Part shown: positions 1 to 51,956 of the stretch, piece by piece
Numbering within the stretch: position 1 is the stretch's first letter
Layout: each line of letters starts with the position of its first letter
From: a virus
IMG/VR virus record: IMGVR_UViG_3300025759_012783
Coordinates: 1-51,956 of that record
DNA: 51,956 nt
Strand: one strand, 5' to 3'
Translations under genes and position numbers: made by a program
Notes under the pieces: generated by a model
Databases searched by the model: none
The model's input: the letters and a program-made list of their open reading frames with translations, nothing else
What the model was told of the DNA's origin: nothing

Positions 1-306
1 GTCCAGCATCACCTTTGTGAATTCTATCTTGTCGTCATCCGCCAGTTCGTTGATCTCGTTTGTTGGCACGTTGACGCCGTCTATCCTGTTCAATATGTTC
101 CTGATTTCTACCATTGATTCCGCTATTGGTGAGTTGCCCATCTTCATCTGTGTTGGATCCTTCGTGAATTGTGTTGTCTTGGCCAGACCCCTGCTACCAG
201 CACTGGCCGGACTCTGTACCTGTCTGCCCGCGTCCACCGTGCCACTGTTGCTCATTGACACCTTGTCGTCTATGTACTTGCCGTAGTTGTAGGGTATCGT
301 GCTCAT
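1..306 (-). CDS. Unknown late protein, 3' end outside the window
   Basis: An open frame runs from an ATG at 306 to the left edge without a stop, giving 102 visible residues. The protein starts MSTIPYNYGKYIDD and is polar, with no signal peptide or membrane segment. A Ser/Gly/Gln-rich stretch (about residues 18-45) is followed by a helical part (SMVEIRNILNRIDG). A late promoter octamer ends 6 bases before the ATG, inside the last codons of the upstream gene, so it is most likely a late, possibly virion, protein. I do not recognise the family. Confidence 0.75.
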   Translation of the reverse strand, partial: MSTIPYNYGKYIDDKVSMSNSGTVDAGRQVQSPASAGSRGLAKTTQFTKDPTQMKMGNSPIAESMVEIRNILNRIDGVNVPTNEINELADDDKIEFTKVMLD

Positions 307-312
307 TTAGTG

Positions 313-320
313 TATTTATT
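313..320 (-). promoter_or_regulatory. Late promoter octamer
   Basis: AATAAATA on the minus strand, 6 bases before the ATG at 306. It matches the T4 late consensus TATAAATA at 7 of 8 positions and leaves a leader of about 1 base. Confidence 0.7.
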
Positions 321-957
321 TCCACAGCACCATCTTGAAACGTTCTTTGTCGATGCCAAAGAAGCGTGTCTTCCACTCGCTTTGCTCGAAGAATCCCAGT
401 CCATGCCATTCCTCCTTGCGCGTCAGCATCACACGGGCGCGATCTGGCCAGTCCTGGTTCAGCAGGAACTCCTCCATCTTTATCTTCTTGGCCTGGATCT
501 CGTCATGCTCGAACCCATCATACTCCCAGTGTAGCAGTTCGAACACGTTGCCATCCCTGTCAGCGTAGTCTATGCTGAAGTCCAGTCCCCACTTGGGTCG
601 CATAGCGATCAGTTTGTGGAACTGTGGCCTGTAGCCCGCCCACGTGGTCAGTTGTTGTAGCGCCTCTCCCGAGTAGCCCTTCCTCTCGAACATCACAGCA
701 TGGTTGATGTGTGCGCCGTGTTCCGGCGAGTCGTCCTCGAACCAGGTCTGCCTCAAGGTGATGTGTTCACTATTACGATGTCGTGTGGTATTCGCGCCAT
801 TGGCCACAGCATATAGTTGTTCCAACTTGGTGAGGTCATAGCCGTTCTGGTCAAAGAACTCCACCGTCTCCTTGGGTGGACACGCGAACACACTCTTTAT
901 GCGCTCACACCAATGGGGATTGGGGTCGAATTGATTGTCTGTGACGTGCAGTCTCAT
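316..957 (-). CDS. Conserved phage-type hypothetical protein, 213 aa
   Basis: Soluble protein with no membrane segment or signal peptide, rich in Trp, Phe and charged residues, starting MRLHVTDNQFDPNPHW. The C-terminal third (DWPDRARVMLTRKEEWHGLG, then a stretch ending MVLWK) looks like a compact conserved domain. Two Cys (about residues 18 and 26) lie in the N-terminal region. The ATG at 957 follows a late octamer by 5 bases with no Shine-Dalgarno, so its expression is predicted late and leaderless. I cannot assign a function. Confidence 0.8.
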   Translation of the reverse strand: MRLHVTDNQFDPNPHWCERIKSVFACPPKETVEFFDQNGYDLTKLEQLYAVANGANTTRHRNSEHITLRQTWFEDDSPEHGAHINHAVMFERKGYSGEALQQLTTWAGYRPQFHKLIAMRPKWGLDFSIDYADRDGNVFELLHWEYDGFEHDEIQAKKIKMEEFLLNQDWPDRARVMLTRKEEWHGLGFFEQSEWKTRFFGIDKERFKMVLWK

Positions 958-962
958 ACACG

Positions 963-970
963 TATTTAAA
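963..970 (-). promoter_or_regulatory. Late promoter octamer
   Basis: TTTAAATA on the minus strand ending 5 bases before the ATG at 957. With the usual T4 late spacing the predicted start of transcription is the A of the ATG. Confidence 0.6.
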
Positions 971-982
971 AAGTTTGGGTGA

Positions 983-1825
983 TTATTTCTGTGGGTCTAG
1001 ATCGTTCGTGAACTTGTCTTCTGTGGGCAGTTCAACGTCCTCGCCCATGTCCTCGTCATCGAACTCTGGGTCCAGCATCGGCACTTCGCCTTCCGCGTCA
1101 TCGTCTGACTTGTCCTCGGCTTCCTTGTCGTCCGCCTTCTCTGGTCTGTGTGGTTCAGATGTGTTCCTGTCCGTCTGCACACCGTCCACCACCTTCTCGT
1201 CGATCTGGTCTTCCTCTGGTGCTTCCGCCTTCTCCGCGTCCGCTATGATCTCTGCGGTGTCTGGCGTCTTGACCAGGATGCTTGATAATTCCTCGTTGTA
1301 CACTGCCTCATTGTCCGAGATTGTGTTGTACAGTTCAACCAACGCTGAATCCTCCGCGTTCTTGATGTACTCTGCAACGTCTTTCGATACTAGTTCTCTG
1401 AATGATTTGGTGTCGTGTGTTTGTTCTTCCTTCTGAGCTGATTTCAGTTCTGCCAACTGTGCTTCTAATTCTGCTATCTTGTCTAGCCTGTTTGACTCTT
1501 CGGTCATTGTCTTCTTGATCGAGGTTGCGATGGAGTCATCAGCGTCTGATTCTAGTATGGCTTTCGTGATCACTGATTCTGATTTTGGTTCTGCGGTGAT
1601 TGATTCCACCAGTTTCTCAGCCTTCTCTGACACTTTGGCTGGCTCAACGTATTCCTTGATGCCCGCTAGTTTGGCTATGTCTGCTAAAGTGATGTCCTTG
1701 TCGTCTAGTACCTTGGGTGCTTTGCCCGCCGCTTCCATCAGTTGAGCCCTCTCCTCTTCTGGGGTGATGTTGCTCATTGCGTTTAAACGTGCTACGAGAT
1801 CTCTGAAACTTGTTTCTGTTGCCAT
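983..1825 (-). CDS. Acidic, coiled-coil late protein, 280 aa
   Basis: N-terminal MATETSFRDLVARLNAM segment, then a helical region with a predicted coiled coil (about residues 115-140, DKIAELEAQLAELKSAQ), then a very acidic low-complexity tail (about residues 205-280, runs of D/E). No membrane segment. The gene follows a perfect TATAAATA octamer 5 bases before its ATG. Acidic helical proteins driven by late promoters in T4-like phages are often head core or scaffold-associated, but nothing in the sequence proves that role here. Confidence 0.8.
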   Translation of the reverse strand: MATETSFRDLVARLNAMSNITPEEERAQLMEAAGKAPKVLDDKDITLADIAKLAGIKEYVEPAKVSEKAEKLVESITAEPKSESVITKAILESDADDSIATSIKKTMTEESNRLDKIAELEAQLAELKSAQKEEQTHDTKSFRELVSKDVAEYIKNAEDSALVELYNTISDNEAVYNEELSSILVKTPDTAEIIADAEKAEAPEEDQIDEKVVDGVQTDRNTSEPHRPEKADDKEAEDKSDDDAEGEVPMLDPEFDDEDMGEDVELPTEDKFTNDLDPQK

Positions 1826-1830
1826 ATGAC

Positions 1831-1838
1831 TATTTATA
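1831..1838 (-). promoter_or_regulatory. Perfect T4-type late promoter TATAAATA
   Basis: An exact TATAAATA on the minus strand, 5 bases before the ATG at 1825. This is the clearest late promoter in the window, and it places the predicted transcription start on the first base of the start codon. Confidence 0.85.
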
Positions 1839-1850
1839 ATTGCGTTGCGA

Positions 1851-3116
1851 TTATTTAATGCGTTGTTCTAGCCTAACTGCCAGTTTTGATTCGAAATTTA
1901 GGCCCTCTGTGGTCATGAATTTGGCGTACTTGTCCTGTAGATCTTTGACATAAGGTAGATCCCTGCCAGAATCCAACCTAACTTTGGCGTCCCTTAGGTC
2001 TTTCTCTATCATTTTTGCCAGATCATCGTTGCCTGATTTCTCTGCCATCTCCAGTGCGGTGTTCATAGCCTTGATTGCTGGCACGGAATTGTTTATGGCA
2101 TCATTGACGGATCCTATGCCCGCCAGCCCTGCCACAATGACTCCCGCCATTGCCAACTTCTTGGCCCATTCTTTTATGCCTTCTTCTAGGTAAGCGTCTT
2201 CGTTGGTTGGTCCCGCGTACATCTTGTCTAGTAAGTTTATGGTCTCATCCGCTGAGCTCAGGAATGCCTGTGCCTTTGGTCTCAGTAACACCATGTCATC
2301 ACCCTTCATTATGCCATCGGCCATCGCCTTGGCGTATTTTAGGTTGGCCAGTGCCCTGCCCACGGCTCTTGGATCTTCATTCACGATGTCCTCTTTCTTC
2401 ATCTCTTTCTCGTCTGGACTGTGTCCAAATGACTTGTGCACCAGTTTGTCTAATTTCTTGTGGAAGGTGTCCACGTCCTTCTTGCTGACATCTTCCCTCA
2501 TCTTCTTGGCTAATTCTTTCTCCACTTCGTTCACTCTCTTCTTCAGTATCCTCATCATGCCTGGTTTGGTGTCCACGTCCTCCGCCCTGCATTTCCTCTC
2601 TAATATCTCGTCCAGGTGTTTCTGTATGATGCCCGCGTGTCTGTGTAATATCTTGCTGTCAATCTCTTCCCTGTATGGGTTCAACTTCTGGTAGTCCTCG
2701 TAGTGGTAAACAGCCTGTAGGTAGTCCGCCGCTAGGTTCAATTTGGTCTGCACCCAGCCCTCCAGGTCATCGCCTTTCTTGATCATGTCCAGTAGTTCTA
2801 TGGCCATCTTGGCGGTCTGGTACAACTGTGATTTGCTCATGTGTCCCTCGCCCGCGTCTTCAGTCATGCCCGCGTCATCGTAGGTGCCTGCCTTCTCGCC
2901 AGCGGTGTAACCGTGTACGCTTTTCACGTAGTTTGACGCCAGGTCAATCTTCTTTGCGACCCATGCCTCCATCTCCTGATCGTCCTTGATCATGTTGTGG
3001 ATCTTGATGGCGTGTGTGCCGATCTTCAACAATTGATTGAGTGCCATTCCGGCCTCGTAGGTGTCGGGCTTGACGTCCGGTTTCTGCATGAGGGTGTGTA
3101 TGTCCTCGAACTTCAT
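1851..3116 (-). CDS. Helical late protein with duplicated ExWVxxK..LA..Y motif, 421 aa
   Basis: Begins MKFEDIHTLMQKP, a weak variant of the M(K/R)xxE(F/I) start of its neighbours. Two copies of a roughly 50-residue helical unit are visible, centred on EAWVAKKIDLASNYVKSV (about residue 50) and EGWVQTKLNLAADYLQAV (about residue 123). A small-residue hydrophobic segment (LAMAGVIVAGLAGIGSV, about residue 325) could insert in a membrane. The stop is one base before the end of the next gene's coding frame, so it is co-transcribed with the gene at 3118-3465. Similar WV..K repeats occur in marine T4-like phage proteins of unknown role. A packaged or tail-associated protein is possible. Confidence 0.8.
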   Translation of the reverse strand: MKFEDIHTLMQKPDVKPDTYEAGMALNQLLKIGTHAIKIHNMIKDDQEMEAWVAKKIDLASNYVKSVHGYTAGEKAGTYDDAGMTEDAGEGHMSKSQLYQTAKMAIELLDMIKKGDDLEGWVQTKLNLAADYLQAVYHYEDYQKLNPYREEIDSKILHRHAGIIQKHLDEILERKCRAEDVDTKPGMMRILKKRVNEVEKELAKKMREDVSKKDVDTFHKKLDKLVHKSFGHSPDEKEMKKEDIVNEDPRAVGRALANLKYAKAMADGIMKGDDMVLLRPKAQAFLSSADETINLLDKMYAGPTNEDAYLEEGIKEWAKKLAMAGVIVAGLAGIGSVNDAINNSVPAIKAMNTALEMAEKSGNDDLAKMIEKDLRDAKVRLDSGRDLPYVKDLQDKYAKFMTTEGLNFESKLAVRLEQRIK

Positions 3117-3117
3117 C

Positions 3118-3465
3118 CTAGTTGAATCCCACGTGTGTTATTTCTGGATGTTGTTTCTTGAATCTTGTGGCTTCTTGGTGCACCGCTTCCACGTTGTCAT
3201 ACTGCACCGTGTCCTTGTTGGCCGCATTGGTGTCTAGGTATTTCTGTGTGGTCTGTAAGAATTCATCTATGGGGTATGGACTGGTGTTCTCGAAGTCCGC
3301 GTCCAAACCGATACTGCTCAATATGGATCTCGCTGTGACGTTGCTGACGTGTCCGATCTCAAATTCCATGTTCTTTGGATACGAGTACGTGCCATCCTTG
3401 GTCTTGAAGTAGCCGTAGAAGTCAGCGCCTTCGTTGATCTCTGATTTGAATTCGTGGAATCTCAT
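3118..3465 (-). CDS. Putative internal head protein, 115 aa (CTS-like N-terminus)
   Basis: Starts MRFHEFKSEINE, matching the M(K/R)xxEF pattern of T4 capsid targeting sequences, with an I-N-E triplet that fits the (I/L)xE site cut by the T4 prohead protease gp21. The remainder is a small mixed alpha/beta protein without known motifs. A late octamer lies 8 bases before the ATG. The next gene begins 2 bases after its stop. Packaging into the capsid is an inference from the N-terminus and from the neighbours with the same pattern. Confidence 0.75.
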   Translation of the reverse strand: MRFHEFKSEINEGADFYGYFKTKDGTYSYPKNMEFEIGHVSNVTARSILSSIGLDADFENTSPYPIDEFLQTTQKYLDTNAANKDTVQYDNVEAVHQEATRFKKQHPEITHVGFN

Positions 3466-3473
3466 AGTGTCAG

Positions 3474-3481
3474 TATTTATG
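3474..3481 (-). promoter_or_regulatory. Late promoter octamer
   Basis: CATAAATA on the minus strand, 8 bases before the ATG at 3465. It overlaps the stop codon of the small Cys-rich gene upstream. Confidence 0.65.
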
Positions 3482-3650
3482 CTTCGCAGGCCTCACATCT
3501 ACACTGCCTACACACCTCTACGGGGTACTCCATGTAGCCGTCAATGGGGTAGTGCTTTTCTGTTCGTGTGCATGTGGTGTCGCAGTGCGAGTCGCAACCG
3601 CAGTTCTTACACATCACGGCCCATTCGTTCTCTAATACTAGCACAGTCAT
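3477..3650 (-). CDS. Small cysteine-rich protein, 57 aa, probable zinc binder
   Basis: A short frame with nine Cys in 57 residues. The N-terminal cluster is CKNCGCDSHCDTTC (Cys14, 17, 19, 23, 27) and the C-terminal cluster CRQCRCEAC (Cys47, 50, 52, 55). The two clusters separated by about 20 residues resemble a small zinc-binding domain. Its ATG overlaps the stop region of the gene at 3650-3913 (shared base), which argues for translational coupling. No known family is recognised; protein-protein or nucleic acid binding are both possible. Confidence 0.75.
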   Translation of the reverse strand: MTVLVLENEWAVMCKNCGCDSHCDTTCTRTEKHYPIDGYMEYPVEVCRQCRCEACEA

Positions 3651-3913
3651 TATCTCTTGACCAGTGGTCCGCCCATGAGGTTCACACCCGGTAATGCGTG
3701 TGCGCCCTTGGCCGTGCCGTCTGGGTTTTTGGGTTGTGTGATCTTGGGCAATCTCGGTGCCCGTGTGCCTGATCTTCCAGGTGTGCCAGTGTATGCTTTT
3801 GTGAATCTATCTTTTCCTATGGCTATGTGCGGTGAAACCACTGTGGCTATGTTGCCTGCTGAAGTGGCTCCTGCTGTGGCCTGCTCTCTGATCAGAATTT
3901 CATTGATCTTCAT
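3650..3913 (-). CDS. Putative internal head protein, 87 aa (CTS-like N-terminus)
   Basis: Begins MKINEILIREQATAG. The first residues fit the capsid-targeting pattern M(K/R)xxE(F/I), and I-R-E at residues 8-10 is a possible gp21-type cleavage site. After it comes a Gly/Ala/Pro/Lys-rich, apparently unstructured basic protein, comparable in character to the small basic internal proteins of T4. A late octamer lies 8 bases before the ATG. Function beyond that is unknown. Confidence 0.75.
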   Translation of the reverse strand: MKINEILIREQATAGATSAGNIATVVSPHIAIGKDRFTKAYTGTPGRSGTRAPRLPKITQPKNPDGTAKGAHALPGVNLMGGPLVKR

Positions 3914-3921
3914 TGTAGTCT

Positions 3922-3929
3922 TATTTATT
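3922..3929 (-). promoter_or_regulatory. Late promoter octamer
   Basis: AATAAATA on the minus strand, 8 bases before the ATG at 3913 and within the last codons of the upstream gene. Confidence 0.7.
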
Positions 3930-4566
3930 TGTAGTACATAACTTGTCTCGGAAAAGCATGGGCGAAATAAAGTCTACCAAAAGGACTGTTCCCAGGATGT
4001 ATGATTCCGTGTTTGCGCGTCAACGGAATTTCCAACTTAAAGTTTCCGGGTCTCTTCATGTAGTAAAATCCAACTCCCCATTCCTTTTTTTCTGAGGTCA
4101 ATATTATTTCTTTCCTGTCAGGTACTTTTGGCCAAAGTTGTGCTCCAAGTGGGTAACCCAGATTTCTGAAACGTTTAAGTTTTGGCCAGTGTTTTCGATC
4201 GAGGACCCATTCTGGCATTATTGCTAATTGGTGCCATCTAATATAAGCGTAGTCCGTCATGAAGCCATTGTTGTAGTTGTTGAAATCATTTTTAATCTCG
4301 ATGCGGATACTTTTACGCAAGTATCTTTCATCTATAGTGTAAAGGAAAATTTTTTCAGGAATTATACATATTTTTGAATAATTTTTTGGACCAATGTGTT
4401 TTATATGATCAGGTGGAGCAGGCAAAGAATTATCATCAATTGCTCTTAAATTTATGTCTTCGGTGAGACGCATTTGGTTAACCAAAACATTGTCTGCATA
4501 AATTTTAATTAAGGCATCCTGCTGATACCTGTGGTATTCAAACTGCATCGCAAATACATAATTCAT
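3925..4566 (-). CDS. AT-rich unknown protein, 213 aa, possible beta-sandwich
   Basis: The codon use is clearly more AT-rich than the flanking genes. The N-terminal half has alternating hydrophobic strands (ALIKIYADNVLVNQMRL, then KSIRIEIKND) and is weakly like the strand pattern of the proteins at 8935-9477 and 47121-47687. The C-terminal half is rich in Trp, Tyr, Arg and Pro. No catalytic motif, signal or membrane segment is visible. The composition suggests recent acquisition. A binding or structural role is a guess only. Confidence 0.75.
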   Translation of the reverse strand: MNYVFAMQFEYHRYQQDALIKIYADNVLVNQMRLTEDINLRAIDDNSLPAPPDHIKHIGPKNYSKICIIPEKIFLYTIDERYLRKSIRIEIKNDFNNYNNGFMTDYAYIRWHQLAIMPEWVLDRKHWPKLKRFRNLGYPLGAQLWPKVPDRKEIILTSEKKEWGVGFYYMKRPGNFKLEIPLTRKHGIIHPGNSPFGRLYFAHAFPRQVMYYK

Positions 4567-4592
4567 GCTTTTAATTTTTAAGGTTGTTTAAA

Positions 4593-5018
4593 TTATTTTT
4601 TCTTGCCAGACTTCATGTTGGCACACCAGTGGTACATCTTGCCTCTCTCGCCTCCGTACTTCTTGGCCTTTGCTCTTAACGAGCTCACTGAGCCTTTACA
4701 ACTCGCACCAGCCCGTTTGACTCTGCCTGGCCTGCTCTTGCCCTTGCGCTTGCCGTCAGCGAAGTTCTCACGGAACTCTTTCCAGTCCAGTTTCAGTTTC
4801 TTGACGTTCATGTACTCCCCACCCTTGGGCACGTCCTTGGTGGCGTTCTGCTTGGTGACTATGCCTACTCCGGCGGCCTCTTCGTTCTCGATCTCGTTAG
4901 CCCTGTTGTTGCCCTTATTTTTGAAGTCAAACCTGTTGTTGGGGCCACGACCCGGCCGGTGGATCAGACCCATTGGGTCTGCGGTGTGTGGCATTATGAT
5001 GAATTCTCTAATCTTCAT
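4593..5018 (-). CDS. Basic protein with CTS-like start and C-terminal Cys module, 141 aa
   Basis: Starts MKIREFIIMPHTADP, again the capsid-targeting-like pattern. The C-terminal half is very basic and ends with two Cys separated by a Lys/Arg/Gly stretch (ASCKGSVSSLRAKAKKYGGE, then MYHWCANMKSGKKK). A comparable Cys-and-Lys tail closes the reductase-like protein at 5611-6303. The ATG overlaps the TGA of the short gene upstream (ATGA), so translation is coupled. DNA or RNA binding inside the head would suit the charge, but this is inferred. Confidence 0.8.
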   Translation of the reverse strand: MKIREFIIMPHTADPMGLIHRPGRGPNNRFDFKNKGNNRANEIENEEAAGVGIVTKQNATKDVPKGGEYMNVKKLKLDWKEFRENFADGKRKGKSRPGRVKRAGASCKGSVSSLRAKAKKYGGERGKMYHWCANMKSGKKK

Positions 5019-5164
5019 TTGACTCTAATTGGATAGGCCATCATGGAATGGTAGCCCATCGTCCTCTTTCCTTTGGCTCTCTTTTGATACTTATTTAGAA
5101 TTTTATTGATGTCTGGATGAATTATCTTGGGATCCTTGGTGTAGACTATCTCTCGGATCTTCAT
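5015..5164 (-). CDS. Short basic protein, 49 aa (MKIREI start)
   Basis: This frame lies between the Dps-like gene and the 141-residue gene and overlaps both by TAATG and ATGA junctions, which is strong evidence that it is translated. The protein starts MKIREIVYTKDPKIIHPDIN and ends with basic residues (YQKRAKGKRTMGYHSMM then AYPIRVK). It shares the N-terminal M-K-I-R-E with its downstream neighbour. Function is unknown. Confidence 0.7.
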   Translation of the reverse strand: MKIREIVYTKDPKIIHPDINKILNKYQKRAKGKRTMGYHSMMAYPIRVK

Positions 5165-5601
5165 TACTTCAGTGTGCTTTTGAGCATCCACTGATGTTTG
5201 TTGTGTGCGTCTATCCTGCCACCTATGAAGTCAGCGAATCCATGTAGCCTGTTGGCCTCCAGCATCTCGAAAAGTTCAGTCAAGATCTCTATGACTTTTG
5301 TGTTTGATTCGATCAGTTTGGAGTACATCTCTTCTGCGTCCACCACCCTAGCCTCTTGTTCTATCTGGCTCAGGTCCATGAAACGGTCGAACACGCCCGG
5401 TGCGTATGTGCCCAATGTCCTGATCTCTTCCGCGAACTTGTCTAGTTCTCCGTAGACCTCTTCATAAACTTTACCAAACAACTCATGGTCCTGTGAGAAG
5501 TGCCTGCCTTCCACGTTCCAGTGGTAGTAGTGTGCCTGCAGGTAGAACAGGTAACTGTCTGCGAATGCCTGTTTGGCTTTTAATTTGATCTCTGGTGTCA
5601 T
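5164..5601 (-). CDS. dps: Dps-like ferritin-fold protein
   Basis: 145 residues, close to the usual Dps length. The Dps signature is visible: a helix with AHYYHWNVEGRHFSQDHELF, where the His and Asp/Glu residues form the iron site shared between subunits, then EVYGELDKFAEEIRTLG. The second half has two more long helices. Dps proteins form dodecamers that oxidise iron with hydrogen peroxide and often bind DNA. No strongly basic N-terminal tail is present (start MTPEIKLKAKQ), so DNA binding is uncertain. The gene has its own late octamer 6 bases before the ATG. It lies next to a reductase-like gene and a superoxide dismutase gene, which suggests a shared oxidative-stress role late in infection or in the virion. 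Confidence 0.88.
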   Translation of the reverse strand: MTPEIKLKAKQAFADSYLFYLQAHYYHWNVEGRHFSQDHELFGKVYEEVYGELDKFAEEIRTLGTYAPGVFDRFMDLSQIEQEARVVDAEEMYSKLIESNTKVIEILTELFEMLEANRLHGFADFIGGRIDAHNKHQWMLKSTLK

Positions 5602-5607
5602 TGTGCT

Positions 5608-5615
5608 TATTTATC
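5608..5615 (-). promoter_or_regulatory. Late promoter octamer before the dps-like gene
   Basis: GATAAATA on the minus strand, 6 bases before the ATG at 5601. It overlaps the stop codon of the upstream reductase-like gene. Confidence 0.7.
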
Positions 5616-6303
5616 GTTTCTTCTTACGGCCCGCGCAGTGTGCCTTCTGGCTGAATCCCTTGGGGTTGGAGCAGTTTATTGACTTTTTGTACTTGGCGCT
5701 CCAGGACTCGTTTATGTCCACTGATCCGTGCCTGGCCTCTCGGCTTGGGTTATTTTTCTGTAGCATGTCCGCCCACACCGTCATGTTGGTAACACAGTTC
5801 TTAACCTGTTCCAGCGTGTCATCGTCCTCCACTATCTCGTCCAGTCCTTGTGCCTTTGACTCTATGTTACATTGTGGAGGTATTGTGAAACCAAAGTTGG
5901 CCGCGGCCGAATACAGCACACCATGTATGTGTTGGAATCCATCACCGCCTCCGGATATCAAACTTCCAAAAACCTTGTTGTACATGGGTTGGTAGTTGTT
6001 GTCCTTGGCCCATGAGTATATGGGATCTAATCTCTCCAGCATGGCCTGTGTGTGGCAACTGTGCTGTCCCCACCATATGGGGGTTGCGAATATCACACCA
6101 TCTGCTTTGAAAATCTTCATCAGTTCAGGTTTCAACTCATCGTCTATGTCAGCCGTCGCACCTTCATAATTTAATTCCCTCAGTGTGATTATTTCACACT
6201 CATGGCCTAGTTTCTGGAATGCCAGTTGCGTCATCTTGCACACAGCGAAAGTGTTTGATTCTGAATCTGGTTTCAGACTGCCATTGAAAATTAAGAACTT
6301 CAT
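5611..6303 (-). CDS. Flavodoxin-fold NAD(P)H-dependent FMN reductase-like protein with Cys tail
   Basis: The N-terminus MKFLIFNGSLKPDSESNTF is a flavodoxin-type phosphate-binding loop after the first strand. FATPIWWGQHS (about residue 72) and GSLISGGGDGFQ (about residue 112) match the loops that hold FMN in the NADPH-dependent FMN reductase/WrbA superfamily. The expected reaction is flavin-dependent reduction of quinones or similar electron acceptors. After about residue 190 there is an added tail ending SINCSNPKGFSQKAHCAGRK, with two Cys, a His and a Lys/Arg cluster, not part of the enzyme fold. The ATG overlaps the TGA of the superoxide dismutase gene (ATGA), so both come from one message. 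Confidence 0.8.
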   Translation of the reverse strand: MKFLIFNGSLKPDSESNTFAVCKMTQLAFQKLGHECEIITLRELNYEGATADIDDELKPELMKIFKADGVIFATPIWWGQHSCHTQAMLERLDPIYSWAKDNNYQPMYNKVFGSLISGGGDGFQHIHGVLYSAAANFGFTIPPQCNIESKAQGLDEIVEDDDTLEQVKNCVTNMTVWADMLQKNNPSREARHGSVDINESWSAKYKKSINCSNPKGFSQKAHCAGRKKKR

Positions 6304-6854
6304 TTAGTGGCCCTCAGTGTTATCACACCGCATGCGAGCCTGTCACCCGCGTTGCCTGTCTTCATACTCTCTTCATCTCTACCTTGTCCCAGGTCATCGC
6401 GGTCTGCGTGGACTACTAGTCCTCGTCCCACGACAGATCTTTCACCAATAAGGTCTACCCTGTTGGCCTCGATTGAGAAACTGGCAGTTCCATTGTCATC
6501 TGCTGTGATGTTGCCGAGATCTCCCACGTGTCCCTGTTCTAGATCACCGTGTGTAGTGTCGTCTGGGTTATAGTGTCCTCCCATTGACTCACAGCCCTTG
6601 CTCATGTCTCCAAACTCGTGTATGTGGAATCCGTGTTCACCTGGCTCCAGCCCTGTTATTGTTCCTTTGATCAGTGTGGGTGTGCTTGGAGCCTGCATCA
6701 ATAATATCCTGCCTTTGACCTTGTCTGAGTGCTCCAGTTCACACTGTGCTATCACAGTGGTCTCGCCCTCTGTGATGCTGTTAATTCTGCTACAACTACA
6801 CTCTTTGGCTCTTGTTCTTTTACAACTGGTTTCTGTGAATTCCTGTGCTCGCAT
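6300..6854 (-). CDS. sodC: Cu/Zn superoxide dismutase with capsid-targeting-like leader
   Basis: All hallmark segments of Cu/Zn superoxide dismutase are present in order: GFHIHEFGD, the Cys and GGHYNP segment, GHVGDLGN, VVHADRDDLGQG, and KTGNAGDRLACGVI. The copper and zinc ligands and the disulphide Cys pair therefore appear intact. The start chosen is the ATG at 6854, because a late octamer lies 8 bases upstream and the protein then begins MRAQEFTETS, the capsid-targeting-like pattern of several neighbours. A longer frame to 6932 would place the promoter inside the gene. About 29 residues precede the domain and end in S-I-T-E before GETTVIAQ, a fitting gp21-type (I/L)xE site. There is no typical Sec signal. 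The enzyme dismutates superoxide; packaging into the head is inferred. Confidence 0.92.
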   Translation of the reverse strand: MRAQEFTETSCKRTRAKECSCSRINSITEGETTVIAQCELEHSDKVKGRILLMQAPSTPTLIKGTITGLEPGEHGFHIHEFGDMSKGCESMGGHYNPDDTTHGDLEQGHVGDLGNITADDNGTASFSIEANRVDLIGERSVVGRGLVVHADRDDLGQGRDEESMKTGNAGDRLACGVITLRATK

Positions 6855-6862
6855 TGTGCGAG

Positions 6863-6870
6863 TATTTATT
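6863..6870 (-). promoter_or_regulatory. Late promoter octamer before the sodC-like gene
   Basis: AATAAATA on the minus strand, 8 bases before the ATG at 6854. It overlaps the 3' end of the upstream gene and decides the start assignment of the superoxide dismutase. Confidence 0.72.
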
Positions 6871-7075
6871 TGCGTTTGGGCATTGGATTCTCGCCCGTCA
6901 GTCTTGGTTGTGCGAACCAAAGTCGGAACCATTCATCCGTGCCTGGTTTTATGTTGTGTTTCCTCTGGTATTGGGCCTTGGCGGTGCCCACGTAAGACAG
7001 GTTCTCGCCCATGGAATCATCCTGTGTGATCTTATCCACGCCCGCCAGTTGTTTTATCCTATCCAGTTCGTCCAT
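6866..7075 (-). CDS. Small conserved-looking phage protein, 69 aa
   Basis: Starts MDELDRIKQLAGV, an N-terminus that recurs in small proteins of T4-like marine phages, and ends with basic residues (MPKRK). The middle contains PGTDEWFRLWFAQPRLTG. No membrane segment. Its ATG overlaps the TAA of the gene upstream (TAATG), so it belongs to the operon running from about 8588 to 6866. Function unknown. Confidence 0.75.
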   Translation of the reverse strand: MDELDRIKQLAGVDKITQDDSMGENLSYVGTAKAQYQRKHNIKPGTDEWFRLWFAQPRLTGENPMPKRK

Positions 7076-7260
7076 TATCTATTCTTCATCATCTGTCTTA
7101 TCCATTGTTCTTCGGTAATGACATTTTTTAATTTTTTCTTCTTTTTTTTCTTCTTGGTATTTACCCGCTTCTTGGTCTGGAATTGTGAGTCGTTGGGTGT
7201 GTTGTTGGCCAGCTCGTCGAAGAACTCGTGATCTATGTCCTCTTTGCTTTTTCGAACCAT
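7075..7260 (-). CDS. Small protein with poly-lysine run, 61 aa
   Basis: The protein has an acidic N-terminal half (KEDIDHEFFDELANNTPND) and then a run of eight lysines interrupted only at its borders, before NVITEEQWIRQMMKNR. It is coupled to both neighbours by short spacing or a TAATG overlap, which supports it as real despite the homopolymeric A/T stretch. A nucleic-acid-binding role is possible from charge alone. Confidence 0.65.
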   Translation of the reverse strand: MVRKSKEDIDHEFFDELANNTPNDSQFQTKKRVNTKKKKKKKKLKNVITEEQWIRQMMKNR

Positions 7261-7261
7261 G

Positions 7262-7441
7262 CTAGATGGTCCAGTCGCGCTCTTGCTGTTTGGTTGGTTT
7301 GTGTGCCTTGACCTTCTCTACCTTGCCGCCCTTGGCCAGGAACTTCTTCATCTTCTCGTCCAGTTCCTTCTGTTTCTCTTGTGGGGTCTTCTCTATCTCG
7401 CCCGCCATGTATGGTCTATTGATCCCGCTGTATTTTGGCAT
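7262..7441 (-). CDS. Small lysine-rich protein, 59 aa
   Basis: Starts MPKYSGINRPYMAGEIEKTP and continues as a charged helix (EKQKELDEKMKKFLAKGGKV). The ATG at 7441 is preferred because AAAGGA and GAAGGA lie just upstream; it overlaps the end of the nucleotidyltransferase gene by 26 bases. A second ATG at 7408 has a poorer ribosome site. The stop is one base before the next ATG. Unknown function. Confidence 0.65.
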   Translation of the reverse strand: MPKYSGINRPYMAGEIEKTPQEKQKELDEKMKKFLAKGGKVEKVKAHKPTKQQERDWTI

Positions 7442-8588
7442 ATCCTTCCAGTCCTTTCTTTACTTTGTCTAGTGAATCTCTGTTTGCTTGGTACAGTATT
7501 CCGTATCCGCCCGCGGCCTGCCACTTCTGTATGTTGATCGGCCTGTCGTCTATGAGTATGTTTGGTGTGCCCGTTCCCTTGTCCGTGGCGTATGATTCTT
7601 TCCTGCCTGTCACAACGATGTCATCTGGCTGTTCTATGTGTTGGTCGATCCATACCTTCTTGTATTTGGCCGAGTTGGCGTTGTCACCCCTCAGTGGTGA
7701 TGTGTTTATGGAGAACCGTCCTCCTGTGAATTCTTTGACCATGTCTATGAGGCCATCCGCTGTTGGGAATTTAGGCAGTGTCGCGAAGAAGTCCGTGCCT
7801 GTGATCCTATCTATGACTTCTTTCTTGAGATCCTTTGTCTTGTCTGAGGTCAACTCTTTCCAATGGCTTACCCCATACATCTTCTCTACTCCTCCGAAGA
7901 AGTCTGCTAGTACACCATCCATGTCTAAATATACTGTTGGTTTCATATCACCTATCGCTTCATTATACAACTTTTTGTTGTTTTCGTCAATCGTGACTCC
8001 TAGTGCGTCTTGTATCTTGTCGTAGATGATTTTACCATCATCGCCGCCCATTATGATCTTGGAGAACTCATGCTCCTGGCCTTTCGCCGCTAGTTCTCTG
8101 GCTTTTGATGCCGAGGCACCCGTGATGCCTTCCGCATCAGGATCACGCTGTCCTGCGTTGATGACTTTTATGTCATCAAACTGGTAAAGTAAATTGCCCT
8201 GCTTGTCAGGTTTGCCGTTGTATTGATTCAACAGTTTCTCAAATTCTTCAACTCTGTCCGAGCCCGCTATCATTATGATCCTGGTCCTGCCCTCTGACTG
8301 TATCTTCTGTAGTGCTTTTATGATTGTGTTTGAGTTTGCGTCTCCTACCTGCAGTTTAGGATAGTACTGCTGTATGTAGGCCTGCTTCTCTGCGAATGTA
8401 AGTGGATCAGTCTTGTTGTTTTGTTTGTGTGACAGGAACAGGTACGACTTGGCGTTGGCTTTTTCTGCCGTCGTGATCACCGTGTCGATCAATTTCTGGT
8501 GTCCTATCGTGGGTGGGTTGAATCGGCCAAAGGCGAACACCGCTGTTGAGCGATCGTCTTCCCTAAGAAATATTTCCCTGAGTAACAT
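7416..8588 (-). CDS. Nucleotidyltransferase (NadR/cytidylyltransferase type) fused to HAD-like nucleotidase, with CTS-like N-terminus
   Basis: 390 residues in two domains. Domain 1 (about residues 12-180) has FAFGRFNPPTIGH, the phosphate-binding (H/T)xGH motif of nucleotidyltransferases, and GASASKAREL near residue 158, comparable to the second (I/S)SSxxxR-type motif. Domain 2 (about 215-390) has YLDMDGVLADFFGG (Asp222 and Asp224, HAD motif I) and later NILIDDRPIN, typical of deoxynucleotidase-like HAD phosphatases. The first ten residues, MLLREIFLRE, resemble the capsid targeting sequence with an L-R-E cleavage triplet, directly before the catalytic domain. The substrate cannot be read from sequence; NAD or nucleotide metabolism is plausible. 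Its start overlaps the upstream gene's 3' end by 26 bases. Confidence 0.85.
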   Translation of the reverse strand: MLLREIFLREDDRSTAVFAFGRFNPPTIGHQKLIDTVITTAEKANAKSYLFLSHKQNNKTDPLTFAEKQAYIQQYYPKLQVGDANSNTIIKALQKIQSEGRTRIIMIAGSDRVEEFEKLLNQYNGKPDKQGNLLYQFDDIKVINAGQRDPDAEGITGASASKARELAAKGQEHEFSKIIMGGDDGKIIYDKIQDALGVTIDENNKKLYNEAIGDMKPTVYLDMDGVLADFFGGVEKMYGVSHWKELTSDKTKDLKKEVIDRITGTDFFATLPKFPTADGLIDMVKEFTGGRFSINTSPLRGDNANSAKYKKVWIDQHIEQPDDIVVTGRKESYATDKGTGTPNILIDDRPINIQKWQAAGGYGILYQANRDSLDKVKKGLEGYAKIQRDQ

Positions 8589-8919
8589 CGTATTCGCCTG
8601 CCTTTATGTTCTCCAGTTCCCTGTCTGATATTATCCTTGCCACTTGCTGTCTGGTCTCTCGTGGAAACATGGTCTTCACATCATCGGCCGTTGAGCCGAA
8701 TTCCTTTACGTATTCCTTAGCGGCATCGTCCACTAGGTACATCCATAACTTCTGTGCCTTCTCGTGGTCGTACACGTTCTTGTTGATTTTTCTCTTGATG
8801 TTTGATATGATGGGCATGAAACGCCTACGGTACAGTTCCTCGCTGTTCATGATGTAGGTGTCAAGCTCGTTGACCGCGTCTGAGTCTATGTTCTCTGTGA
8901 TGAATTCTGATGCTCTCAT
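8563..8919 (-). CDS. Putative internal head protein, 118 aa (MRASEFITE start)
   Basis: MRASEFITENIDSD is the best match in the window to the T4 internal protein leader, with E-F-I and an I-T-E triplet at residues 7-9. The rest is a charged helical protein with no catalytic motif (ELYRRRFMPIISNIKRKINK). It heads the transcript that continues with the nucleotidyltransferase fusion. A late octamer ends 7 bases before the ATG. Function after packaging is unknown. Confidence 0.8.
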   Translation of the reverse strand: MRASEFITENIDSDAVNELDTYIMNSEELYRRRFMPIISNIKRKINKNVYDHEKAQKLWMYLVDDAAKEYVKEFGSTADDVKTMFPRETRQQVARIISDRELENIKAGEYDVTQGNIS

Positions 8920-8926
8920 ACAAGCA

Positions 8927-8934
8927 TATTTAGT
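8927..8934 (-). promoter_or_regulatory. Late promoter octamer (CTAAATA type)
   Basis: ACTAAATA on the minus strand, 7 bases before the ATG at 8919, directly after the stop of the upstream gene. Confidence 0.6.
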
Positions 8935-9477
8935 TTAGTAAAGGTTCTCTAACAGCCACATGTAGAACGGTGATGCAAACCTGAACTTCCATTCGCCGTT
9001 GAAGCCCATCGTCGTGACGTTTTTGAATGAATCCTTAAGATCATTTCCAGATTCGCGATGTTGTGTAGCCCATGGTTCTGGGTATTTGGGGGTGTACACT
9101 CCCTCGTAAACCAATGCTCCTATGTTGATCTCGTCGATCTCTATATTCTTAATATGGAGTGTCTGATCTTTGATTATGTTGCCCTTTTCATCCGCGATTG
9201 TTTGGGACTCTATCTGTTCTGGCCAAACAACACCATGATCTGTATCTGTGTTGGTAAGTGTGTTCTTACCTTGCTTACCATATCGTTTGATCACAAGGTC
9301 ATACTCGTTGCCCTCTTGTAGTTCATGTTCAAATTCGATCACGGTGGGATTGTCCTCTTTTCCGGTAATTTCGCCATCAAAGTAGCTCTTATCACCTATA
9401 AGGATTTGTGCGCTAGGGGGTCTGTCCCACATGGTTGCGTATAGCTCTAACTTAAACTTTAATTTTTCGGTTGCCAT
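8935..9477 (-). CDS. Putative beta-sandwich binding protein, 180 aa (paralogue of 47121-47687)
   Basis: Strand-like segments follow each other: KLKFKLELYATMW, SAQILIGDKSYFDGEI, then VIEFEHEL. It closes with the pattern GFNGEWKFRFASPFYMWLLE. The protein at 47121-47687 has the same order: ISVGKNIYFNDEI, IIKDKFLKIQKI, and FFNGPWKLFYKNPVTLFLAW, so the two are paralogues. The alternating strands and exposed aromatics are reminiscent of carbohydrate-binding modules, but no family can be named with certainty. Its ATG lies within the 3' end of the small gene at 9459-9653. Confidence 0.78.
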   Translation of the reverse strand: MATEKLKFKLELYATMWDRPPSAQILIGDKSYFDGEITGKEDNPTVIEFEHELQEGNEYDLVIKRYGKQGKNTLTNTDTDHGVVWPEQIESQTIADEKGNIIKDQTLHIKNIEIDEINIGALVYEGVYTPKYPEPWATQHRESGNDLKDSFKNVTTMGFNGEWKFRFASPFYMWLLENLY

Positions 9478-9653
9478 TCAAATTCTAATCCTGCTGTGTG
9501 TCCTGTGTACGGGATATTTACATCGTCCCTGAACATCTCTATGAATAATTGGGTTCCTGGTACCTGTACTTTCATGTACTTGTCCGTTCGTTCTAACACT
9601 TCCGCTTCCTTGGTCCTGTCGTTGTTGGTACAGGTTATCGTTATTGTTTCCAT
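9459..9653 (-). CDS. Small beta-rich conserved protein, 64 aa
   Basis: Compact protein with METITITCTNNDRTKEAEVL, DKYMKVQVPGTQLFIEMFRD and a final GLEFEW segment. It overlaps the 3' end of the subtilase gene by 13 bases and the next gene by 19 bases, so it is probably translated from the same message. No function is recognised. A competing frame at 9478-9702 was rejected because of its composition. Confidence 0.75.
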   Translation of the reverse strand: METITITCTNNDRTKEAEVLERTDKYMKVQVPGTQLFIEMFRDDVNIPYTGHTAGLEFEWQPKN

Positions 9654-12600
9654 TTTGGGTCCTCTGGGTTGATTGGTATGAATTTGTCAGTTTTGAGATC
9701 ATATTTTAGTCCGTGTGCTGTGGCGTTGTCAACAGTTCCCCCGAACAGATTGGCCTTCATGACCTCCTTGCCCGTCTCTGGATCGGTCTCGTAGCACTTT
9801 GGATTTTTCATCCACAAAAACTTACACGCAGTCTTAAGTTTCTTAGCAAACTGTAGTGTGAAATTCATACCATCTTTTCCAGATTGCCCGGCTATGTCTT
9901 GCCTGTACTCCGTGGTGAACTTAATACCCGCGTCAAACGTGTCTGTGGGCTCGTGGTTGAAGTAGAAACCGATGTTCTTCTCCTTGGTGCCCTGCGACAG
10001 GTCTGATCTTATTGTTTGGTAGTTTATGGTTCCGTCTAGGTTCACGCTCTCGGCTACCTCCAAGTCCATCGTTCCTGATGTTATGTGACTTGGAAGTGAG
10101 AACGACCAACCGAGAGTATTGTGCTTATCCTTGTGTATCTCATAAGCCAATCTGTATGATTCTGTCTCAACGTCTGAGAATGATTTAATTAAACTGTCGT
10201 CCACCGTGTTGATGTCGGTCCGACCTCTGGTGTAGTCCAAGCTCAGCACGTTGTTGCCGATCTGGTAGTCTACCCCGATGTTGCCGAAGTTGGTGTTGTT
10301 GTTGTCACCCACCGCCAGCACACCGTCCGAGCTGTTGCCCAACCATGTCTCCTGTTCACTCATGATACCAACACCGGTCTTCAGTTTGAATCTGTCTGAG
10401 ATGAAGAAGTTCTTTCCAATGTTTGTGCTGTAGTCTCCATTACCACTTTCGCCTGTGTAGAAACCAAAATTATAATTATTCACAAGATCCCATTGTCCAC
10501 CCTGTGCGAATGAACCGTACATCTGTTGCGTGGGCAGGAATGTGTGATTGTCTGTGAGCAACATCTCCGTGTCTGAATACTTCCTGTTGTCCTTCACAGT
10601 GAAACTGTTTCCTAGATTTATGTAGTAGTCCCTGTCGAAATCATCTATGATCATGATGTCTACGTTAGATATGGCTGACGCCATGGATGCTGAGCCGGAT
10701 CCGCCTGTGCCCTCCACGGAAGCGATCGCTCCGTCCACCCTGCCTGTTGTGGGTATGCCCACGGCACCCTGTGGTCTAGTGGCCTCATCGAAGTCCACCA
10801 CACCCTGTCCATGTATGTTGACATCATATCCTGCGATGCTCTTGTCCGCGGTCGAGGTAACCAGTTTGACCAAATTCTCACCTGTCATGTGTGGCCACAT
10901 CTGATGAAGTATCGCCACCTGTCCTGTCACTATCGGTGCCGCCATTGAGGTTCCTGTCTTGTTGTCATAGCCCCCATCTTTGCTGGCGCTGTAGGTCCAG
11001 CCCGGTGCCAACACGTAGAAGTCTGATGTCTTGTATTTGTCTCGACAGGTGTCGTCCACTATGACTCTACATAGGTGCCCCGCCTTGTTGGAGAACCCAT
11101 CTATGGAGTTGGCGTTGAAGTTATATGATCCCACTATCAGCATCTTGCCACCCAGCACCAGGTTGCCATCTGCGTCCGTCTCTGTGGCGAACCATCCCGG
11201 CATCGCACTGATGTCTAATCCTTGGTTACCAGCGGAGTTGACCACAACCATGCCCTTGTCGGTGATGGTCTTCCATCCGTCCACTGACATGCTGTTGTAG
11301 TAGTCGCCCGCACTGTAGTCGTAGTAGGCACTGGTTGTCTTGAACGCGCCATCACTCAGTTTGGTTATGCTGTCTCTGAACCACGAATCGTAGTTGCTGT
11401 TCGCTGACAGGTTACCAACCACTGCTCCTTGGTCCGCCGCCCAGGCCAGTCCTGTTTGTGCGGAGTCTAGGCTGACTGATCTGCCGTCTCCTATCTTGAC
11501 CACAACGGCCTTGGCATCGTAGGCCACACCGTGCATCCCCGTGCCGTCCTTCTTGGCCACTATCGATCCCAGCACGTGTGATCCGTGTCCCTGGTTGTCA
11601 CCTATGCCCGTTCCTGTGTAATCCTTTGTGGCCACGACCTGTCCCTCGAACTCCGAGTGGTCCACGTCATAGCCCGTGTCAGCCACTGCCACGATGGATC
11701 CCTTACCCGTCCATCCCCTGCTGTAGGCACTGCTGACGTTGATCTTCTCGTACACCTTGTATCCGTTGTTGGACTCATTGTACTCTGACGTCTCGTATGT
11801 GGTCTTGTCTGTGCTGTATCCTGTTGTACGTGTGCCTAAGTTCTCGTCAGTGTCTGTGTATGCTGTGTCTATGACATTGTTGAAGGTCTCCGTGGACACT
11901 ATCTGTCCTGGAGCGTCATCTATAGTCCTTGTCTCTGTCTGTGTTTCTGTTTCCGGTTCACCGTAGGTATCTGGTGTGTCCACTGACCTTGTGGTCACGT
12001 TCAATTCTTCTGTGACACCGTGGTGCCATTCTCTCAGGGTGTAACTCTTGTATGATACTGTCATGATCCTGTACGCCTGTATGCTCTTTGTCCTAGACCT
12101 CTCTTGGCTTGATGTCGTGGTCTCCCTGGTTGTACGGGTCGTGGTGCCGTCGCCGTTGTCAACGTCTGTTGAAGTGCTAGAAGTTACACTTGACGTGGTG
12201 CTCCAATCTGTCCAATCTGTGTATGTTGGGTCACCATCGTATGGTTCGCCATACGCGGTGCCTGTGACTTCGTCCGTGACCGAGGTGTCTGTGTATGTCA
12301 GTGTATCTGTCACGGTTCTATACTCTGTGCTAGTGTCCACGGAGTCAGATAGGGTTTCTGTACTTTCTACTTTACGGTACGCTTTTGTGGTTTTGGAGTC
12401 ACCGTTTGAGAAGGTTGTGATCGTTTCGTCGATGTATGTCTTTGTGATAGTTCTGGTTCTCTGTGTCGTTGTTGTGACTGTTCTTTCCTCTGTCTTTGTG
12501 GTTGTTTCAGATGCCATGTCATGTGATACTGAAGTTTCGGTCCAATCACCATAACTTATCACTGGTACTCCATAAATTACGTCACCCTCTACAATTTTTA

Positions 12601-13174
12601 TAGGTTCTTTTCCTTTAACTGGTGTTACAGAAACTGTCTCTGCCTTGCCTGTTTCCACCAGCTCGTCTATAAGATTGTCCTTTTTGCTGTCTGCATCCAT
12701 GTCGGCCTCTATGGCCTTGTAGGTCAAATCCTCGTCGTCGAACTGCTTGTCCTTGACAAGGTTTTTCCAAAATGATTCTTTTCCCTCATAATATTTCTTG
12801 GTGTATCCAACCAGCGCGTACCATCCTTTTTCCAAGGACATGTTCTGTCCATCGATAGTGATTTCATAGTTGGCCAGCACTGATGGATCGAAGGTGCCGT
12901 TGTGTTTCTGCACGAACTCAAACGCTTCGATGGCCTCACTGGCGTCGACTACTTGGTCTTCACTCATTTTTTGTATGGCACTTATAAAGGCAGATCCTCT
13001 GTCGCCGATGCCAAAGATATCTGTGGATAATCCTAATCTCTCTTTTGACACAGGGGTTGGAGGTACCGGAGGATCAAAAACCACCGAAACACCACCACCA
13101 CCGCCACCGCATGCGGCCAGTGTTGTTGATAGTATGGTTGCTAGTGCTGTGTTCTTGAAGGATGATCGTTTCAT
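9641..13174 (-). CDS. Lipoprotein subtilisin-like (S8) protease with C-terminal autotransporter-type beta barrel, 1177 aa
   Basis: The N-terminus is a lipoprotein signal: basic start, hydrophobic core and lipobox L-A-A-C with Cys22, followed by a glycine run. About residues 210-470 are a Thr/Ser-rich, low-complexity linker. The S8 domain (about 485-800) holds the full triad: Asp499 in VADTG, His530 in GHGSHV, Ser743 in GTSMAAP, with the oxyanion Asn650 in NSAGN. From about 870 to 1105 there are alternating amphipathic strands (SLDYTRGRTDIN, GMNFTLQFAKKL) like an outer-membrane autotransporter barrel. About 65 more residues follow the apparent last strand. The gene overlaps the small membrane protein gene upstream (TAATG), and both lie behind a sigma-70 promoter. 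Bacterial surface proteases of this build cleave surface or neighbouring proteins. In a phage it could remodel the infected cell's surface; that is inference. Confidence 0.92.
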   Translation of the reverse strand: MKRSSFKNTALATILSTTLAACGGGGGGVSVVFDPPVPPTPVSKERLGLSTDIFGIGDRGSAFISAIQKMSEDQVVDASEAIEAFEFVQKHNGTFDPSVLANYEITIDGQNMSLEKGWYALVGYTKKYYEGKESFWKNLVKDKQFDDEDLTYKAIEADMDADSKKDNLIDELVETGKAETVSVTPVKGKEPIKIVEGDVIYGVPVISYGDWTETSVSHDMASETTTKTEERTVTTTTQRTRTITKTYIDETITTFSNGDSKTTKAYRKVESTETLSDSVDTSTEYRTVTDTLTYTDTSVTDEVTGTAYGEPYDGDPTYTDWTDWSTTSSVTSSTSTDVDNGDGTTTRTTRETTTSSQERSRTKSIQAYRIMTVSYKSYTLREWHHGVTEELNVTTRSVDTPDTYGEPETETQTETRTIDDAPGQIVSTETFNNVIDTAYTDTDENLGTRTTGYSTDKTTYETSEYNESNNGYKVYEKINVSSAYSRGWTGKGSIVAVADTGYDVDHSEFEGQVVATKDYTGTGIGDNQGHGSHVLGSIVAKKDGTGMHGVAYDAKAVVVKIGDGRSVSLDSAQTGLAWAADQGAVVGNLSANSNYDSWFRDSITKLSDGAFKTTSAYYDYSAGDYYNSMSVDGWKTITDKGMVVVNSAGNQGLDISAMPGWFATETDADGNLVLGGKMLIVGSYNFNANSIDGFSNKAGHLCRVIVDDTCRDKYKTSDFYVLAPGWTYSASKDGGYDNKTGTSMAAPIVTGQVAILHQMWPHMTGENLVKLVTSTADKSIAGYDVNIHGQGVVDFDEATRPQGAVGIPTTGRVDGAIASVEGTGGSGSASMASAISNVDIMIIDDFDRDYYINLGNSFTVKDNRKYSDTEMLLTDNHTFLPTQQMYGSFAQGGQWDLVNNYNFGFYTGESGNGDYSTNIGKNFFISDRFKLKTGVGIMSEQETWLGNSSDGVLAVGDNNNTNFGNIGVDYQIGNNVLSLDYTRGRTDINTVDDSLIKSFSDVETESYRLAYEIHKDKHNTLGWSFSLPSHITSGTMDLEVAESVNLDGTINYQTIRSDLSQGTKEKNIGFYFNHEPTDTFDAGIKFTTEYRQDIAGQSGKDGMNFTLQFAKKLKTACKFLWMKNPKCYETDPETGKEVMKANLFGGTVDNATAHGLKYDLKTDKFIPINPEDPKWKQ

Positions 13175-13353
13175 TACATCATCCCCATAATGAATGCCCC
13201 CAATAGCAGGAACATTGTGTATCTTGTGTATAATGAGAAGGGTCGGAATATCCTGTATCCGTTATCCTTCAGACAAATGACGTGGGCGTCCATTGACTCC
13301 GCTGTCACATTCACATCAACTGTGTTGATCTGTTCTAGTTCTTTGTCGTTCAT
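13174..13353 (-). CDS. Small single-pass membrane protein, 59 aa
   Basis: A short frame with an acidic N-terminal part (MNDKELEQINTVDVNVTAES) and one C-terminal membrane helix (YTMFLLLGAFIMGMM). Its TAA overlaps the ATG of the subtilase (TAATG), so the two are translationally coupled. The sigma-70 promoter predicts transcription from the A of its ATG at 13353. An alternative start at 13293 (MDAHVICLK) has GGAG 4 bases upstream and would give a 60-base leader. It may assist export or anchoring of the protease, or regulate it. Confidence 0.75.
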   Translation of the reverse strand: MNDKELEQINTVDVNVTAESMDAHVICLKDNGYRIFRPFSLYTRYTMFLLLGAFIMGMM

Positions 13354-13359
13354 GTTATT

Positions 13360-13387
13360 AGTATAACATGGAACAGGTATCTGTCAA
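13360..13387 (-). promoter_or_regulatory. Near-consensus sigma-70 promoter for the subtilase unit
   Basis: On the minus strand TTGACA (13387-13382), 16 bases, then TATACT (13365-13360). The -10 box ends 6 bases before the ATG at 13353, so transcription should start on the start codon. It is an early-type promoter inside a region of late genes. Confidence 0.85.
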
Positions 13388-13429
13388 CCCAAGTTGATCT
13401 TGTTAGAAGTGTTGTTTTTATTGACTTTT

Positions 13430-14017
13430 TTACTTGTTGAGCAGTATTTCTGTGATGGTTCCTGCTGTGATTCCAGTGGCTTTTGCCCTTACCCAAACGA
13501 AATTGCCAGTGAAGTTGGCACTGGATATAGTGGTGCTCTGGTCCATGGTGAATGTTGTGCCCGCGATGTCGAACCAGTCGTCTTCTGTGGGTGTAGTAGC
13601 CAAACTACCCTGCATCTTGATCGAACCGGTCAGTGTGGTGTTTACCTTGTATGCAACCGTGTGTACACCATCTGGCTGTGAGTAGTAGCCGTCTCCCTGA
13701 AACTTGGCACTTACGAATCCTGTGTTGTCCAGTGTCACTGTTGTTGATCCGTCTGCTGTTTCTGTGGTGACCTCTTCTTCAACTATGATGTAATCGTTAT
13801 CCGAACTAACGCTTTTAACTGTGAACGTGCCATTGTTGTTGGCACTGCCTGTGACTGTGATGAGATCGTATTGGCTGTATGTGCCGAAACTCACTGTGGC
13901 TGTGTCTGAACTGCTGATCTTGTACTCAGTGCCGGTCTTGGTGAAACTGATGATCGTGCCTGACTTGTCCGCTATGTGGTTTTTGTCTGATAAAATGCTG
14001 GTGCTTGTCTGTGCCAT
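13430..14017 (-). CDS. Beta-rich structural or adhesin-like protein, 195 aa
   Basis: Starts MAQTSTSILSDKNH and is almost entirely short strands rich in Thr, Ser, Gly and Val (GTYSQYDLITVTGSANNNG, TVKSVSSDNDYIIVEEEV), ending in TAGTITEILLNK. The composition and late promoter, 6 bases before the ATG, fit a virion surface, neck or fibre-associated protein. It lacks the N-terminal NDGTGD module of the fibre array. No known family is recognised. Confidence 0.8.
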   Translation of the reverse strand: MAQTSTSILSDKNHIADKSGTIISFTKTGTEYKISSSDTATVSFGTYSQYDLITVTGSANNNGTFTVKSVSSDNDYIIVEEEVTTETADGSTTVTLDNTGFVSAKFQGDGYYSQPDGVHTVAYKVNTTLTGSIKMQGSLATTPTEDDWFDIAGTTFTMDQSTTISSANFTGNFVWVRAKATGITAGTITEILLNK

Positions 14018-14023
14018 CAGTGT

Positions 14024-14031
14024 TATTTATT
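14024..14031 (-). promoter_or_regulatory. Late promoter octamer
   Basis: AATAAATA on the minus strand, 6 bases before the ATG at 14017 and overlapping the 3' end of the upstream gene. Confidence 0.7.
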
Positions 14032-14326
14032 CATCCTTGTATCGTCTCTTGAACCTGGCGGTCTTTGGACCCAGTCCGTACACTGCGGCCAGTTCGTTGG
14101 GCTCCTGCCCGTCCACTGTCAGTATGTTGATGTACTTGATCTTGTAGGCCTTGCCGTCCGCTGAGCCCAGTTCCTCACACACGCAGTCGTCTTCTCTGAC
14201 TTTGCGTACCCTCAGCAGGCTCCGTTTTATCACTGGACTTCCCATCCAGGTCTTCTCGATCATGCTCTCAACGATGCTCTGATCGTTGAATATGTTCTTA
14301 TCTCTTAGTTTTTTTATCGCTTCCAT
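14027..14326 (-). CDS. Unknown basic protein, 99 aa
   Basis: Begins MEAIKKLRDKNIFND and has a Cys pair (DDCVCEELGS) near the middle and a basic C-terminus (TARFKRRYKDE). It overlaps the upstream gene by 29 bases. The strand-rich middle (AYKIKYINILTVDG) suggests a small folded domain. No family is recognised. Confidence 0.75.
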   Translation of the reverse strand: MEAIKKLRDKNIFNDQSIVESMIEKTWMGSPVIKRSLLRVRKVREDDCVCEELGSADGKAYKIKYINILTVDGQEPNELAAVYGLGPKTARFKRRYKDE

Positions 14327-14939
14327 GTTTCACCTTTCTGAATTTGATCACTTTATCAATGGCCCTTTGTGCCATCATGTATATTGGGGTTAGGTATTTC
14401 TCTTCCTTGACGTAGAAGTATCCACCAAAGCAGTACGGAGTCTTTGACTCCAGGTAGTCCAACAGGTGGCAGTTGCTCACAAGACACTCGTCAACGTTCC
14501 TGTCCAGGAACTCCCATAGACCTTTCTTTTGTTCCTCGTTGATCAGCAGTTGTGCGTCCTTCTTGAGGTGCACCTGGTACTGGTACTTGCCGTGTGGCAG
14601 TCTTGCGCAAACAACGGTATTGGGCTCCACATCGTGATACCTAGGATCCACTGTCTCTGATCCTGTCCAGTACTCCCAGAAACGTCCTATCAGTTGTTGT
14701 GCCACTCGTTGATCCGAATAGAATATGGCTTTACGGTCTTGGAATCTAAATTTCATTGTTTTCCTATTTTGAATTACAAATTCTGATAGGTAATTCATGT
14801 CTGGATGATCAGGATACCTGTCCTTGATAGTTCGAAGGTATTCGTCAGTTGTGGGATAAAACATTAGACTTCCTGGTATCTTGAATGTTGTCTTGTACCG
14901 GAACCTACCGTAGTAGAGCCTATTGTGATGTTTTCTCAT
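14298..14939 (-). CDS. Unknown phage protein, 213 aa
   Basis: The start chosen is the ATG at 14939 (MRKHHNRLYYGRFRYKTT), which has AAGG upstream and overlaps the end of the ClpA-like gene by only 20 bases. A longer frame would run 150 bases into clpA. The protein is rich in Tyr, Phe and Arg, has no signal or membrane segment, and contains a pair of Cys (CLVSNC, then YCFGGYFYV). It resembles conserved hypothetical proteins of marine T4-like phages in style, but I cannot name a function. Confidence 0.75.
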   Translation of the reverse strand: MRKHHNRLYYGRFRYKTTFKIPGSLMFYPTTDEYLRTIKDRYPDHPDMNYLSEFVIQNRKTMKFRFQDRKAIFYSDQRVAQQLIGRFWEYWTGSETVDPRYHDVEPNTVVCARLPHGKYQYQVHLKKDAQLLINEEQKKGLWEFLDRNVDECLVSNCHLLDYLESKTPYCFGGYFYVKEEKYLTPIYMMAQRAIDKVIKFRKVKHGSDKKTKR

Positions 14940-17265
14940 CACTAACCTTCTTGGGTTTGAACTGTTCGAGCACTTGTCTCTCTCGCTTGGCCTTGAAGTT
15001 GACTGTGAGTTTGGGAACGACATCATTGGACAGACCCACTTCCACCATGCCACCTTCTGTGAGATCACCGAACAGCATCATCTTACTCAGTGGTTTCTTG
15101 ATCTCATCGTCTATCACACGCTGTAGTGGTCTAGCACCCAACTTAGCGTCGAATCCCTTGGTCATCAAGAACTCTATAGCGTCTTCCGTTGCGTTGACCT
15201 CCACGTCCTTCTCCATGGTCATTGTGTTCAGTTCTAGTAAGAACTTCTTCACGACCGACTTCATTGTTTCCTTGTTAAGTTTGTCGAACTTGATAACCGC
15301 GTCCAGCCTGTTCCTGAACTCCGGTGGGAAGAACTTCTTCAGTGCTTTGTCATCCTCGCCCGTACGTTCGCTTGGTCCAAATCCGATGTTGTTCCTCTCG
15401 TTGTCCTCAGCGCCCAGGTTAGATGTCATTATCAGTGTGATGTTTCTACAATCTGCTTTCTTACCATTACTGCCTGTCACTGTACCGTAGTCCATGACCT
15501 GTAGTAGCATGTTGGACACGTCCCTGTGTGCTTTCTCGATCTCGTCAAATAAAACTACCGCGTGAGGGTTCTTCTCCACTTCGTTGATGAACATACCACC
15601 GCCCATGTTAGAATCTTCGTATCCAACGTATCCCGGGGGAGATCCAATCAGTTTAGCGATCGAATGTTTCTCTTGGTACTCTGACATGTCGAACCTTATC
15701 AGTTCAACGCCCAGCGTCTTGGCCAGTTGTCTCGCCGTCTCGGTCTTACCACAGCCCGTTGGTCCTAGGAACAGGAATGACCCCACTGGTTTCGTGAGAC
15801 TCTTCAATCCTGCCCTGGCAACCAGTATCTTGTCCGTGATAGTGTTTATGGCCTTGTCCTGTCCGAAAACCTGTAGTTTCATCTTCTCTTCCAGCGTCTT
15901 CAAATTACTTGCCTGTTTCTGTGACAGTTGTTCAATGCTTATTCCTGTCATGACACTTATCTCGTGTATGATCTCGTCGTGGTCAATACGGCCGTCTTTT
16001 ACACCATTCAATCTCAGTCTCGCACACGCGACGTCTATCACGTCAATTGCCTTGTCTGGCAGTTTCTTGTCCGCGATGAATTTGGTAGAGTAGTCCACTG
16101 CGTCCTCGCAGGCCTCGTCTGTGATTGTACATCCGTGGAACTTCTCGTAGTACTGTTTCACACCTTTCAGAATCTTGACTGCTGTCTCTTTTGATGGTTC
16201 TCCCACTTGTAATCTCTGGAACCTCCTCATCAGTGCCCTGTCCTTCTCGAAATACTTCCTGTACTCTTCCCAGGTCGTAGAAGCCACAACTTTGATAGTC
16301 CCCTTCAACAATGCGGGTTTCAACATGTTGGCCATGTCCATGCTCTGCCCCTGTCCCGTGGCACCAGCGCCCACAATCATGTGTGCCTCGTCTATGAACA
16401 ATATGCTTTTGCCCTTCTGGTCGAGAGCGTTCACGATCAATTTCAATCTCTCTTCGAAATCACCTCTGAACTTACTGCCAGCGATAAGGCTGTTGACATC
16501 AAGACTCCATACTATGTGGTCCTTTAGATACTCTGGTATGTCACCCTTGTTCTTGGCAATCCTTCTCGCTAGTCCTTCGACCACTGCCGTCTTACCAACA
16601 CCTGGGTCGCCTACTATGAGAACGTTGTTCTTGTTCCTTCTTGCCAGTATCTGTTTGAGGTCTTCTGTCTCTTGATCTCTACCGATTACGGGATCGATCT
16701 TCTTGTCAAAGTACTTCTGGTTGAGGTTCTCACAGTAGCTCTTTAATATCCTGTCCGCTTGGTTGGGTCTAAGTTTCTGTTCTTGACCTTGTTGTCCACT
16801 TGCCAACTGTGCCATGCCCTCATCTAGTATGGTCTCCGTTGACACTAAATCCATCAGATCCTGTTTGTCCACTTGGTGTTTCTTCAGGAAGAATGCGGCA
16901 TAGCTCTTCTTTTCTGCGAATATTGATATGAGAATGTCTATTGATGATACATCCTGTCTGCCTTGGAACAATGCCTGCGTGAACGCTCTGTTCATCAATC
17001 TTTCAAGCGATGCGGTTTTGCGTGGTGTCATGGGCTCCTTGCCCTTGGCCACGATGTCGTTGCATTTTGTATCTAGGTAGTCTTCCACGTCCTTGATCAA
17101 CATGCCCACGTTGACCTTGAAGTCGTGTAGCACCGTTCCTATGGACTCGTCCTTGACCAGTGCCAACAGCACGTGTTCGATTGTGACGTATTCGTGTCTC
17201 CTCTTCTCGGCTTCCTTAACCGCGTTTTCGAATATGTTTTCTAGTCCTTCGTTTGCTTCTAACAT
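14920..17265 (-). CDS. clpA: ClpA-like AAA+ unfoldase
   Basis: About 781 residues, close to bacterial ClpA (758). An N-terminal Clp_N repeat domain (about 1-140) precedes two AAA+ modules. D1 has Walker A GDPGVGKT (about residue 219) and Walker B LFIDEAHM. D2 has Walker A GPTGCGKT (about 501) and Walker B VVLFDEIEKAH. Between sensor motifs of D2 lies N-I-G-F-G, at the place of the ClpP-docking loop (IGL in ClpA, IGF in ClpX). The phage protein may therefore dock on host ClpP and redirect proteolysis; no clpP is in the window. The ATG at 17265 has GGAG 5 bases upstream; a GTG at 17271 is an alternative. It follows dnaJ and def genes, a protein quality-control group. Confidence 0.93.
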   Translation of the reverse strand: MLEANEGLENIFENAVKEAEKRRHEYVTIEHVLLALVKDESIGTVLHDFKVNVGMLIKDVEDYLDTKCNDIVAKGKEPMTPRKTASLERLMNRAFTQALFQGRQDVSSIDILISIFAEKKSYAAFFLKKHQVDKQDLMDLVSTETILDEGMAQLASGQQGQEQKLRPNQADRILKSYCENLNQKYFDKKIDPVIGRDQETEDLKQILARRNKNNVLIVGDPGVGKTAVVEGLARRIAKNKGDIPEYLKDHIVWSLDVNSLIAGSKFRGDFEERLKLIVNALDQKGKSILFIDEAHMIVGAGATGQGQSMDMANMLKPALLKGTIKVVASTTWEEYRKYFEKDRALMRRFQRLQVGEPSKETAVKILKGVKQYYEKFHGCTITDEACEDAVDYSTKFIADKKLPDKAIDVIDVACARLRLNGVKDGRIDHDEIIHEISVMTGISIEQLSQKQASNLKTLEEKMKLQVFGQDKAINTITDKILVARAGLKSLTKPVGSFLFLGPTGCGKTETARQLAKTLGVELIRFDMSEYQEKHSIAKLIGSPPGYVGYEDSNMGGGMFINEVEKNPHAVVLFDEIEKAHRDVSNMLLQVMDYGTVTGSNGKKADCRNITLIMTSNLGAEDNERNNIGFGPSERTGEDDKALKKFFPPEFRNRLDAVIKFDKLNKETMKSVVKKFLLELNTMTMEKDVEVNATEDAIEFLMTKGFDAKLGARPLQRVIDDEIKKPLSKMMLFGDLTEGGMVEVGLSNDVVPKLTVNFKAKRERQVLEQFKPKKVSDEKTSQ

Positions 17266-17464
17266 CTCCACTCCAATCTATTTTGCCTTGTTGAATTTTT
17301 GTGTACGTCGCCAGATCCCCGTCTGACCACATCAGGTCCTGTTGTATGGACTGTAACAGGTGTTCCACATCTTTCTGGTTTTTGGTGGGTTTCTGTAATT
17401 TTCCAGTCAATGCCTTCCATACCTTAGTCTCCTTGGGCCTCTTTATCCGTTTGCCATTTGCCAT
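17216..17464 (-). CDS. Small basic protein, 82 aa
   Basis: Starts MANGKRIKRPKETKVW and is strongly basic at both ends (SKRRTRKHIRKRG). It overlaps the deformylase gene by 22 bases upstream and the ClpA-like gene by about 50 bases downstream, which is long but occurs in such compact genomes. The middle (DVEHLLQSIQQDLMWSDGD) is helical. It could be a small adaptor or a DNA-binding protein; nothing specific is visible. Confidence 0.65.
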   Translation of the reverse strand: MANGKRIKRPKETKVWKALTGKLQKPTKNQKDVEHLLQSIQQDLMWSDGDLATYTKIQQGKIDWSGDVRSKRRTRKHIRKRG

Positions 17465-17934
17465 CGTAGTTTAGACACCCTCTTATTAAATGTAATACCC
17501 TCAAGGTGATCGAGTTCATGTTGGAAGCACTTGCTCTCCATCCCGTCGAGTTTTGCGAATCTTGTCTTTCCTTGTGTTGTCTCATACTGTATTTCTATTG
17601 TCTTTGGCCTTTCCACTTTAACAAAGATGCCCTTGAAACTCAAGCACCCTTCCACGTCAATGACCTTTTCTTCGCTGAAATTTATCACCTGTGGATTCCA
17701 AATTATAGCATGTTTCTTGAATGTGTCAAATGACTCGTGACCTATCGCGAAGAATCTTTTGGTAATGCCGATCTGGTTTGCGGCCAGTCCCATTCCCTTC
17801 TCATCCAACATCAGTTTGATCATGTCCTGTTCGAACTGTTCGATGTCATCATATCCGTTTATGCGATCATCCGCTGTCCAGGATGTGCTGGTCTGTAGCA
17901 GTGTCTCGTGTGGGTATTGGTACACCTTAATCAT
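17443..17934 (-). CDS. def: Peptide deformylase
   Basis: 163 residues, the usual size. All three metal-site motifs are present: GMGLAANQIG (residues 47-56), EGCLS (95-99, Cys97 ligand) and HELDH (139-143, His ligands and catalytic Glu). It removes the N-formyl group from new proteins. Marine phages often carry a compact deformylase, thought to support fast host or phage protein turnover. It starts 8 bases into the end of the small zinc-ribbon gene, in an operon reading from dnaJ. Confidence 0.95.
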   Translation of the reverse strand: MIKVYQYPHETLLQTSTSWTADDRINGYDDIEQFEQDMIKLMLDEKGMGLAANQIGITKRFFAIGHESFDTFKKHAIIWNPQVINFSEEKVIDVEGCLSFKGIFVKVERPKTIEIQYETTQGKTRFAKLDGMESKCFQHELDHLEGITFNKRVSKLRWQMANG

Positions 17935-18106
17935 CCAATCTCCCGTGTCCGTTCATGTCGATGCAGTCCCGACAAACATATATCTCCTTGCGATTGGGAC
18001 TGGTGTGTTCTGCTTTGTACAATTTCTTGTGTGAGAGGCACATATAGCACAGTTCCTTTGTGAGTGTCTCGTCTTGATACATCCTGTCTCCGTGGTCTAT
18101 TATCAT
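17927..18106 (-). CDS. Small zinc-ribbon protein, 59 aa
   Basis: A short frame between dnaJ and def with two CxxC knuckles: CYMCLSHKKLY and YVCRDCIDMNGHG, about 30 residues apart. This is the pattern of a treble-clef or zinc-ribbon fold. The ATG overlaps the TGA of the dnaJ-like gene (ATGA), which supports translation. It may help a chaperone or nucleic acid partner; the class is common in phages but unnamed here. Confidence 0.75.
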   Translation of the reverse strand: MIIDHGDRMYQDETLTKELCYMCLSHKKLYKAEHTSPNRKEIYVCRDCIDMNGHGRLDD

Positions 18107-18972
18107 AAGTCCTTTATCTTCTTTAAATCCTGTGCTGAAAGTTGTGGGATCAAGATGTGCACCTTCACGTACAGGTTACCACGGATATTTAATGTCTTAT
18201 GGACTGGCATGCCCAATCCCTTGAGGGTCAGCATCGTGCCAGGTTGTGTGCCCGCTGGCACCTTTACTTTGATCACCTTGTCGTCTAGTGTTCGGAGATT
18301 GAATTCATGTCCACGTACCGCCTGGAAGCAGTCGATGGTCTTGTCTGTGTGTAAGTCATTGCCCTTGCGTGTGAACCCGTCCGAGTCCAGCACACTCATC
18401 ACCACCATCAGGTCTCCCCTCGGCATGTTCTTGATCGAGTCATCGCCCATGCCCGAGAACTTGAACGTGACTCCGTGTTGCACTCCCGCGGGTATGTTGA
18501 CTGTTGCGAATTCCTCCCTGCCACTGGGCAGTTTGTATGATATAGTCTTTTCGTTCTTGACCATGGCCTCCTTGATGCTTATGGCCATCCTGACCTGAAC
18601 GTTACGATTGCCACGTGGTTGATTCCTAACATTACGGAATATTCGTTCGTCACCATTGCGTCCTGTGAAGTTGAATCTGAATCCGCCCGTGTCGCCGCCG
18701 AAGCCAGAGAAGAAGTCACCGAATATGTCCTCATTGAAAAACGGGTGCTCTCCCCCGCCCTGCCTTGAACTTCCAAACTTCCTCATGGTGTCGTAGTCGT
18801 GTCGCTTCTGTGAGTTCTTGAGTGTGTCGTGGGCTTCGTTGATCTCTTGGAACTTGTCCTTGTCACCGCCCCTGTCCGGGTGATGTTTTTTGGCCAGATC
18901 CTTGAACGCCTTAGTGATCTCCGCACTGGTGGCCTTTTCATTCACACCCAGTATGTCATAGTAATTCTTCAT
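18103..18972 (-). CDS. dnaJ: DnaJ-like co-chaperone (type II, no zinc finger)
   Basis: The J domain occupies about residues 1-70 with the HPD motif at 31-33 (KKHHPDRGG), the part that stimulates DnaK ATPase. A Gly/Phe-rich linker follows (DFFSGFGGDTGGF). Then come the two C-terminal substrate-binding beta domains (GREEFATVNIPAGVQHG and KVPAGTQPGTMLTLKGLGMP). The Cys-rich zinc finger of classical DnaJ is missing, as in CbpA/DnaJB types. The gene has its own sigma-70-like promoter, so it is probably early. It would recruit host DnaK to phage clients. Confidence 0.94.
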   Translation of the reverse strand: MKNYYDILGVNEKATSAEITKAFKDLAKKHHPDRGGDKDKFQEINEAHDTLKNSQKRHDYDTMRKFGSSRQGGGEHPFFNEDIFGDFFSGFGGDTGGFRFNFTGRNGDERIFRNVRNQPRGNRNVQVRMAISIKEAMVKNEKTISYKLPSGREEFATVNIPAGVQHGVTFKFSGMGDDSIKNMPRGDLMVVMSVLDSDGFTRKGNDLHTDKTIDCFQAVRGHEFNLRTLDDKVIKVKVPAGTQPGTMLTLKGLGMPVHKTLNIRGNLYVKVHILIPQLSAQDLKKIKDL

Positions 18973-18980
18973 TTACTATA

Positions 18981-19008
18981 ATTTTATACTAGATCTGGCG
19001 TGTGTCAA
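18981..19008 (-). promoter_or_regulatory. Sigma-70-like promoter for the dnaJ-def-clpA group
   Basis: TTGACA (19008-19003), 16 bases, then TAAAAT (18986-18981) on the minus strand; a TATAAA overlaps at spacing 14. The predicted leader before the ATG at 18972 is only about 2 bases. Confidence 0.72.
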
Positions 19009-19018
19009 CGCCTGATTA

Positions 19019-19357
19019 CTATTTGCTTGATTTAGCCCTTGATCCTGTGTAGAGTCCGAACCAGGCCGCACCCGCACCAACAACTATTGATACCAGTCCT
19101 GACTGCTCCATTGTGGGATTTGGCAGTTCCATGTACCATACCACGACCTTGTACAACAATATGATGTATGTGGTAATGAACACACGGGGAAAAATTCTCC
19201 AACTGTCCACGGCTCTTGCCAGGTGTATCAACCAAGAAAAAGGATTAGGTCCTAGGTCTTTCACTGACGTGTCCACTTCCAGTTCAACAGATACTTTTTT
19301 CTTCGCAGTGTCTGTGTTGTGTGGTACTACCAGTTTGTCTTCTTTTAATTCAGCCAT
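19019..19357 (-). CDS. Two-helix membrane protein, holin candidate, 112 aa
   Basis: A polar N-terminal 50 residues precede two predicted membrane helices (FITTYIILLYKVVVWYM and LVSIVVGAGAAWFGLYTG), then a short basic tail (RAKSSK). Small late membrane proteins with two or three helices near an endolysin and spanins are commonly holins. The ATG overlaps the stop of the DUF1353-like gene (TAATG), and that transcript has a late promoter. The holin role is inferred from topology and location. Confidence 0.7.
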   Translation of the reverse strand: MAELKEDKLVVPHNTDTAKKKVSVELEVDTSVKDLGPNPFSWLIHLARAVDSWRIFPRVFITTYIILLYKVVVWYMELPNPTMEQSGLVSIVVGAGAAWFGLYTGSRAKSSK

Positions 19358-19947
19358 TATTTGATACCTTCGATTTTAGCGTTTCTCTTCCTATGTCCGT
19401 TCCAGGCAACAAATCCACCCAGTCTAAGTGACCAGTATGCCAGGTAGTTCATGGTGTAGAAACCATTCACATTGATGTTGATGTCCCTGAAGATCTCGTC
19501 CGCCCTCTTCTGCGTTAAGTCTCCCATGGTGTCCTTCTTGTTCTTCTCAAGCAGGGTCTTGTACTTGTATGCGTAGTCATGGACAAGTCCACCCACAAGC
19601 AGTACGCCCACTGGTGAGAAGAAAGTCCTCATGAATTTAGGTATGCTGGCCCCATCGAAAGAGAAGCCCGCTGGAATCACGTAGTCCTTGCCGTCTATGG
19701 TGTAGTGCCAGTCCTTGGTGATCTCCCAGTTACGTGTTGAAAGCAACCACATCACTATGGCCTTCCAGAAGCCTTTGCCCTTGGTTGAGATCTTAAGTGG
19801 CTGTAGGTGTGGCAGTTCTTTGTATTCAAACTTTAATTTTGTTTTTGATTTTTTATCAAATTTGTTAATGATCGCGGCTATGATGACCACTGCTATTAAA
19901 ACAGTCCATTGCCAAAATTTCATCGCTAGTGTTAGAATTAATTCCAT
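19357..19947 (-). CDS. DUF1353-like protein with N-terminal membrane anchor, 196 aa
   Basis: The ATG at 19947 is chosen because a strong GAGGAG lies about 6 bases upstream and a late octamer precedes that; a longer frame to 20103 has neither. Residues about 8-28 are a membrane helix (WQWTVLIAVVIIAAIINKF). The rest has PAGFSFDGASIPKFMRTFF and GGLVHDYAYKY, then RADEIFRDI, the segments typical of DUF1353 proteins. This family is widespread in phages and lies near lysis or structural genes, with unknown biochemistry. Confidence 0.82.
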   Translation of the reverse strand: MELILTLAMKFWQWTVLIAVVIIAAIINKFDKKSKTKLKFEYKELPHLQPLKISTKGKGFWKAIVMWLLSTRNWEITKDWHYTIDGKDYVIPAGFSFDGASIPKFMRTFFSPVGVLLVGGLVHDYAYKYKTLLEKNKKDTMGDLTQKRADEIFRDININVNGFYTMNYLAYWSLRLGGFVAWNGHRKRNAKIEGIK

Positions 19948-19969
19948 TTGCTCTCCTCGTTTGTGTGCG

Positions 19970-19977
19970 TATTTATT
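19970..19977 (-). promoter_or_regulatory. Late promoter octamer with long leader
   Basis: AATAAATA on the minus strand, 22 bases before the ATG at 19947. The leader carries GAGGAG. This is an example of the leadered late class. Confidence 0.7.
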
Positions 19978-20407
19978 CGATCGCGCCTTTGACGATGCCT
20001 GCTTCAACCAGTTTTTTACGGTTCCGCATGTGCTGTTTCTGTACATCCGCCTTGGCACCACCGAAGTAGGCCACTGCGTGTCCTTCTTGACACATGATCT
20101 CACTCACTGGTTTGTCTTTGATCAGGAAGTCTCCCAGCACCCTGCCGAACTTGCCCTTCATGTCTTCACCCTTCTTGCTGATTGTGGTCCTCAGCACCGG
20201 CTTTGGTCCCAGCAATGACTTCAGTCTGGCCTTGGCCGCGAGTCCGAATTTCTTCTCTATCTTGTCTCTGGTCCTTGATTCTGGTGTGTCTATGCCCATG
20301 ATCCTCACACGCTCGTTCATCTGCCATATGCCGAATCCCAGGTCGATGTCAACGTCCACCGTGTCTCCGTCTATGACCTTCTTCAATTTACATCTGTAGG
20401 TCCACAT
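19973..20407 (-). CDS. Staphylococcal-nuclease-like (thermonuclease) protein
   Basis: 144 residues with KVIDGDTVDVDID, the metal-site strand of the SNase fold, then MGIDTPESR and GKFGRVLGDFLI. These carry the Asp and Arg positions expected for calcium-dependent cleavage of DNA or RNA. There is no signal peptide, so it acts in the cytoplasm or in the virion. It overlaps the outer-spanin candidate by one base. Degradation of host nucleic acid or DNA processing at packaging are both possible. Confidence 0.88.
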   Translation of the reverse strand: MWTYRCKLKKVIDGDTVDVDIDLGFGIWQMNERVRIMGIDTPESRTRDKIEKKFGLAAKARLKSLLGPKPVLRTTISKKGEDMKGKFGRVLGDFLIKDKPVSEIMCQEGHAVAYFGGAKADVQKQHMRNRKKLVEAGIVKGAIE

Positions 20408-20751
20408 TATTCCGTCTCCTCGTAGTATTTCTTGTATTCCTCAAGTAGGTTGTTGGTCTCTTGTAGTTTCTGTCTTATCTGTGCGAAGTTCCTGGCTATC
20501 ATCTCGAAGTCCTTGTCCGTCAAGCCAAACAGCACGGGGTCAATGCCCTCCGCCTCCAGTTTGGCAAAAACTTCCTGTGCGTTTTCTGATGTGATGATAA
20601 TCCAACGCACCTTCTCCAGGTCCAGTGCCTCAGGCTTGGGTAAATTTAATTTTGCTCTGGGCTCCTCCACGGAGAATATCTTCACACGCTTCTCGCCCAC
20701 GCTACAGGCGGACAGTAACAGTATCATGGCTATCAATAATATCTTATTCAT
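20407..20751 (-). CDS. Small lipoprotein, outer-membrane spanin (Rz1-like) candidate
   Basis: Starts MNKILLIAMILLLSACS: a lipoprotein signal with lipobox L-S-A-C at Cys16, so the mature protein is anchored to a membrane. A mixed region follows, and the C-terminus is a long charged helix (ARNFAQIRQKLQETNNLLEE). It begins just inside the end of an i-spanin-like gene, the usual arrangement of spanin pairs. At 114 residues it is longer than classic Rz1. An upstream ATG at 20760 adds three residues. Spanins fuse the inner and outer membranes in the last step of lysis. Confidence 0.75.
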   Translation of the reverse strand: MNKILLIAMILLLSACSVGEKRVKIFSVEEPRAKLNLPKPEALDLEKVRWIIITSENAQEVFAKLEAEGIDPVLFGLTDKDFEMIARNFAQIRQKLQETNNLLEEYKKYYEETE

Positions 20752-21217
20752 ATGGTACATACGCCGGGTTGGCCAGTGCTGGGCACTCCGGGTTTATCTC
20801 CGACTTCTTGGTTGCCTTCAGTTCTTCCTCCGTCCTCTCAGCTCCGGATGCCAGTTCCACACACCTCGCGGCGTTGTCCGCGCCCTTGTTGATGATCCGC
20901 TCGATGGCTCCCGTCCTGTCTATGGCCAGTTTGCCGATGTCTCGTTTGCCCTTGTTGAATCTCTTGTCCAGGTCCTCTAGGTCCTTCTTGAACGTCATCA
21001 CCAAGGCGTTGAGCTTCTTGTTGCTCTCCATTATGGCCGTGAAGTCCTTCTTCTGCTGTTCAAGTAATTTTGCCTGTGACTCTATGCCACGTTCCAGTTC
21101 GATCTGATTGGCCTTCAGCGTGGCGTTGTCTGCTTTAAGTTTGTAGATGTAGGCGGCACCTCCGGCCAATCCTATGACCATTACCAAGGTCATTAGCATT
21201 TTGATCTGTGAAAACAT
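20744..21217 (-). CDS. Inner-membrane spanin (Rz-like) candidate, 157 aa
   Basis: One N-terminal membrane helix (MLMTLVMVIGLAGGAAYIY) is followed by a long coiled coil (about residues 28-95, NATLKANQIELERGIESQAK and on) and a periplasmic C-terminus with two Cys. This is the i-spanin architecture. The partner lipoprotein gene overlaps its 3' end. A late octamer lies 8 bases before the ATG. Assignment rests on topology and pairing, since spanins have little sequence conservation. Confidence 0.75.
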   Translation of the reverse strand: MFSQIKMLMTLVMVIGLAGGAAYIYKLKADNATLKANQIELERGIESQAKLLEQQKKDFTAIMESNKKLNALVMTFKKDLEDLDKRFNKGKRDIGKLAIDRTGAIERIINKGADNAARCVELASGAERTEEELKATKKSEINPECPALANPAYVPYE

Positions 21218-21225
21218 AATGTACG

Positions 21226-21233
21226 TATTTAAC
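21226..21233 (-). promoter_or_regulatory. Late promoter octamer before the spanin pair
   Basis: GTTAAATA on the minus strand, 8 bases before the ATG at 21217, overlapping the stop of the upstream gene. Confidence 0.6.
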
Positions 21234-21849
21234 CTTTGATCTTTATCAATCTACAGTCTGGGTAATGTACCATCCTAGGCAGTTGATCGTCTTTATTTTT
21301 ATATCGTTGCAGAAGTAGAGAAATATTTGTTGCGTGTTCGAATGGCATATTATAGTGAAAACCCAACCTAAATTGTGACTGCTCTTGCCATTTACTTACT
21401 GATGGGTCTCTTCCGTCGTAACTCATCATTTTCAGTGCTGAGTACTCCTGCTTGTTGTTGCACAATATTGCCCCACCTCTTTTGTTGTCTATGGGTTTGC
21501 CATTACCAAAACTGAGGCATTGAAGTTGTCCCTTTCTGTGCATTTTTTTATGAAGTAGTCTGGCACTGTCCCATATCCTCGTGCCTTTCAGATTGTATTC
21601 TCCTATCCAGTGTTCATCCTCTAACTTGAAGCGTATTCCAAGTTTTACGAAAGTCATGGGAACGCTTAGATATGTGTAACAGGTGCTTGATAACTTCTTT
21701 ACATGGTCGTATCTAAGGCAAAGTTCAAGAGCGTGAGTGCAACAATCAGTCGCCACAACATAGGGTGCACCAGTAAAGTCTGCAAGTTCTTTTTCTAATC
21801 TGAGTACAGGATTACTGTATGAGGCCTGGTTTATAGACTGTCTTGCCAT
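21229..21849 (-). CDS. Short DegT/DnrJ-like aminotransferase-fold protein, 206 aa
   Basis: The order of motifs follows DegT/DnrJ/EryC1 sugar aminotransferases: PVLRLEKELADFTGAPYVV, then TDCCTHALELCLRYD (cofactor phosphate loop), RIWDSARLLH (Asp94 at the pyridine-nitrogen position) and LSFGNGKPIDNKRGGAIL (Lys118 at the PLP lysine position). It has about 206 residues where the family has about 370, so the C-terminal domain is missing. It may still bind PLP, may need a partner, or may act on other substrates. It lies between spanin and endolysin genes. Confidence 0.8.
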   Translation of the reverse strand: MARQSINQASYSNPVLRLEKELADFTGAPYVVATDCCTHALELCLRYDHVKKLSSTCYTYLSVPMTFVKLGIRFKLEDEHWIGEYNLKGTRIWDSARLLHKKMHRKGQLQCLSFGNGKPIDNKRGGAILCNNKQEYSALKMMSYDGRDPSVSKWQEQSQFRLGFHYNMPFEHATNISLLLQRYKNKDDQLPRMVHYPDCRLIKIKG

Positions 21850-22276
21850 TTTCTTTCAATGCAGTCAGCACACTCTTACGATTGCCCTCTGACTTGTATG
21901 AAACGTGCACCCAACCCGAGTCAGGTATGCCTGGTGTGTAGAATTCCAGTATCAGTTGGTCGAAGTCAAGGTTGTCCTCGATCCACTTGGCCACGTCATA
22001 GTTGGGTGTGCCTGGACACTCTATGTCCACCGCTTCACCTTTACAGTGCTGTGAATTGCTTGAACCACCAACCGCTTCGTTGAGTGCTGGCCCCCTGTAT
22101 CCTGAGTTGATCACCGTGACACCAAAGTTGTCTCTGATCTTCTGCACCACGTTCCTGAAAAGTTCAGTGGCGTTGCCCAGGTGTTCTTGGCTGGGATTGT
22201 TGTCTAGGCCTCTCCTGGTAGCGGTCTGGCTCTTTGTGAATTCCGCTAACGTGAAATTTTTACTTAACTGTGTCAT
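21812..22276 (-). CDS. Endolysin, M15-type peptidase
   Basis: 154 residues with the zinc-peptidase motifs of the M15 D-Ala-D-Ala carboxypeptidase-like family: SGYRGPALNEAVGGSSNSQH with C-K-G-E-A-V-D-I next (the His and Asp ligands), and GWVHVSY (the last His). There is no signal peptide, so it needs a holin to reach the cell wall. The enzyme cuts peptide cross-bridges of peptidoglycan. It shares 38 bases with the DegT-like gene and overlaps the next gene by one base, in a lysis group with spanin and holin candidates. Confidence 0.9.
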   Translation of the reverse strand: MTQLSKNFTLAEFTKSQTATRRGLDNNPSQEHLGNATELFRNVVQKIRDNFGVTVINSGYRGPALNEAVGGSSNSQHCKGEAVDIECPGTPNYDVAKWIEDNLDFDQLILEFYTPGIPDSGWVHVSYKSEGNRKSVLTALKENGKTVYKPGLIQ

Positions 22277-23010
22277 TATATCCTACTTAGCAGAGCGGAC
22301 TCACCACCCTTGCTGAAAATGAATCTGTCCTCCGTGGTCTTGGTGATCTGGTATGGTCCAAAGTACTTGGTCAACCAAATACATTCGCTGATTGCCGATT
22401 CGTCCAACCTGAATGCTTTTACTTCGTTCATGATCATGTTTGTGTTGCCAAATGCGTGTAGTTCGAATTTCAGTGTGTCAGCGTTCCGTTTCTTTACCTC
22501 CACAATATTATTGTCCAGTTTGAATTCCATCATCTGGAACTTGTCGAAGAAATCCTTCACTTCACCTAGTCTCAGAGAATTTATCTTCTGTGAGTAGGCC
22601 TGTGGCGTCCTCGGTAAAACATCTGCCAGATTCTTGGCGGATGCTTCGAAAGGTACGGATCTCTTGTGGTACGTGAATTCGAATGTGTCTATGTTTGTGA
22701 GTTTGGCGAGGTCGTCCAGGAACTTCCTGATGTGTTGGTCCACCTTCTCCGTCCTGGCGAACTCGACGAACACCCTGTGCTTGCCGTCCTCCAGCGTGCC
22801 TGGTGTTGCGTCTGCGTCCAGCACTTCCTTGTATCCGGTCTCCGCGAACCGCTCCAGGTCCTTTGATGGAGCCTGTCCGTCCACTGTGAATGCCAGCACC
22901 ATGATGTTCCTGTCGTCACCCATCTTGGATTTGAATTGGTCCACTGAAAATCGTTTGCTTACGACTCCATCTAGATCCCCGGCCTTCAGTCCTTCGTTAA
23001 GAAATGTCAT
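22276..23010 (-). CDS. Conserved-type virion or baseplate-region protein, 244 aa
   Basis: Starts MTFLNEGLKAGDLDGVVSKR; soluble, alternating helices and strands, no membrane segment. Proteins with this kind of start sit in late operons of T4-like marine phages, but I cannot name a T4 counterpart. It overlaps the endolysin by one base and follows a late octamer 7 bases before its ATG. Likely a structural or assembly role, by context only. Confidence 0.75.
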   Translation of the reverse strand: MTFLNEGLKAGDLDGVVSKRFSVDQFKSKMGDDRNIMVLAFTVDGQAPSKDLERFAETGYKEVLDADATPGTLEDGKHRVFVEFARTEKVDQHIRKFLDDLAKLTNIDTFEFTYHKRSVPFEASAKNLADVLPRTPQAYSQKINSLRLGEVKDFFDKFQMMEFKLDNNIVEVKKRNADTLKFELHAFGNTNMIMNEVKAFRLDESAISECIWLTKYFGPYQITKTTEDRFIFSKGGESALLSRI

Positions 23011-23480
23011 TATAAACTATTTAGATCCCCCGAGGCCATGTCCGTTTCGTCCTGGCTCTCGATCTCGTCCTTGCCGTGTTTGAAGTTACCGATCAGTTCC
23101 TTGGGCATCCTGATCTCCACCACCCATATGTCATGGCTGTCGATCTTGCCCTTTGTGGTGCCAGGCCTGTAGTCCTCTGGCCCTTTGATCTGTCTCGGTT
23201 TTAATAATTCGTCTCGTTTGTAGAACACCTTGCATCCACGGTCCAGCAATCTCTGTCCTCCCGCTGGGTCTGGCATCTTGTCCGCTGGCCACATGAAACT
23301 ACACGTTACGAAGTGTCTTGAATCAACCGGTCCCGACAGCAGTTCACCGTCCTCCCAGTTCTTGAACACGTACACGTCTAGTTCATCCACAACACGCTCG
23401 AAGTCCTTCAGTATTGATAGTGTAGGACCCACAGCGTATAGTGATTGTACATTTTTAATGATATCTAAGACGTCATGCAT
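23010..23480 (-). CDS. Conserved-type late protein, 156 aa
   Basis: Starts MHDVLDIIKNVQSLYAVGPT. The middle has DSRHFVTCSFMWPADKMPDP followed by GGQRLLDRGCKVFYKRDELL, with strands typical of a small globular domain, and an acidic C-terminus. It has a late octamer and shares one base with the next gene, so both are co-transcribed. The pair looks like a conserved unit of T4-like marine phages. Function unknown. Confidence 0.78.
   Translation of the reverse strand: MHDVLDIIKNVQSLYAVGPTLSILKDFERVVDELDVYVFKNWEDGELLSGPVDSRHFVTCSFMWPADKMPDPAGGQRLLDRGCKVFYKRDELLKPRQIKGPEDYRPGTTKGKIDSHDIWVVEIRMPKELIGNFKHGKDEIESQDETDMASGDLNSL
23018..23025 (-). promoter_or_regulatory. Late promoter octamer (CTAAATA type)
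   Basis: TCTAAATA on the minus strand, 7 bases before the ATG at 23010, inside the end of the upstream gene. Confidence 0.5.
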
Positions 23481-23489
23481 AGCAAGTGT

Positions 23490-23497
23490 TATTTATC
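23490..23497 (-). promoter_or_regulatory. Late promoter octamer
   Basis: GATAAATA on the minus strand, 9 bases before the ATG at 23480, in the space between divergent genes. Confidence 0.7.
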
Positions 23498-23618
23498 AGT
23501 AATATGTCACTTGTAAAATATGCATAGTTATTTTGGAAATTTGATCTTAAGTATTTGCACATGAGTCCACTACAGAGACACATCAAATCACAATCCAACA
23601 CAACCTACGAGGAGCCCT

Positions 23619-23837
23619 ATGCTACCATATCAGAGCCTACAACTGCGACCACTGTTCCAACGCAAACTGTGGAAACTAATGAGGAAGAAGCGTGTATTCG
23701 ACAAGCGAGTCAAGATGTACATGCTGAACCAGGACTGGCTCAAGATACGGAAACAGAAGGATCGAAGGAGGCGTAGGGTGCTAAGGAAGGTGTTCAAGGC
23801 CACACAACTGGCCTATATCCGACGTGTTTGTGCGTGA
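23619..23837 (+). CDS. Small, very basic plus-strand protein, 72 aa
   Basis: One of few plus-strand genes. The ATG has GAGGAG 4 bases upstream, the strongest Shine-Dalgarno in this region, and the codon choice (AAG, AGG, CTG) matches the rest of the phage. The protein is about one third Lys/Arg, including KIRKQKDRRRRRVLRKVFK, with no Cys cluster or membrane helix. Its stop is immediately next to the stop of the convergent gene at 23838. DNA or RNA binding is likely from charge alone. An overlapping frame at 23555-23776 is less convincing. Confidence 0.65.
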   Translation: MLPYQSLQLRPLFQRKLWKLMRKKRVFDKRVKMYMLNQDWLKIRKQKDRRRRRVLRKVFKATQLAYIRRVCA

Positions 23838-24113
23838 TTATTTGACGAACTGATCCATGGCATCAGCGTACCATTGGCGGTAGTGCTGTTCTATGCGTTC
23901 ATAGGGGATTTCATCCCTCTGTGCCACCGGTATTCCTGGTAGTTCGTTCTTTATGACTTCCTTGTTCACGAGATCCAGTATGACTGTGTATTCCTGCATC
24001 TTGCCTGTGCCTATCTTCTTCTTTGACAGTTCAACGAACTCATCGAATTTCTTGTCTGCCTTGATCACGTACTTGACGCAGAAGTATCTTTTCTTGTTGT
24101 GTTTGCTACCCAT
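23838..24113 (-). CDS. Unknown small protein downstream of the clamp loader, 91 aa
   Basis: Starts MGSKHNKKRYFCVKYVIKAD and ends RQWYADAMDQFVK. It overlaps the clamp loader gene by 8 bases. In T4 the gene after gp44 is gp62, the small clamp-loader subunit (187 aa), but this protein is half that size and shows no resemblance I can see. It is either a different conserved small protein or a much reduced partner. Confidence 0.75.
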   Translation of the reverse strand: MGSKHNKKRYFCVKYVIKADKKFDEFVELSKKKIGTGKMQEYTVILDLVNKEVIKNELPGIPVAQRDEIPYERIEQHYRQWYADAMDQFVK

Positions 24114-25032
24114 TCTGTAACCTCGCTAGTTTTATCATGCAACTGGCTAAATTTATCTCAGGGTCGGCTACGAATGAATGATCCACCAACGCCTGCTTGA
24201 TAATTAGCACCGCCTTGTCCTGCTGGTCCTCATCTTTGGACACCAGTTCCAGGTTGTCATACAGCCATCTGTATATCTCCTCACACTCCTCTGGTCTGGC
24301 CTGTGCGCAGACAAGTTTACGTGCTTCTTGTATTTTGCCCTGCTTGAACAGTTCCACCATCTCCAACCTGTAGTCCTGTTGACCACTGTCGCCCTTGGCA
24401 GGTGGCATCAATCGTCCGTCTCGGACATTCTGTTGCACCATGTTGATGCACTTCCTCAGATCCGGATACGAAGCCTTCACATACGTGTCCAAGGTGTCTA
24501 TGTCTTGGTCCACTTTCTCTGCTATCAAGATCTCCGCGACCCTGGCGGTGAATTCCGTCTTGTCTATGGTCTCCATGTGGAAGCCCTGGCATCTGCTGTG
24601 GAGTGCTGGTATGACCCTGTTGGGATAGTTACAGGTCAGTATGAATCTCGCTGACGTATGATAGGCCTCCATCACGCCACGCAGTGCGGCCTGTCCGTTT
24701 GGTGACATGTAGTCCGCCTCGTCTAGTAGTACATACTTGTATGCTCCGAAAGGCATTATCTGTACGAAGTTGTTGATCTTCTCTCTAACTGTGTCAACAC
24801 TATTTTCTCTTGAAGCATTTATCTCTAAGATGTCATAACTGGAAACATCCAGTTCATGGAACAGCATCTTGGCCAGTGTGGTCTTGCCCACCCCCGGCGC
24901 TCCTGATAGCAACAAGTGTGGTATGGACTTCTCGTCTATCCAGCTCTGTATCTGTTGTCGCTGTGCGTCGTCTCGGACGACATATTCCTTTAATGTTTTT
25001 GGCCTGTATTTTTCTACCCAGAGGTCTTTCAT
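24106..25032 (-). CDS. 44: Sliding-clamp loader ATPase (T4 gp44-like)
   Basis: 308 residues with the clamp-loader AAA+ layout: LWVEKYRPKTLKEYV at the N-terminus, Walker A SGAPGVGKTT (about 43-52), Walker B YVLLDEADYMS (about 104), then FILTCNYPNRVIPALHSRCQ with the S-R-C arginine-finger motif, and a helical C-terminal collar. T4 gp44 is 319 residues. It loads the gp45 clamp onto primed DNA with ATP. The ATG overlaps the TGA of a 55-residue coiled-coil gene. gp45 and a recognisable gp62 are not in the window. Confidence 0.95.
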   Translation of the reverse strand: MKDLWVEKYRPKTLKEYVVRDDAQRQQIQSWIDEKSIPHLLLSGAPGVGKTTLAKMLFHELDVSSYDILEINASRENSVDTVREKINNFVQIMPFGAYKYVLLDEADYMSPNGQAALRGVMEAYHTSARFILTCNYPNRVIPALHSRCQGFHMETIDKTEFTARVAEILIAEKVDQDIDTLDTYVKASYPDLRKCINMVQQNVRDGRLMPPAKGDSGQQDYRLEMVELFKQGKIQEARKLVCAQARPEECEEIYRWLYDNLELVSKDEDQQDKAVLIIKQALVDHSFVADPEINLASCMIKLARLQNG

Positions 25033-25196
25033 CTACGTAACCATTTCCTCGCCGCTTCTATGGGATTCTTAAGTCCCTCATAAGTGCTGTCTATGAACTT
25101 GATGTGAGTGTACAGTTTGTCTCGAAGTTCCTCAACGGTCTTCTGTAAGTGATCGATCTTAGTGTTGAGTTTTTTGATCTCTTTTTCGTCTACCAT
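25029..25196 (-). CDS. Short coiled-coil protein, 55 aa
   Basis: A frame too short for most screens but joined to the clamp loader by an ATGA overlap. The first 30 residues are a heptad-like helix (IKKLNTKIDHLQKTVEELRD), and the end is basic (IEAARKWLRR). It may bind a partner or DNA; unknown function. Confidence 0.7.
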   Translation of the reverse strand: MVDEKEIKKLNTKIDHLQKTVEELRDKLYTHIKFIDSTYEGLKNPIEAARKWLRR

Positions 25197-25200
25197 GTTG

Positions 25201-25857
25201 TTATATTACAGAAGTTTCCTTGGTTTGTCTATTGAAATGTAAAATATATCTATCACCCTCGTAGGTCTGTCCTTTGCCAGAATCACTTTTTCCAGCGTAA
25301 TCATATAGATGTTTTCCTGTAAGCACGAACCCTTTGTGTTTTTCTAGAAAGTCTATGACATCGTTCATGTGGACCTGGTTTTTCTCTTCCCAACAGTCTA
25401 AAATTATATTTTGACATTTAAATTTGTTTAAGATATTTTTTATCTGAGGTATTTGATGTGCGACTGACAACATCATTATTGTGTCAGTTTCACACGAAAC
25501 TTTTTCTGCAGGTAACACATTGAGTTCTGTGTCGACATCCACGATTTTTGACATGATTTTAGCGTACCTTATACGCTTTTCGTTCATATCTACTCCGACA
25601 TATTTTTTTACTAAGTTTTCCATGCTACCCAAGTACCAGGCTATGCCGCATCCAATATCCAAAACTTCTTTGTTCTTCAATGAAGTGTATCCTAAATCAA
25701 AAACAAGTCTGTGGTATTCAATTAGATGATCGGGGAATTGCCACACTGACGGATCACATGGAACATGAGAGTGGAATGGCATGTCCTTATCTGTTATATT
25801 TTTGTTGTACAGATGCCAGATATATTCAAATCTATGTTTGTTCAAATCAGAAATCAT
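25201..25857 (-). CDS. Class I SAM-dependent methyltransferase, 218 aa
   Basis: Motif I is clear: KEVLDIGCGIAWYLGSM (about residues 63-79), followed by motif II YVGVDMNEKRI, in the usual Rossmann order. The substrate is not evident. No DNA-methylase catalytic signature (DPPY/NPPF or PCQ) is seen, so small-molecule, protein, RNA or sugar methylation are all open. The gene is distinctly AT-rich compared with gp44 and uvdE on either side, which suggests separate acquisition. Confidence 0.85.
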   Translation of the reverse strand: MISDLNKHRFEYIWHLYNKNITDKDMPFHSHVPCDPSVWQFPDHLIEYHRLVFDLGYTSLKNKEVLDIGCGIAWYLGSMENLVKKYVGVDMNEKRIRYAKIMSKIVDVDTELNVLPAEKVSCETDTIMMLSVAHQIPQIKNILNKFKCQNIILDCWEEKNQVHMNDVIDFLEKHKGFVLTGKHLYDYAGKSDSGKGQTYEGDRYILHFNRQTKETSVI

Positions 25858-25878
25858 TTTTATAGGTGCCTGTTAACA

Positions 25879-26919
25879 CTATAAAGTGTTTTCCAGATAT
25901 TGTCTATATAATTGTTCAGAGGCCATGTTTTTACCTTTTGCCTCCACCTGTATGTCGAAGTTCTCCGAAAATGAAAGTGCCCAGTCATTTACCGCTCTGT
26001 TTGGTAATAGGTCCGAGTGTGCCCGCAGTTTCTGTTTCTTGCAACCACGCTCTAATAACATTTTAATATCATGCATCTCGGTGTGTGTCCTATCACCAAG
26101 ATCTGCTACCGCTAGGTGTTCGTCCCTAGAATAAGAGTAGTGCATACTAGGTCTCTGTCCACGCCACGAATCTATAACACGTTTGACCCTGTCGTCTGTG
26201 GGTTCGATGTATTCCTCGTCTCTGATCCAATGATGATGTATGTCAAGGACCAGTGCAAGGTCCTTCTCCAGTTCAAGGCTCTTCTCCAGTCCATGTCCCA
26301 TCTCGTCATTCTCAATTGTGATGAGGTTACGTGCTTCTTGAGATAGTCTCGGTAGTGCCTTTCTGATACCATCTGGACCTTGACGTCCTGATATGTGTAC
26401 GTTGATCTTGCAACCATCTTGGAATGTTTTGCCAAAGCCCATCCATCTTGCCATGTCCGCATGGTATTCGAATTCTTCTATGCTACGTTCAACTATGTCC
26501 GGAGTCTCTGATGCCAGCACACAGAACTGTCCTGGATGGAATGAAACCTTAACGTCCAACTTGCGTGCCATCTCTCCCACGGGAGCGAATAAATTCTGTA
26601 AATGATCCTGTATGTACCGTTGTTGCCACCATGACTTCCAGTCCTTCTCTGTGTAGCCCTGTAGCATCTCCGATCCCAGCCTCACCATCCTGCGTTCAGG
26701 TGGTAGTGTGCCCACTCTTTCTATCAGTCTACGTGCGGCCGTGGTGTTGTGTGTCATGATGTCCCACTGTCGCTGTTCGGCTTCGTCTCGGTGTTCACGT
26801 AACCAACGCATCGTGGTTGACCTGCCATTGAGATCCCGGTCCTTGGCGTTGACTTTCATTCCGCCAAACTCCGACTCGTCATTGAGCCATTTGCAACAGA
26901 AACCAAAACGCTGAATCAT
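25879..26919 (-). CDS. uvsE: UV damage endonuclease (UvdE/UVDE family)
   Basis: A TIM-barrel repair enzyme of about 346 residues. Recognisable UVDE segments are MIQRFGFCCKWL at the N-terminus, VSFHPGQFCVLAS (metal-binding His), INVHISGRQG, LITIENDEMGHG (metal Glu), LDIHHHWI and the MHYSYSRDEH segment. It nicks DNA 5' of UV photoproducts. The ATG at 26919 is preferred; a GTG at 26934 would place the start upstream of the -10 box. A sigma-70-like promoter sits directly in front with almost no leader. Confidence 0.93.
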   Translation of the reverse strand: MIQRFGFCCKWLNDESEFGGMKVNAKDRDLNGRSTTMRWLREHRDEAEQRQWDIMTHNTTAARRLIERVGTLPPERRMVRLGSEMLQGYTEKDWKSWWQQRYIQDHLQNLFAPVGEMARKLDVKVSFHPGQFCVLASETPDIVERSIEEFEYHADMARWMGFGKTFQDGCKINVHISGRQGPDGIRKALPRLSQEARNLITIENDEMGHGLEKSLELEKDLALVLDIHHHWIRDEEYIEPTDDRVKRVIDSWRGQRPSMHYSYSRDEHLAVADLGDRTHTEMHDIKMLLERGCKKQKLRAHSDLLPNRAVNDWALSFSENFDIQVEAKGKNMASEQLYRQYLENTL

Positions 26920-26924
26920 AGTAT

Positions 26925-26952
26925 ATTGTAACACTTTTCTGTGTGCTGTCTA
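26925..26952 (-). promoter_or_regulatory. Sigma-70-like promoter before the UV endonuclease gene
   Basis: TAGACA (26952-26947), 16 bases, then TACAAT (26930-26925) on the minus strand. The -10 box ends 5 bases before the ATG at 26919, so the transcript would begin at the start codon. Confidence 0.72.
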
Positions 26953-27648
26953 CTGATGAAAATCCAGTTGCTCACGCACTGATTGTAGCCATTGCTTGTA
27001 CACAGGGTTCTTGAAGTGACAGTTGTCCTCCAGCAGTCCGTTGTTACGGTAACAATATGTGTGGGGATCTGAATCTATCCAATGGGTCTTGTCAAGTATC
27101 TTTGGAAATTCATTGACTCGACCGTCATAATTTTCTTCGTCTGGGTGTGCCGGATTGCATATGTCGTAGAAGAAAGTCCAGTTGAATGGTATCTTGTTCT
27201 GTTGCAGGAACCATATGGTGCCGGCCACTGCTTGTACACTTTCACGAGCCACATGATCGTATTCATCAGTGCGCCAATACACGGGCATGAAAATTTCTGT
27301 GGTCTTGTCTGTGCCCATCCAACTCCCTACCTTGCCTCCCGAACATAGGTATCTCCGTTTATAAGTTTTTATGGCGTAGTCATACCCAGGCATCGGAGCT
27401 TCTTCGTCGATGCAGATGTCATGCCTTGCCAGTCCTGTGAACTGACAGTACACGTAGTCAACTTTATGATCTGATATGTAGTCCACACAGTTACCATATA
27501 TGAATTGGTTGCCAACACCGTGGTATGACAGGTTAGTGATTTCGACGTCATCACCAAACACAACGTCCTTCCATATCTGCTCTTTGTTGATTTCCTGTTT
27601 ATCCTCGGCCAAATTGCTACAGCCCAGGAACAATATCTTCTTAGTCAT
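26950..27648 (-). CDS. SGNH/GDSL-hydrolase-like protein, 232 aa
   Basis: The N-terminal strand KKILFLGCSNLAED, the GVGNQFIYGNCVDYI segment and a C-terminal D-N-C-H-F-KNPVYKQWLQS segment occupy the places of blocks I, II and V of the SGNH fold (Ser, Gly, Asp-x-x-His). The first block reads GCSN instead of GDSN. Similar proteins are common in marine T4-like phages without known substrates. Activity on cell-surface esters is possible. It overlaps the GroES-like gene by 8 bases. Confidence 0.65.
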   Translation of the reverse strand: MTKKILFLGCSNLAEDKQEINKEQIWKDVVFGDDVEITNLSYHGVGNQFIYGNCVDYISDHKVDYVYCQFTGLARHDICIDEEAPMPGYDYAIKTYKRRYLCSGGKVGSWMGTDKTTEIFMPVYWRTDEYDHVARESVQAVAGTIWFLQQNKIPFNWTFFYDICNPAHPDEENYDGRVNEFPKILDKTHWIDSDPHTYCYRNNGLLEDNCHFKNPVYKQWLQSVREQLDFHQ

Positions 27649-28084
27649 TGCCCGGCAGGGAGGTCATCTGTCTCATGCCGCCGGTGTTGATGTATCCGGC
27701 CTGTCTGTTGTTGAAGTCTGGTTCATCGTCTGACAGTAACAGGATATCGTTCTCATCGATCATCCTCACTTCCAATTCAACATCGTTTTTCTTGACCTTA
27801 AGTGCCCTGCTCCACCTACCGTGTGCCACCAGCACCCACTGTCCAACCCGAACGTCGTCCTGTTGATCTCCAATGGCGTACACTTTGGCCCAACGTGGGT
27901 GTATGCCCGCTTCGGTGCCGTCGTCGTCCATGAGTATGATTCCGCCCTTGGTCTTGGTTGCACCGAACTGCATGTCAGATACCAACACCCTCTTTTTAAG
28001 TGGTGTTATGTCGTAGTCAACGGTGTACTGTTTTCCACCGTGTGATCCGAATCCCTTTGCCTGTAAGTCTTCTATCTGTCCCAT
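27641..28084 (-). CDS. GroES-like co-chaperonin (T4 gp31 analogue)
   Basis: 147 residues. A GroES-type beta barrel can be followed in DITPLKKRVLVSDMQFG, the mobile-loop region KTKGGIILMDDDG, the strand AKVYAIGDQQDDVRVGQWVL and the ending ELEVRMIDENDILLL. GroES caps GroEL; T4 gp31 does the same and is needed to fold the capsid protein. An N-terminal extension of about 28 residues and a 25-residue C-terminal tail exceed bacterial GroES. A near-perfect sigma-70 promoter precedes it. Confidence 0.85.
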   Translation of the reverse strand: MGQIEDLQAKGFGSHGGKQYTVDYDITPLKKRVLVSDMQFGATKTKGGIILMDDDGTEAGIHPRWAKVYAIGDQQDDVRVGQWVLVAHGRWSRALKVKKNDVELEVRMIDENDILLLSDDEPDFNNRQAGYINTGGMRQMTSLPGND

Positions 28085-28093
28085 TGTAGAAGT

Positions 28094-28122
28094 ATTATAG
28101 CGGATCTATTCCAATCCGTCAA
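28094..28122 (-). promoter_or_regulatory. Sigma-70 promoter before the GroES-like gene
   Basis: TTGACG (28122-28117), 17 bases, TATAAT (28099-28094) on the minus strand, with the ATG at 28084 giving a predicted leader of 3 bases. Confidence 0.82.
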
Positions 28123-28555
28123 GAGCGGCGTCGATGCCTTTTTTCTCTGTGGTCTCGGTCTTTGGCTTGAATGTCGAGACCGGTGTGGGCTCCGCCTCCA
28201 CCTTTGTTTCCACTTTCTTTGGTTGTGACGCAACTGTTTTCTTGGGTTCAGGTTTTGCCGCAACAGGTGTCATCTTCTGCACAGTCTTCACTGTCTCTGA
28301 CTTGGGTGCTGGCATAGGTTTGCCCTTGGTCGGTGTGTCACTGACCATGCCCTTGGGTTGTTCGTAGTATTTCTGTATGATCTTTTCCTTTGGTGTCACT
28401 ATCTGTCCACCCGCTCCCAACACGTCTCCCTTGGCGTTGACGTTCATGTTGCCCACTGCCTGCACGGATTCGTTGGCCGCTCTCAGTTTCTCTATGTCTA
28501 CCATCCGACCCTGCATGGTTCTGTACATTCTCTTTCTGGGTGCTCTTGCTACCAT
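28106..28555 (-). CDS. Conserved phage protein with Pro/Lys-rich tail, 149 aa
   Basis: The N-terminal 70 residues (MVARAPRKRMYRTMQGRMVD, then AVGNMNVNAKGDVLGAGGQI) are of a type often found in marine T4-like phages. The rest is a low-complexity Pro/Lys/Thr/Val tail (PKPAAKPEP-like). AGGAG lies 9 bases before the ATG. Nucleic acid binding or a structural role are both conceivable; no function is known to me. Confidence 0.8.
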   Translation of the reverse strand: MVARAPRKRMYRTMQGRMVDIEKLRAANESVQAVGNMNVNAKGDVLGAGGQIVTPKEKIIQKYYEQPKGMVSDTPTKGKPMPAPKSETVKTVQKMTPVAAKPEPKKTVASQPKKVETKVEAEPTPVSTFKPKTETTEKKGIDAALDGLE

Positions 28556-28583
28556 TTTAATATACTCCTATATTGATTACTTA

Positions 28584-29105
28584 TCATCGCAGGAATTCCG
28601 TGATGTCCAAATTGTACAGCAGGGGATTTATCTTGTGTACCCCGATCAGGAACAAGCAGAAACTGGCCACGCTTGATCCACGACCCACTCCCCAGACTAT
28701 GTTGTTGGCCCTGAGTGTGTCTACGAAATAGATCAAGAACTGTAGCACTCGGACGAATTTCTTCTTTTCAAAGAGGTCGTATTCCATCTGCACACGCAAT
28801 CGTTCCTCGTCGTTTTGGCATCGTTCCAACAACCATTGTAAAACGTTGATTTGGTAATATTTCTCTGGCATGTGCCAGCGGTCGATGTTCGACCTGTCAA
28901 ACTCTGACAGTGTTTGTCTTTCTGGTGCGGTGTTTATGCTTGGCAGATTCAATCCAAGTTGTTTCAAGGCCGTGGAATACTTCTCTGTGTCATCGAAGAA
29001 CAGTCTTGATATGTCAAATTCTGGATTGGTGTAGATTAGTTCTATGGCATCCTCTTCCGAGAAGATCACATCACCGTGTTCATTTGTCTTTGTCTTTTCC
29101 GCCAT
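28584..29105 (-). CDS. DNA polymerase III alpha-like motif protein, 173 aa
   Basis: The C-terminal part reads VWGVGRGSSVASFCLFLIGV followed by H-K-I-N-P-L-L-Y-N-L and F-L. It closely follows the GPGRGS.AGSLVAYALGIT..DPL.Y.L.FERFLN segment of bacterial PolC/DnaE palm domains. The frame ends just before the catalytic Asp motif (PDFD) would appear. The N-terminal 110 residues are helical and unlike DnaE. So it is a stand-alone fragment-like protein without polymerase active-site acids. A similar small protein occurs in marine T4-like phages; its job is unknown. Confidence 0.75.
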   Translation of the reverse strand: MAEKTKTNEHGDVIFSEEDAIELIYTNPEFDISRLFFDDTEKYSTALKQLGLNLPSINTAPERQTLSEFDRSNIDRWHMPEKYYQINVLQWLLERCQNDEERLRVQMEYDLFEKKKFVRVLQFLIYFVDTLRANNIVWGVGRGSSVASFCLFLIGVHKINPLLYNLDITEFLR

Positions 29106-29715
29106 CTAGCACCTTTGGGTTGAATTCGAATATTTTAGCATGTTCCTGGTGCTGTTTGTCAATGGTGATCTGTTGGTTCGTCCAACTGAAGTGTCCTGTG
29201 TATATGCCCTTGTCAAGTTCCTCATCATATGTCGCCGTGTCTGGCCTCAACCACCATGGGTCGAAATGGCTGAATTCTTGCGAGAACCAGTCAGGCCTAT
29301 CTAACAGTATAAGCTCTTTGCTGTCCTTGTCAACCGTGTAGGTAATACCATCACCCTGCCATGAGCTCAGGGCTATCCTCTCTATGATGATCTTGCTGTC
29401 CAATATGCTGTTGGCCTTGCAGTAGCACACCGCGGCCATGATCTGGTCATAGGGTGGCCTTGGTAATTCAATGAATCTGTTGGTGCTGTTCTTCCTCAAA
29501 ACGGAATAAAGTTTCTCCTCACGCCAGGTGGTTATGGTGTTGGCGAACACCTGTTCGAACAGGTTTTTTAACCTGTCAAAGTATGCAGTCTGTTCCTTGA
29601 GGTCTGCGGTGTGTGGTGTCAGCGTGAGTTCAACGGAGTATTCGTTGGGGAACAGTTCTCCGTCCACGACTATGATTGATTTGAATTTGGTGTTCCAAGT
29701 GAAACTGCTTGACAT
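29080..29715 (-). CDS. Conserved-type phage protein, 211 aa
   Basis: Starts MSSSFTWNTKFKSIIVVDGE, overlaps the PolIII-like gene by 26 bases, and has no membrane segment or known motif. A Trp-rich segment (LDRPDWFSQEFSHFDPWWLR) and strands near the C-terminus suggest a globular protein. The tail is Lys/Asp-rich (GGKDKDK). Position between conserved phage genes supports that it is real; function unknown. Confidence 0.78.
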   Translation of the reverse strand: MSSSFTWNTKFKSIIVVDGELFPNEYSVELTLTPHTADLKEQTAYFDRLKNLFEQVFANTITTWREEKLYSVLRKNSTNRFIELPRPPYDQIMAAVCYCKANSILDSKIIIERIALSSWQGDGITYTVDKDSKELILLDRPDWFSQEFSHFDPWWLRPDTATYDEELDKGIYTGHFSWTNQQITIDKQHQEHAKIFEFNPKVLDGGKDKDK

Positions 29716-29727
29716 CTAGTTTACTTA

Positions 29728-29979
29728 CTAGTCGATGTTGATCAAATCGCCGATATCTGGTTCGTTCCTCAACTTCTTGTTGTTCTTGTGCCATTCCTCG
29801 ATGCGCCTTTGCCTTATGGCATCTTGATAGGTCCTCAGCGCCATCTGTAGGTTGGACAACATCTCTGGATTGCGACCACGTCTCGCTATGGCCACTTTCC
29901 TTGACAGCTCCTTGATGCGATTGGAGATCTCCTCCTCGCTCATGTTGCCTATCTCTTCTTGTAGTGGATGGAAGTACAT
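29728..29979 (-). CDS. Small helical phage protein, 83 aa
   Basis: All-helical (SEEEISNRIKELSRKVAIAR, MLSNLQMALRTYQDAIRQRR) with charged ends. AAGGGG precedes the ATG at 29979. An internal Met (position 13) is an alternative start. It probably belongs with the gene at 29080-29715. Unknown function. Confidence 0.75.
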   Translation of the reverse strand: MYFHPLQEEIGNMSEEEISNRIKELSRKVAIARRGRNPEMLSNLQMALRTYQDAIRQRRIEEWHKNNKKLRNEPDIGDLINID

Positions 29980-29995
29980 TATACCCCTTTATGTG

Positions 29996-30559
29996 TTAGG
30001 CGTACTGTTTGCCCAGTTGATGCATCAGCACCGTTGTACCACCGTCTGGTGACATGAATTCGTAGAGTGCCCTGCCCAGTCCCGGCGCTATAGTGTCTGA
30101 CGTACCGTCACTGCCTGTGACGTTGTCCGCTTTGATCACTGCACTAGGGAACACTAGATTGGTTGCACCTGCTGACACAGTCACATCTAATATGATCCTA
30201 CCCAATGCTCCAGATGGTGGAAAATTTTGGAAAGCAAAAGTGGTGTCTGCTGTGATGGTCAGTGTTTGGTAATGTCCGTTCTCGTGGTCCAGTGTGACGT
30301 TTCCACTGCTGACTGTTCCATGCGGATACACGGTCTGACTGGTGTCCTTGAATTTGGCCCTGGTTACCTCGTTGTCAGCAAAGTTGCTGGCGGCGTTTAG
30401 ATTGGCCTTGTTGGTCTGTAGGTCCTCTATCTCAGTTTTAGCATAGGTAAAGTTATTTTTGGCACCACTGAAGTTATCTCTGAAACCCTGTGAGCTGTTG
30501 TCCTGTCCTGCTTTCGGATAGGTCGCGTCTATGTTGCCTGGTACTATGTTACTTGCCAT
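29996..30559 (-). CDS. Small fibre or fibre-associated protein, 187 aa
   Basis: The N-terminal region (MASNIVPGNIDATYPKAGQD, FRDNFSGAKNNFTYAKTEIE) is a divergent version of the attachment module seen in the fibre array to the right. The rest is Thr/Gly/Ser-rich strands (TLTITADTTFAFQNFPPSG) ending in a compact tip (VLMHQLGKQYA). The ATG has AAGGAATA upstream. It is likely a tail-fibre component or short fibre. Confidence 0.8.
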   Translation of the reverse strand: MASNIVPGNIDATYPKAGQDNSSQGFRDNFSGAKNNFTYAKTEIEDLQTNKANLNAASNFADNEVTRAKFKDTSQTVYPHGTVSSGNVTLDHENGHYQTLTITADTTFAFQNFPPSGALGRIILDVTVSAGATNLVFPSAVIKADNVTGSDGTSDTIAPGLGRALYEFMSPDGGTTVLMHQLGKQYA

Positions 30560-33069
30560 TATTGTATTCCTTTGTCTCTAAATTTAAGGTATTTATCGTT
30601 GCTTCTCTCCACCTTTATTATTGTGCCAGCGCTTGGCACCTCCTTGGTGAACGTTATGGTGGTCTTCCTGTTTACCGTGTCGTGTGAGAGTTCTATGCCG
30701 TATTCGTGGTCCGATGACCGCAGGGTGTTGTCAGCAGTCAGCCAAGACGGATCGATGTTGTTGTCCGCTGTTACGCCCTCACCAACGTAAACCTGCTCTG
30801 TGCCCTCCAGCACGTAAATGTCCTGCTCATGGACTATCTCGTCCAATTCAAAAGAAGTGGTCGATCCATCGCCCGTGAATTCGTCTGGGGTCACTGTACT
30901 GTTGCTGACCAGATATCTGTCTATGATGAATTTGATATCTTTGAAGTCCAGATTTTTGTCCTCGATCCTTTTCTTTAAAAGTGCTGAGGTGCCTGGTTGA
31001 CAGTAACATATCGGAACTGCCATCACATAACCCAGTGGTGCGAGATCTCCCGCCTGTGTGGTCTTCATCCATAAAGGAAGATAGTCCCATTCCTTGTGTC
31101 CTAAACTCTTCATCCTAGATCTCATGTTGGCCACCGCGTTGGGGTACAGTGTTTCCATGTATCCCAAGTCCGCTGACAGTTGGTTCGCGTACCTGACCTT
31201 GGATCCTGCTGTGCTGAACGATAGACCCCCGTCTGTGGTGACCTCATAGTCCACGTAGTCGGTTGTAGCGTTCATACTGGATGCCCTGGGACCTAACATA
31301 GGTTTGACCACCGCGTCTCGTAACCTTATGGAACTGGAAACCGCAACGCCATCTTTGTTGACCATGCTGTCTTTTATCTCTATGTACACAACCTCATACT
31401 TGGTCGTTGTGCCTTCTTTGGCCACAGCAGTCTTTAGGTCACCGAAGTAAAGTGTTTTGGGAGCATGGTTCTGCTCCATCTGTTGTTGGAACTCGGTGAG
31501 GGTCTGTGCCTCAAGACCGGCCATCATCAGCATGTCTGGTTTCAAACGCATACCGAAGTTAGGATCCTCCGGTCTGTAGATGTATGCCGGTGAGTTGATG
31601 TTGGGATCCTGTGCGATGTTGTAGAATATATTCTGATCTATCAATGATGTGGCGTGTCCGGTCATGTTACCGTACTCGGTCTGTGTGAATGGAATGTCAA
31701 TGTTGACAGTGAACTCTTTGGATGTGGCGGAGATCTGATACTGATCACTGACGGTGACCGTGAATGTGTATGATCTAGTGGAGTCTGTGAAATCACTGGC
31801 ATCTATGGTGCCCACTAGGTTGCCGGACTGTGATAAAGTTATGCCCGGAGGCAGTGTGCCACTGGTCACGGAATATGTAAGCACCCGGTTAGGTGTGTCA
31901 TTGACTGCTTCTATTGCCAACAGGCTAGGAATTCCGGCCTGTAGAGTGCCAACTTGTGCTGGCGTGGTGAATGATATGCCGATGTCTATCTCTCCCACGA
32001 CCTTCATTGTGAATGTTTGATCTTCGAAAACGTTGACTCCGGGCGATATCACTCTGTTGGCCCGCACTGTAAAGGAATAATCAACCTCCACTGCCGTCTG
32101 TCTGGCCAATGTGCCGTAAATTTCACCTGAGTTGATGTCTATCTGCAGTCCTGGGGGTAGTGATCCAGACTGTATGCTGTACTCGAGGTCACCCTGCAGA
32201 GGATCAAAGTTCTCAACGTCGATAATAATGACCACGTTGTTGTCATGTCTGAAAGTTCCTAAATCCGGAGCAGTTCTGAACACCGGTCGCCTGTTGGCGC
32301 TCAGGTCCATTGTCAGTGGTGACCCATCTATCTGTGTGGCGTCAATGGTGATCTGTGTGTTTGACACGCGCCAGTAGTCTGCTGAGTACACAAATATTGA
32401 ATTGTTTTGTTCCACATAACTGGTCCCGTCTGATACTCTCACTATGAAATCGAAATTCTTGCTGATACTTTTTGTTACTACTGTCTTGTCATAAACTACG
32501 TCGTCGTAGTCCTCATTGTTGGCATCAAACCCTCCACGTGGTCCAAATCTTTGATCCTCCGTGAGTCGCACGATGCCGGAGATCAAGCCGGTCTTGCTCA
32601 TGGTCACTCCTGGTGGCAGTTCGCCCTTGACTATCTCGTACACCAGGGTCTGCCCCGCCTCGGTGTCAGTGTCCGTGGCCTGCATCTGGAAGTTGACGCT
32701 GGATCCGTCAATGACCCAGTAGAGACCCACGCTGGTGGAGTCATCCAACAACAGTTGTCCGGACGCGGTGGTGAACACGGGTGCGTCCGCACCTTTGACA
32801 TCTAAACTGAAAGTCCTGTCTGTGATAGAGGCACCGGCCGTGGCTCGCACGACGAAGGTGTAAAGAGTTCTCTTGGCAACCTCGGCCGGGGTACCTGTCA
32901 GTAGCCCATCTGTTGTGACCCTCATTCCTGGGGGCAGGCTACCTGCTATCACGGAGTAAGTTATGGCCGTAGAGTCACTGGTGTTCGCTTCTAGTTGAAG
33001 AGAATAAGCGACCTGCTCGTCTATGGATGCAATTTTACCTGCCGTGGTGGTCCACACTGGTGTTGCCAT
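30559..33069 (-). CDS. Large tail-associated protein with four Ig-like (He_PIG) repeats, 836 aa
   Basis: Four copies of a putative Ig-like motif are clear: YSVIAGSLPPGMRVTTDGLL, YEIVKGELPPGVTMSKTGLI, YSIQSGSLPPGLQI and YSVTSGTLPPGITLSQSGNL, each followed by G-x-(L/I)-x-G-T or similar, spaced by about 100-130 residues over residues 30-460. Such repeats form beta-sandwich arrays on surface proteins. The C-terminal 370 residues are not recognised and contain aromatic strands and a final KYLKFRDKGIQ. Its leader has AAGGAG and a late octamer. Probably a baseplate- or fibre-attached adhesin. Confidence 0.88.
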   Translation of the reverse strand: MATPVWTTTAGKIASIDEQVAYSLQLEANTSDSTAITYSVIAGSLPPGMRVTTDGLLTGTPAEVAKRTLYTFVVRATAGASITDRTFSLDVKGADAPVFTTASGQLLLDDSTSVGLYWVIDGSSVNFQMQATDTDTEAGQTLVYEIVKGELPPGVTMSKTGLISGIVRLTEDQRFGPRGGFDANNEDYDDVVYDKTVVTKSISKNFDFIVRVSDGTSYVEQNNSIFVYSADYWRVSNTQITIDATQIDGSPLTMDLSANRRPVFRTAPDLGTFRHDNNVVIIIDVENFDPLQGDLEYSIQSGSLPPGLQIDINSGEIYGTLARQTAVEVDYSFTVRANRVISPGVNVFEDQTFTMKVVGEIDIGISFTTPAQVGTLQAGIPSLLAIEAVNDTPNRVLTYSVTSGTLPPGITLSQSGNLVGTIDASDFTDSTRSYTFTVTVSDQYQISATSKEFTVNIDIPFTQTEYGNMTGHATSLIDQNIFYNIAQDPNINSPAYIYRPEDPNFGMRLKPDMLMMAGLEAQTLTEFQQQMEQNHAPKTLYFGDLKTAVAKEGTTTKYEVVYIEIKDSMVNKDGVAVSSSIRLRDAVVKPMLGPRASSMNATTDYVDYEVTTDGGLSFSTAGSKVRYANQLSADLGYMETLYPNAVANMRSRMKSLGHKEWDYLPLWMKTTQAGDLAPLGYVMAVPICYCQPGTSALLKKRIEDKNLDFKDIKFIIDRYLVSNSTVTPDEFTGDGSTTSFELDEIVHEQDIYVLEGTEQVYVGEGVTADNNIDPSWLTADNTLRSSDHEYGIELSHDTVNRKTTITFTKEVPSAGTIIKVERSNDKYLKFRDKGIQ
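30590..30597 (-). promoter_or_regulatory. Late promoter octamer with long leader
   Basis: GATAAATA on the minus strand, about 30 bases before the ATG at 30559, inside the end of the Ig-repeat gene. The leader includes AAGGAATA. Confidence 0.6.
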
Positions 33070-33089
33070 TAAGTTACTCCTTACAAGGG

Positions 33090-33097
33090 TATTTATT
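33090..33097 (-). promoter_or_regulatory. Late promoter octamer with leader
   Basis: AATAAATA on the minus strand, 20 bases before the ATG at 33069, with AAGGAG between them. Confidence 0.75.
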
Positions 33098-33102
33098 GGC
33101 GA

Positions 33103-33258
33103 TTACTGGCTAGAATTCTGCGTGCGAATCCAGTGTTCCCGGTGCTGTCTCAGGCGTTCCCGTTCCACCTTGTCACCCTCACGACGTATGGCGTCATCCA
33201 GCCTGGTGATCTCTGATCGGGGTGATCTGTGCTGTCTGCCCGTGTGGCGTTTCCTCAT
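33103..33258 (-). CDS. Short, very basic protein between fibre genes, 51 aa
   Basis: A short frame of MRKRHTGRQHRSPRSEITRL and a charged helix (REGDKVERERLRQHREHWIR). About a quarter of its residues are Arg. It fills the gap between two fibre genes with matching codon use. The ribosome site is weak (GACGAG). Plausible but unproven; a chaperone for fibre assembly or a nucleic-acid binder are guesses. Confidence 0.55.
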   Translation of the reverse strand: MRKRHTGRQHRSPRSEITRLDDAIRREGDKVERERLRQHREHWIRTQNSSQ

Positions 33259-33276
33259 AATCTCGTCTTTATATCA

Positions 33277-34686
33277 CTATGCGTTGTAGAACGGGATGAT
33301 CCTGTCGGCACCCGCGATCTTGATCTTAAGGTAGCCCACTGGGTTGGCGGTCAATGCCGACGCCGCTCCGTTGGCGCCTATTGTGCTCTGTGTAGCGGTG
33401 TTGAAGTCCACCACTCCTGTTCCTTGTGTGCTCACGACAATGTCTCCGTTTGACGTGTCGTTTTGTATTGTGTCAGCCCTCAAAGTGGTTATCTCTGCCA
33501 GGGTTGCCTGGAACTCTGCGGCTGTCACCACTCCACCCAGTGCCAAAGTTTCATTGGCCAGTGGTGAGATTGTGATTCCACCCGAAGTAGATGATATTGT
33601 GTTGGCGTCCATTCTCAGGTTGTCGACGTTTAGTTGTCCGGTGACTGTTGCCGTGCCTGTGATGTTGGTAGGGCCTGTCAGATTGATGGCGCCCGTGCCC
33701 GATGGATCGATGTCCACATCACCGTTGGTGTCCGTTGTGATCTTGCCCTGTGCGTCGATGTTGAGATCCCCTATGTTGAGCGTACCCGTTGTCAGTGACC
33801 CTGATATGGTCTGGTTACCGGTTGTGGTTATGTCAGCGGTGCTCAGTGTTCCTGAAACCGATGCGTTACCTGTTATGTTTGTTGCCGCACCTAATTCGAT
33901 TGTTCCTGTTCCTTGTGGATTTATGGTTATGTTGGCGTTTGATCCATTTGATGTGATATCATTTGTGGTCAACGACGTCGTTGTGGTCACCCCGTTGATC
34001 GATGGTGAAGATATAGTAGGACTGGTCAAAACTTTGTTGGTCAATGTTTGTGAACCTGTCAAAGTGACAACCGTTGAATCGATCGCTGTAGTAACTGTGT
34101 TACCTGTCGCGCTTGTAGTGATACCTGTGCCCCCTGAGAACTGCATCACTTCTGAATCTAGGTCTATTGAATTTGTAGTGGAGTCGTCTGCCGTAAAGTC
34201 GAGATCCTGCGCAGTGTTTTGTGCATCGATGTAGGCCTTAATAGACTGTTGTGTGGCAAGTGCTGTGGCTGAATCTGATCCCATCGCGTCCTCGTCTAGA
34301 ATAGTAGTAACAGTTGCCCCTGATGCCAAAGTCAGTGAAGTTGCTAGAGTGGTTGCTCCCGACACGTTCAGTGTGCCTGTGGTCTGTATGTTCTCCGCCA
34401 CGGTGATCTGTGTTGAATCGTTGGCACTGATGGTGCTTCCGTTTATGGTCACTGATCCCAGGTTGATGTTTCCCGTGCCGTTTGGTGTCACAGTGATGTC
34501 ACCGTTGGTGACTCCCGTGGTTATGGCGAAGTTGTTGACGTTCATATTGGCGTCCAACGTGTTTATGTCGTTGTCCGTGCCGTACAACTCTGTAAAGTTG
34601 TCGTTGATCTTGTCGAATGCTGTTCTTAATGGATCACCCGTGCCGTCATTGGCGCTGGATCCTATGTTGATGGTTTGTTTGGCCAT
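33277..34686 (-). CDS. Tail-fibre protein A of the paralogous array, 469 aa
   Basis: The attachment module MAKQTINIGSSANDGTGDPL with R-T-A-F-DKINDNFTELY begins the protein. Then come repeats of the type TISANDSTQITVAENIQTTG and ITTTGNQTISGSLTTGTLNI, i.e. a long trimeric beta-helix or triple-stranded fibre. The tip (GYLKIKIAGADRIIPFYNA) differs from the two neighbours. AGGAG lies 10 bases before the ATG and a late octamer 27 bases before. Fibres bind host surface receptors. Confidence 0.87.
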   Translation of the reverse strand: MAKQTINIGSSANDGTGDPLRTAFDKINDNFTELYGTDNDINTLDANMNVNNFAITTGVTNGDITVTPNGTGNINLGSVTINGSTISANDSTQITVAENIQTTGTLNVSGATTLATSLTLASGATVTTILDEDAMGSDSATALATQQSIKAYIDAQNTAQDLDFTADDSTTNSIDLDSEVMQFSGGTGITTSATGNTVTTAIDSTVVTLTGSQTLTNKVLTSPTISSPSINGVTTTTSLTTNDITSNGSNANITINPQGTGTIELGAATNITGNASVSGTLSTADITTTGNQTISGSLTTGTLNIGDLNIDAQGKITTDTNGDVDIDPSGTGAINLTGPTNITGTATVTGQLNVDNLRMDANTISSTSGGITISPLANETLALGGVVTAAEFQATLAEITTLRADTIQNDTSNGDIVVSTQGTGVVDFNTATQSTIGANGAASALTANPVGYLKIKIAGADRIIPFYNA

Positions 34687-34713
34687 TGGTGTAAATCTCC
34701 TGGTTTGTAGGTA

Positions 34714-34721
34714 TATTTAGC
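34714..34721 (-). promoter_or_regulatory. Late promoter octamer (CTAAATA type) before fibre A
   Basis: GCTAAATA on the minus strand, 27 bases before the ATG at 34686, with AGGAG in the leader. Confidence 0.6.
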
Positions 34722-34748
34722 AAGTATTCTATAAACCTAATGTGATTA

Positions 34749-36134
34749 TTATAGGTCTATCAACACACGCTGTATCTTGAACACCGTGCTGTCATCGGTT
34801 ATGTTTGTGGCCTTCAGCCTCACGGTCTCGTTCAGCACGTCCACTGTGTACGTGGCCAGAGGAGCAGTGTGGTTGGTGGTGTTGCCGAAGATGCTGATGT
34901 AGGCCTCTGTGGTGCTGTCAGCACTGGGCCCGTGTACCACGTTGGCCTCCACTATCTCGAACCTGCTGTTGGTTGCGTCAGACACCGAGATGTAGTACTT
35001 GGCGCTCCTGTATGCGGTGGCGTCCCAGGTGTCGATCACAGAAGTTGCCGACGTTGCCACTGTGGCGGTGCTGTCTCCGATCTCGGAGTGGTTCAGCGTG
35101 GTGGGTGCTGAAAGATTGGCGAAACTGAGTTGGCCCGCACCGTTGGTCTGTAGGAATTCACCTGTTGATCCGTCCACTGTGGGGAATGTGAAACCGTTGA
35201 TGGTGATGGTGCCTGTCCCACTGCCTGACAGTTCTAGGTCATCATTGCTCCTGTTGGCGGATATGGTGTTGTCAGTTATGGTCACTCCGTCGATGTTCAC
35301 GGCAGTGCTGGTGGTCACGGTGGTGAACGTGCCCGCGGCCGGGGTCGTTGCGCCTATCACTGTGCCGTCTATGGTGCCACCGTTGATGTCCACGTCCGAT
35401 GTTATCACCACACTGCCAGTGCCCGCGGCGGTCAGCACCAGGTCGGAGTTGCTCTGCGTGGTGGTGATCTCGTTGTCGGTGATGTTGACGTTGCCGTCCA
35501 CTGTGAGGTTGTCTATGATGACCGCACCTGTGCCACCTGGCTCAAGTCGTATGTCCGCGTTGGAGGTGGATGATATGATGTTGTCATTGAATGTGAGGTT
35601 GTCTATGGTGGTCGTGCCTGCCAGGCTCGTGGTACCGGTCACTGTCAATGTTGATAGACTGGTCAGCCCAGAGGGAACGTCCAATGTGGATCCTAAACTC
35701 ACGGCACCATCTATGGTGGTGGTGCCAGACACATTCAGGGCTCCGTCCACGAGTAGATCTTCGTTCACATTGATGGCCGCTGAGTCGTCCGAGCTCAGTG
35801 TCGTGCCACTTATCTTGATTGAGTTGACCATGACCGACCCCGTGCCAGATGGTAAGAGATTTATGTCATCGTTGGACCTCGTGCCCTCTATGTTGTTGTC
35901 GTTGAATCGTATGGCTGGCATAGACACCGCACCCGTGCCCGCGGGCTTGAAAACTATGTCGTCGTTGCTCCTGGTGGCCCTGATCTCGTTGCCGGAGAAT
36001 TCCAGGTCTCCGCCCGACAGTGGCGACAGGTACAGTTCGGTGAACATCTCGTTGACCTTCTGCATGGCCACACGCAGGTTATCACCCGTTCCATCATTGG
36101 CGTTGGTTCCTACGTTCAGTGTCTGTTGTGCCAT
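34749..36134 (-). CDS. Tail-fibre protein B of the paralogous array, 461 aa
   Basis: Starts MAQQTLNVGTNANDGTGDNL, the same attachment module as fibres A, C and D. At least six units of the type (S/R)(S/N)(N/D)(D/A)(I/L)...GTG(A/S)V follow. The tip domain (VIDTWDATAYRSAKYYISVS to the end KIQRVLIDL) is shared with fibre C at about half of its residues by eye. GAGG precedes the ATG. No separate late promoter was found, so it is read from fibre C. Confidence 0.87.
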   Translation of the reverse strand: MAQQTLNVGTNANDGTGDNLRVAMQKVNEMFTELYLSPLSGGDLEFSGNEIRATRSNDDIVFKPAGTGAVSMPAIRFNDNNIEGTRSNDDINLLPSGTGSVMVNSIKISGTTLSSDDSAAINVNEDLLVDGALNVSGTTTIDGAVSLGSTLDVPSGLTSLSTLTVTGTTSLAGTTTIDNLTFNDNIISSTSNADIRLEPGGTGAVIIDNLTVDGNVNITDNEITTTQSNSDLVLTAAGTGSVVITSDVDINGGTIDGTVIGATTPAAGTFTTVTTSTAVNIDGVTITDNTISANRSNDDLELSGSGTGTITINGFTFPTVDGSTGEFLQTNGAGQLSFANLSAPTTLNHSEIGDSTATVATSATSVIDTWDATAYRSAKYYISVSDATNSRFEIVEANVVHGPSADSTTEAYISIFGNTTNHTAPLATYTVDVLNETVRLKATNITDDSTVFKIQRVLIDL

Positions 36135-36138
36135 CTTT

Positions 36139-37530
36139 TTAAACCTCTATCACTCGTTTCACCAGTTTAACAACCTGGTCGTTTGTGTTATTTACTGTTC
36201 CTAGCAATCTAACGTTACCGCCTGAGACGTCCACGGACAGTTGTAAGGGCTCGTACGCGGTGGATCCGTCGCCTGTGCCATTGCCTGACCTGCCAAAAGT
36301 GCTGATGTAGGCCGTGGATCCGTCGTGCGTGACGTTGGCCTCTGTGAGGCTGTACCTGTCGGCCGTTGTGTCCGACACCTGTACGTGGTACTTGACGCTA
36401 CGGTATGTGGTAGCGGACCACGAGTCTATGACCTGTGCGGCGGAACTCGCGCCCAGCACCGTGGCGGTGGCGTCCTGTACATCAGTGTTTGAGACCACGA
36501 ACGGTGGTGCGCTCTCCCAAGTAACTGTCTTGGCGCCGTCGGTCCTTAGCAGTTGTCCGCCGAACCCATCTGTGTTGGGCAGTTGGAATCCGTTCATCTT
36601 GACGTGCCCGGTGCCACTGGCTGTGATCGTCAGTGACTCGTTGGACCTAGTGGTAGTGATCTTGTTGTCTGTTATCGTTATGCCCGCGGTGTTGGCGGTG
36701 TGTAATGACAGAGATTCGAAAGTGGCCTCCACTGGAGTGTTGCCACCTATCACCGTGTTGTCTATGTTTCCTTGGTCCAGATCTATCTTGCTGATCCTTA
36801 CCACGCCGGATCCGTTTGCGGACAACACCAGGTCCGAGTCGGAGTTGATCACACGGATGACGTTGTCCGTTAGGTTGATGTTGGAATCAATGGTGAGGTT
36901 TGACACGTTGACCACCCCCGTGCCCCCGGGCGTCAGCCTCAGGTCAGCGTTGGATGAAGTTGAAATGATGTTGTCATTGAACGTGAGGTTGTCCACTGTG
37001 GTCACCCCAGCGAAACTGCTGTTGCCGGAAACCGTCAGCGAGGACAATGTTGTGAGTCCATCGACGTCCAAAGTGGAGTTTATTGTGACTGGTCCGGAAT
37101 CCACCAGGCCTCCCGTGCTGTTGGCAGTCAGTGATCCGTCAACGTTCAAGGTCTCGTTGATGTTGACCAGGGAGGAGTCAGAGGACGACATAGACGTGCC
37201 TGAGAATGACAGTGAACCGATCACCACGGAGCCAGTGCCACTGGCCTTGATCACGAGGTCATCGTTGCTCCTGTTGGCTCGGATGTTGTTGTCATCTATG
37301 GTGATTCCCGGGAACACAATGGCGCCCAGGCCCCCCGACGGTTTGAACACCAGGTCCGCGTTGCTCTGCGTGGTGCTGATGTTGTTGCCCAACAGTCCTA
37401 TCTGGGTCTGGGCTAGCGCTGTAGCGTACAGTTCCGTGAAGTTCTCGTTGATCTTGATGCCCGCGCCTCTGATGGTATCGCCCGTGCCGTCGTCCGCCGT
37501 TACACCTATGTTGATCAGTTGTTGTGCCAT
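36139..37530 (-). CDS. Tail-fibre protein C of the paralogous array, 463 aa
   Basis: MAQQLINIGVTADDGTGDTI and KINENFTELYA form the attachment module. The body has the same SN-ADL-GTG repeats as fibre B in the same order, and the tip (VIDSWSATTYRSVKYHVQVS) is homologous, so B and C look like a recent tandem duplication with divergence at the tip. Only four bases separate the genes. A late octamer lies 10 bases before the ATG. Confidence 0.87.
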   Translation of the reverse strand: MAQQLINIGVTADDGTGDTIRGAGIKINENFTELYATALAQTQIGLLGNNISTTQSNADLVFKPSGGLGAIVFPGITIDDNNIRANRSNDDLVIKASGTGSVVIGSLSFSGTSMSSSDSSLVNINETLNVDGSLTANSTGGLVDSGPVTINSTLDVDGLTTLSSLTVSGNSSFAGVTTVDNLTFNDNIISTSSNADLRLTPGGTGVVNVSNLTIDSNINLTDNVIRVINSDSDLVLSANGSGVVRISKIDLDQGNIDNTVIGGNTPVEATFESLSLHTANTAGITITDNKITTTRSNESLTITASGTGHVKMNGFQLPNTDGFGGQLLRTDGAKTVTWESAPPFVVSNTDVQDATATVLGASSAAQVIDSWSATTYRSVKYHVQVSDTTADRYSLTEANVTHDGSTAYISTFGRSGNGTGDGSTAYEPLQLSVDVSGGNVRLLGTVNNTNDQVVKLVKRVIEV

Positions 37531-37540
37531 AATTTAATGG

Positions 37541-37548
37541 TATTTAGC
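37541..37548 (-). promoter_or_regulatory. Late promoter octamer (CTAAATA type) before fibre C
   Basis: GCTAAATA on the minus strand, 10 bases before the ATG at 37530. Confidence 0.6.
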
Positions 37549-37553
37549 GGATA

Positions 37554-38324
37554 CTACAGGCCGTAGATGGCCTTGGCGTCGTTGTAGTTTGACGTGACTT
37601 CCGCACCGCTCAGGGCCCTGTCGTACACACGCATTATGCCCACACGACCGCTCAACCAACCCGCCGTTGAGCTGTTATAGGTGGTTGTGTCCTCCGCTCC
37701 GAACGCCAGGTACCAACTGCTCTCGCCATCGTCATCGGGACTGTCGAATGTCATTGCCACACCGCCGCCCCCGTTGGCGCCGTTTAGGTAACCCCTCAGA
37801 GTGGTGCCATCATAGGTCCTGACCACGTGCTTCCACGCACCCGTCAGTGTGCCCGAACCCGCCACGTCACGTGTGATGGCCGTGCCGTTCCACAGTCCCG
37901 TTATGATCTGCTGGAATGGTCCCACCTGTAGGATCTGTGAGCCAGCGAAGTGATAAGTTGATGTGGCTGGATTGTTTGTGCTACCCAGGTCACTCCACAA
38001 CGAGTCATTTACCGCATTGAGGTAAACCCACATCTCCACGGTGTGCGTGTCCGCGGCGCTGATGGCCGAGTAGCAGTTGCCGGTCACGATGTAGTCGTTG
38101 ACACCGTCCAGTGTGAAGTATGTGTTGTCCGTGTGTGTGGCTCCCACTATGGTGCCGTCGATGCCGTTGCCGGAGAGGTCCGTCAGTGTGCTTCCTGATC
38201 CCGAATAACTCAGTGGGTTGGCTGGATCATAGTAGGCAGTCAACCCAGAGCTGACAAAGTCCGGTGCCGAGTAACCCGCTCCTGCTGTTGTGGTCAGCAC
38301 TGATGATGAGAATCTCAATGGCAT
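37554..38324 (-). CDS. LamG/concanavalin-like lectin domain protein, 256 aa
   Basis: The segments GLTAYYDPANPLSYSGSG, TDLSGNGIDGTIVGATHTD, YFTLDGVNDYI and VEMWVYLNAV, then GAWKHVVRTYDGTTLRGYLN and GRVGIMRVYDRALSGAEV, follow the laminin-G-like jelly-roll pattern seen in phage adhesins, which commonly bind glycans. It has AGGGG upstream of the ATG and is nested between fibres C and D. It is likely a fibre tip or decoration that recognises host polysaccharide. Confidence 0.88.
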   Translation of the reverse strand: MPLRFSSSVLTTTAGAGYSAPDFVSSGLTAYYDPANPLSYSGSGSTLTDLSGNGIDGTIVGATHTDNTYFTLDGVNDYIVTGNCYSAISAADTHTVEMWVYLNAVNDSLWSDLGSTNNPATSTYHFAGSQILQVGPFQQIITGLWNGTAITRDVAGSGTLTGAWKHVVRTYDGTTLRGYLNGANGGGGVAMTFDSPDDDGESSWYLAFGAEDTTTYNSSTAGWLSGRVGIMRVYDRALSGAEVTSNYNDAKAIYGL

Positions 38325-38332
38325 GGTGTCCC

Positions 38333-40744
38333 CTATGCCGCGTACGCCTTGGCTATGTTGCCCAGATAGTTGGTGCCGTCGTTGAATATGGTCACAACGT
38401 CAATGGCGTTGCCCGCCGTTGAAAGCGTTGGTGTGCCACCCGCGAACTTGACCGCTGTGGATCCATCAGTGCCGAATGAGCCCGTGTTTGATCCGCCACC
38501 GTCCTGTGTGATGATTATGGTGCCCGTCGCACCCGTTGGTAGATTTGTGACAACGAATTGTGTGTTCTCCGCCAGTGTCACAGTGTGTACTGATGCTACT
38601 GAAAAGTCCACAGTGATGGTCGAACTGGATGTCAATGTGTTGATGGCCTCGATGTAACCTTTGTTGATCTTCAATGCCGAGTTGGCCACGACCTGTCCCG
38701 TGCCTCCTGGATTTAGATTTAGGTCAGCGTTGGATGATGTTGAGATGATGTTGTCGTTGAAACTGATGTTGTCGATGGTCTGTGTGCCCGTGTTCTGTAG
38801 GTAGTTTGACAGATCAGGACCAGTGACGGTTAAAGTATCACCTGATACTGCTGTTGTAATATTTTGAGTTCCTGCTATCTTGATGGTCTCACCTAAATTG
38901 ATAGTCGTTCCAGTCGAATCATCACCGACCACAATAAATTTACCTGCGTCTGTGATAATGTAGCCCTGTGATGTGACAAATGACTGCGTGGCGTATGAAC
39001 TCAGATCCGGTCCTGTTATGGTCAGTGTGTCACCACTGACGGCAGTCGTTATGTTCTGTGTTCCCGCTATCTTGATGGTCTCGCCCGAATTCAAAGTTGT
39101 GCCTGTAGAGTCATCGCCAACTATGGTTGTGGTTGAATTTGTTATGTAGCCCTGTGATGTCACGTATGACTGAGTGGCGTATGAACTTAGGTCTGGTCCT
39201 GTTATGGTCAGTGTGTCACCTGACACCGCTGTGGTGATGTTCTGTGTTCCAGCGAATTTAAAAGTTTCGCCCTGTGTTACCGCAGTTCCCGTTGAGTCAT
39301 CACCAACGAACGTGATGTTGTGTGATGAAGAAGACAGTTGCGTGTCCACGTAGCCCTTGGTGGCCGCGTCCGTGGTGGCCGTCGGCGTGCCCAGGTCCGT
39401 GATCTTGTTGGAGTTCATCGATATGGTGCCGTAGGCGTCCACGCTGTCGTGTAGGAACAGGTTGCTGTTGACGTTCACACTGCCCGTGAACGTGGAATCT
39501 GACTGTATGGTTCCCTGTGGGTTGGCCGTTCCCAGCACTCCACTGTATGGCGTGACCGCGTATGTGGTGATGGGGTCTCCCACCCTGAACGCCAGGATGT
39601 TGTCCGTGGCCCCCGCCCCCAGTCCGCTACCGCCAGTCAGCAGTTTGAGGCTGACCAGGTTGTTGCCTGATGTGGTGGCCGAGAATGTTGCCGGGACTAT
39701 GGTGGTTCCTGATGGATCATCGAAGGTGCCCGTTATCGGATCAGTCGGCAGTGCGTCACCGACTACCCAGCCGCTGTAGCCCGCCACGTTCTCCACGTAA
39801 TATTTGATATTGGTCCATGTGCTCTGTTCATAGAACACAGTGGTACCGTCGTAGTTGAACAGTGATCCTAATACGTCGTTCTCTCCACCGTAGGGCAGAG
39901 AGGTGGGGTCAACGAAGAGACCTGACAGTCCCTGTGTGCCTTCCACTCCACCTGGTATCTTGAGTATGCCACCCACGTTGGTTATGGACGCGCCCGCTAT
40001 GTTGATCGATCCTGGTCCCACATACAAGGTGTGCCATCTCTTGGAGGCACTGCCCAGGTATTGCGAGTTGTCCGTGGCCGGAAGGATGTCTCCTCCCACC
40101 TCCATCGCGCCATCCACGTTCAACTGCTCGTTGATGTTGATCGCCGTTGAACTGCCTGAACTGATGCTGGTGCCACTGAAGGTGAAGTCACCTATCCTGT
40201 TGAACGTGCCATCCACTGTGATGTCGCTGGACACCCCCAGTGTGCCCTGCACTGATGTGTTGTCGAAAAGTGATATGTTGCCCGTACCTGACGTGGTCAG
40301 TGTGAGGGCCGCGTTCGACGGTGCTGATATCGTGCTACCGGTTATTGTTAGGTCACCGGTCCTTGATGTTGCGTCCACGTAGGCCTTGGTGGCGGCGTCC
40401 TGTGCTGAAGTGGGATCTGTGACATTTATTATCCTGCTGGTGTCAACGTCGATGGCCCCAGTGCCGTTGGGCGATATGGTGATGTTGGAATTCGTCGTAG
40501 TGTTGGTGATGGTGGCGTCTATGACCAGCCTGCCCGTGCCATTGGGATCGATGGTAAGATCGCCATTGGTGTTGTCAGTGCTGATGGTGTTGCCCGCGAA
40601 CGAGATGTTGCTGAACGTGCCGTCCGAGCCCAGTTCGTTGTAGATCTCCGTGAAGTTGGCGTTGACCTTGGTCATCGCCGTGCGTAGGGTGTCGCCCGTT
40701 GCCGGATTGCCCGCCGCCCCTGTGTCTATCGTAAGTTTCGCCAT
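38333..40744 (-). CDS. Tail-fibre protein D of the array, 803 aa, with tandem repeats
   Basis: The first residues MAKLTIDTGAAGNPATGDTL and TKVNANFTEIYN are the shared attachment module. A long repetitive shaft follows. Residues about 475-645 contain three near-identical units with GETIKIAGTQNITTAVSGDT and LTITGPDLSSYATQSYVTSQ. The C-terminus (TPTLSTAGNAIDVVTIFNDG, then NYLGNIAKAYAA) is a compact tip of a type seen in other phage fibres. The gene is the promoter-proximal member of the array. Confidence 0.87.
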   Translation of the reverse strand: MAKLTIDTGAAGNPATGDTLRTAMTKVNANFTEIYNELGSDGTFSNISFAGNTISTDNTNGDLTIDPNGTGRLVIDATITNTTTNSNITISPNGTGAIDVDTSRIINVTDPTSAQDAATKAYVDATSRTGDLTITGSTISAPSNAALTLTTSGTGNISLFDNTSVQGTLGVSSDITVDGTFNRIGDFTFSGTSISSGSSTAININEQLNVDGAMEVGGDILPATDNSQYLGSASKRWHTLYVGPGSINIAGASITNVGGILKIPGGVEGTQGLSGLFVDPTSLPYGGENDVLGSLFNYDGTTVFYEQSTWTNIKYYVENVAGYSGWVVGDALPTDPITGTFDDPSGTTIVPATFSATTSGNNLVSLKLLTGGSGLGAGATDNILAFRVGDPITTYAVTPYSGVLGTANPQGTIQSDSTFTGSVNVNSNLFLHDSVDAYGTISMNSNKITDLGTPTATTDAATKGYVDTQLSSSSHNITFVGDDSTGTAVTQGETFKFAGTQNITTAVSGDTLTITGPDLSSYATQSYVTSQGYITNSTTTIVGDDSTGTTLNSGETIKIAGTQNITTAVSGDTLTITGPDLSSYATQSFVTSQGYIITDAGKFIVVGDDSTGTTINLGETIKIAGTQNITTAVSGDTLTVTGPDLSNYLQNTGTQTIDNISFNDNIISTSSNADLNLNPGGTGQVVANSALKINKGYIEAINTLTSSSTITVDFSVASVHTVTLAENTQFVVTNLPTGATGTIIITQDGGGSNTGSFGTDGSTAVKFAGGTPTLSTAGNAIDVVTIFNDGTNYLGNIAKAYAA
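38806..39321 (-). repeat. Three tandem ~185-190 bp repeats within fibre D
   Basis: Three copies of a unit encoding the GDDSTGT...GTQNITTAVSGDT...TGPDLS pattern. The middle and right copies agree over long stretches at the base level (both contain cctgttatggtcagtgtgtc); the left copy is more diverged. Such in-frame repeats can expand or contract and change fibre length. Confidence 0.8.
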
Positions 40745-40757
40745 AATCTGTTATGCG

Positions 40758-40770
40758 TATTTATTAAATA
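40758..40770. promoter_or_regulatory. Overlapping divergent late promoters
   Basis: The bases tatttattaaata hold two late octamers back to back: AATAAATA reading left (minus, 40765-40758, for fibre D) and ATTAAATA reading right (plus, 40763-40770, 5 bases before the ATG at 40776). They share three bases. Confidence 0.75.
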
Positions 40771-40775
40771 CTGGT

Positions 40776-41054
40776 ATGTTCATAGAGACGCTCAAGACCC
40801 TCAGGTTACACAAGAGGCAGAGCAAATTGGGTGTCCCCCACACCTTCCGCCGCACCTACACCATATATGTTTTCCGTTGCGACAGTTGTTCTACGATATT
40901 CATGAGGCCCAAGTCACGTGTTGACGTGCAGAGGGCATCCAACGATTACAAGCACGTGTGTCACCTGTGTGACAGCAAGAAGTTCGCGCAGTCAGTGGGT
41001 GTCAAGATGAGGCGGATCTACCAACTGGACGCCAGCAGTTCCAAGACCCTATAA
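40776..41054 (+). CDS. Plus-strand zinc-finger-like small protein, 92 aa
   Basis: The ATG at 40776 follows a plus-strand late octamer by 5 bases; an upstream in-frame start at 40650 would lie inside fibre D and is rejected. The protein is basic at the N-terminus (ETLKTLRLHKRQSK) and has two Cys pairs: FRCDSCSTIFMRPK and HVCHLCDSKKF, about 28 residues apart, a zinc-ribbon type arrangement. It resembles the zinc-binding half of phage HNH-type or small regulatory proteins, but no catalytic motif is seen. The 3' end overlaps the convergent gene by 6 bases. Confidence 0.78.
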   Translation: MFIETLKTLRLHKRQSKLGVPHTFRRTYTIYVFRCDSCSTIFMRPKSRVDVQRASNDYKHVCHLCDSKKFAQSVGVKMRRIYQLDASSSKTL

Positions 41055-41790
41055 TTTCTGCCAGCGTATGAGATCACGCTCGCCCGTGATCCATCTCTGC
41101 AGGTCAGCGTATATGCCCGACTTTATGTTTGGTTGATCAAAGTACCAACGCAGGAACGGATTGCCCTCCAGGTACTCCCTGCGATTGATGAAATAGAAAT
41201 CGGTCTTTGGGAATCTACGGAAAATCTGTCGCAGTTGGTACATCCATTCATACTTCAAATACGCTTTCATGCTCTCGCGTCCTTGGTAGTTCCTGGTCTC
41301 TTTGTAGATGTTGTTCTGTATGCGACTGGGTGTCTCCATCTCCCACTGCCGGGCGCCCATGATGTCGAACGCCAGTATCACCACGTTACGGATCCCACTC
41401 TCCGCCGCCATCAGCACCGCACTGCAACCAGACCCCCTTGCCTTTGAGAAGTCATTGGTCTTGATCTTGCCACCTTTCTTTATGTTACCGCCACGCCAGA
41501 TCCTGTACAGTTTCAGTCCCGCGGGAACATCGGTCTCTCGATCGCCATCGCAGATGTAGTCCCAGCCGCTGACGTCGTTGATGCCATGTATGCGGACCTT
41601 GGTGTTTGCTGACCCATGCCACTCTTGAAGCTCTTGGAACATCTCTGGTCCCACCGCCACTATGTGATCACACAGGGTTGGATGGTCTCGGTAGATGGCG
41701 TTACAGCCATACACCACGCCCTTGCCTCTCAAATTTTGTATTGGAAAGATGTTCCTGGACTCACCATTGCCTATGATGAAAGCCGTGTCC
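41049..41790 (-). CDS. IIGNGESR-family protein (DUF115/MptE-like), copy 1
   Basis: The start MDTAFIIGNGESRNIFPIQN at 41790 is chosen because its ATG overlaps the TGA of the iscA-like gene; a longer frame exists. The IIGNGESR loop followed by VYGCNAIYRDHP is shared with the protein at 46400-47035. That loop resembles the GxGPS nucleotide/phosphate-binding turn of DUF115 proteins, sometimes linked to glycosylation. Other parts (SGCSAVLMAAESGIRNVVIL, FDIMG) form a Rossmann-like core. In this region, near a glycosyltransferase gene, a role in surface sugar or nucleotide-sugar handling is plausible. Confidence 0.7.
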
Positions 41791-41791
41791 A

Positions 41792-42127
41792 TCAGATGCC
41801 GAATGATTCCCCGCAACCACACGAGCTGGAACTGTTGGGATTTGATATATCGAACTGTGATCCAAACGTTTCCTCGATCCAGTCGATCCGGGTGCCCGCC
41901 ACGTACAGCATTGAGGTCTCGTCTACGACGAACCGTCCCGTGCCCCAGTCCTCGACATGGTCGCCATTACCTATGCTCTCCTTGGTGTCCGCGAATCCCC
42001 ATTCGTACTTGAAGCCCGCGCAACCACCACCCAGCACCGCCAGGCTCACAGCGTACTTGCCAGGGTTCTTCTCCAGCAGGCGTTCGATCTGTGATTTTGC
42101 GGCGTCTGTGATTTCAAATAAGCTCAT
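41792..42127 (-). CDS. iscA: A-type Fe-S cluster carrier (IscA/ErpA/HesB)
   Basis: 111 residues with the three Cys of the family: Cys36 in LGGGCAGFKYEW and the Cys-Gly-Cys pair in SSSSCGCGESFGI near the end. The interior (FVVDETSMLYVAGTRIDWIE) matches the family fold. It carries Fe-S clusters to target enzymes. Marine phages sometimes carry this gene, and radical SAM or other Fe-S enzymes in the same genome (see 47624-49117) could be clients. A GATAAT box ends 7 bases before the ATG, but no convincing -35 is seen. Confidence 0.93.
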   Translation of the reverse strand: MSLFEITDAAKSQIERLLEKNPGKYAVSLAVLGGGCAGFKYEWGFADTKESIGNGDHVEDWGTGRFVVDETSMLYVAGTRIDWIEETFGSQFDISNPNSSSSCGCGESFGI

Positions 42128-42135
42128 ACTAGTAA

Positions 42136-42450
42136 TTATCTTTCATTTTTTGCTATGTGTTTTACCCCTAGGGTCAGCCAGAATCTCATGGCCTCCCTTT
42201 TACTCGCGAAACTCATGTAGGCATGTTGGTCTTCCCAGTTGTGCCATGCGGTGCTGTAGAGATCCTTCTGCTCGAACCACCACCCCCATCTGTGTTTGCA
42301 GTTTCGCTGGCACCATTCTATGCACTCACCGGAGATCCCGTTGTCGTTCATGTCTATGTTGTATCTGAACCTCTTCTCGTATCCACAGTCCTCAGGTATT
42401 TCATCTAGGTGGGATTTGACCCTCTTGACTTTGATCTGTCCATAACTCAT
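42136..42450 (-). CDS. Unknown small protein, 104 aa
   Basis: Contains Trp-rich segments (WGWWFEQKDLYSTAWHNWED) and three Cys (CIEWCQRNCKHRW), so a metal-binding or beta-rich fold is possible. It overlaps the glycosyltransferase gene by 4 bases (start region). No known family is recognised. Confidence 0.75.
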   Translation of the reverse strand: MSYGQIKVKRVKSHLDEIPEDCGYEKRFRYNIDMNDNGISGECIEWCQRNCKHRWGWWFEQKDLYSTAWHNWEDQHAYMSFASKREAMRFWLTLGVKHIAKNER

Positions 42451-43148
42451 CGCCAGTTTTCCTCCACGAACTTGTCAGCACACTCCATGGGGTTTGGTAG
42501 ACCATGGAACACGGCCACCCGATTGCCGGGTTCTATCTTGGCAGGTGTCCTGAAATATCTCTTGCCATCCTTGGTAAGCAGTTTGGTGTCCTTGAGTCCC
42601 ACCATCTCCCACTTATAACTCCTTATCCATTCGTCTGGCCACCAGGTGATGTCGTTGCTGGCCCTCTTGTTTATCCAGTCTTGGTCACCGTGGTTTTGTT
42701 GCATGATCTGTGCTGACCTATCCTTGAACTCCAGCCATAGGTAGTCCATGGTGCCCGACTGCCAACGCATACAACTGCTGTTGCTCATTTTCCAGTCTTT
42801 GACCCTGCATCTGTTGAAGTCTCTGATGATGTTGAACTTGCCGGTGTAGGAGAACAATGGATCTATGTTGTCGAATATCACCACGTCGAGATCAAAGAAA
42901 AGTAGATTGCCCTTGACTGGCATCTCGGGTGCGAACATCCACAATTTGCTCCACCACGATTTGATCCATGGATCTTTAGGCAATCTGATCACATTGATTT
43001 CTGCTTCAATGCCTGTTGGATCATCTGTGAGGCAGTGGAACTGGTAGGGCACCGTGGTGTGCCTCTTGACCATGCTGTTCAACACGTTGGCGTACTTGGC
43101 GCTGTACTTGTTGCCCCATTTCACGCACAACACGTGGTTAGTGTCCAC
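42447..43148 (-). CDS. Glycosyltransferase-like protein, 233 aa
   Basis: Has the DxD motif in LLFFDLDVVIFD (Asp86, Asp88), the metal and nucleotide-sugar site of GT-A enzymes, and a late VAVFHGLPNP segment typical of small phage/LPS-type glycosyltransferases. The start appears to be a GTG at 43148 with AAGGA 8 bases upstream; the first ATG is 26 codons in. It might modify host surface glycans, phage DNA or virion proteins. Overlaps the neighbouring gene by 11 bases. Confidence 0.82.
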   Translation of the reverse strand: MDTNHVLCVKWGNKYSAKYANVLNSMVKRHTTVPYQFHCLTDDPTGIEAEINVIRLPKDPWIKSWWSKLWMFAPEMPVKGNLLFFDLDVVIFDNIDPLFSYTGKFNIIRDFNRCRVKDWKMSNSSCMRWQSGTMDYLWLEFKDRSAQIMQQNHGDQDWINKRASNDITWWPDEWIRSYKWEMVGLKDTKLLTKDGKRYFRTPAKIEPGNRVAVFHGLPNPMECADKFVEENWR

Positions 43149-44247
43149 TTTTGAGTCCTTCCATTTGTATCTGCTCCCAGTCGTTACTTTCCAGAGTGTA
43201 AGGAAAATCGTTTTCTATGTTTTTATCACCAATTATTTTTATTTTTCTTATATTTAAATTTTGTTTCATCACTTTATAAACTCCTAGGAAGGAAACATCA
43301 TTGAATGAAGACACAAGATCCACTTGTCCAAGTTTGATGTACCCCAAGGACAGTCTGGGGTTTTCCCAGTCAAAATTATTTTCCTTTAGCCATTGCCTGT
43401 ATGCTATCATTTCCTCCCTTTTAAAGTCGTTTGTTGATTCGGTTATTGTGTTGCCCCATTCGACGTCGAACTCACCGGAATAGAATTTTTGGTGGTTTAT
43501 CTCAGAACACAATGCTTCGGTCATTTTGGGTGCGTGTTCATCCCTGAACACTTCAAACAGTGTTTTACCCACTTGCGACCAGTGTAGATACACACCGCCT
43601 AATTCCCTGTCGTACCTGTTTTGTTTGAAGAGTTCAAAATCCTCTTCGTGTAGGTCATGCCTTGGTGCATTTAGGAACGTGGTTATCTGCGATGGCCTAA
43701 TCCAGTCTGGTTCGATCACACTTTTTCTATAGGACAAAACCCAACTTTCAATCTCATGACAGAGATTATTCAACTGTCTTATCGCATACCTTGTTTTGGC
43801 ATCTGCCTGCTTGTAGTAGTCCGATGTTTTCCAAGCGGTTCCTTGTAGTTCTTCAAAATACCTATGAAGAAGATTACACGCCTCGTGTTTTAATCGTAGT
43901 CCGGGCTTGGCCATAAGATCCCCATCATTGACAATTCCTGTTTTGAGATTGGCACTGTACTGGAAATCGTCAGCCACAAATGGTTCTATCCTTTCATAGG
44001 CAGGTTTGAAATTGAAAGAGTTGAGCTGGTCTATGTTCTTGTTCAATTCCTTACACAAGAAATTGAGATCTCTATTGGAACTGGCCCATCCTAGGAAACA
44101 GAAATTCTTCTCCAGTACTCTTTTCTGTTGTAGATTGTCTGCCAGTGCTTCGATGAATCTCTTGCCCAACGGGGTGTCGTAGATATCTACTGTGACTTCT
44201 ACATTGTCGTATTCTATACAGATTTTATTTTCTAGTGTAGATCGCAC
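43138..44247 (-). CDS. Unknown protein, 369 aa, rather AT-rich
   Basis: A GTG at 44247 with GGAG 7 bases upstream is the preferred start; an ATG at 44298 would overlap the QueD-like gene by 74 bases. The protein has no membrane segment and no clear motif. It is rich in Trp, Asn, Asp and Phe (NFCFLGWASSNRDLNFLCKE, GEFDVEWGNTITESTNDFKR). It is clearly lower in GC than its neighbours. A conserved hypothetical of marine T4-like phages is possible. Confidence 0.72.
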   Translation of the reverse strand: MRSTLENKICIEYDNVEVTVDIYDTPLGKRFIEALADNLQQKRVLEKNFCFLGWASSNRDLNFLCKELNKNIDQLNSFNFKPAYERIEPFVADDFQYSANLKTGIVNDGDLMAKPGLRLKHEACNLLHRYFEELQGTAWKTSDYYKQADAKTRYAIRQLNNLCHEIESWVLSYRKSVIEPDWIRPSQITTFLNAPRHDLHEEDFELFKQNRYDRELGGVYLHWSQVGKTLFEVFRDEHAPKMTEALCSEINHQKFYSGEFDVEWGNTITESTNDFKREEMIAYRQWLKENNFDWENPRLSLGYIKLGQVDLVSSFNDVSFLGVYKVMKQNLNIRKIKIIGDKNIENDFPYTLESNDWEQIQMEGLKSGH

Positions 44248-44674
44248 TGTTGGCTCCGTGTTCCATGCACTCCACACTCTCCACGAAACATCTGCCATCG
44301 GTCTTTTCCTTGATCAATTGGTCGGCGAAGTCGAAGGCGTGCTTGGCGAACATCTCCGCACCCACCCCGTCGAACACCACGATCTCCGCGAGGTCGTGTT
44401 TCTCCAGTTCTTTGAGCTTGTCTAGGTGTGGATCGTTCTTGTCAACAGCGGTCTTGTGATCGAAGTGATCCTCTAACCATTTCTTCAATGGTTTGAGTCC
44501 TCCGAAGTCCACTGCCCAGTTTTTGTTGTCTAACTCCTTGCATCCAAACGTGAATCTGAACGCCAGTGAATAGCCATGCAGTAGGTGGCAGTGTGAGTGG
44601 TCTGCGTTGGGTTGTCTGAACACACAGGCTAATCCTATGTTGTGTCCATATGTTTTGGTCGAGTAGTAAGTCAT
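44225..44674 (-). CDS. queD: 6-pyruvoyl-tetrahydropterin synthase/QueD-like enzyme
   Basis: 149 residues, family-sized. Motifs: DHSHCHLLHGYSLAFRFTF, the VDFGGLK segment, and EDHFDHK with the catalytic His/Asp, then CFVESVECMEHGANSAIY near the end. The usual zinc motif HGH reads HGY here, so one ligand may be replaced by Tyr or by another His (His28 or His30). QueD makes a precursor of queuosine and of 7-deazaguanines that some phages put in their DNA. AAGGAG lies 6 bases before the ATG. FolE, QueC and QueE were not found in the window. Confidence 0.87.
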   Translation of the reverse strand: MTYYSTKTYGHNIGLACVFRQPNADHSHCHLLHGYSLAFRFTFGCKELDNKNWAVDFGGLKPLKKWLEDHFDHKTAVDKNDPHLDKLKELEKHDLAEIVVFDGVGAEMFAKHAFDFADQLIKEKTDGRCFVESVECMEHGANSAIYTRK

Positions 44675-44744
44675 CTTGTCTCCTTGCGTTGATGACTTGC
44701 AGAATTTTTATAGAGGGATGAAAGTCTTGCAGTCCTCTCTGACA

Positions 44745-45002
44745 TCAGTTCAACCTCTTGTTGATCTTGCTGTCAAGTTCGTGTTGGAACGCCTCCTCTC
44801 TGATGCGATCCGTTAGTTCGTTGGGTATATTTAACTCACCGTCAATGATGCTCTTGAGGAAATGTATCAGCACAGAGAACTCCGGCCTGTTGCTCACAGT
44901 TTCTGGGTCAACGCCGTGCTGTTCCATGGCGTTCAGCATGGCCTCCGATGTGTCCACCAGTGCGGTCAGGCTCTTCTTGTGCTTGTCGAAGTGCTGGCTC
45001 AT
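44745..45002 (-). CDS. Small helical protein, 85 aa
   Basis: All helical and charged (HFDKHKKSLTALVDTSEAML, TDRIREEAFQHELDSKINKR). The ATG overlaps the stop region of the Sm-like gene (4 bases), so it is read from the same promoter. It could be a partner of that protein. No family recognised. Confidence 0.75.
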   Translation of the reverse strand: MSQHFDKHKKSLTALVDTSEAMLNAMEQHGVDPETVSNRPEFSVLIHFLKSIIDGELNIPNELTDRIREEAFQHELDSKINKRLN

Positions 45003-45304
45003 GTGATTATCTTGGGCTTGGCGGGCGTCTGTATGGTCGAGAATATCCGCTTGTACTCGCCCTCGATCTTGTCATTGATGTACGCGATGGATATTATCTG
45101 CAGTTTTGATATCATGATCACCTCGTCCTGGTTGGCAGTGGAGAAAAACGTACCGAACGCCAGACCCTGAGGTCCCTGCATCAGCACAAGTGCCTTCTCT
45201 ATGCTCACGCTAGAGTCGTCGTTGCCTTGGTATTTCGCTATGACCTCTTCCCCGGAAGCCAGTTTAAGAGTGATAAGATCTCCATCTTTGTATTTTTCAA
45301 ACAT
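44999..45304 (-). CDS. Sm/LSm-like RNA-binding protein, 101 aa
   Basis: The first strands DGDLITLKLASGEEVIAKYQ and SSVSIEKALVLM, then VIMISKLQIISIAYI, follow the Sm1-Sm2 pattern of the Hfq/LSm barrel. Sm-like proteins of putative cyanophage origin are known. They form rings that bind RNA, so it could act on host or phage mRNA. It has its own ideal sigma-70 promoter with the predicted transcript starting at the ATG, so it is likely expressed early. Confidence 0.72.
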   Translation of the reverse strand: MFEKYKDGDLITLKLASGEEVIAKYQGNDDSSVSIEKALVLMQGPQGLAFGTFFSTANQDEVIMISKLQIISIAYINDKIEGEYKRIFSTIQTPAKPKIIT

Positions 45305-45310
45305 AACCTT

Positions 45311-45338
45311 ATTATAGACTATTGTGCGAGCTTGTCAA
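45311..45338 (-). promoter_or_regulatory. Consensus sigma-70 promoter before the Sm-like gene
   Basis: TTGACA (45338-45333), 16 bases, TATAAT (45316-45311) on the minus strand; the ATG at 45304 starts 7 bases after the -10 box, at the predicted +1. Confidence 0.88.
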
Positions 45339-45729
45339 TGTATTTCCGCAACTCCTTGTCTTGTACGTTGGGCGGAATCCTATCCATGAAGAATATCTGG
45401 TAACTGTCTGATCCGTACTTGCCGATGCCGTGCAGGTCACTGGCCTCCCTCTTGTCCCAGGTGAGGTACTGTTCGGTCATTTTACGTATCCTTTTGGATC
45501 TCACCTCCCACATACCCAGGGGTCGCAACATCTCTTGTTGGGTCTTCAACCTGCCACGCAGGTATGCCTGGGGGTTGGGATATCGCTTAAACAGTCGTGG
45601 TAATATAATTTTAACGTGTTTCCTGTATGTCAGGTTCAGGCACATCACGGACACCATGTGTTTCCACTCTCGGTGTGGTCCGCGTATCTGCTGTTGCACC
45701 ATGAGGTGATCCACCATTGGTCTGATCAT
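45319..45729 (-). CDS. HhH-GPD DNA glycosylase, MBD4-like, 136 aa
   Basis: The helix-hairpin-helix LHGIGKYGSDSYQIFF (about residues 99-114) is almost the MBD4 glycosylase signature. A catalytic-type Asp (Asp124) follows in NVQDKELRKYIDKL. The N-terminal half (KHMVSVMCLNLTYRKHVKII) fits the helical core. It is a minimal form (MBD4 catalytic domain is about 150 residues) and has no Fe-S cluster Cys. Expected to remove mismatched or damaged thymine/uracil. Its own promoter suggests early expression, and it joins the UV endonuclease as a repair enzyme. Confidence 0.85.
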   Translation of the reverse strand: MIRPMVDHLMVQQQIRGPHREWKHMVSVMCLNLTYRKHVKIILPRLFKRYPNPQAYLRGRLKTQQEMLRPLGMWEVRSKRIRKMTEQYLTWDKREASDLHGIGKYGSDSYQIFFMDRIPPNVQDKELRKYIDKLAQ

Positions 45730-45735
45730 GCAATT

Positions 45736-45764
45736 ATTATAGATTTGATTTTTTATTTTGTCAA
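45736..45764 (-). promoter_or_regulatory. Consensus sigma-70 promoter before the glycosylase
   Basis: TTGACA (45764-45759), 17 bases, TATAAT (45741-45736) on the minus strand; the ATG at 45729 coincides with the predicted +1. Confidence 0.9.
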
Positions 45765-46391
45765 CTGGACGCTGTCGCCCATGAACATCACAAGATGTCG
45801 TGTGCCTGCGCTGGCATTAGCGGAACCATGGAACATGTACCATGGGAACACATATGTGTCTCCCTGTTTCCAATTGGTTATTGTCTGGTGTCCTGTGATG
45901 AACACCTGCCCCAACTCCCAATCATTACAGAATATTATTCCTCGGAAAATGTTCTCGGTAAGTGTATTGCTGTAATCGTAATTTCCTTTCGTGGTGTAAC
46001 TTCTGTGCTTGTCGATGTGAACCCCGCACAGGGTTCCTGGTCGTTGGACATTGAGTCTTGCCTGTGTTTTTGTGATCTTGAATTTTTTTTGAATTGCTTG
46101 ATGTATCTTGTGATCTGTGTCGAAGTGGTGTTTGCCCACCCAGTTTCCTGTGATCATCCCTTCGTGGCGTGTTTGGGCTATACCTCCTGACACTGGAGTG
46201 TGGAAAGGCACTTCATCTTCTGGTTTGAAATTTATTGCTAGAATCTCGTCAAAGTCCAGATCTATTTTGCCAGTGTAGGTGTTTTGTGGTTCCTTTATTC
46301 TTTCACTAGAAACTTCGTGACTGATCCTAGTAAGCTCTTCGATGTCTTTGTTTAAGTCAACCCATTTAGTTTTTTGGTATGTTTCAAACAT
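45753..46391 (-). CDS. 2-oxoglutarate/Fe(II) oxygenase-like protein, 212 aa
   Basis: The iron triad is visible: His125 and Asp127 in CGVHIDKH, and His188 in FPWYMFHGSANASAGTRHLV, with Arg198 placed to bind 2-oxoglutarate. The jelly-roll strands between are as expected for aspartyl/prolyl hydroxylase-type enzymes. The substrate is unknown; protein, nucleobase or sugar hydroxylation are open. The gene is more AT-rich than neighbours. It ends inside the promoter of the glycosylase gene. Confidence 0.82.
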   Translation of the reverse strand: MFETYQKTKWVDLNKDIEELTRISHEVSSERIKEPQNTYTGKIDLDFDEILAINFKPEDEVPFHTPVSGGIAQTRHEGMITGNWVGKHHFDTDHKIHQAIQKKFKITKTQARLNVQRPGTLCGVHIDKHRSYTTKGNYDYSNTLTENIFRGIIFCNDWELGQVFITGHQTITNWKQGDTYVFPWYMFHGSANASAGTRHLVMFMGDSVQLTK

Positions 46392-46399
46392 GCTTCTAC

Positions 46400-47035
46400 T
46401 TATTTTTTATGCAACTGCTTGTTGATGAATTTCGCCATGCCATCATAGGTCTCCTGGAACACGTTGGAATGTTTAGACCAGTCCTTGGGCATCTCCCAAC
46501 GGTCATGGTTGACCACGATCCATCTAGTGTCGGGATCCGAGTAGCCCATCAGTTTGTGGAACTGGTAGATCCAGTAACTGGGATCAACCGGTCTCTTGAT
46601 GTAAGTGTAGCCTTCAGAACCTGTGTACATGTTGTTGATTTTGTCCTTCTCTAATGGGTGTAGGTCGAAGCCCAGCATGAATATGGCTTTGGGCTTGTAG
46701 GTCAGTGCCAGGTTGCCCGCATGGGGACCTGTGCCCCAGTGGAACTGATCGTCCTGTCGCTTGTCTCCCGAGTAAGGAAGGTCTGGTAATTTACGAACAT
46801 TGGGCCAGGCCGCGAACTGGTCTGCCCAGTCCTTTCTAGTGAATATGGTGGTGCCCTTGCCCACAGCGTTCACAGCCTGTTGACACATGTGTCGATCGGC
46901 GCACACTAGATACTCTGTGACGAAATCTCTGTAGATCGCGTTACAACCGATCACTGTGCTGAACAGTTTTAATGGCGAGATGTCAAATCCACGCCTCGAT
47001 TCACCGTTGCCTATTATGCTCACATACTTGGTCAT
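46400..47035 (-). CDS. IIGNGESR-family protein (DUF115/MptE-like), copy 2
   Basis: Starts MTKYVSIIGNGESRRGFDIS, then TVIGCNAIYRDFVTEYLVCA. It shares the phosphate-binding-like loop and the GCNAIYRD segment with the protein at 41049-41790, so the two are paralogues about 5 kb apart. AIFMLGFDLHPLEKDKINNM and WIVVNHDRWEMP suggest a nucleotide-sugar or phosphate chemistry. A late octamer lies 5 bases before the ATG. Exact reaction unknown. Confidence 0.7.
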   Translation of the reverse strand: MTKYVSIIGNGESRRGFDISPLKLFSTVIGCNAIYRDFVTEYLVCADRHMCQQAVNAVGKGTTIFTRKDWADQFAAWPNVRKLPDLPYSGDKRQDDQFHWGTGPHAGNLALTYKPKAIFMLGFDLHPLEKDKINNMYTGSEGYTYIKRPVDPSYWIYQFHKLMGYSDPDTRWIVVNHDRWEMPKDWSKHSNVFQETYDGMAKFINKQLHKK

Positions 47036-47040
47036 AACGC

Positions 47041-47048
47041 TATTTAAT
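47041..47048 (-). promoter_or_regulatory. Late promoter octamer
   Basis: ATTAAATA on the minus strand, 5 bases before the ATG at 47035, placing the predicted +1 at the start codon. Confidence 0.62.
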
Positions 47049-47120
47049 CACCCCTTTAAACGCACACAGAAGCACACACACTGCTGGTAAACGATAACCA
47101 TGGTGTGTTTGTTGTTCGTT

Positions 47121-47687
47121 TCATTTGTTGTTTGAATTTACCAAAAAATTTAATCGTGCCAAATAGTTATTTTTCAACATCTGTTTTTCGTGCGAATTGA
47201 TTTTTTGTCCACGCCCGTTGTACCATGCCAAAAAAAGTGTAACTGGATTTTTATAAAACAGTTTCCATGGCCCATTAAAAAACAAATGCTCGGAGAAATT
47301 TAGCCTAGGGCCTTGATTTTCATTGTGGTAAATTGGTTTCTGTCTTCCTTGATAAATGTAGTTCTTGATGTCTACGTTGTCCATACATATTTTTTGGATT
47401 TTTAAAAATTTATCTTTTATTATTTTCCCATTTTTGACCACTGTGTCGTCAGATGATTTATCGACCATTTCGATACTCAGAACATTTCTTTTTTTTATTT
47501 CTTTCACTGTGAATTCGATTTGTTGTGTGTTCCTAATCTCATCGTTGAAATAAATGTTCTTACCCACTGAGATTCTCACTCGCGGATAACCATGCCTGCC
47601 TGCTGTGCCCTGCAATATTAATTTTATGATAGTTGGCTTAGGAGTGGTCGCTTGTTTATATTTGTTGTAATAATACCTTTTTTCCAT
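47121..47687 (-). CDS. Paralogue of the 8935-9477 beta-sandwich protein, 188 aa
   Basis: AT-rich. Strand order and spacing match the protein at 8935-9477: RVRISVGKNIYFNDEI, IEFTVKEI, KIIKDKFLKIQKICMDNVDI, and the ending FFNGPWKLFYKNPVTLFLAW. A basic N-terminus (MEKRYYYNKYKQATTPKP) and tail follow. It overlaps the radical SAM gene by 64 bases, which makes the exact start uncertain. A binding module on the virion or in the cell is possible. Confidence 0.72.
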   Translation of the reverse strand: MEKRYYYNKYKQATTPKPTIIKLILQGTAGRHGYPRVRISVGKNIYFNDEIRNTQQIEFTVKEIKKRNVLSIEMVDKSSDDTVVKNGKIIKDKFLKIQKICMDNVDIKNYIYQGRQKPIYHNENQGPRLNFSEHLFFNGPWKLFYKNPVTLFLAWYNGRGQKINSHEKQMLKNNYLARLNFLVNSNNK

Positions 47688-49117
47688 AATAGATAATTCT
47701 CATGTGTTTTCAATAAACCTCCTATTTCTCTGTCAGCACTTATAGTAGGCCATTTCAACATATCACATATTTCTTGTGCGAGCAATCTCCTTCTCAGACG
47801 TTCTTCCCAATCTAATGTTGGAATCACTGTTGAGGTCCAACCCCACAAAGAATCTTCACTTTTATCTCTTGTAAAAACTTTTGGTTCCGCAGACGCTATC
47901 GGCATTCCTTCACTTATGCCCATTGTAACATTTAGAGTGGCGCCATGTATCGTTCCTGATGCCACATATTTTTGATGTTCATAAAATAGATCTAGTGTTT
48001 TTTCGAAGTCCTCCTCAGTTTCTGTGGGATATCCAAACAACAGCATGTACTGGCATGTGATGTTGTGCGTATCAAAATTTTCTATGAAAGCGTCTAGGTC
48101 TTCCCTAGTGACTCCTTTTCTCATATGGGCCAACACAGTATTAGAACCACTTTCGACTCCTAGAGACAGATTGTAGGCTCCACTATCTCTGGTGAGGGAA
48201 AAATAATCCTTGCTTAGGTTTTGACTTTTTCGCACGATGTACTGTCCTCCCCAAGTTATTTTCGCTCCAGTTTTGTAATTAAAATCCGCTAGTTTCTCTA
48301 CCATACTCATGTAAACCTTTAGATTACCATTGATAAGACTGTCAGTGAAAAAGAAATCTCTTACACCATGCGTCTCATAAGTGCGTTGAATTTCTGTAAC
48401 GATACTTTCACTTGATCGCCAAGTAAATGATGGCCAGTGGTTGTTTATGTCACAAAAAGAACAGTTACGTACACATCCTCTTGATCCAGTAATCTGTACC
48501 ACCTTTCTATCTTGATAAAAGGTTTCGTAGGGAGTGAGGTCATAGTCATCATAGTTTGCCGTTCCCAGACCTGTAAGATCTTTGATTTGATCAACTCTAC
48601 CGTTTATGCCTTTGTAATCTAAGTTGCCTTGTAAAAGGTTTTCAAACGCCAGTTCTCCTTCTCCCATAATGTAAAAATCTATTTTGTCTCTTACAGTGTC
48701 TAACCAACTTTCTGCCACTCCCATTCCGCCTAATACGATTTTAGAATCATGGTCGCGCCTTTTAAGTTTGTCTAGTAAAATTTCGCAGGCCGTTCGACTA
48801 TCATATGTAAAAACACTTATTGCTATGAATTTTGGTTTTTTTTGTAAAATAGTATCCACCCACTCTTCACATAACATATCGATCTTTGATAATATGTCAT
48901 CTGGAAAATTTTTTTCAGTTGTATTATTAAGAAAATAAGCAGACGCTATAGGTAACTCGTCTTCTTTGAATTTTTTACGCACTGTTATATTGAAATCATA
49001 AGTCTGTACTTTGAATCCTTTGCTTTCTAAATGTCCTTTTAACACCGCTGGAGCGGCAGGAGGTAGGTAATATTCAATAAAAGGTATTGAAACAATCACA
49101 CAGTCAAAATTAGTCAT
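47624..49117 (-). CDS. B12-binding-domain radical SAM protein, 497 aa
   Basis: An N-terminal domain of the cobalamin-binding/Rossmann type (about 1-170, ending in DFYIMGEGELAFENLL) is followed by the radical SAM core with CxxxCxxC in GCVRNCSFCDI (about residues 215-225). GVESGSNTVLAHMRKGVT and YMLLFGYPTETEEDF are usual later motifs. The canonical DxHxxG cobalamin motif is not seen, so cobalamin may not be bound. It could methylate or rearrange an unknown substrate. The A-type Fe-S carrier upstream could mature its cluster. AT-rich composition hints at recent transfer. A late octamer is 6 bases before the ATG. Confidence 0.86.
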   Translation of the reverse strand: MTNFDCVIVSIPFIEYYLPPAAPAVLKGHLESKGFKVQTYDFNITVRKKFKEDELPIASAYFLNNTTEKNFPDDILSKIDMLCEEWVDTILQKKPKFIAISVFTYDSRTACEILLDKLKRRDHDSKIVLGGMGVAESWLDTVRDKIDFYIMGEGELAFENLLQGNLDYKGINGRVDQIKDLTGLGTANYDDYDLTPYETFYQDRKVVQITGSRGCVRNCSFCDINNHWPSFTWRSSESIVTEIQRTYETHGVRDFFFTDSLINGNLKVYMSMVEKLADFNYKTGAKITWGGQYIVRKSQNLSKDYFSLTRDSGAYNLSLGVESGSNTVLAHMRKGVTREDLDAFIENFDTHNITCQYMLLFGYPTETEEDFEKTLDLFYEHQKYVASGTIHGATLNVTMGISEGMPIASAEPKVFTRDKSEDSLWGWTSTVIPTLDWEERLRRRLLAQEICDMLKWPTISADREIGGLLKTHENYLLWKKGIITTNINKRPLLSQLS

Positions 49118-49400
49118 TGTTGTTATTTACAGTGTTGATTAAATGCCAAATTGTTTTATATTGATCCCAGGACTTCTTGAGTGCTGGGTGCCGACGTCTC
49201 AGCTCGATGGCCTCCACACCCACCATCTCCAACTCATCATACGCGGTCTGGTTGTCCCGGGCCCGCTGTGATTGTTCCACCAGTTTGCGTTCACCGTTTG
49301 GTAATTGTTCGTACACGGTCTCGCCACCATCCGGTGACGTGTAGATGGGCATGGGTATGATCTTCCTGCTGATTTTCTTTTTCCTTTTAATCTTTTTCAT
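49110..49400 (-). CDS. Basic small protein, 96 aa
   Basis: Starts MKKIKRKKKISRKIIPMPIY, highly basic, and continues into a charged helix (RARDNQTAYDELEMVGVEAI). It overlaps the HIT-like gene by 14 bases and the radical SAM gene by 8 bases. Function unknown. Confidence 0.72.
   Translation of the reverse strand: MKKIKRKKKISRKIIPMPIYTSPDGGETVYEQLPNGERKLVEQSQRARDNQTAYDELEMVGVEAIELRRRHPALKKSWDQYKTIWHLINTVNNNND
49124..49131 (-). promoter_or_regulatory. Late promoter octamer
   Basis: TGTAAATA on the minus strand, 6 bases before the ATG at 49117, inside the 3' part of the upstream gene. Confidence 0.45.
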
Positions 49401-49815
49401 ATGTGTCTTCCTCTGAGTAGTATTCGTAATGATCCGCTCCGGGGTGTGCGTATCTTATTCCGCCCTTCTTGTCAGCGTCTCCCTCGTGCCTGGGTATGAG
49501 GTGTATGTGTGGCCAGTAGATGGTCTGTCCAGCACAGTTGCCGATGTTCATGCCCACGTTGAATCCTGCCATGATCCCTTCCGCCACCCAGTCCTGTGCC
49601 GTCTGGTATGCGAGCTCGTAGCTCTTGCCTACATACTCTGGCGTGTCCTTCTTGGGTATGAACAGGGTGTGTCCCTCCACGCAGGGATAACGGTCTCTGA
49701 ACACCGCGGTGAATTCTGTCTCAAAGATCGGTGTGTCGTTGCTGAGCCACACTGATTCTTCGTAGTGGTCTACCTTCTCATATGGCTTCTTGTAGATAGG
49801 TTTTCTCGATCGCAT
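49387..49815 (-). CDS. HIT-family (histidine triad) hydrolase-like protein
   Basis: Family segments: VWLSNDTPIFETEFTAVFRD, VEGHTLFIPKKD, NIGNCAGQTIYWPHIHLIPR. The triad reads W-P-H-I-H-L-I-P-R, so the first His of HxHxH is Trp while the central, nucleophile-position His is kept. It would act on a nucleotide phosphoramide or similar. A TTG at 49824 with AGGA just upstream is an alternative start. Part of a compact set of early-looking genes. Confidence 0.83.
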   Translation of the reverse strand: MRSRKPIYKKPYEKVDHYEESVWLSNDTPIFETEFTAVFRDRYPCVEGHTLFIPKKDTPEYVGKSYELAYQTAQDWVAEGIMAGFNVGMNIGNCAGQTIYWPHIHLIPRHEGDADKKGGIRYAHPGADHYEYYSEEDTYEKD

Positions 49816-50128
49816 TGGTTTCAATTATTCCTATCCTTATATTACTGGAATTTGGTCTGTGTCGCAACCTGATTTCCTGCCAGTACTTGGTCTTGGGCAC
49901 ACTGGGATTGTGATCATGTACGTCCAATAGATTTACCAATGCCTTGCGAACCTTTTCCGCTCCACCGTGTTTGCGACAGGTGTCGGACCTGCCCACATGT
50001 ACGATTTTATTTCCTATCCGTATCTTGTACACACAGGGCAATCTTATCCATGGTGTCTTGGGATTCTTACTGTGTCTGATCTTGTATCGCTCTATGGTGT
50101 AGAGGTCTTCTATTGTGTACCACTTCAT
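49778..50128 (-). CDS. GIY-YIG-like small protein (weak), 116 aa
   Basis: The start MKWYTIEDLYTIERYK at 50128 shares an ATGA overlap with the membrane protein gene. CVYKIRIGNKIVHVGRSDTC loosely resembles the two strands of a GIY-YIG nuclease (VYKI...VHVGRS), and a C-terminal Glu-rich stretch (ETNAIEKTYLQEAI) may supply the catalytic Glu. Key Tyr residues are substituted, so activity is doubtful. Other explanations remain possible. Confidence 0.6.
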   Translation of the reverse strand: MKWYTIEDLYTIERYKIRHSKNPKTPWIRLPCVYKIRIGNKIVHVGRSDTCRKHGGAEKVRKALVNLLDVHDHNPSVPKTKYWQEIRLRHRPNSSNIRIGIIETNAIEKTYLQEAI

Positions 50129-50391
50129 GCGATCAGTCCAACGAAGTAGGCACCCATTATCCAACCCAGCACACCAAACACGAAGTCATCCCAACTCCAG
50201 TGTCCTTTGCTCCATAGATCCAGTGACTCTTTTATGACAGTTGCAACTAGTCCTAGGTATATGAACGGTTGCCAGAACAATGCGAACAGTGTAAGGAACA
50301 TGGCCCAGAAGAAGTGCAGTTGTAAATCTGCTCTAATGTGTGTGATTATGGTCTGTGCCACAATCTTATAGGTGTGTTTAATATCTATCAT
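50125..50391 (-). CDS. Small multi-helix membrane protein, 88 aa
   Basis: The ATG at 50391 is preferred over a longer frame because it overlaps the exonuclease stop by 14 bases only. After a short amphipathic start, two or three membrane helices can be seen (FFWAMFLTLFALFWQPFIYL, VLGWIMGAYFVGLI), with KESLDLWSKGHWSWDDFVFG between. The layout (helix, KE..D, W.WDD, helix) is like small phage membrane proteins of unknown role; a holin is an alternative. Confidence 0.75.
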   Translation of the reverse strand: MIDIKHTYKIVAQTIITHIRADLQLHFFWAMFLTLFALFWQPFIYLGLVATVIKESLDLWSKGHWSWDDFVFGVLGWIMGAYFVGLIA

Positions 50392-50917
50392 TCTTGATGC
50401 CCAACTGCTTGTACACTCTTTGTACCTTTTTGGCCTGGAAGTAGCAGTCCTCCAGTGCGTTGTGTAAACCTGTCCTCTTCTCGTTTGGATCCCTAGGCAC
50501 CAGATTGAACAGTGTCCTCGAATCTCGGATCTGCCAGTACTGCCATGGTTGTGGGTGTCCCAGTTGTGTGTATAGGTTCTGTAGTATGGCATAGTCGAAC
50601 AGCGGTCCCTGGCACCAGAACACGTCCACTCCCACACTCCATTTGTTGATCGTCTTGATCATTGCGTCCAAACTTATTCTATCCTTGTCGCTTAATGCCT
50701 CTTCCATGATCTCCGGGTCCTGTCGACCCCACCAGTCAAGTGTGTCCTGCATCACGTCACGACCCATCTCGGTCTGTGAGTCCACGTCCACCCTGAAGTA
50801 CATGCCCTGTGAGGGTTCCGCCGTCGTGTATGGATCAAACTTTACCCCACCCACCGTCAGTACGACAGCGTTGGGATTTGTGGAAAGTGTTTCCAGATCT
50901 ATCATGGCGTGTATCAT
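50378..50917 (-). CDS. dexA: DexA-like DEDD 3'-5' exonuclease, 179 aa
   Basis: DEDD motifs: MIDLETLSTNP (Asp, Glu), VFWCQGPLFDYAILQN (Asp) and the HNALEDCYFQAKKV segment (His, Asp). It fits T4 DexA and its RNase-T-like relatives in size and order. It degrades DNA or trims nucleotides from 3' ends. It has a near-perfect sigma-70 promoter with the ATG at the predicted +1. Confidence 0.9.
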   Translation of the reverse strand: MIHAMIDLETLSTNPNAVVLTVGGVKFDPYTTAEPSQGMYFRVDVDSQTEMGRDVMQDTLDWWGRQDPEIMEEALSDKDRISLDAMIKTINKWSVGVDVFWCQGPLFDYAILQNLYTQLGHPQPWQYWQIRDSRTLFNLVPRDPNEKRTGLHNALEDCYFQAKKVQRVYKQLGIKNDRY

Positions 50918-50923
50918 GCCACT

Positions 50924-50952
50924 AGTATACTACACTATGTTGGTAATGTCAA
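50924..50952 (-). promoter_or_regulatory. Sigma-70 promoter before the exonuclease gene
   Basis: TTGACA (50952-50947), 17 bases, TATACT (50929-50924) on the minus strand; the ATG at 50917 coincides with the predicted +1. Confidence 0.87.
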
Positions 50953-51189
50953 TTAGGCGTCGGGCTTGTTCAACTGTTCCTGTTGCTCTAAGTATTGGTA
51001 GTATTCCTGGAACTCATCCGTGGTCAGGCACCAGATCTCCCCGGAACTGCTGGGGTAGGTCTCCATCATGTACTGTTTTGCCACCGCGCCCTCGGCCTCG
51101 CACAGTGCCTTGGTGTCGTACAGGCGCTCCTCGTACAGGTTGTTACATTGTCCGCTGATGCATATGAGGATGACCAAAATGAACTTCAT
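50953..51189 (-). CDS. Small secreted-type protein with Cys pairs, 78 aa
   Basis: Starts MKFILVILICISGQCNNLYE, a short hydrophobic signal or anchor with two Cys, followed by a charged helix with another Cys (TKALCEAEGAVAKQYMMETY), a fourth Cys (IWCLTTD) and an acidic-Gln tail. Such small, periplasmic-looking Cys proteins are common in marine phages. A late octamer lies 7 bases before the ATG. Function unknown; a superinfection or periplasmic role is possible. Confidence 0.78.
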   Translation of the reverse strand: MKFILVILICISGQCNNLYEERLYDTKALCEAEGAVAKQYMMETYPSSSGEIWCLTTDEFQEYYQYLEQQEQLNKPDA

Positions 51190-51196
51190 CTAAAAG

Positions 51197-51204
51197 TATT
51201 TAAG
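51197..51204 (-). promoter_or_regulatory. Late promoter octamer
   Basis: CTTAAATA on the minus strand, 7 bases before the ATG at 51189. A plus-strand late promoter lies 30 bases away, so this is a divergent late control region. Confidence 0.5.
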
Positions 51205-51233
51205 ACTGGCCCTGCATCATTAAACTAGCGGTT

Positions 51234-51241
51234 CATAAATA
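51234..51241 (+). promoter_or_regulatory. Plus-strand late promoter octamer
   Basis: CATAAATA reading right, 10 bases before the ATG at 51252. It would drive the two plus-strand membrane protein genes. Confidence 0.72.
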
Positions 51242-51251
51242 CCAGCATATT

Positions 51252-51530
51252 ATGGATTTCGTGACTCTGATAGCAGAAGTGGGTTTCCCAATAGCGGGAG
51301 CCATAGCCGCGGGTGCGTTCGTGTTCATCACGCTGAAGTTCATACTTGCCAGTGTGACCGGATCGGTGAACAGCCTTAAGGCCATAATAGGAGCACTGGA
51401 CAACAGGGTGCAGACCATGAACAACGATCTTGTGAAAATTGATGCTCTACTGAGTTACGTGCTCAAGATCAGACCAAACGCGGACAGGATAGCCGCCAAC
51501 GAGGGAAAGAACGATGCTCGCCGAGACTAG
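51252..51530 (+). CDS. Plus-strand single-helix membrane protein 1, 92 aa
   Basis: An N-terminal membrane helix (VGFPIAGAIAAGAFVFITLKF) is followed by a helical, coiled-coil-like domain (LKAIIGALDNRVQTMNNDLV) and a charged end. It is a paralogue of the next gene: both have (V/F)GFPI..A...G.FVF and then L-D-N-(R/D) with NND/DND. The arrangement resembles small phage membrane proteins sometimes called holin-like, but its role is not known. Confidence 0.8.
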   Translation: MDFVTLIAEVGFPIAGAIAAGAFVFITLKFILASVTGSVNSLKAIIGALDNRVQTMNNDLVKIDALLSYVLKIRPNADRIAANEGKNDARRD

Positions 51531-51855
51531 TGGCATAGCAGGGATGATCAAGGACTTTGGGTTCCCCATAGTCGCGGCCATGGGCCTGGGCTACTTCGTT
51601 TTCTACATTTGGAAGTGGGTGACGGAGGAGATCAAACCCGTGCTGGGCGACGCTTCAAGCACACTGATCAAATTGGTTGATCGTATCCGCATGCTGGACA
51701 ACGACATGATCAGGCTCAACACCAAACTCAGCATGGTGCTGGAGTACAAGGAAGAGATCGTCAAAGCCGGACGTTCAGATGAGCTGGACGAGATACTCTC
51801 AAAATACAAGAGTCATTCGCAATCTTTCGACTCCACGGGCAATACCAAAAAATAA
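51514..51855 (+). CDS. Plus-strand single-helix membrane protein 2, 113 aa
   Basis: Overlaps the previous gene by 17 bases. Membrane helix FGFPIVAAMGLGYFVFYIWK, then a coiled-coil-like domain (LIKLVDRIRMLDNDMIRLNT) and a polar tail ending in GNTKK. The shared pattern with the previous gene shows tandem duplication. A late promoter lies upstream of the pair. A membrane-associated or virion role is possible. Confidence 0.8.
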   Translation: MLAETSGIAGMIKDFGFPIVAAMGLGYFVFYIWKWVTEEIKPVLGDASSTLIKLVDRIRMLDNDMIRLNTKLSMVLEYKEEIVKAGRSDELDEILSKYKSHSQSFDSTGNTKK

Positions 51856-51956
51856 TTATTTCGTTGTGGCCTTGAATGTGCCGTCCCAGTCAACAGGTTT
51901 ACCCAGAGCAAGTCGTTTCTTCATCATCACGTAGTAGTTGTGGAACTCCGGATGGA
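51856..51956 (-). CDS. Partial gene, C-terminal end only
   Basis: The last 32 residues of a minus-strand protein: it reads HPEFHNYYVMMKKRLALGKP then VDWDGTFKATTK and a TAA stop at 51856. The start lies outside the window. The stop is directly next to the stop of the plus-strand gene (convergent). No family can be named from this fragment. Confidence 0.6.
   Translation of the reverse strand, partial: HPEFHNYYVMMKKRLALGKPVDWDGTFKATTK

Follow-up and report, generated by a model that had tools for sequence, protein, structure and literature searches.

The window analysed here (51,956 nucleotides, positions 1 to 51,956 of the IMG/VR virus record IMGVR_UViG_3300025759_012783) carries a gene for a Cu/Zn superoxide dismutase (SOD) preceded by a short N-terminal leader. 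The initial annotation proposed that it is carried in the capsid, with the leader acting as a removable head-targeting sequence. The gene that it described as intact at 6300-6854 is correctly placed and lies on the minus strand, with its ATG at 6854 and its stop codon at 6302-6300; the match to Pfam Sod_Cu spans residues 46-178 with an E value of 7.5e-46 (Table 1).

Table 1. Coordinates of the SOD gene, of the parts of its product and of neighbouring features in the window.
Feature	Position	Strand	Basis
Cu/Zn SOD precursor gene, 184 aa + stop	6300..6854	-	Pfam Sod_Cu 7.5e-46, relatives
SOD enzyme domain, predicted mature protein, residues 30-184, 155 aa	6303..6767	-	Pfam, alignment, AlphaFold2, PDB match
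Predicted prohead-protease site I27-T28-E29, cut before G30	6768..6776	-	conserved in leaders
Cys motif CKRTRAKECSC, residues 11-21, CxRTxAxxCxC	6792..6824	-	conserved in SOD loci
Capsid-targeting-like start MRAQEFTE, residues 1-8	6831..6854	-	pattern in leaders, neighbours, T4 rule (PMC9026906)
T4/cyanophage-type late promoter AATAAATA, 16 nt upstream of SOD ATG	6863..6870	-	motif NATAAATA
Small neighbour MKINEILIRE↓QATAGATSAGN (arrow, predicted cut)	3650..3913	-	resembles capsid protein past predicted cut
Neighbour, targeting-like start MKIREFI	4593..5018	-	start pattern
Dps/ferritin-like protein, own late promoter GATAAATA at 5615	5164..5601	-	PF00210 1e-20
NADPH-dependent FMN reductase-like protein, Cys/basic C-tail CSNPKGFSQKAHCAGRKKKR	5611..6303	-	PF03358 1e-14
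Cytidylyltransferase + 5'(3')-deoxyribonucleotidase fusion, targeting-like start MLLREIFLRE	7416..8588	-	domain matches, start pattern
Neighbour, targeting-like start MRASEFITE	8563..8919	-	start pattern

All the metal ligands and the disulfide cysteines were said to be kept, and indeed they are invariant in an alignment of 45 sequences (A2), which comprises H77, H79, H94 and H149 for Cu, H94, H102, H109 and D112 for Zn, the disulfide C88-C175 and also the catalytic R172. In the AlphaFold2 model, pLDDT is mostly above 90 across the SOD domain, and the leader is modelled at low confidence (44-62). The closest PDB structure to the model is dog SOD1 (0.9 Å rmsd, 51% identity), and sequence comparison gives about 53% identity to dog and human SOD1. 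By these measures, the window's SOD is of the eukaryote type (SOD1-like, E-class) and not a bacterial SodC. The presence of this enzyme with its leader is not due to chance, because 46 IMG/VR loci share the same arrangement of leader and SOD domain, and dN/dS is about 0.06-0.09 where estimable; such values indicate that the SOD is under strong purifying selection.

The leader reads M1RAQEFTETSCKRTRAKECSCSRINSITE29, so that its length of 29 residues, its MRAQEFTE start and its SITE end abutting the enzyme domain are as first described. Another reading frame across this segment, which looked protein-like, was ruled out, the annotated frame being kept in all relatives. Eukaryote-type (E-class) SODs are usually cytosolic. 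The reported lack of a Sec signal agrees with a leader devoid of a hydrophobic core, but in an enzyme of this class it gives by itself no clue to packaging. In the same way, the view of the whole leader as a targeting sequence fits only residues ~1-8, which resemble a T4 capsid-targeting sequence, but not residues 11-21, which form a separate Cys motif tied to SOD. As judged from comparison with its relatives, the leader is therefore made of three parts, namely a targeting-like start, a CX7CXC Cys motif and an I-T-E site.

The CX7CXC motif, which had no place in the initial annotation, is conserved among relatives. Its invariance in alignment A2 derives in part from the way the sequences were selected, and for this reason the IMG/VR searches were repeated with the SOD domain alone: the motif was present in all the 157 loci analysed (78/78 and 79/79), S or E being allowed at the Ala position. 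When the pattern CPRT[KR]AxxCxC was considered, 78 IMG/VR ORFs were found, 77 of which precede a SOD (one of them cut short by the end of its contig) and one is a GC-rich chance match, which ruled out the motif as a general head-targeting element.

The group of SODs with the CxRTxAxxCxC motif was published in 2021 by Wright as Group 2 of eukaryote-like bacterial CuZnSODs (PMC8382915). According to the passages of that paper on which we draw, the CXC of Group 2 was likened to that of the eukaryotic copper chaperone CCS, and the Group 2 enzyme RbCuZnSOD (OUV78940) is active in vitro both as a monomer and as a dimer, its disulfide being formed slowly. The features that the window's SOD shares with Group 2, as there described, are the CxRTxAxxCxC motif (here CKRTRAKECSC, residues 11-21, at the N-terminus), the eukaryote-type fold and disulfide, Thr/Val at the position of human Gly150 and the absence of a signal peptide. 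In particular, T179 (CGVI-T179) sits at the Gly150 position, and the stretch FGDMSKGC has the E-class Cys configuration expected of Group 2. The I/L-x-E site, the capsid-targeting start, the late promoter and the polyproteins described below do not appear in the same passages. A known SOD group is here joined, in terms of sequence, to a leader of the T4 head-protein type.

The head protease of T4, gp21, cuts after L/I-X-E, as first seen at a Glu-Ala bond, and a capsid-targeting sequence (CTS) of 10 residues is sufficient for the packaging of foreign proteins by T4 (PMC9026906). A site of this (I/L)xE type had been placed directly ahead of the enzyme domain of our SOD, and the comparison supports it: [ILVM]xE is found at one fixed position in 112/112 distinct leaders, the first residue being I in 73, L in 32 (105 with I/L), V in 5 and M in 2, and Ala directly follows in 72 of the 112. 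The start is more variable, with a MRAxEF-like sequence in 75/112 distinct leaders, 13 further leaders having a Met start without a good targeting motif and 11 having no clear Met start nearby. The first site of the window's leader, FTE, differs from the canonical L/I-x-E. The conserved xE site could also serve other ends, for example within the fold of the Cys motif.

Targeting-like starts are not confined to SOD. When defined by the pattern M[KRHL]x(1-3)[EQD][FILV], they are present in 7 of the 13 genes at 1851-8919 as compared to 9 of 61 window-wide (p = 1e-4); the corresponding values are 9/16 near SOD vs. 16/217 overall in contig G001 (196 kb, p = 4e-8) and 5/15 vs. 15/223 in contig G002 (172 kb, p = 1e-3). 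Head genes were not found within the window, which is a fragment, and therefore its own protease is not seen there; contig G002 has no head genes either, and so is uninformative on the protease. Three of 15 large SOD contigs carry together gp23 and the head-maturation protease phrog_207 (gp21 type), and the other 12 carry neither of them. The capsid proteins of these three contigs have LSE↓QATAG, LQE↓TATAG and LAE↓AASTG ahead of the conserved core, and by analogy with T4 gp23 we infer that they are cut at L-x-E; the SOD sites on the same contigs are LTE↓AE, ISE↓DQ and IQE↓AE. We also observed that in the protein encoded at 3650-3913 of the window MKINEILIRE is followed by QATAGATSAGNIA, which closely matches the gp23 sequence of G001 past its predicted cut, LSE↓QATAGATSAGNVA.

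With regard to timing, T4-like cyanophages use the motif NATAAATA as their late promoter (PMC2984593). Twelve minus-strand copies were found in the window. Eleven of them are followed by a gene start at a distance of 13-38 nt (p = 3e-15), tail genes being among the genes concerned; the remaining copy lies ahead of an ATG close to the left end of the window, outside the gene list. Among relatives with an N-terminal leader, 30/86 have the motif within 40 nt, vs. 0.4% of random windows. The late expression of SOD predicted from these motifs fits with head assembly. Several of the NATAAATA motifs, such as that at 6863-6870, lie merely 13-17 nt before the ATG, so that the first transcribed nucleotide may fall on the start codon or close to it, giving leaderless mRNA.

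In some phages, the unit made of Cys motif, site and SOD is embedded in large proteins. These include polyproteins of 2472 aa (L230), 1140 aa with a cytidylyltransferase domain (L246), 1076 aa (L174), 639 aa and ParB-like (L204), 574 aa with DUF6267 (L013), 353 aa and HD phosphohydrolase-like (L185), and 344 aa with a pterin dehydratase (L190). In the set of embedded units (11 distinct cases), [ILVMF]xE is found before the Cys motif in 10/11, at the junction between motif and SOD in 11/11 and after SOD in 9/10, the background frequency being 22% per 12-residue stretch. The occurrence of these sequences at the borders indicates that the unit keeps its borders when it is moved, as expected if the modules were separated by a protease.

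Our preferred reading, which we regard as probable, is that the SOD precursor is an internal-head enzyme of the phage, which would be targeted to the head, cut and retained with the DNA; packaging in itself seems likely and is well supported by the comparison. The SOD would be made late, together with the head proteins, and its MRAQEFTE start would bring the precursor into the scaffold core of the prohead. A gp21-type head protease would then cut after E29, leaving the 155-aa SOD in the head with the DNA, and the mature enzyme would remove superoxide close to the packaged DNA, in the cell that has just been infected, or in both places.

It is unlikely, in our opinion, that this SOD is instead an ordinary cytoplasmic auxiliary enzyme, which lowers superoxide late in infection and whose leader is a metal-acquisition extension that is never cut. 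The usual cytosolic location of eukaryote-type SODs speaks for such a role, and late expression is compatible with it too. In addition, RbCuZnSOD is active as the native sequence, apparently with its Cys extension, in the passages cited above (PMC8382915). An enzyme of this kind, however, leaves unexplained the universal I/L-x-E↓A at the edge of the domain, the CTS-like starts common to neighbouring genes and the hydrophobic-x-E borders inside unrelated polyproteins.

Even less likely, in our view, is a packaged SOD that serves the head as a structural or metal/redox component and not as a protective enzyme. T4 heads do hold non-essential internal proteins in hundreds of copies (PMC9958956), and the fusion of the SOD unit to unrelated modules would suit a component of this sort; against it stand the invariant metal ligands and catalytic Arg, the strong purifying selection and the catalytic activity of the relative RbCuZnSOD (PMC8382915, same passages).

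Within the preferred reading of a packaged enzyme, a role may be proposed also for the Cys motif. Before the cut, it might help the enzyme to take up copper or to form its disulfide in a cell lacking a counterpart of the eukaryotic copper chaperone of SOD, whose CXC its own resembles, and in the polyprotein forms the Cys peptide would be cut free on both sides. Just as speculatively, an active monomer could pass the portal; activity as a monomer is retained in RbCuZnSOD according to the same part of PMC8382915. That the CX7CXC leader serves in cis as a disposable copper/disulfide chaperone, excised by the prohead protease to leave an active monomeric SOD small enough to pass the portal for injection, is possible but should be taken as tentative.

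Group 2 was published as proteobacterial in the text that we cite (PMC8382915); here, by contrast, the family sits on tailed-phage contigs, on which the motif-bearing SODs were found in the public collections searched. The phages that bear this SOD, a family from the ocean, were found in metagenomes only, and no homologue with the leader was found among 50,697 cultured-phage records. Among species genomes, the motif form is limited to four contigs (L049-L052) of three MAGs, labelled as Pelagibacter, Rickettsiales and Betaproteobacteria, and on these contigs the SOD is accompanied by genes that also flank it in the window (FMN reductase, cytidylyltransferase, MRASEF and MKINE genes), in the same order but not all of them on each contig. 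Two of these, L051 and L052, are near-identical SOD-bearing phage contigs that are both binned in the Rickettsiales MED657 MAG. No other genome was found with the SOD family among the 397 of the Pelagibacter MAG's order, nor with the motif form among the 32 of the MED657 MAG's order, and the Cys motif was not found in any bacterial relative examined.

A FastTree phylogeny was built in which the yeast and spinach sequences were entered by hand and the human one was completed by hand at mutated positions; it is a quick tree, and the direction of transfer cannot be read from it. It unites 27 phage SODs in a single clade (support 0.94). The nearest to it are two MAG SODs without the Cys motif (0.85), and the whole groups with eukaryotic SOD1 (0.97). 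The two MAG SODs are L053, labelled as Rhodobacteraceae NAT686, and L057, labelled as Rickettsiales SAT45. Hence, that the gene is a bacterial one (Group 2, proteobacterial) picked up by phages now and then, as the description from MAGs in the cited text has it (PMC8382915), is very improbable in view of the lone MAG in each of the two orders, of the phage neighbours on L049-L052, of the absence of the motif from the bacterial relatives examined and of the single clade of phage SODs. The MAG contigs and the two orders did not bear out the attribution of Group 2 to Proteobacteria (the contig of OUV78940 was left out), and the simplest reading of the sequences examined makes Group 2 a phage family and its MAG copies phage contigs.

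A close parallel is offered by the T4 internal proteins IPI-III and Alt, to which the window's SOD compares by its short N-terminal targeting-like start, its L/I-x-E site and its predicted late expression; the gp21-type protease belongs to the T4 system and is found here on related contigs. It differs from those proteins in that what would be carried is a SOD, in the conserved Cys segment that separates this cargo from the targeting-like start, and in that packaging is predicted. SOD1 of the chlorovirus PBCV-1 (A245R) is, like the window's gene, a late viral Cu/Zn SOD, and it is reported to be packaged in the virion and active; PBCV-1, however, is a giant virus of algae, and a phage-type leader is absent from the description of A245R (PMC7019647). 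The polyvalent proteins of phages are also multi-domain and predicted to be packaged and injected (Iyer 2017, PMC5512222), but that account nowhere uses the word superoxide, and the modules of the SOD polyproteins are bounded by prohead-protease-like sites. The SodC proteins of the Salmonella prophages Gifsy-2 and Fels-1 are phage-borne Cu/Zn SODs too, but they are of the bacterial secreted type, prophage-carried and without a head leader, and are ~31-32% identical to the window's SOD.

The most useful new points are the predicted removable Cys segment, the predicted protease-bounded polyproteins and the move of Group 2 from bacteria to phages. If the packaging proposal is true, an antioxidant enzyme joins the known cargo of tailed-phage heads, with a modular, protease-processed polyprotein route for the loading of this cargo. 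The CXC leader would offer a testable natural design for the copper loading of SOD without a separate chaperone. The reassignment to phages of the published "bacterial precursors of eukaryotic SOD1" would weaken Group 2 as evidence for the entry of SOD1 via a proteobacterial endosymbiont, and poses the question of gene flow among phages, eukaryotes and bacteria.

Some observations concern the surrounding genes. The FMN reductase-like gene, which overlaps the SOD stop codon, is present at 20/50 related loci, and the cytidylyltransferase/deoxyribonucleotidase gene is kept beside SOD at 22 loci; the MKIREFI neighbour is fused ahead of SOD at L026, L051 and L052. A conserved Dps-SOD cassette was ruled out, Dps being present in this window only among the SOD loci tested. 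The Cys/basic tail C.NPKGFSQKAHCAGRKKK recurs on unrelated proteins, including the FMN reductase, those encoded at 5237-5470 of L050 and 7248-7490 of L051, and proteins of L167 and L262; it may have been added to head proteins as a module for binding DNA or metal. Finally, the minus-strand gene at 9641-13174 codes for a subtilase of 1177 aa (PF00082, 2e-31) with only weak matches in cultured phages and a lipoprotein-like start, MKRSSFKNTALATILSTTLAACGGGGGG, an exported protease being odd for a phage.
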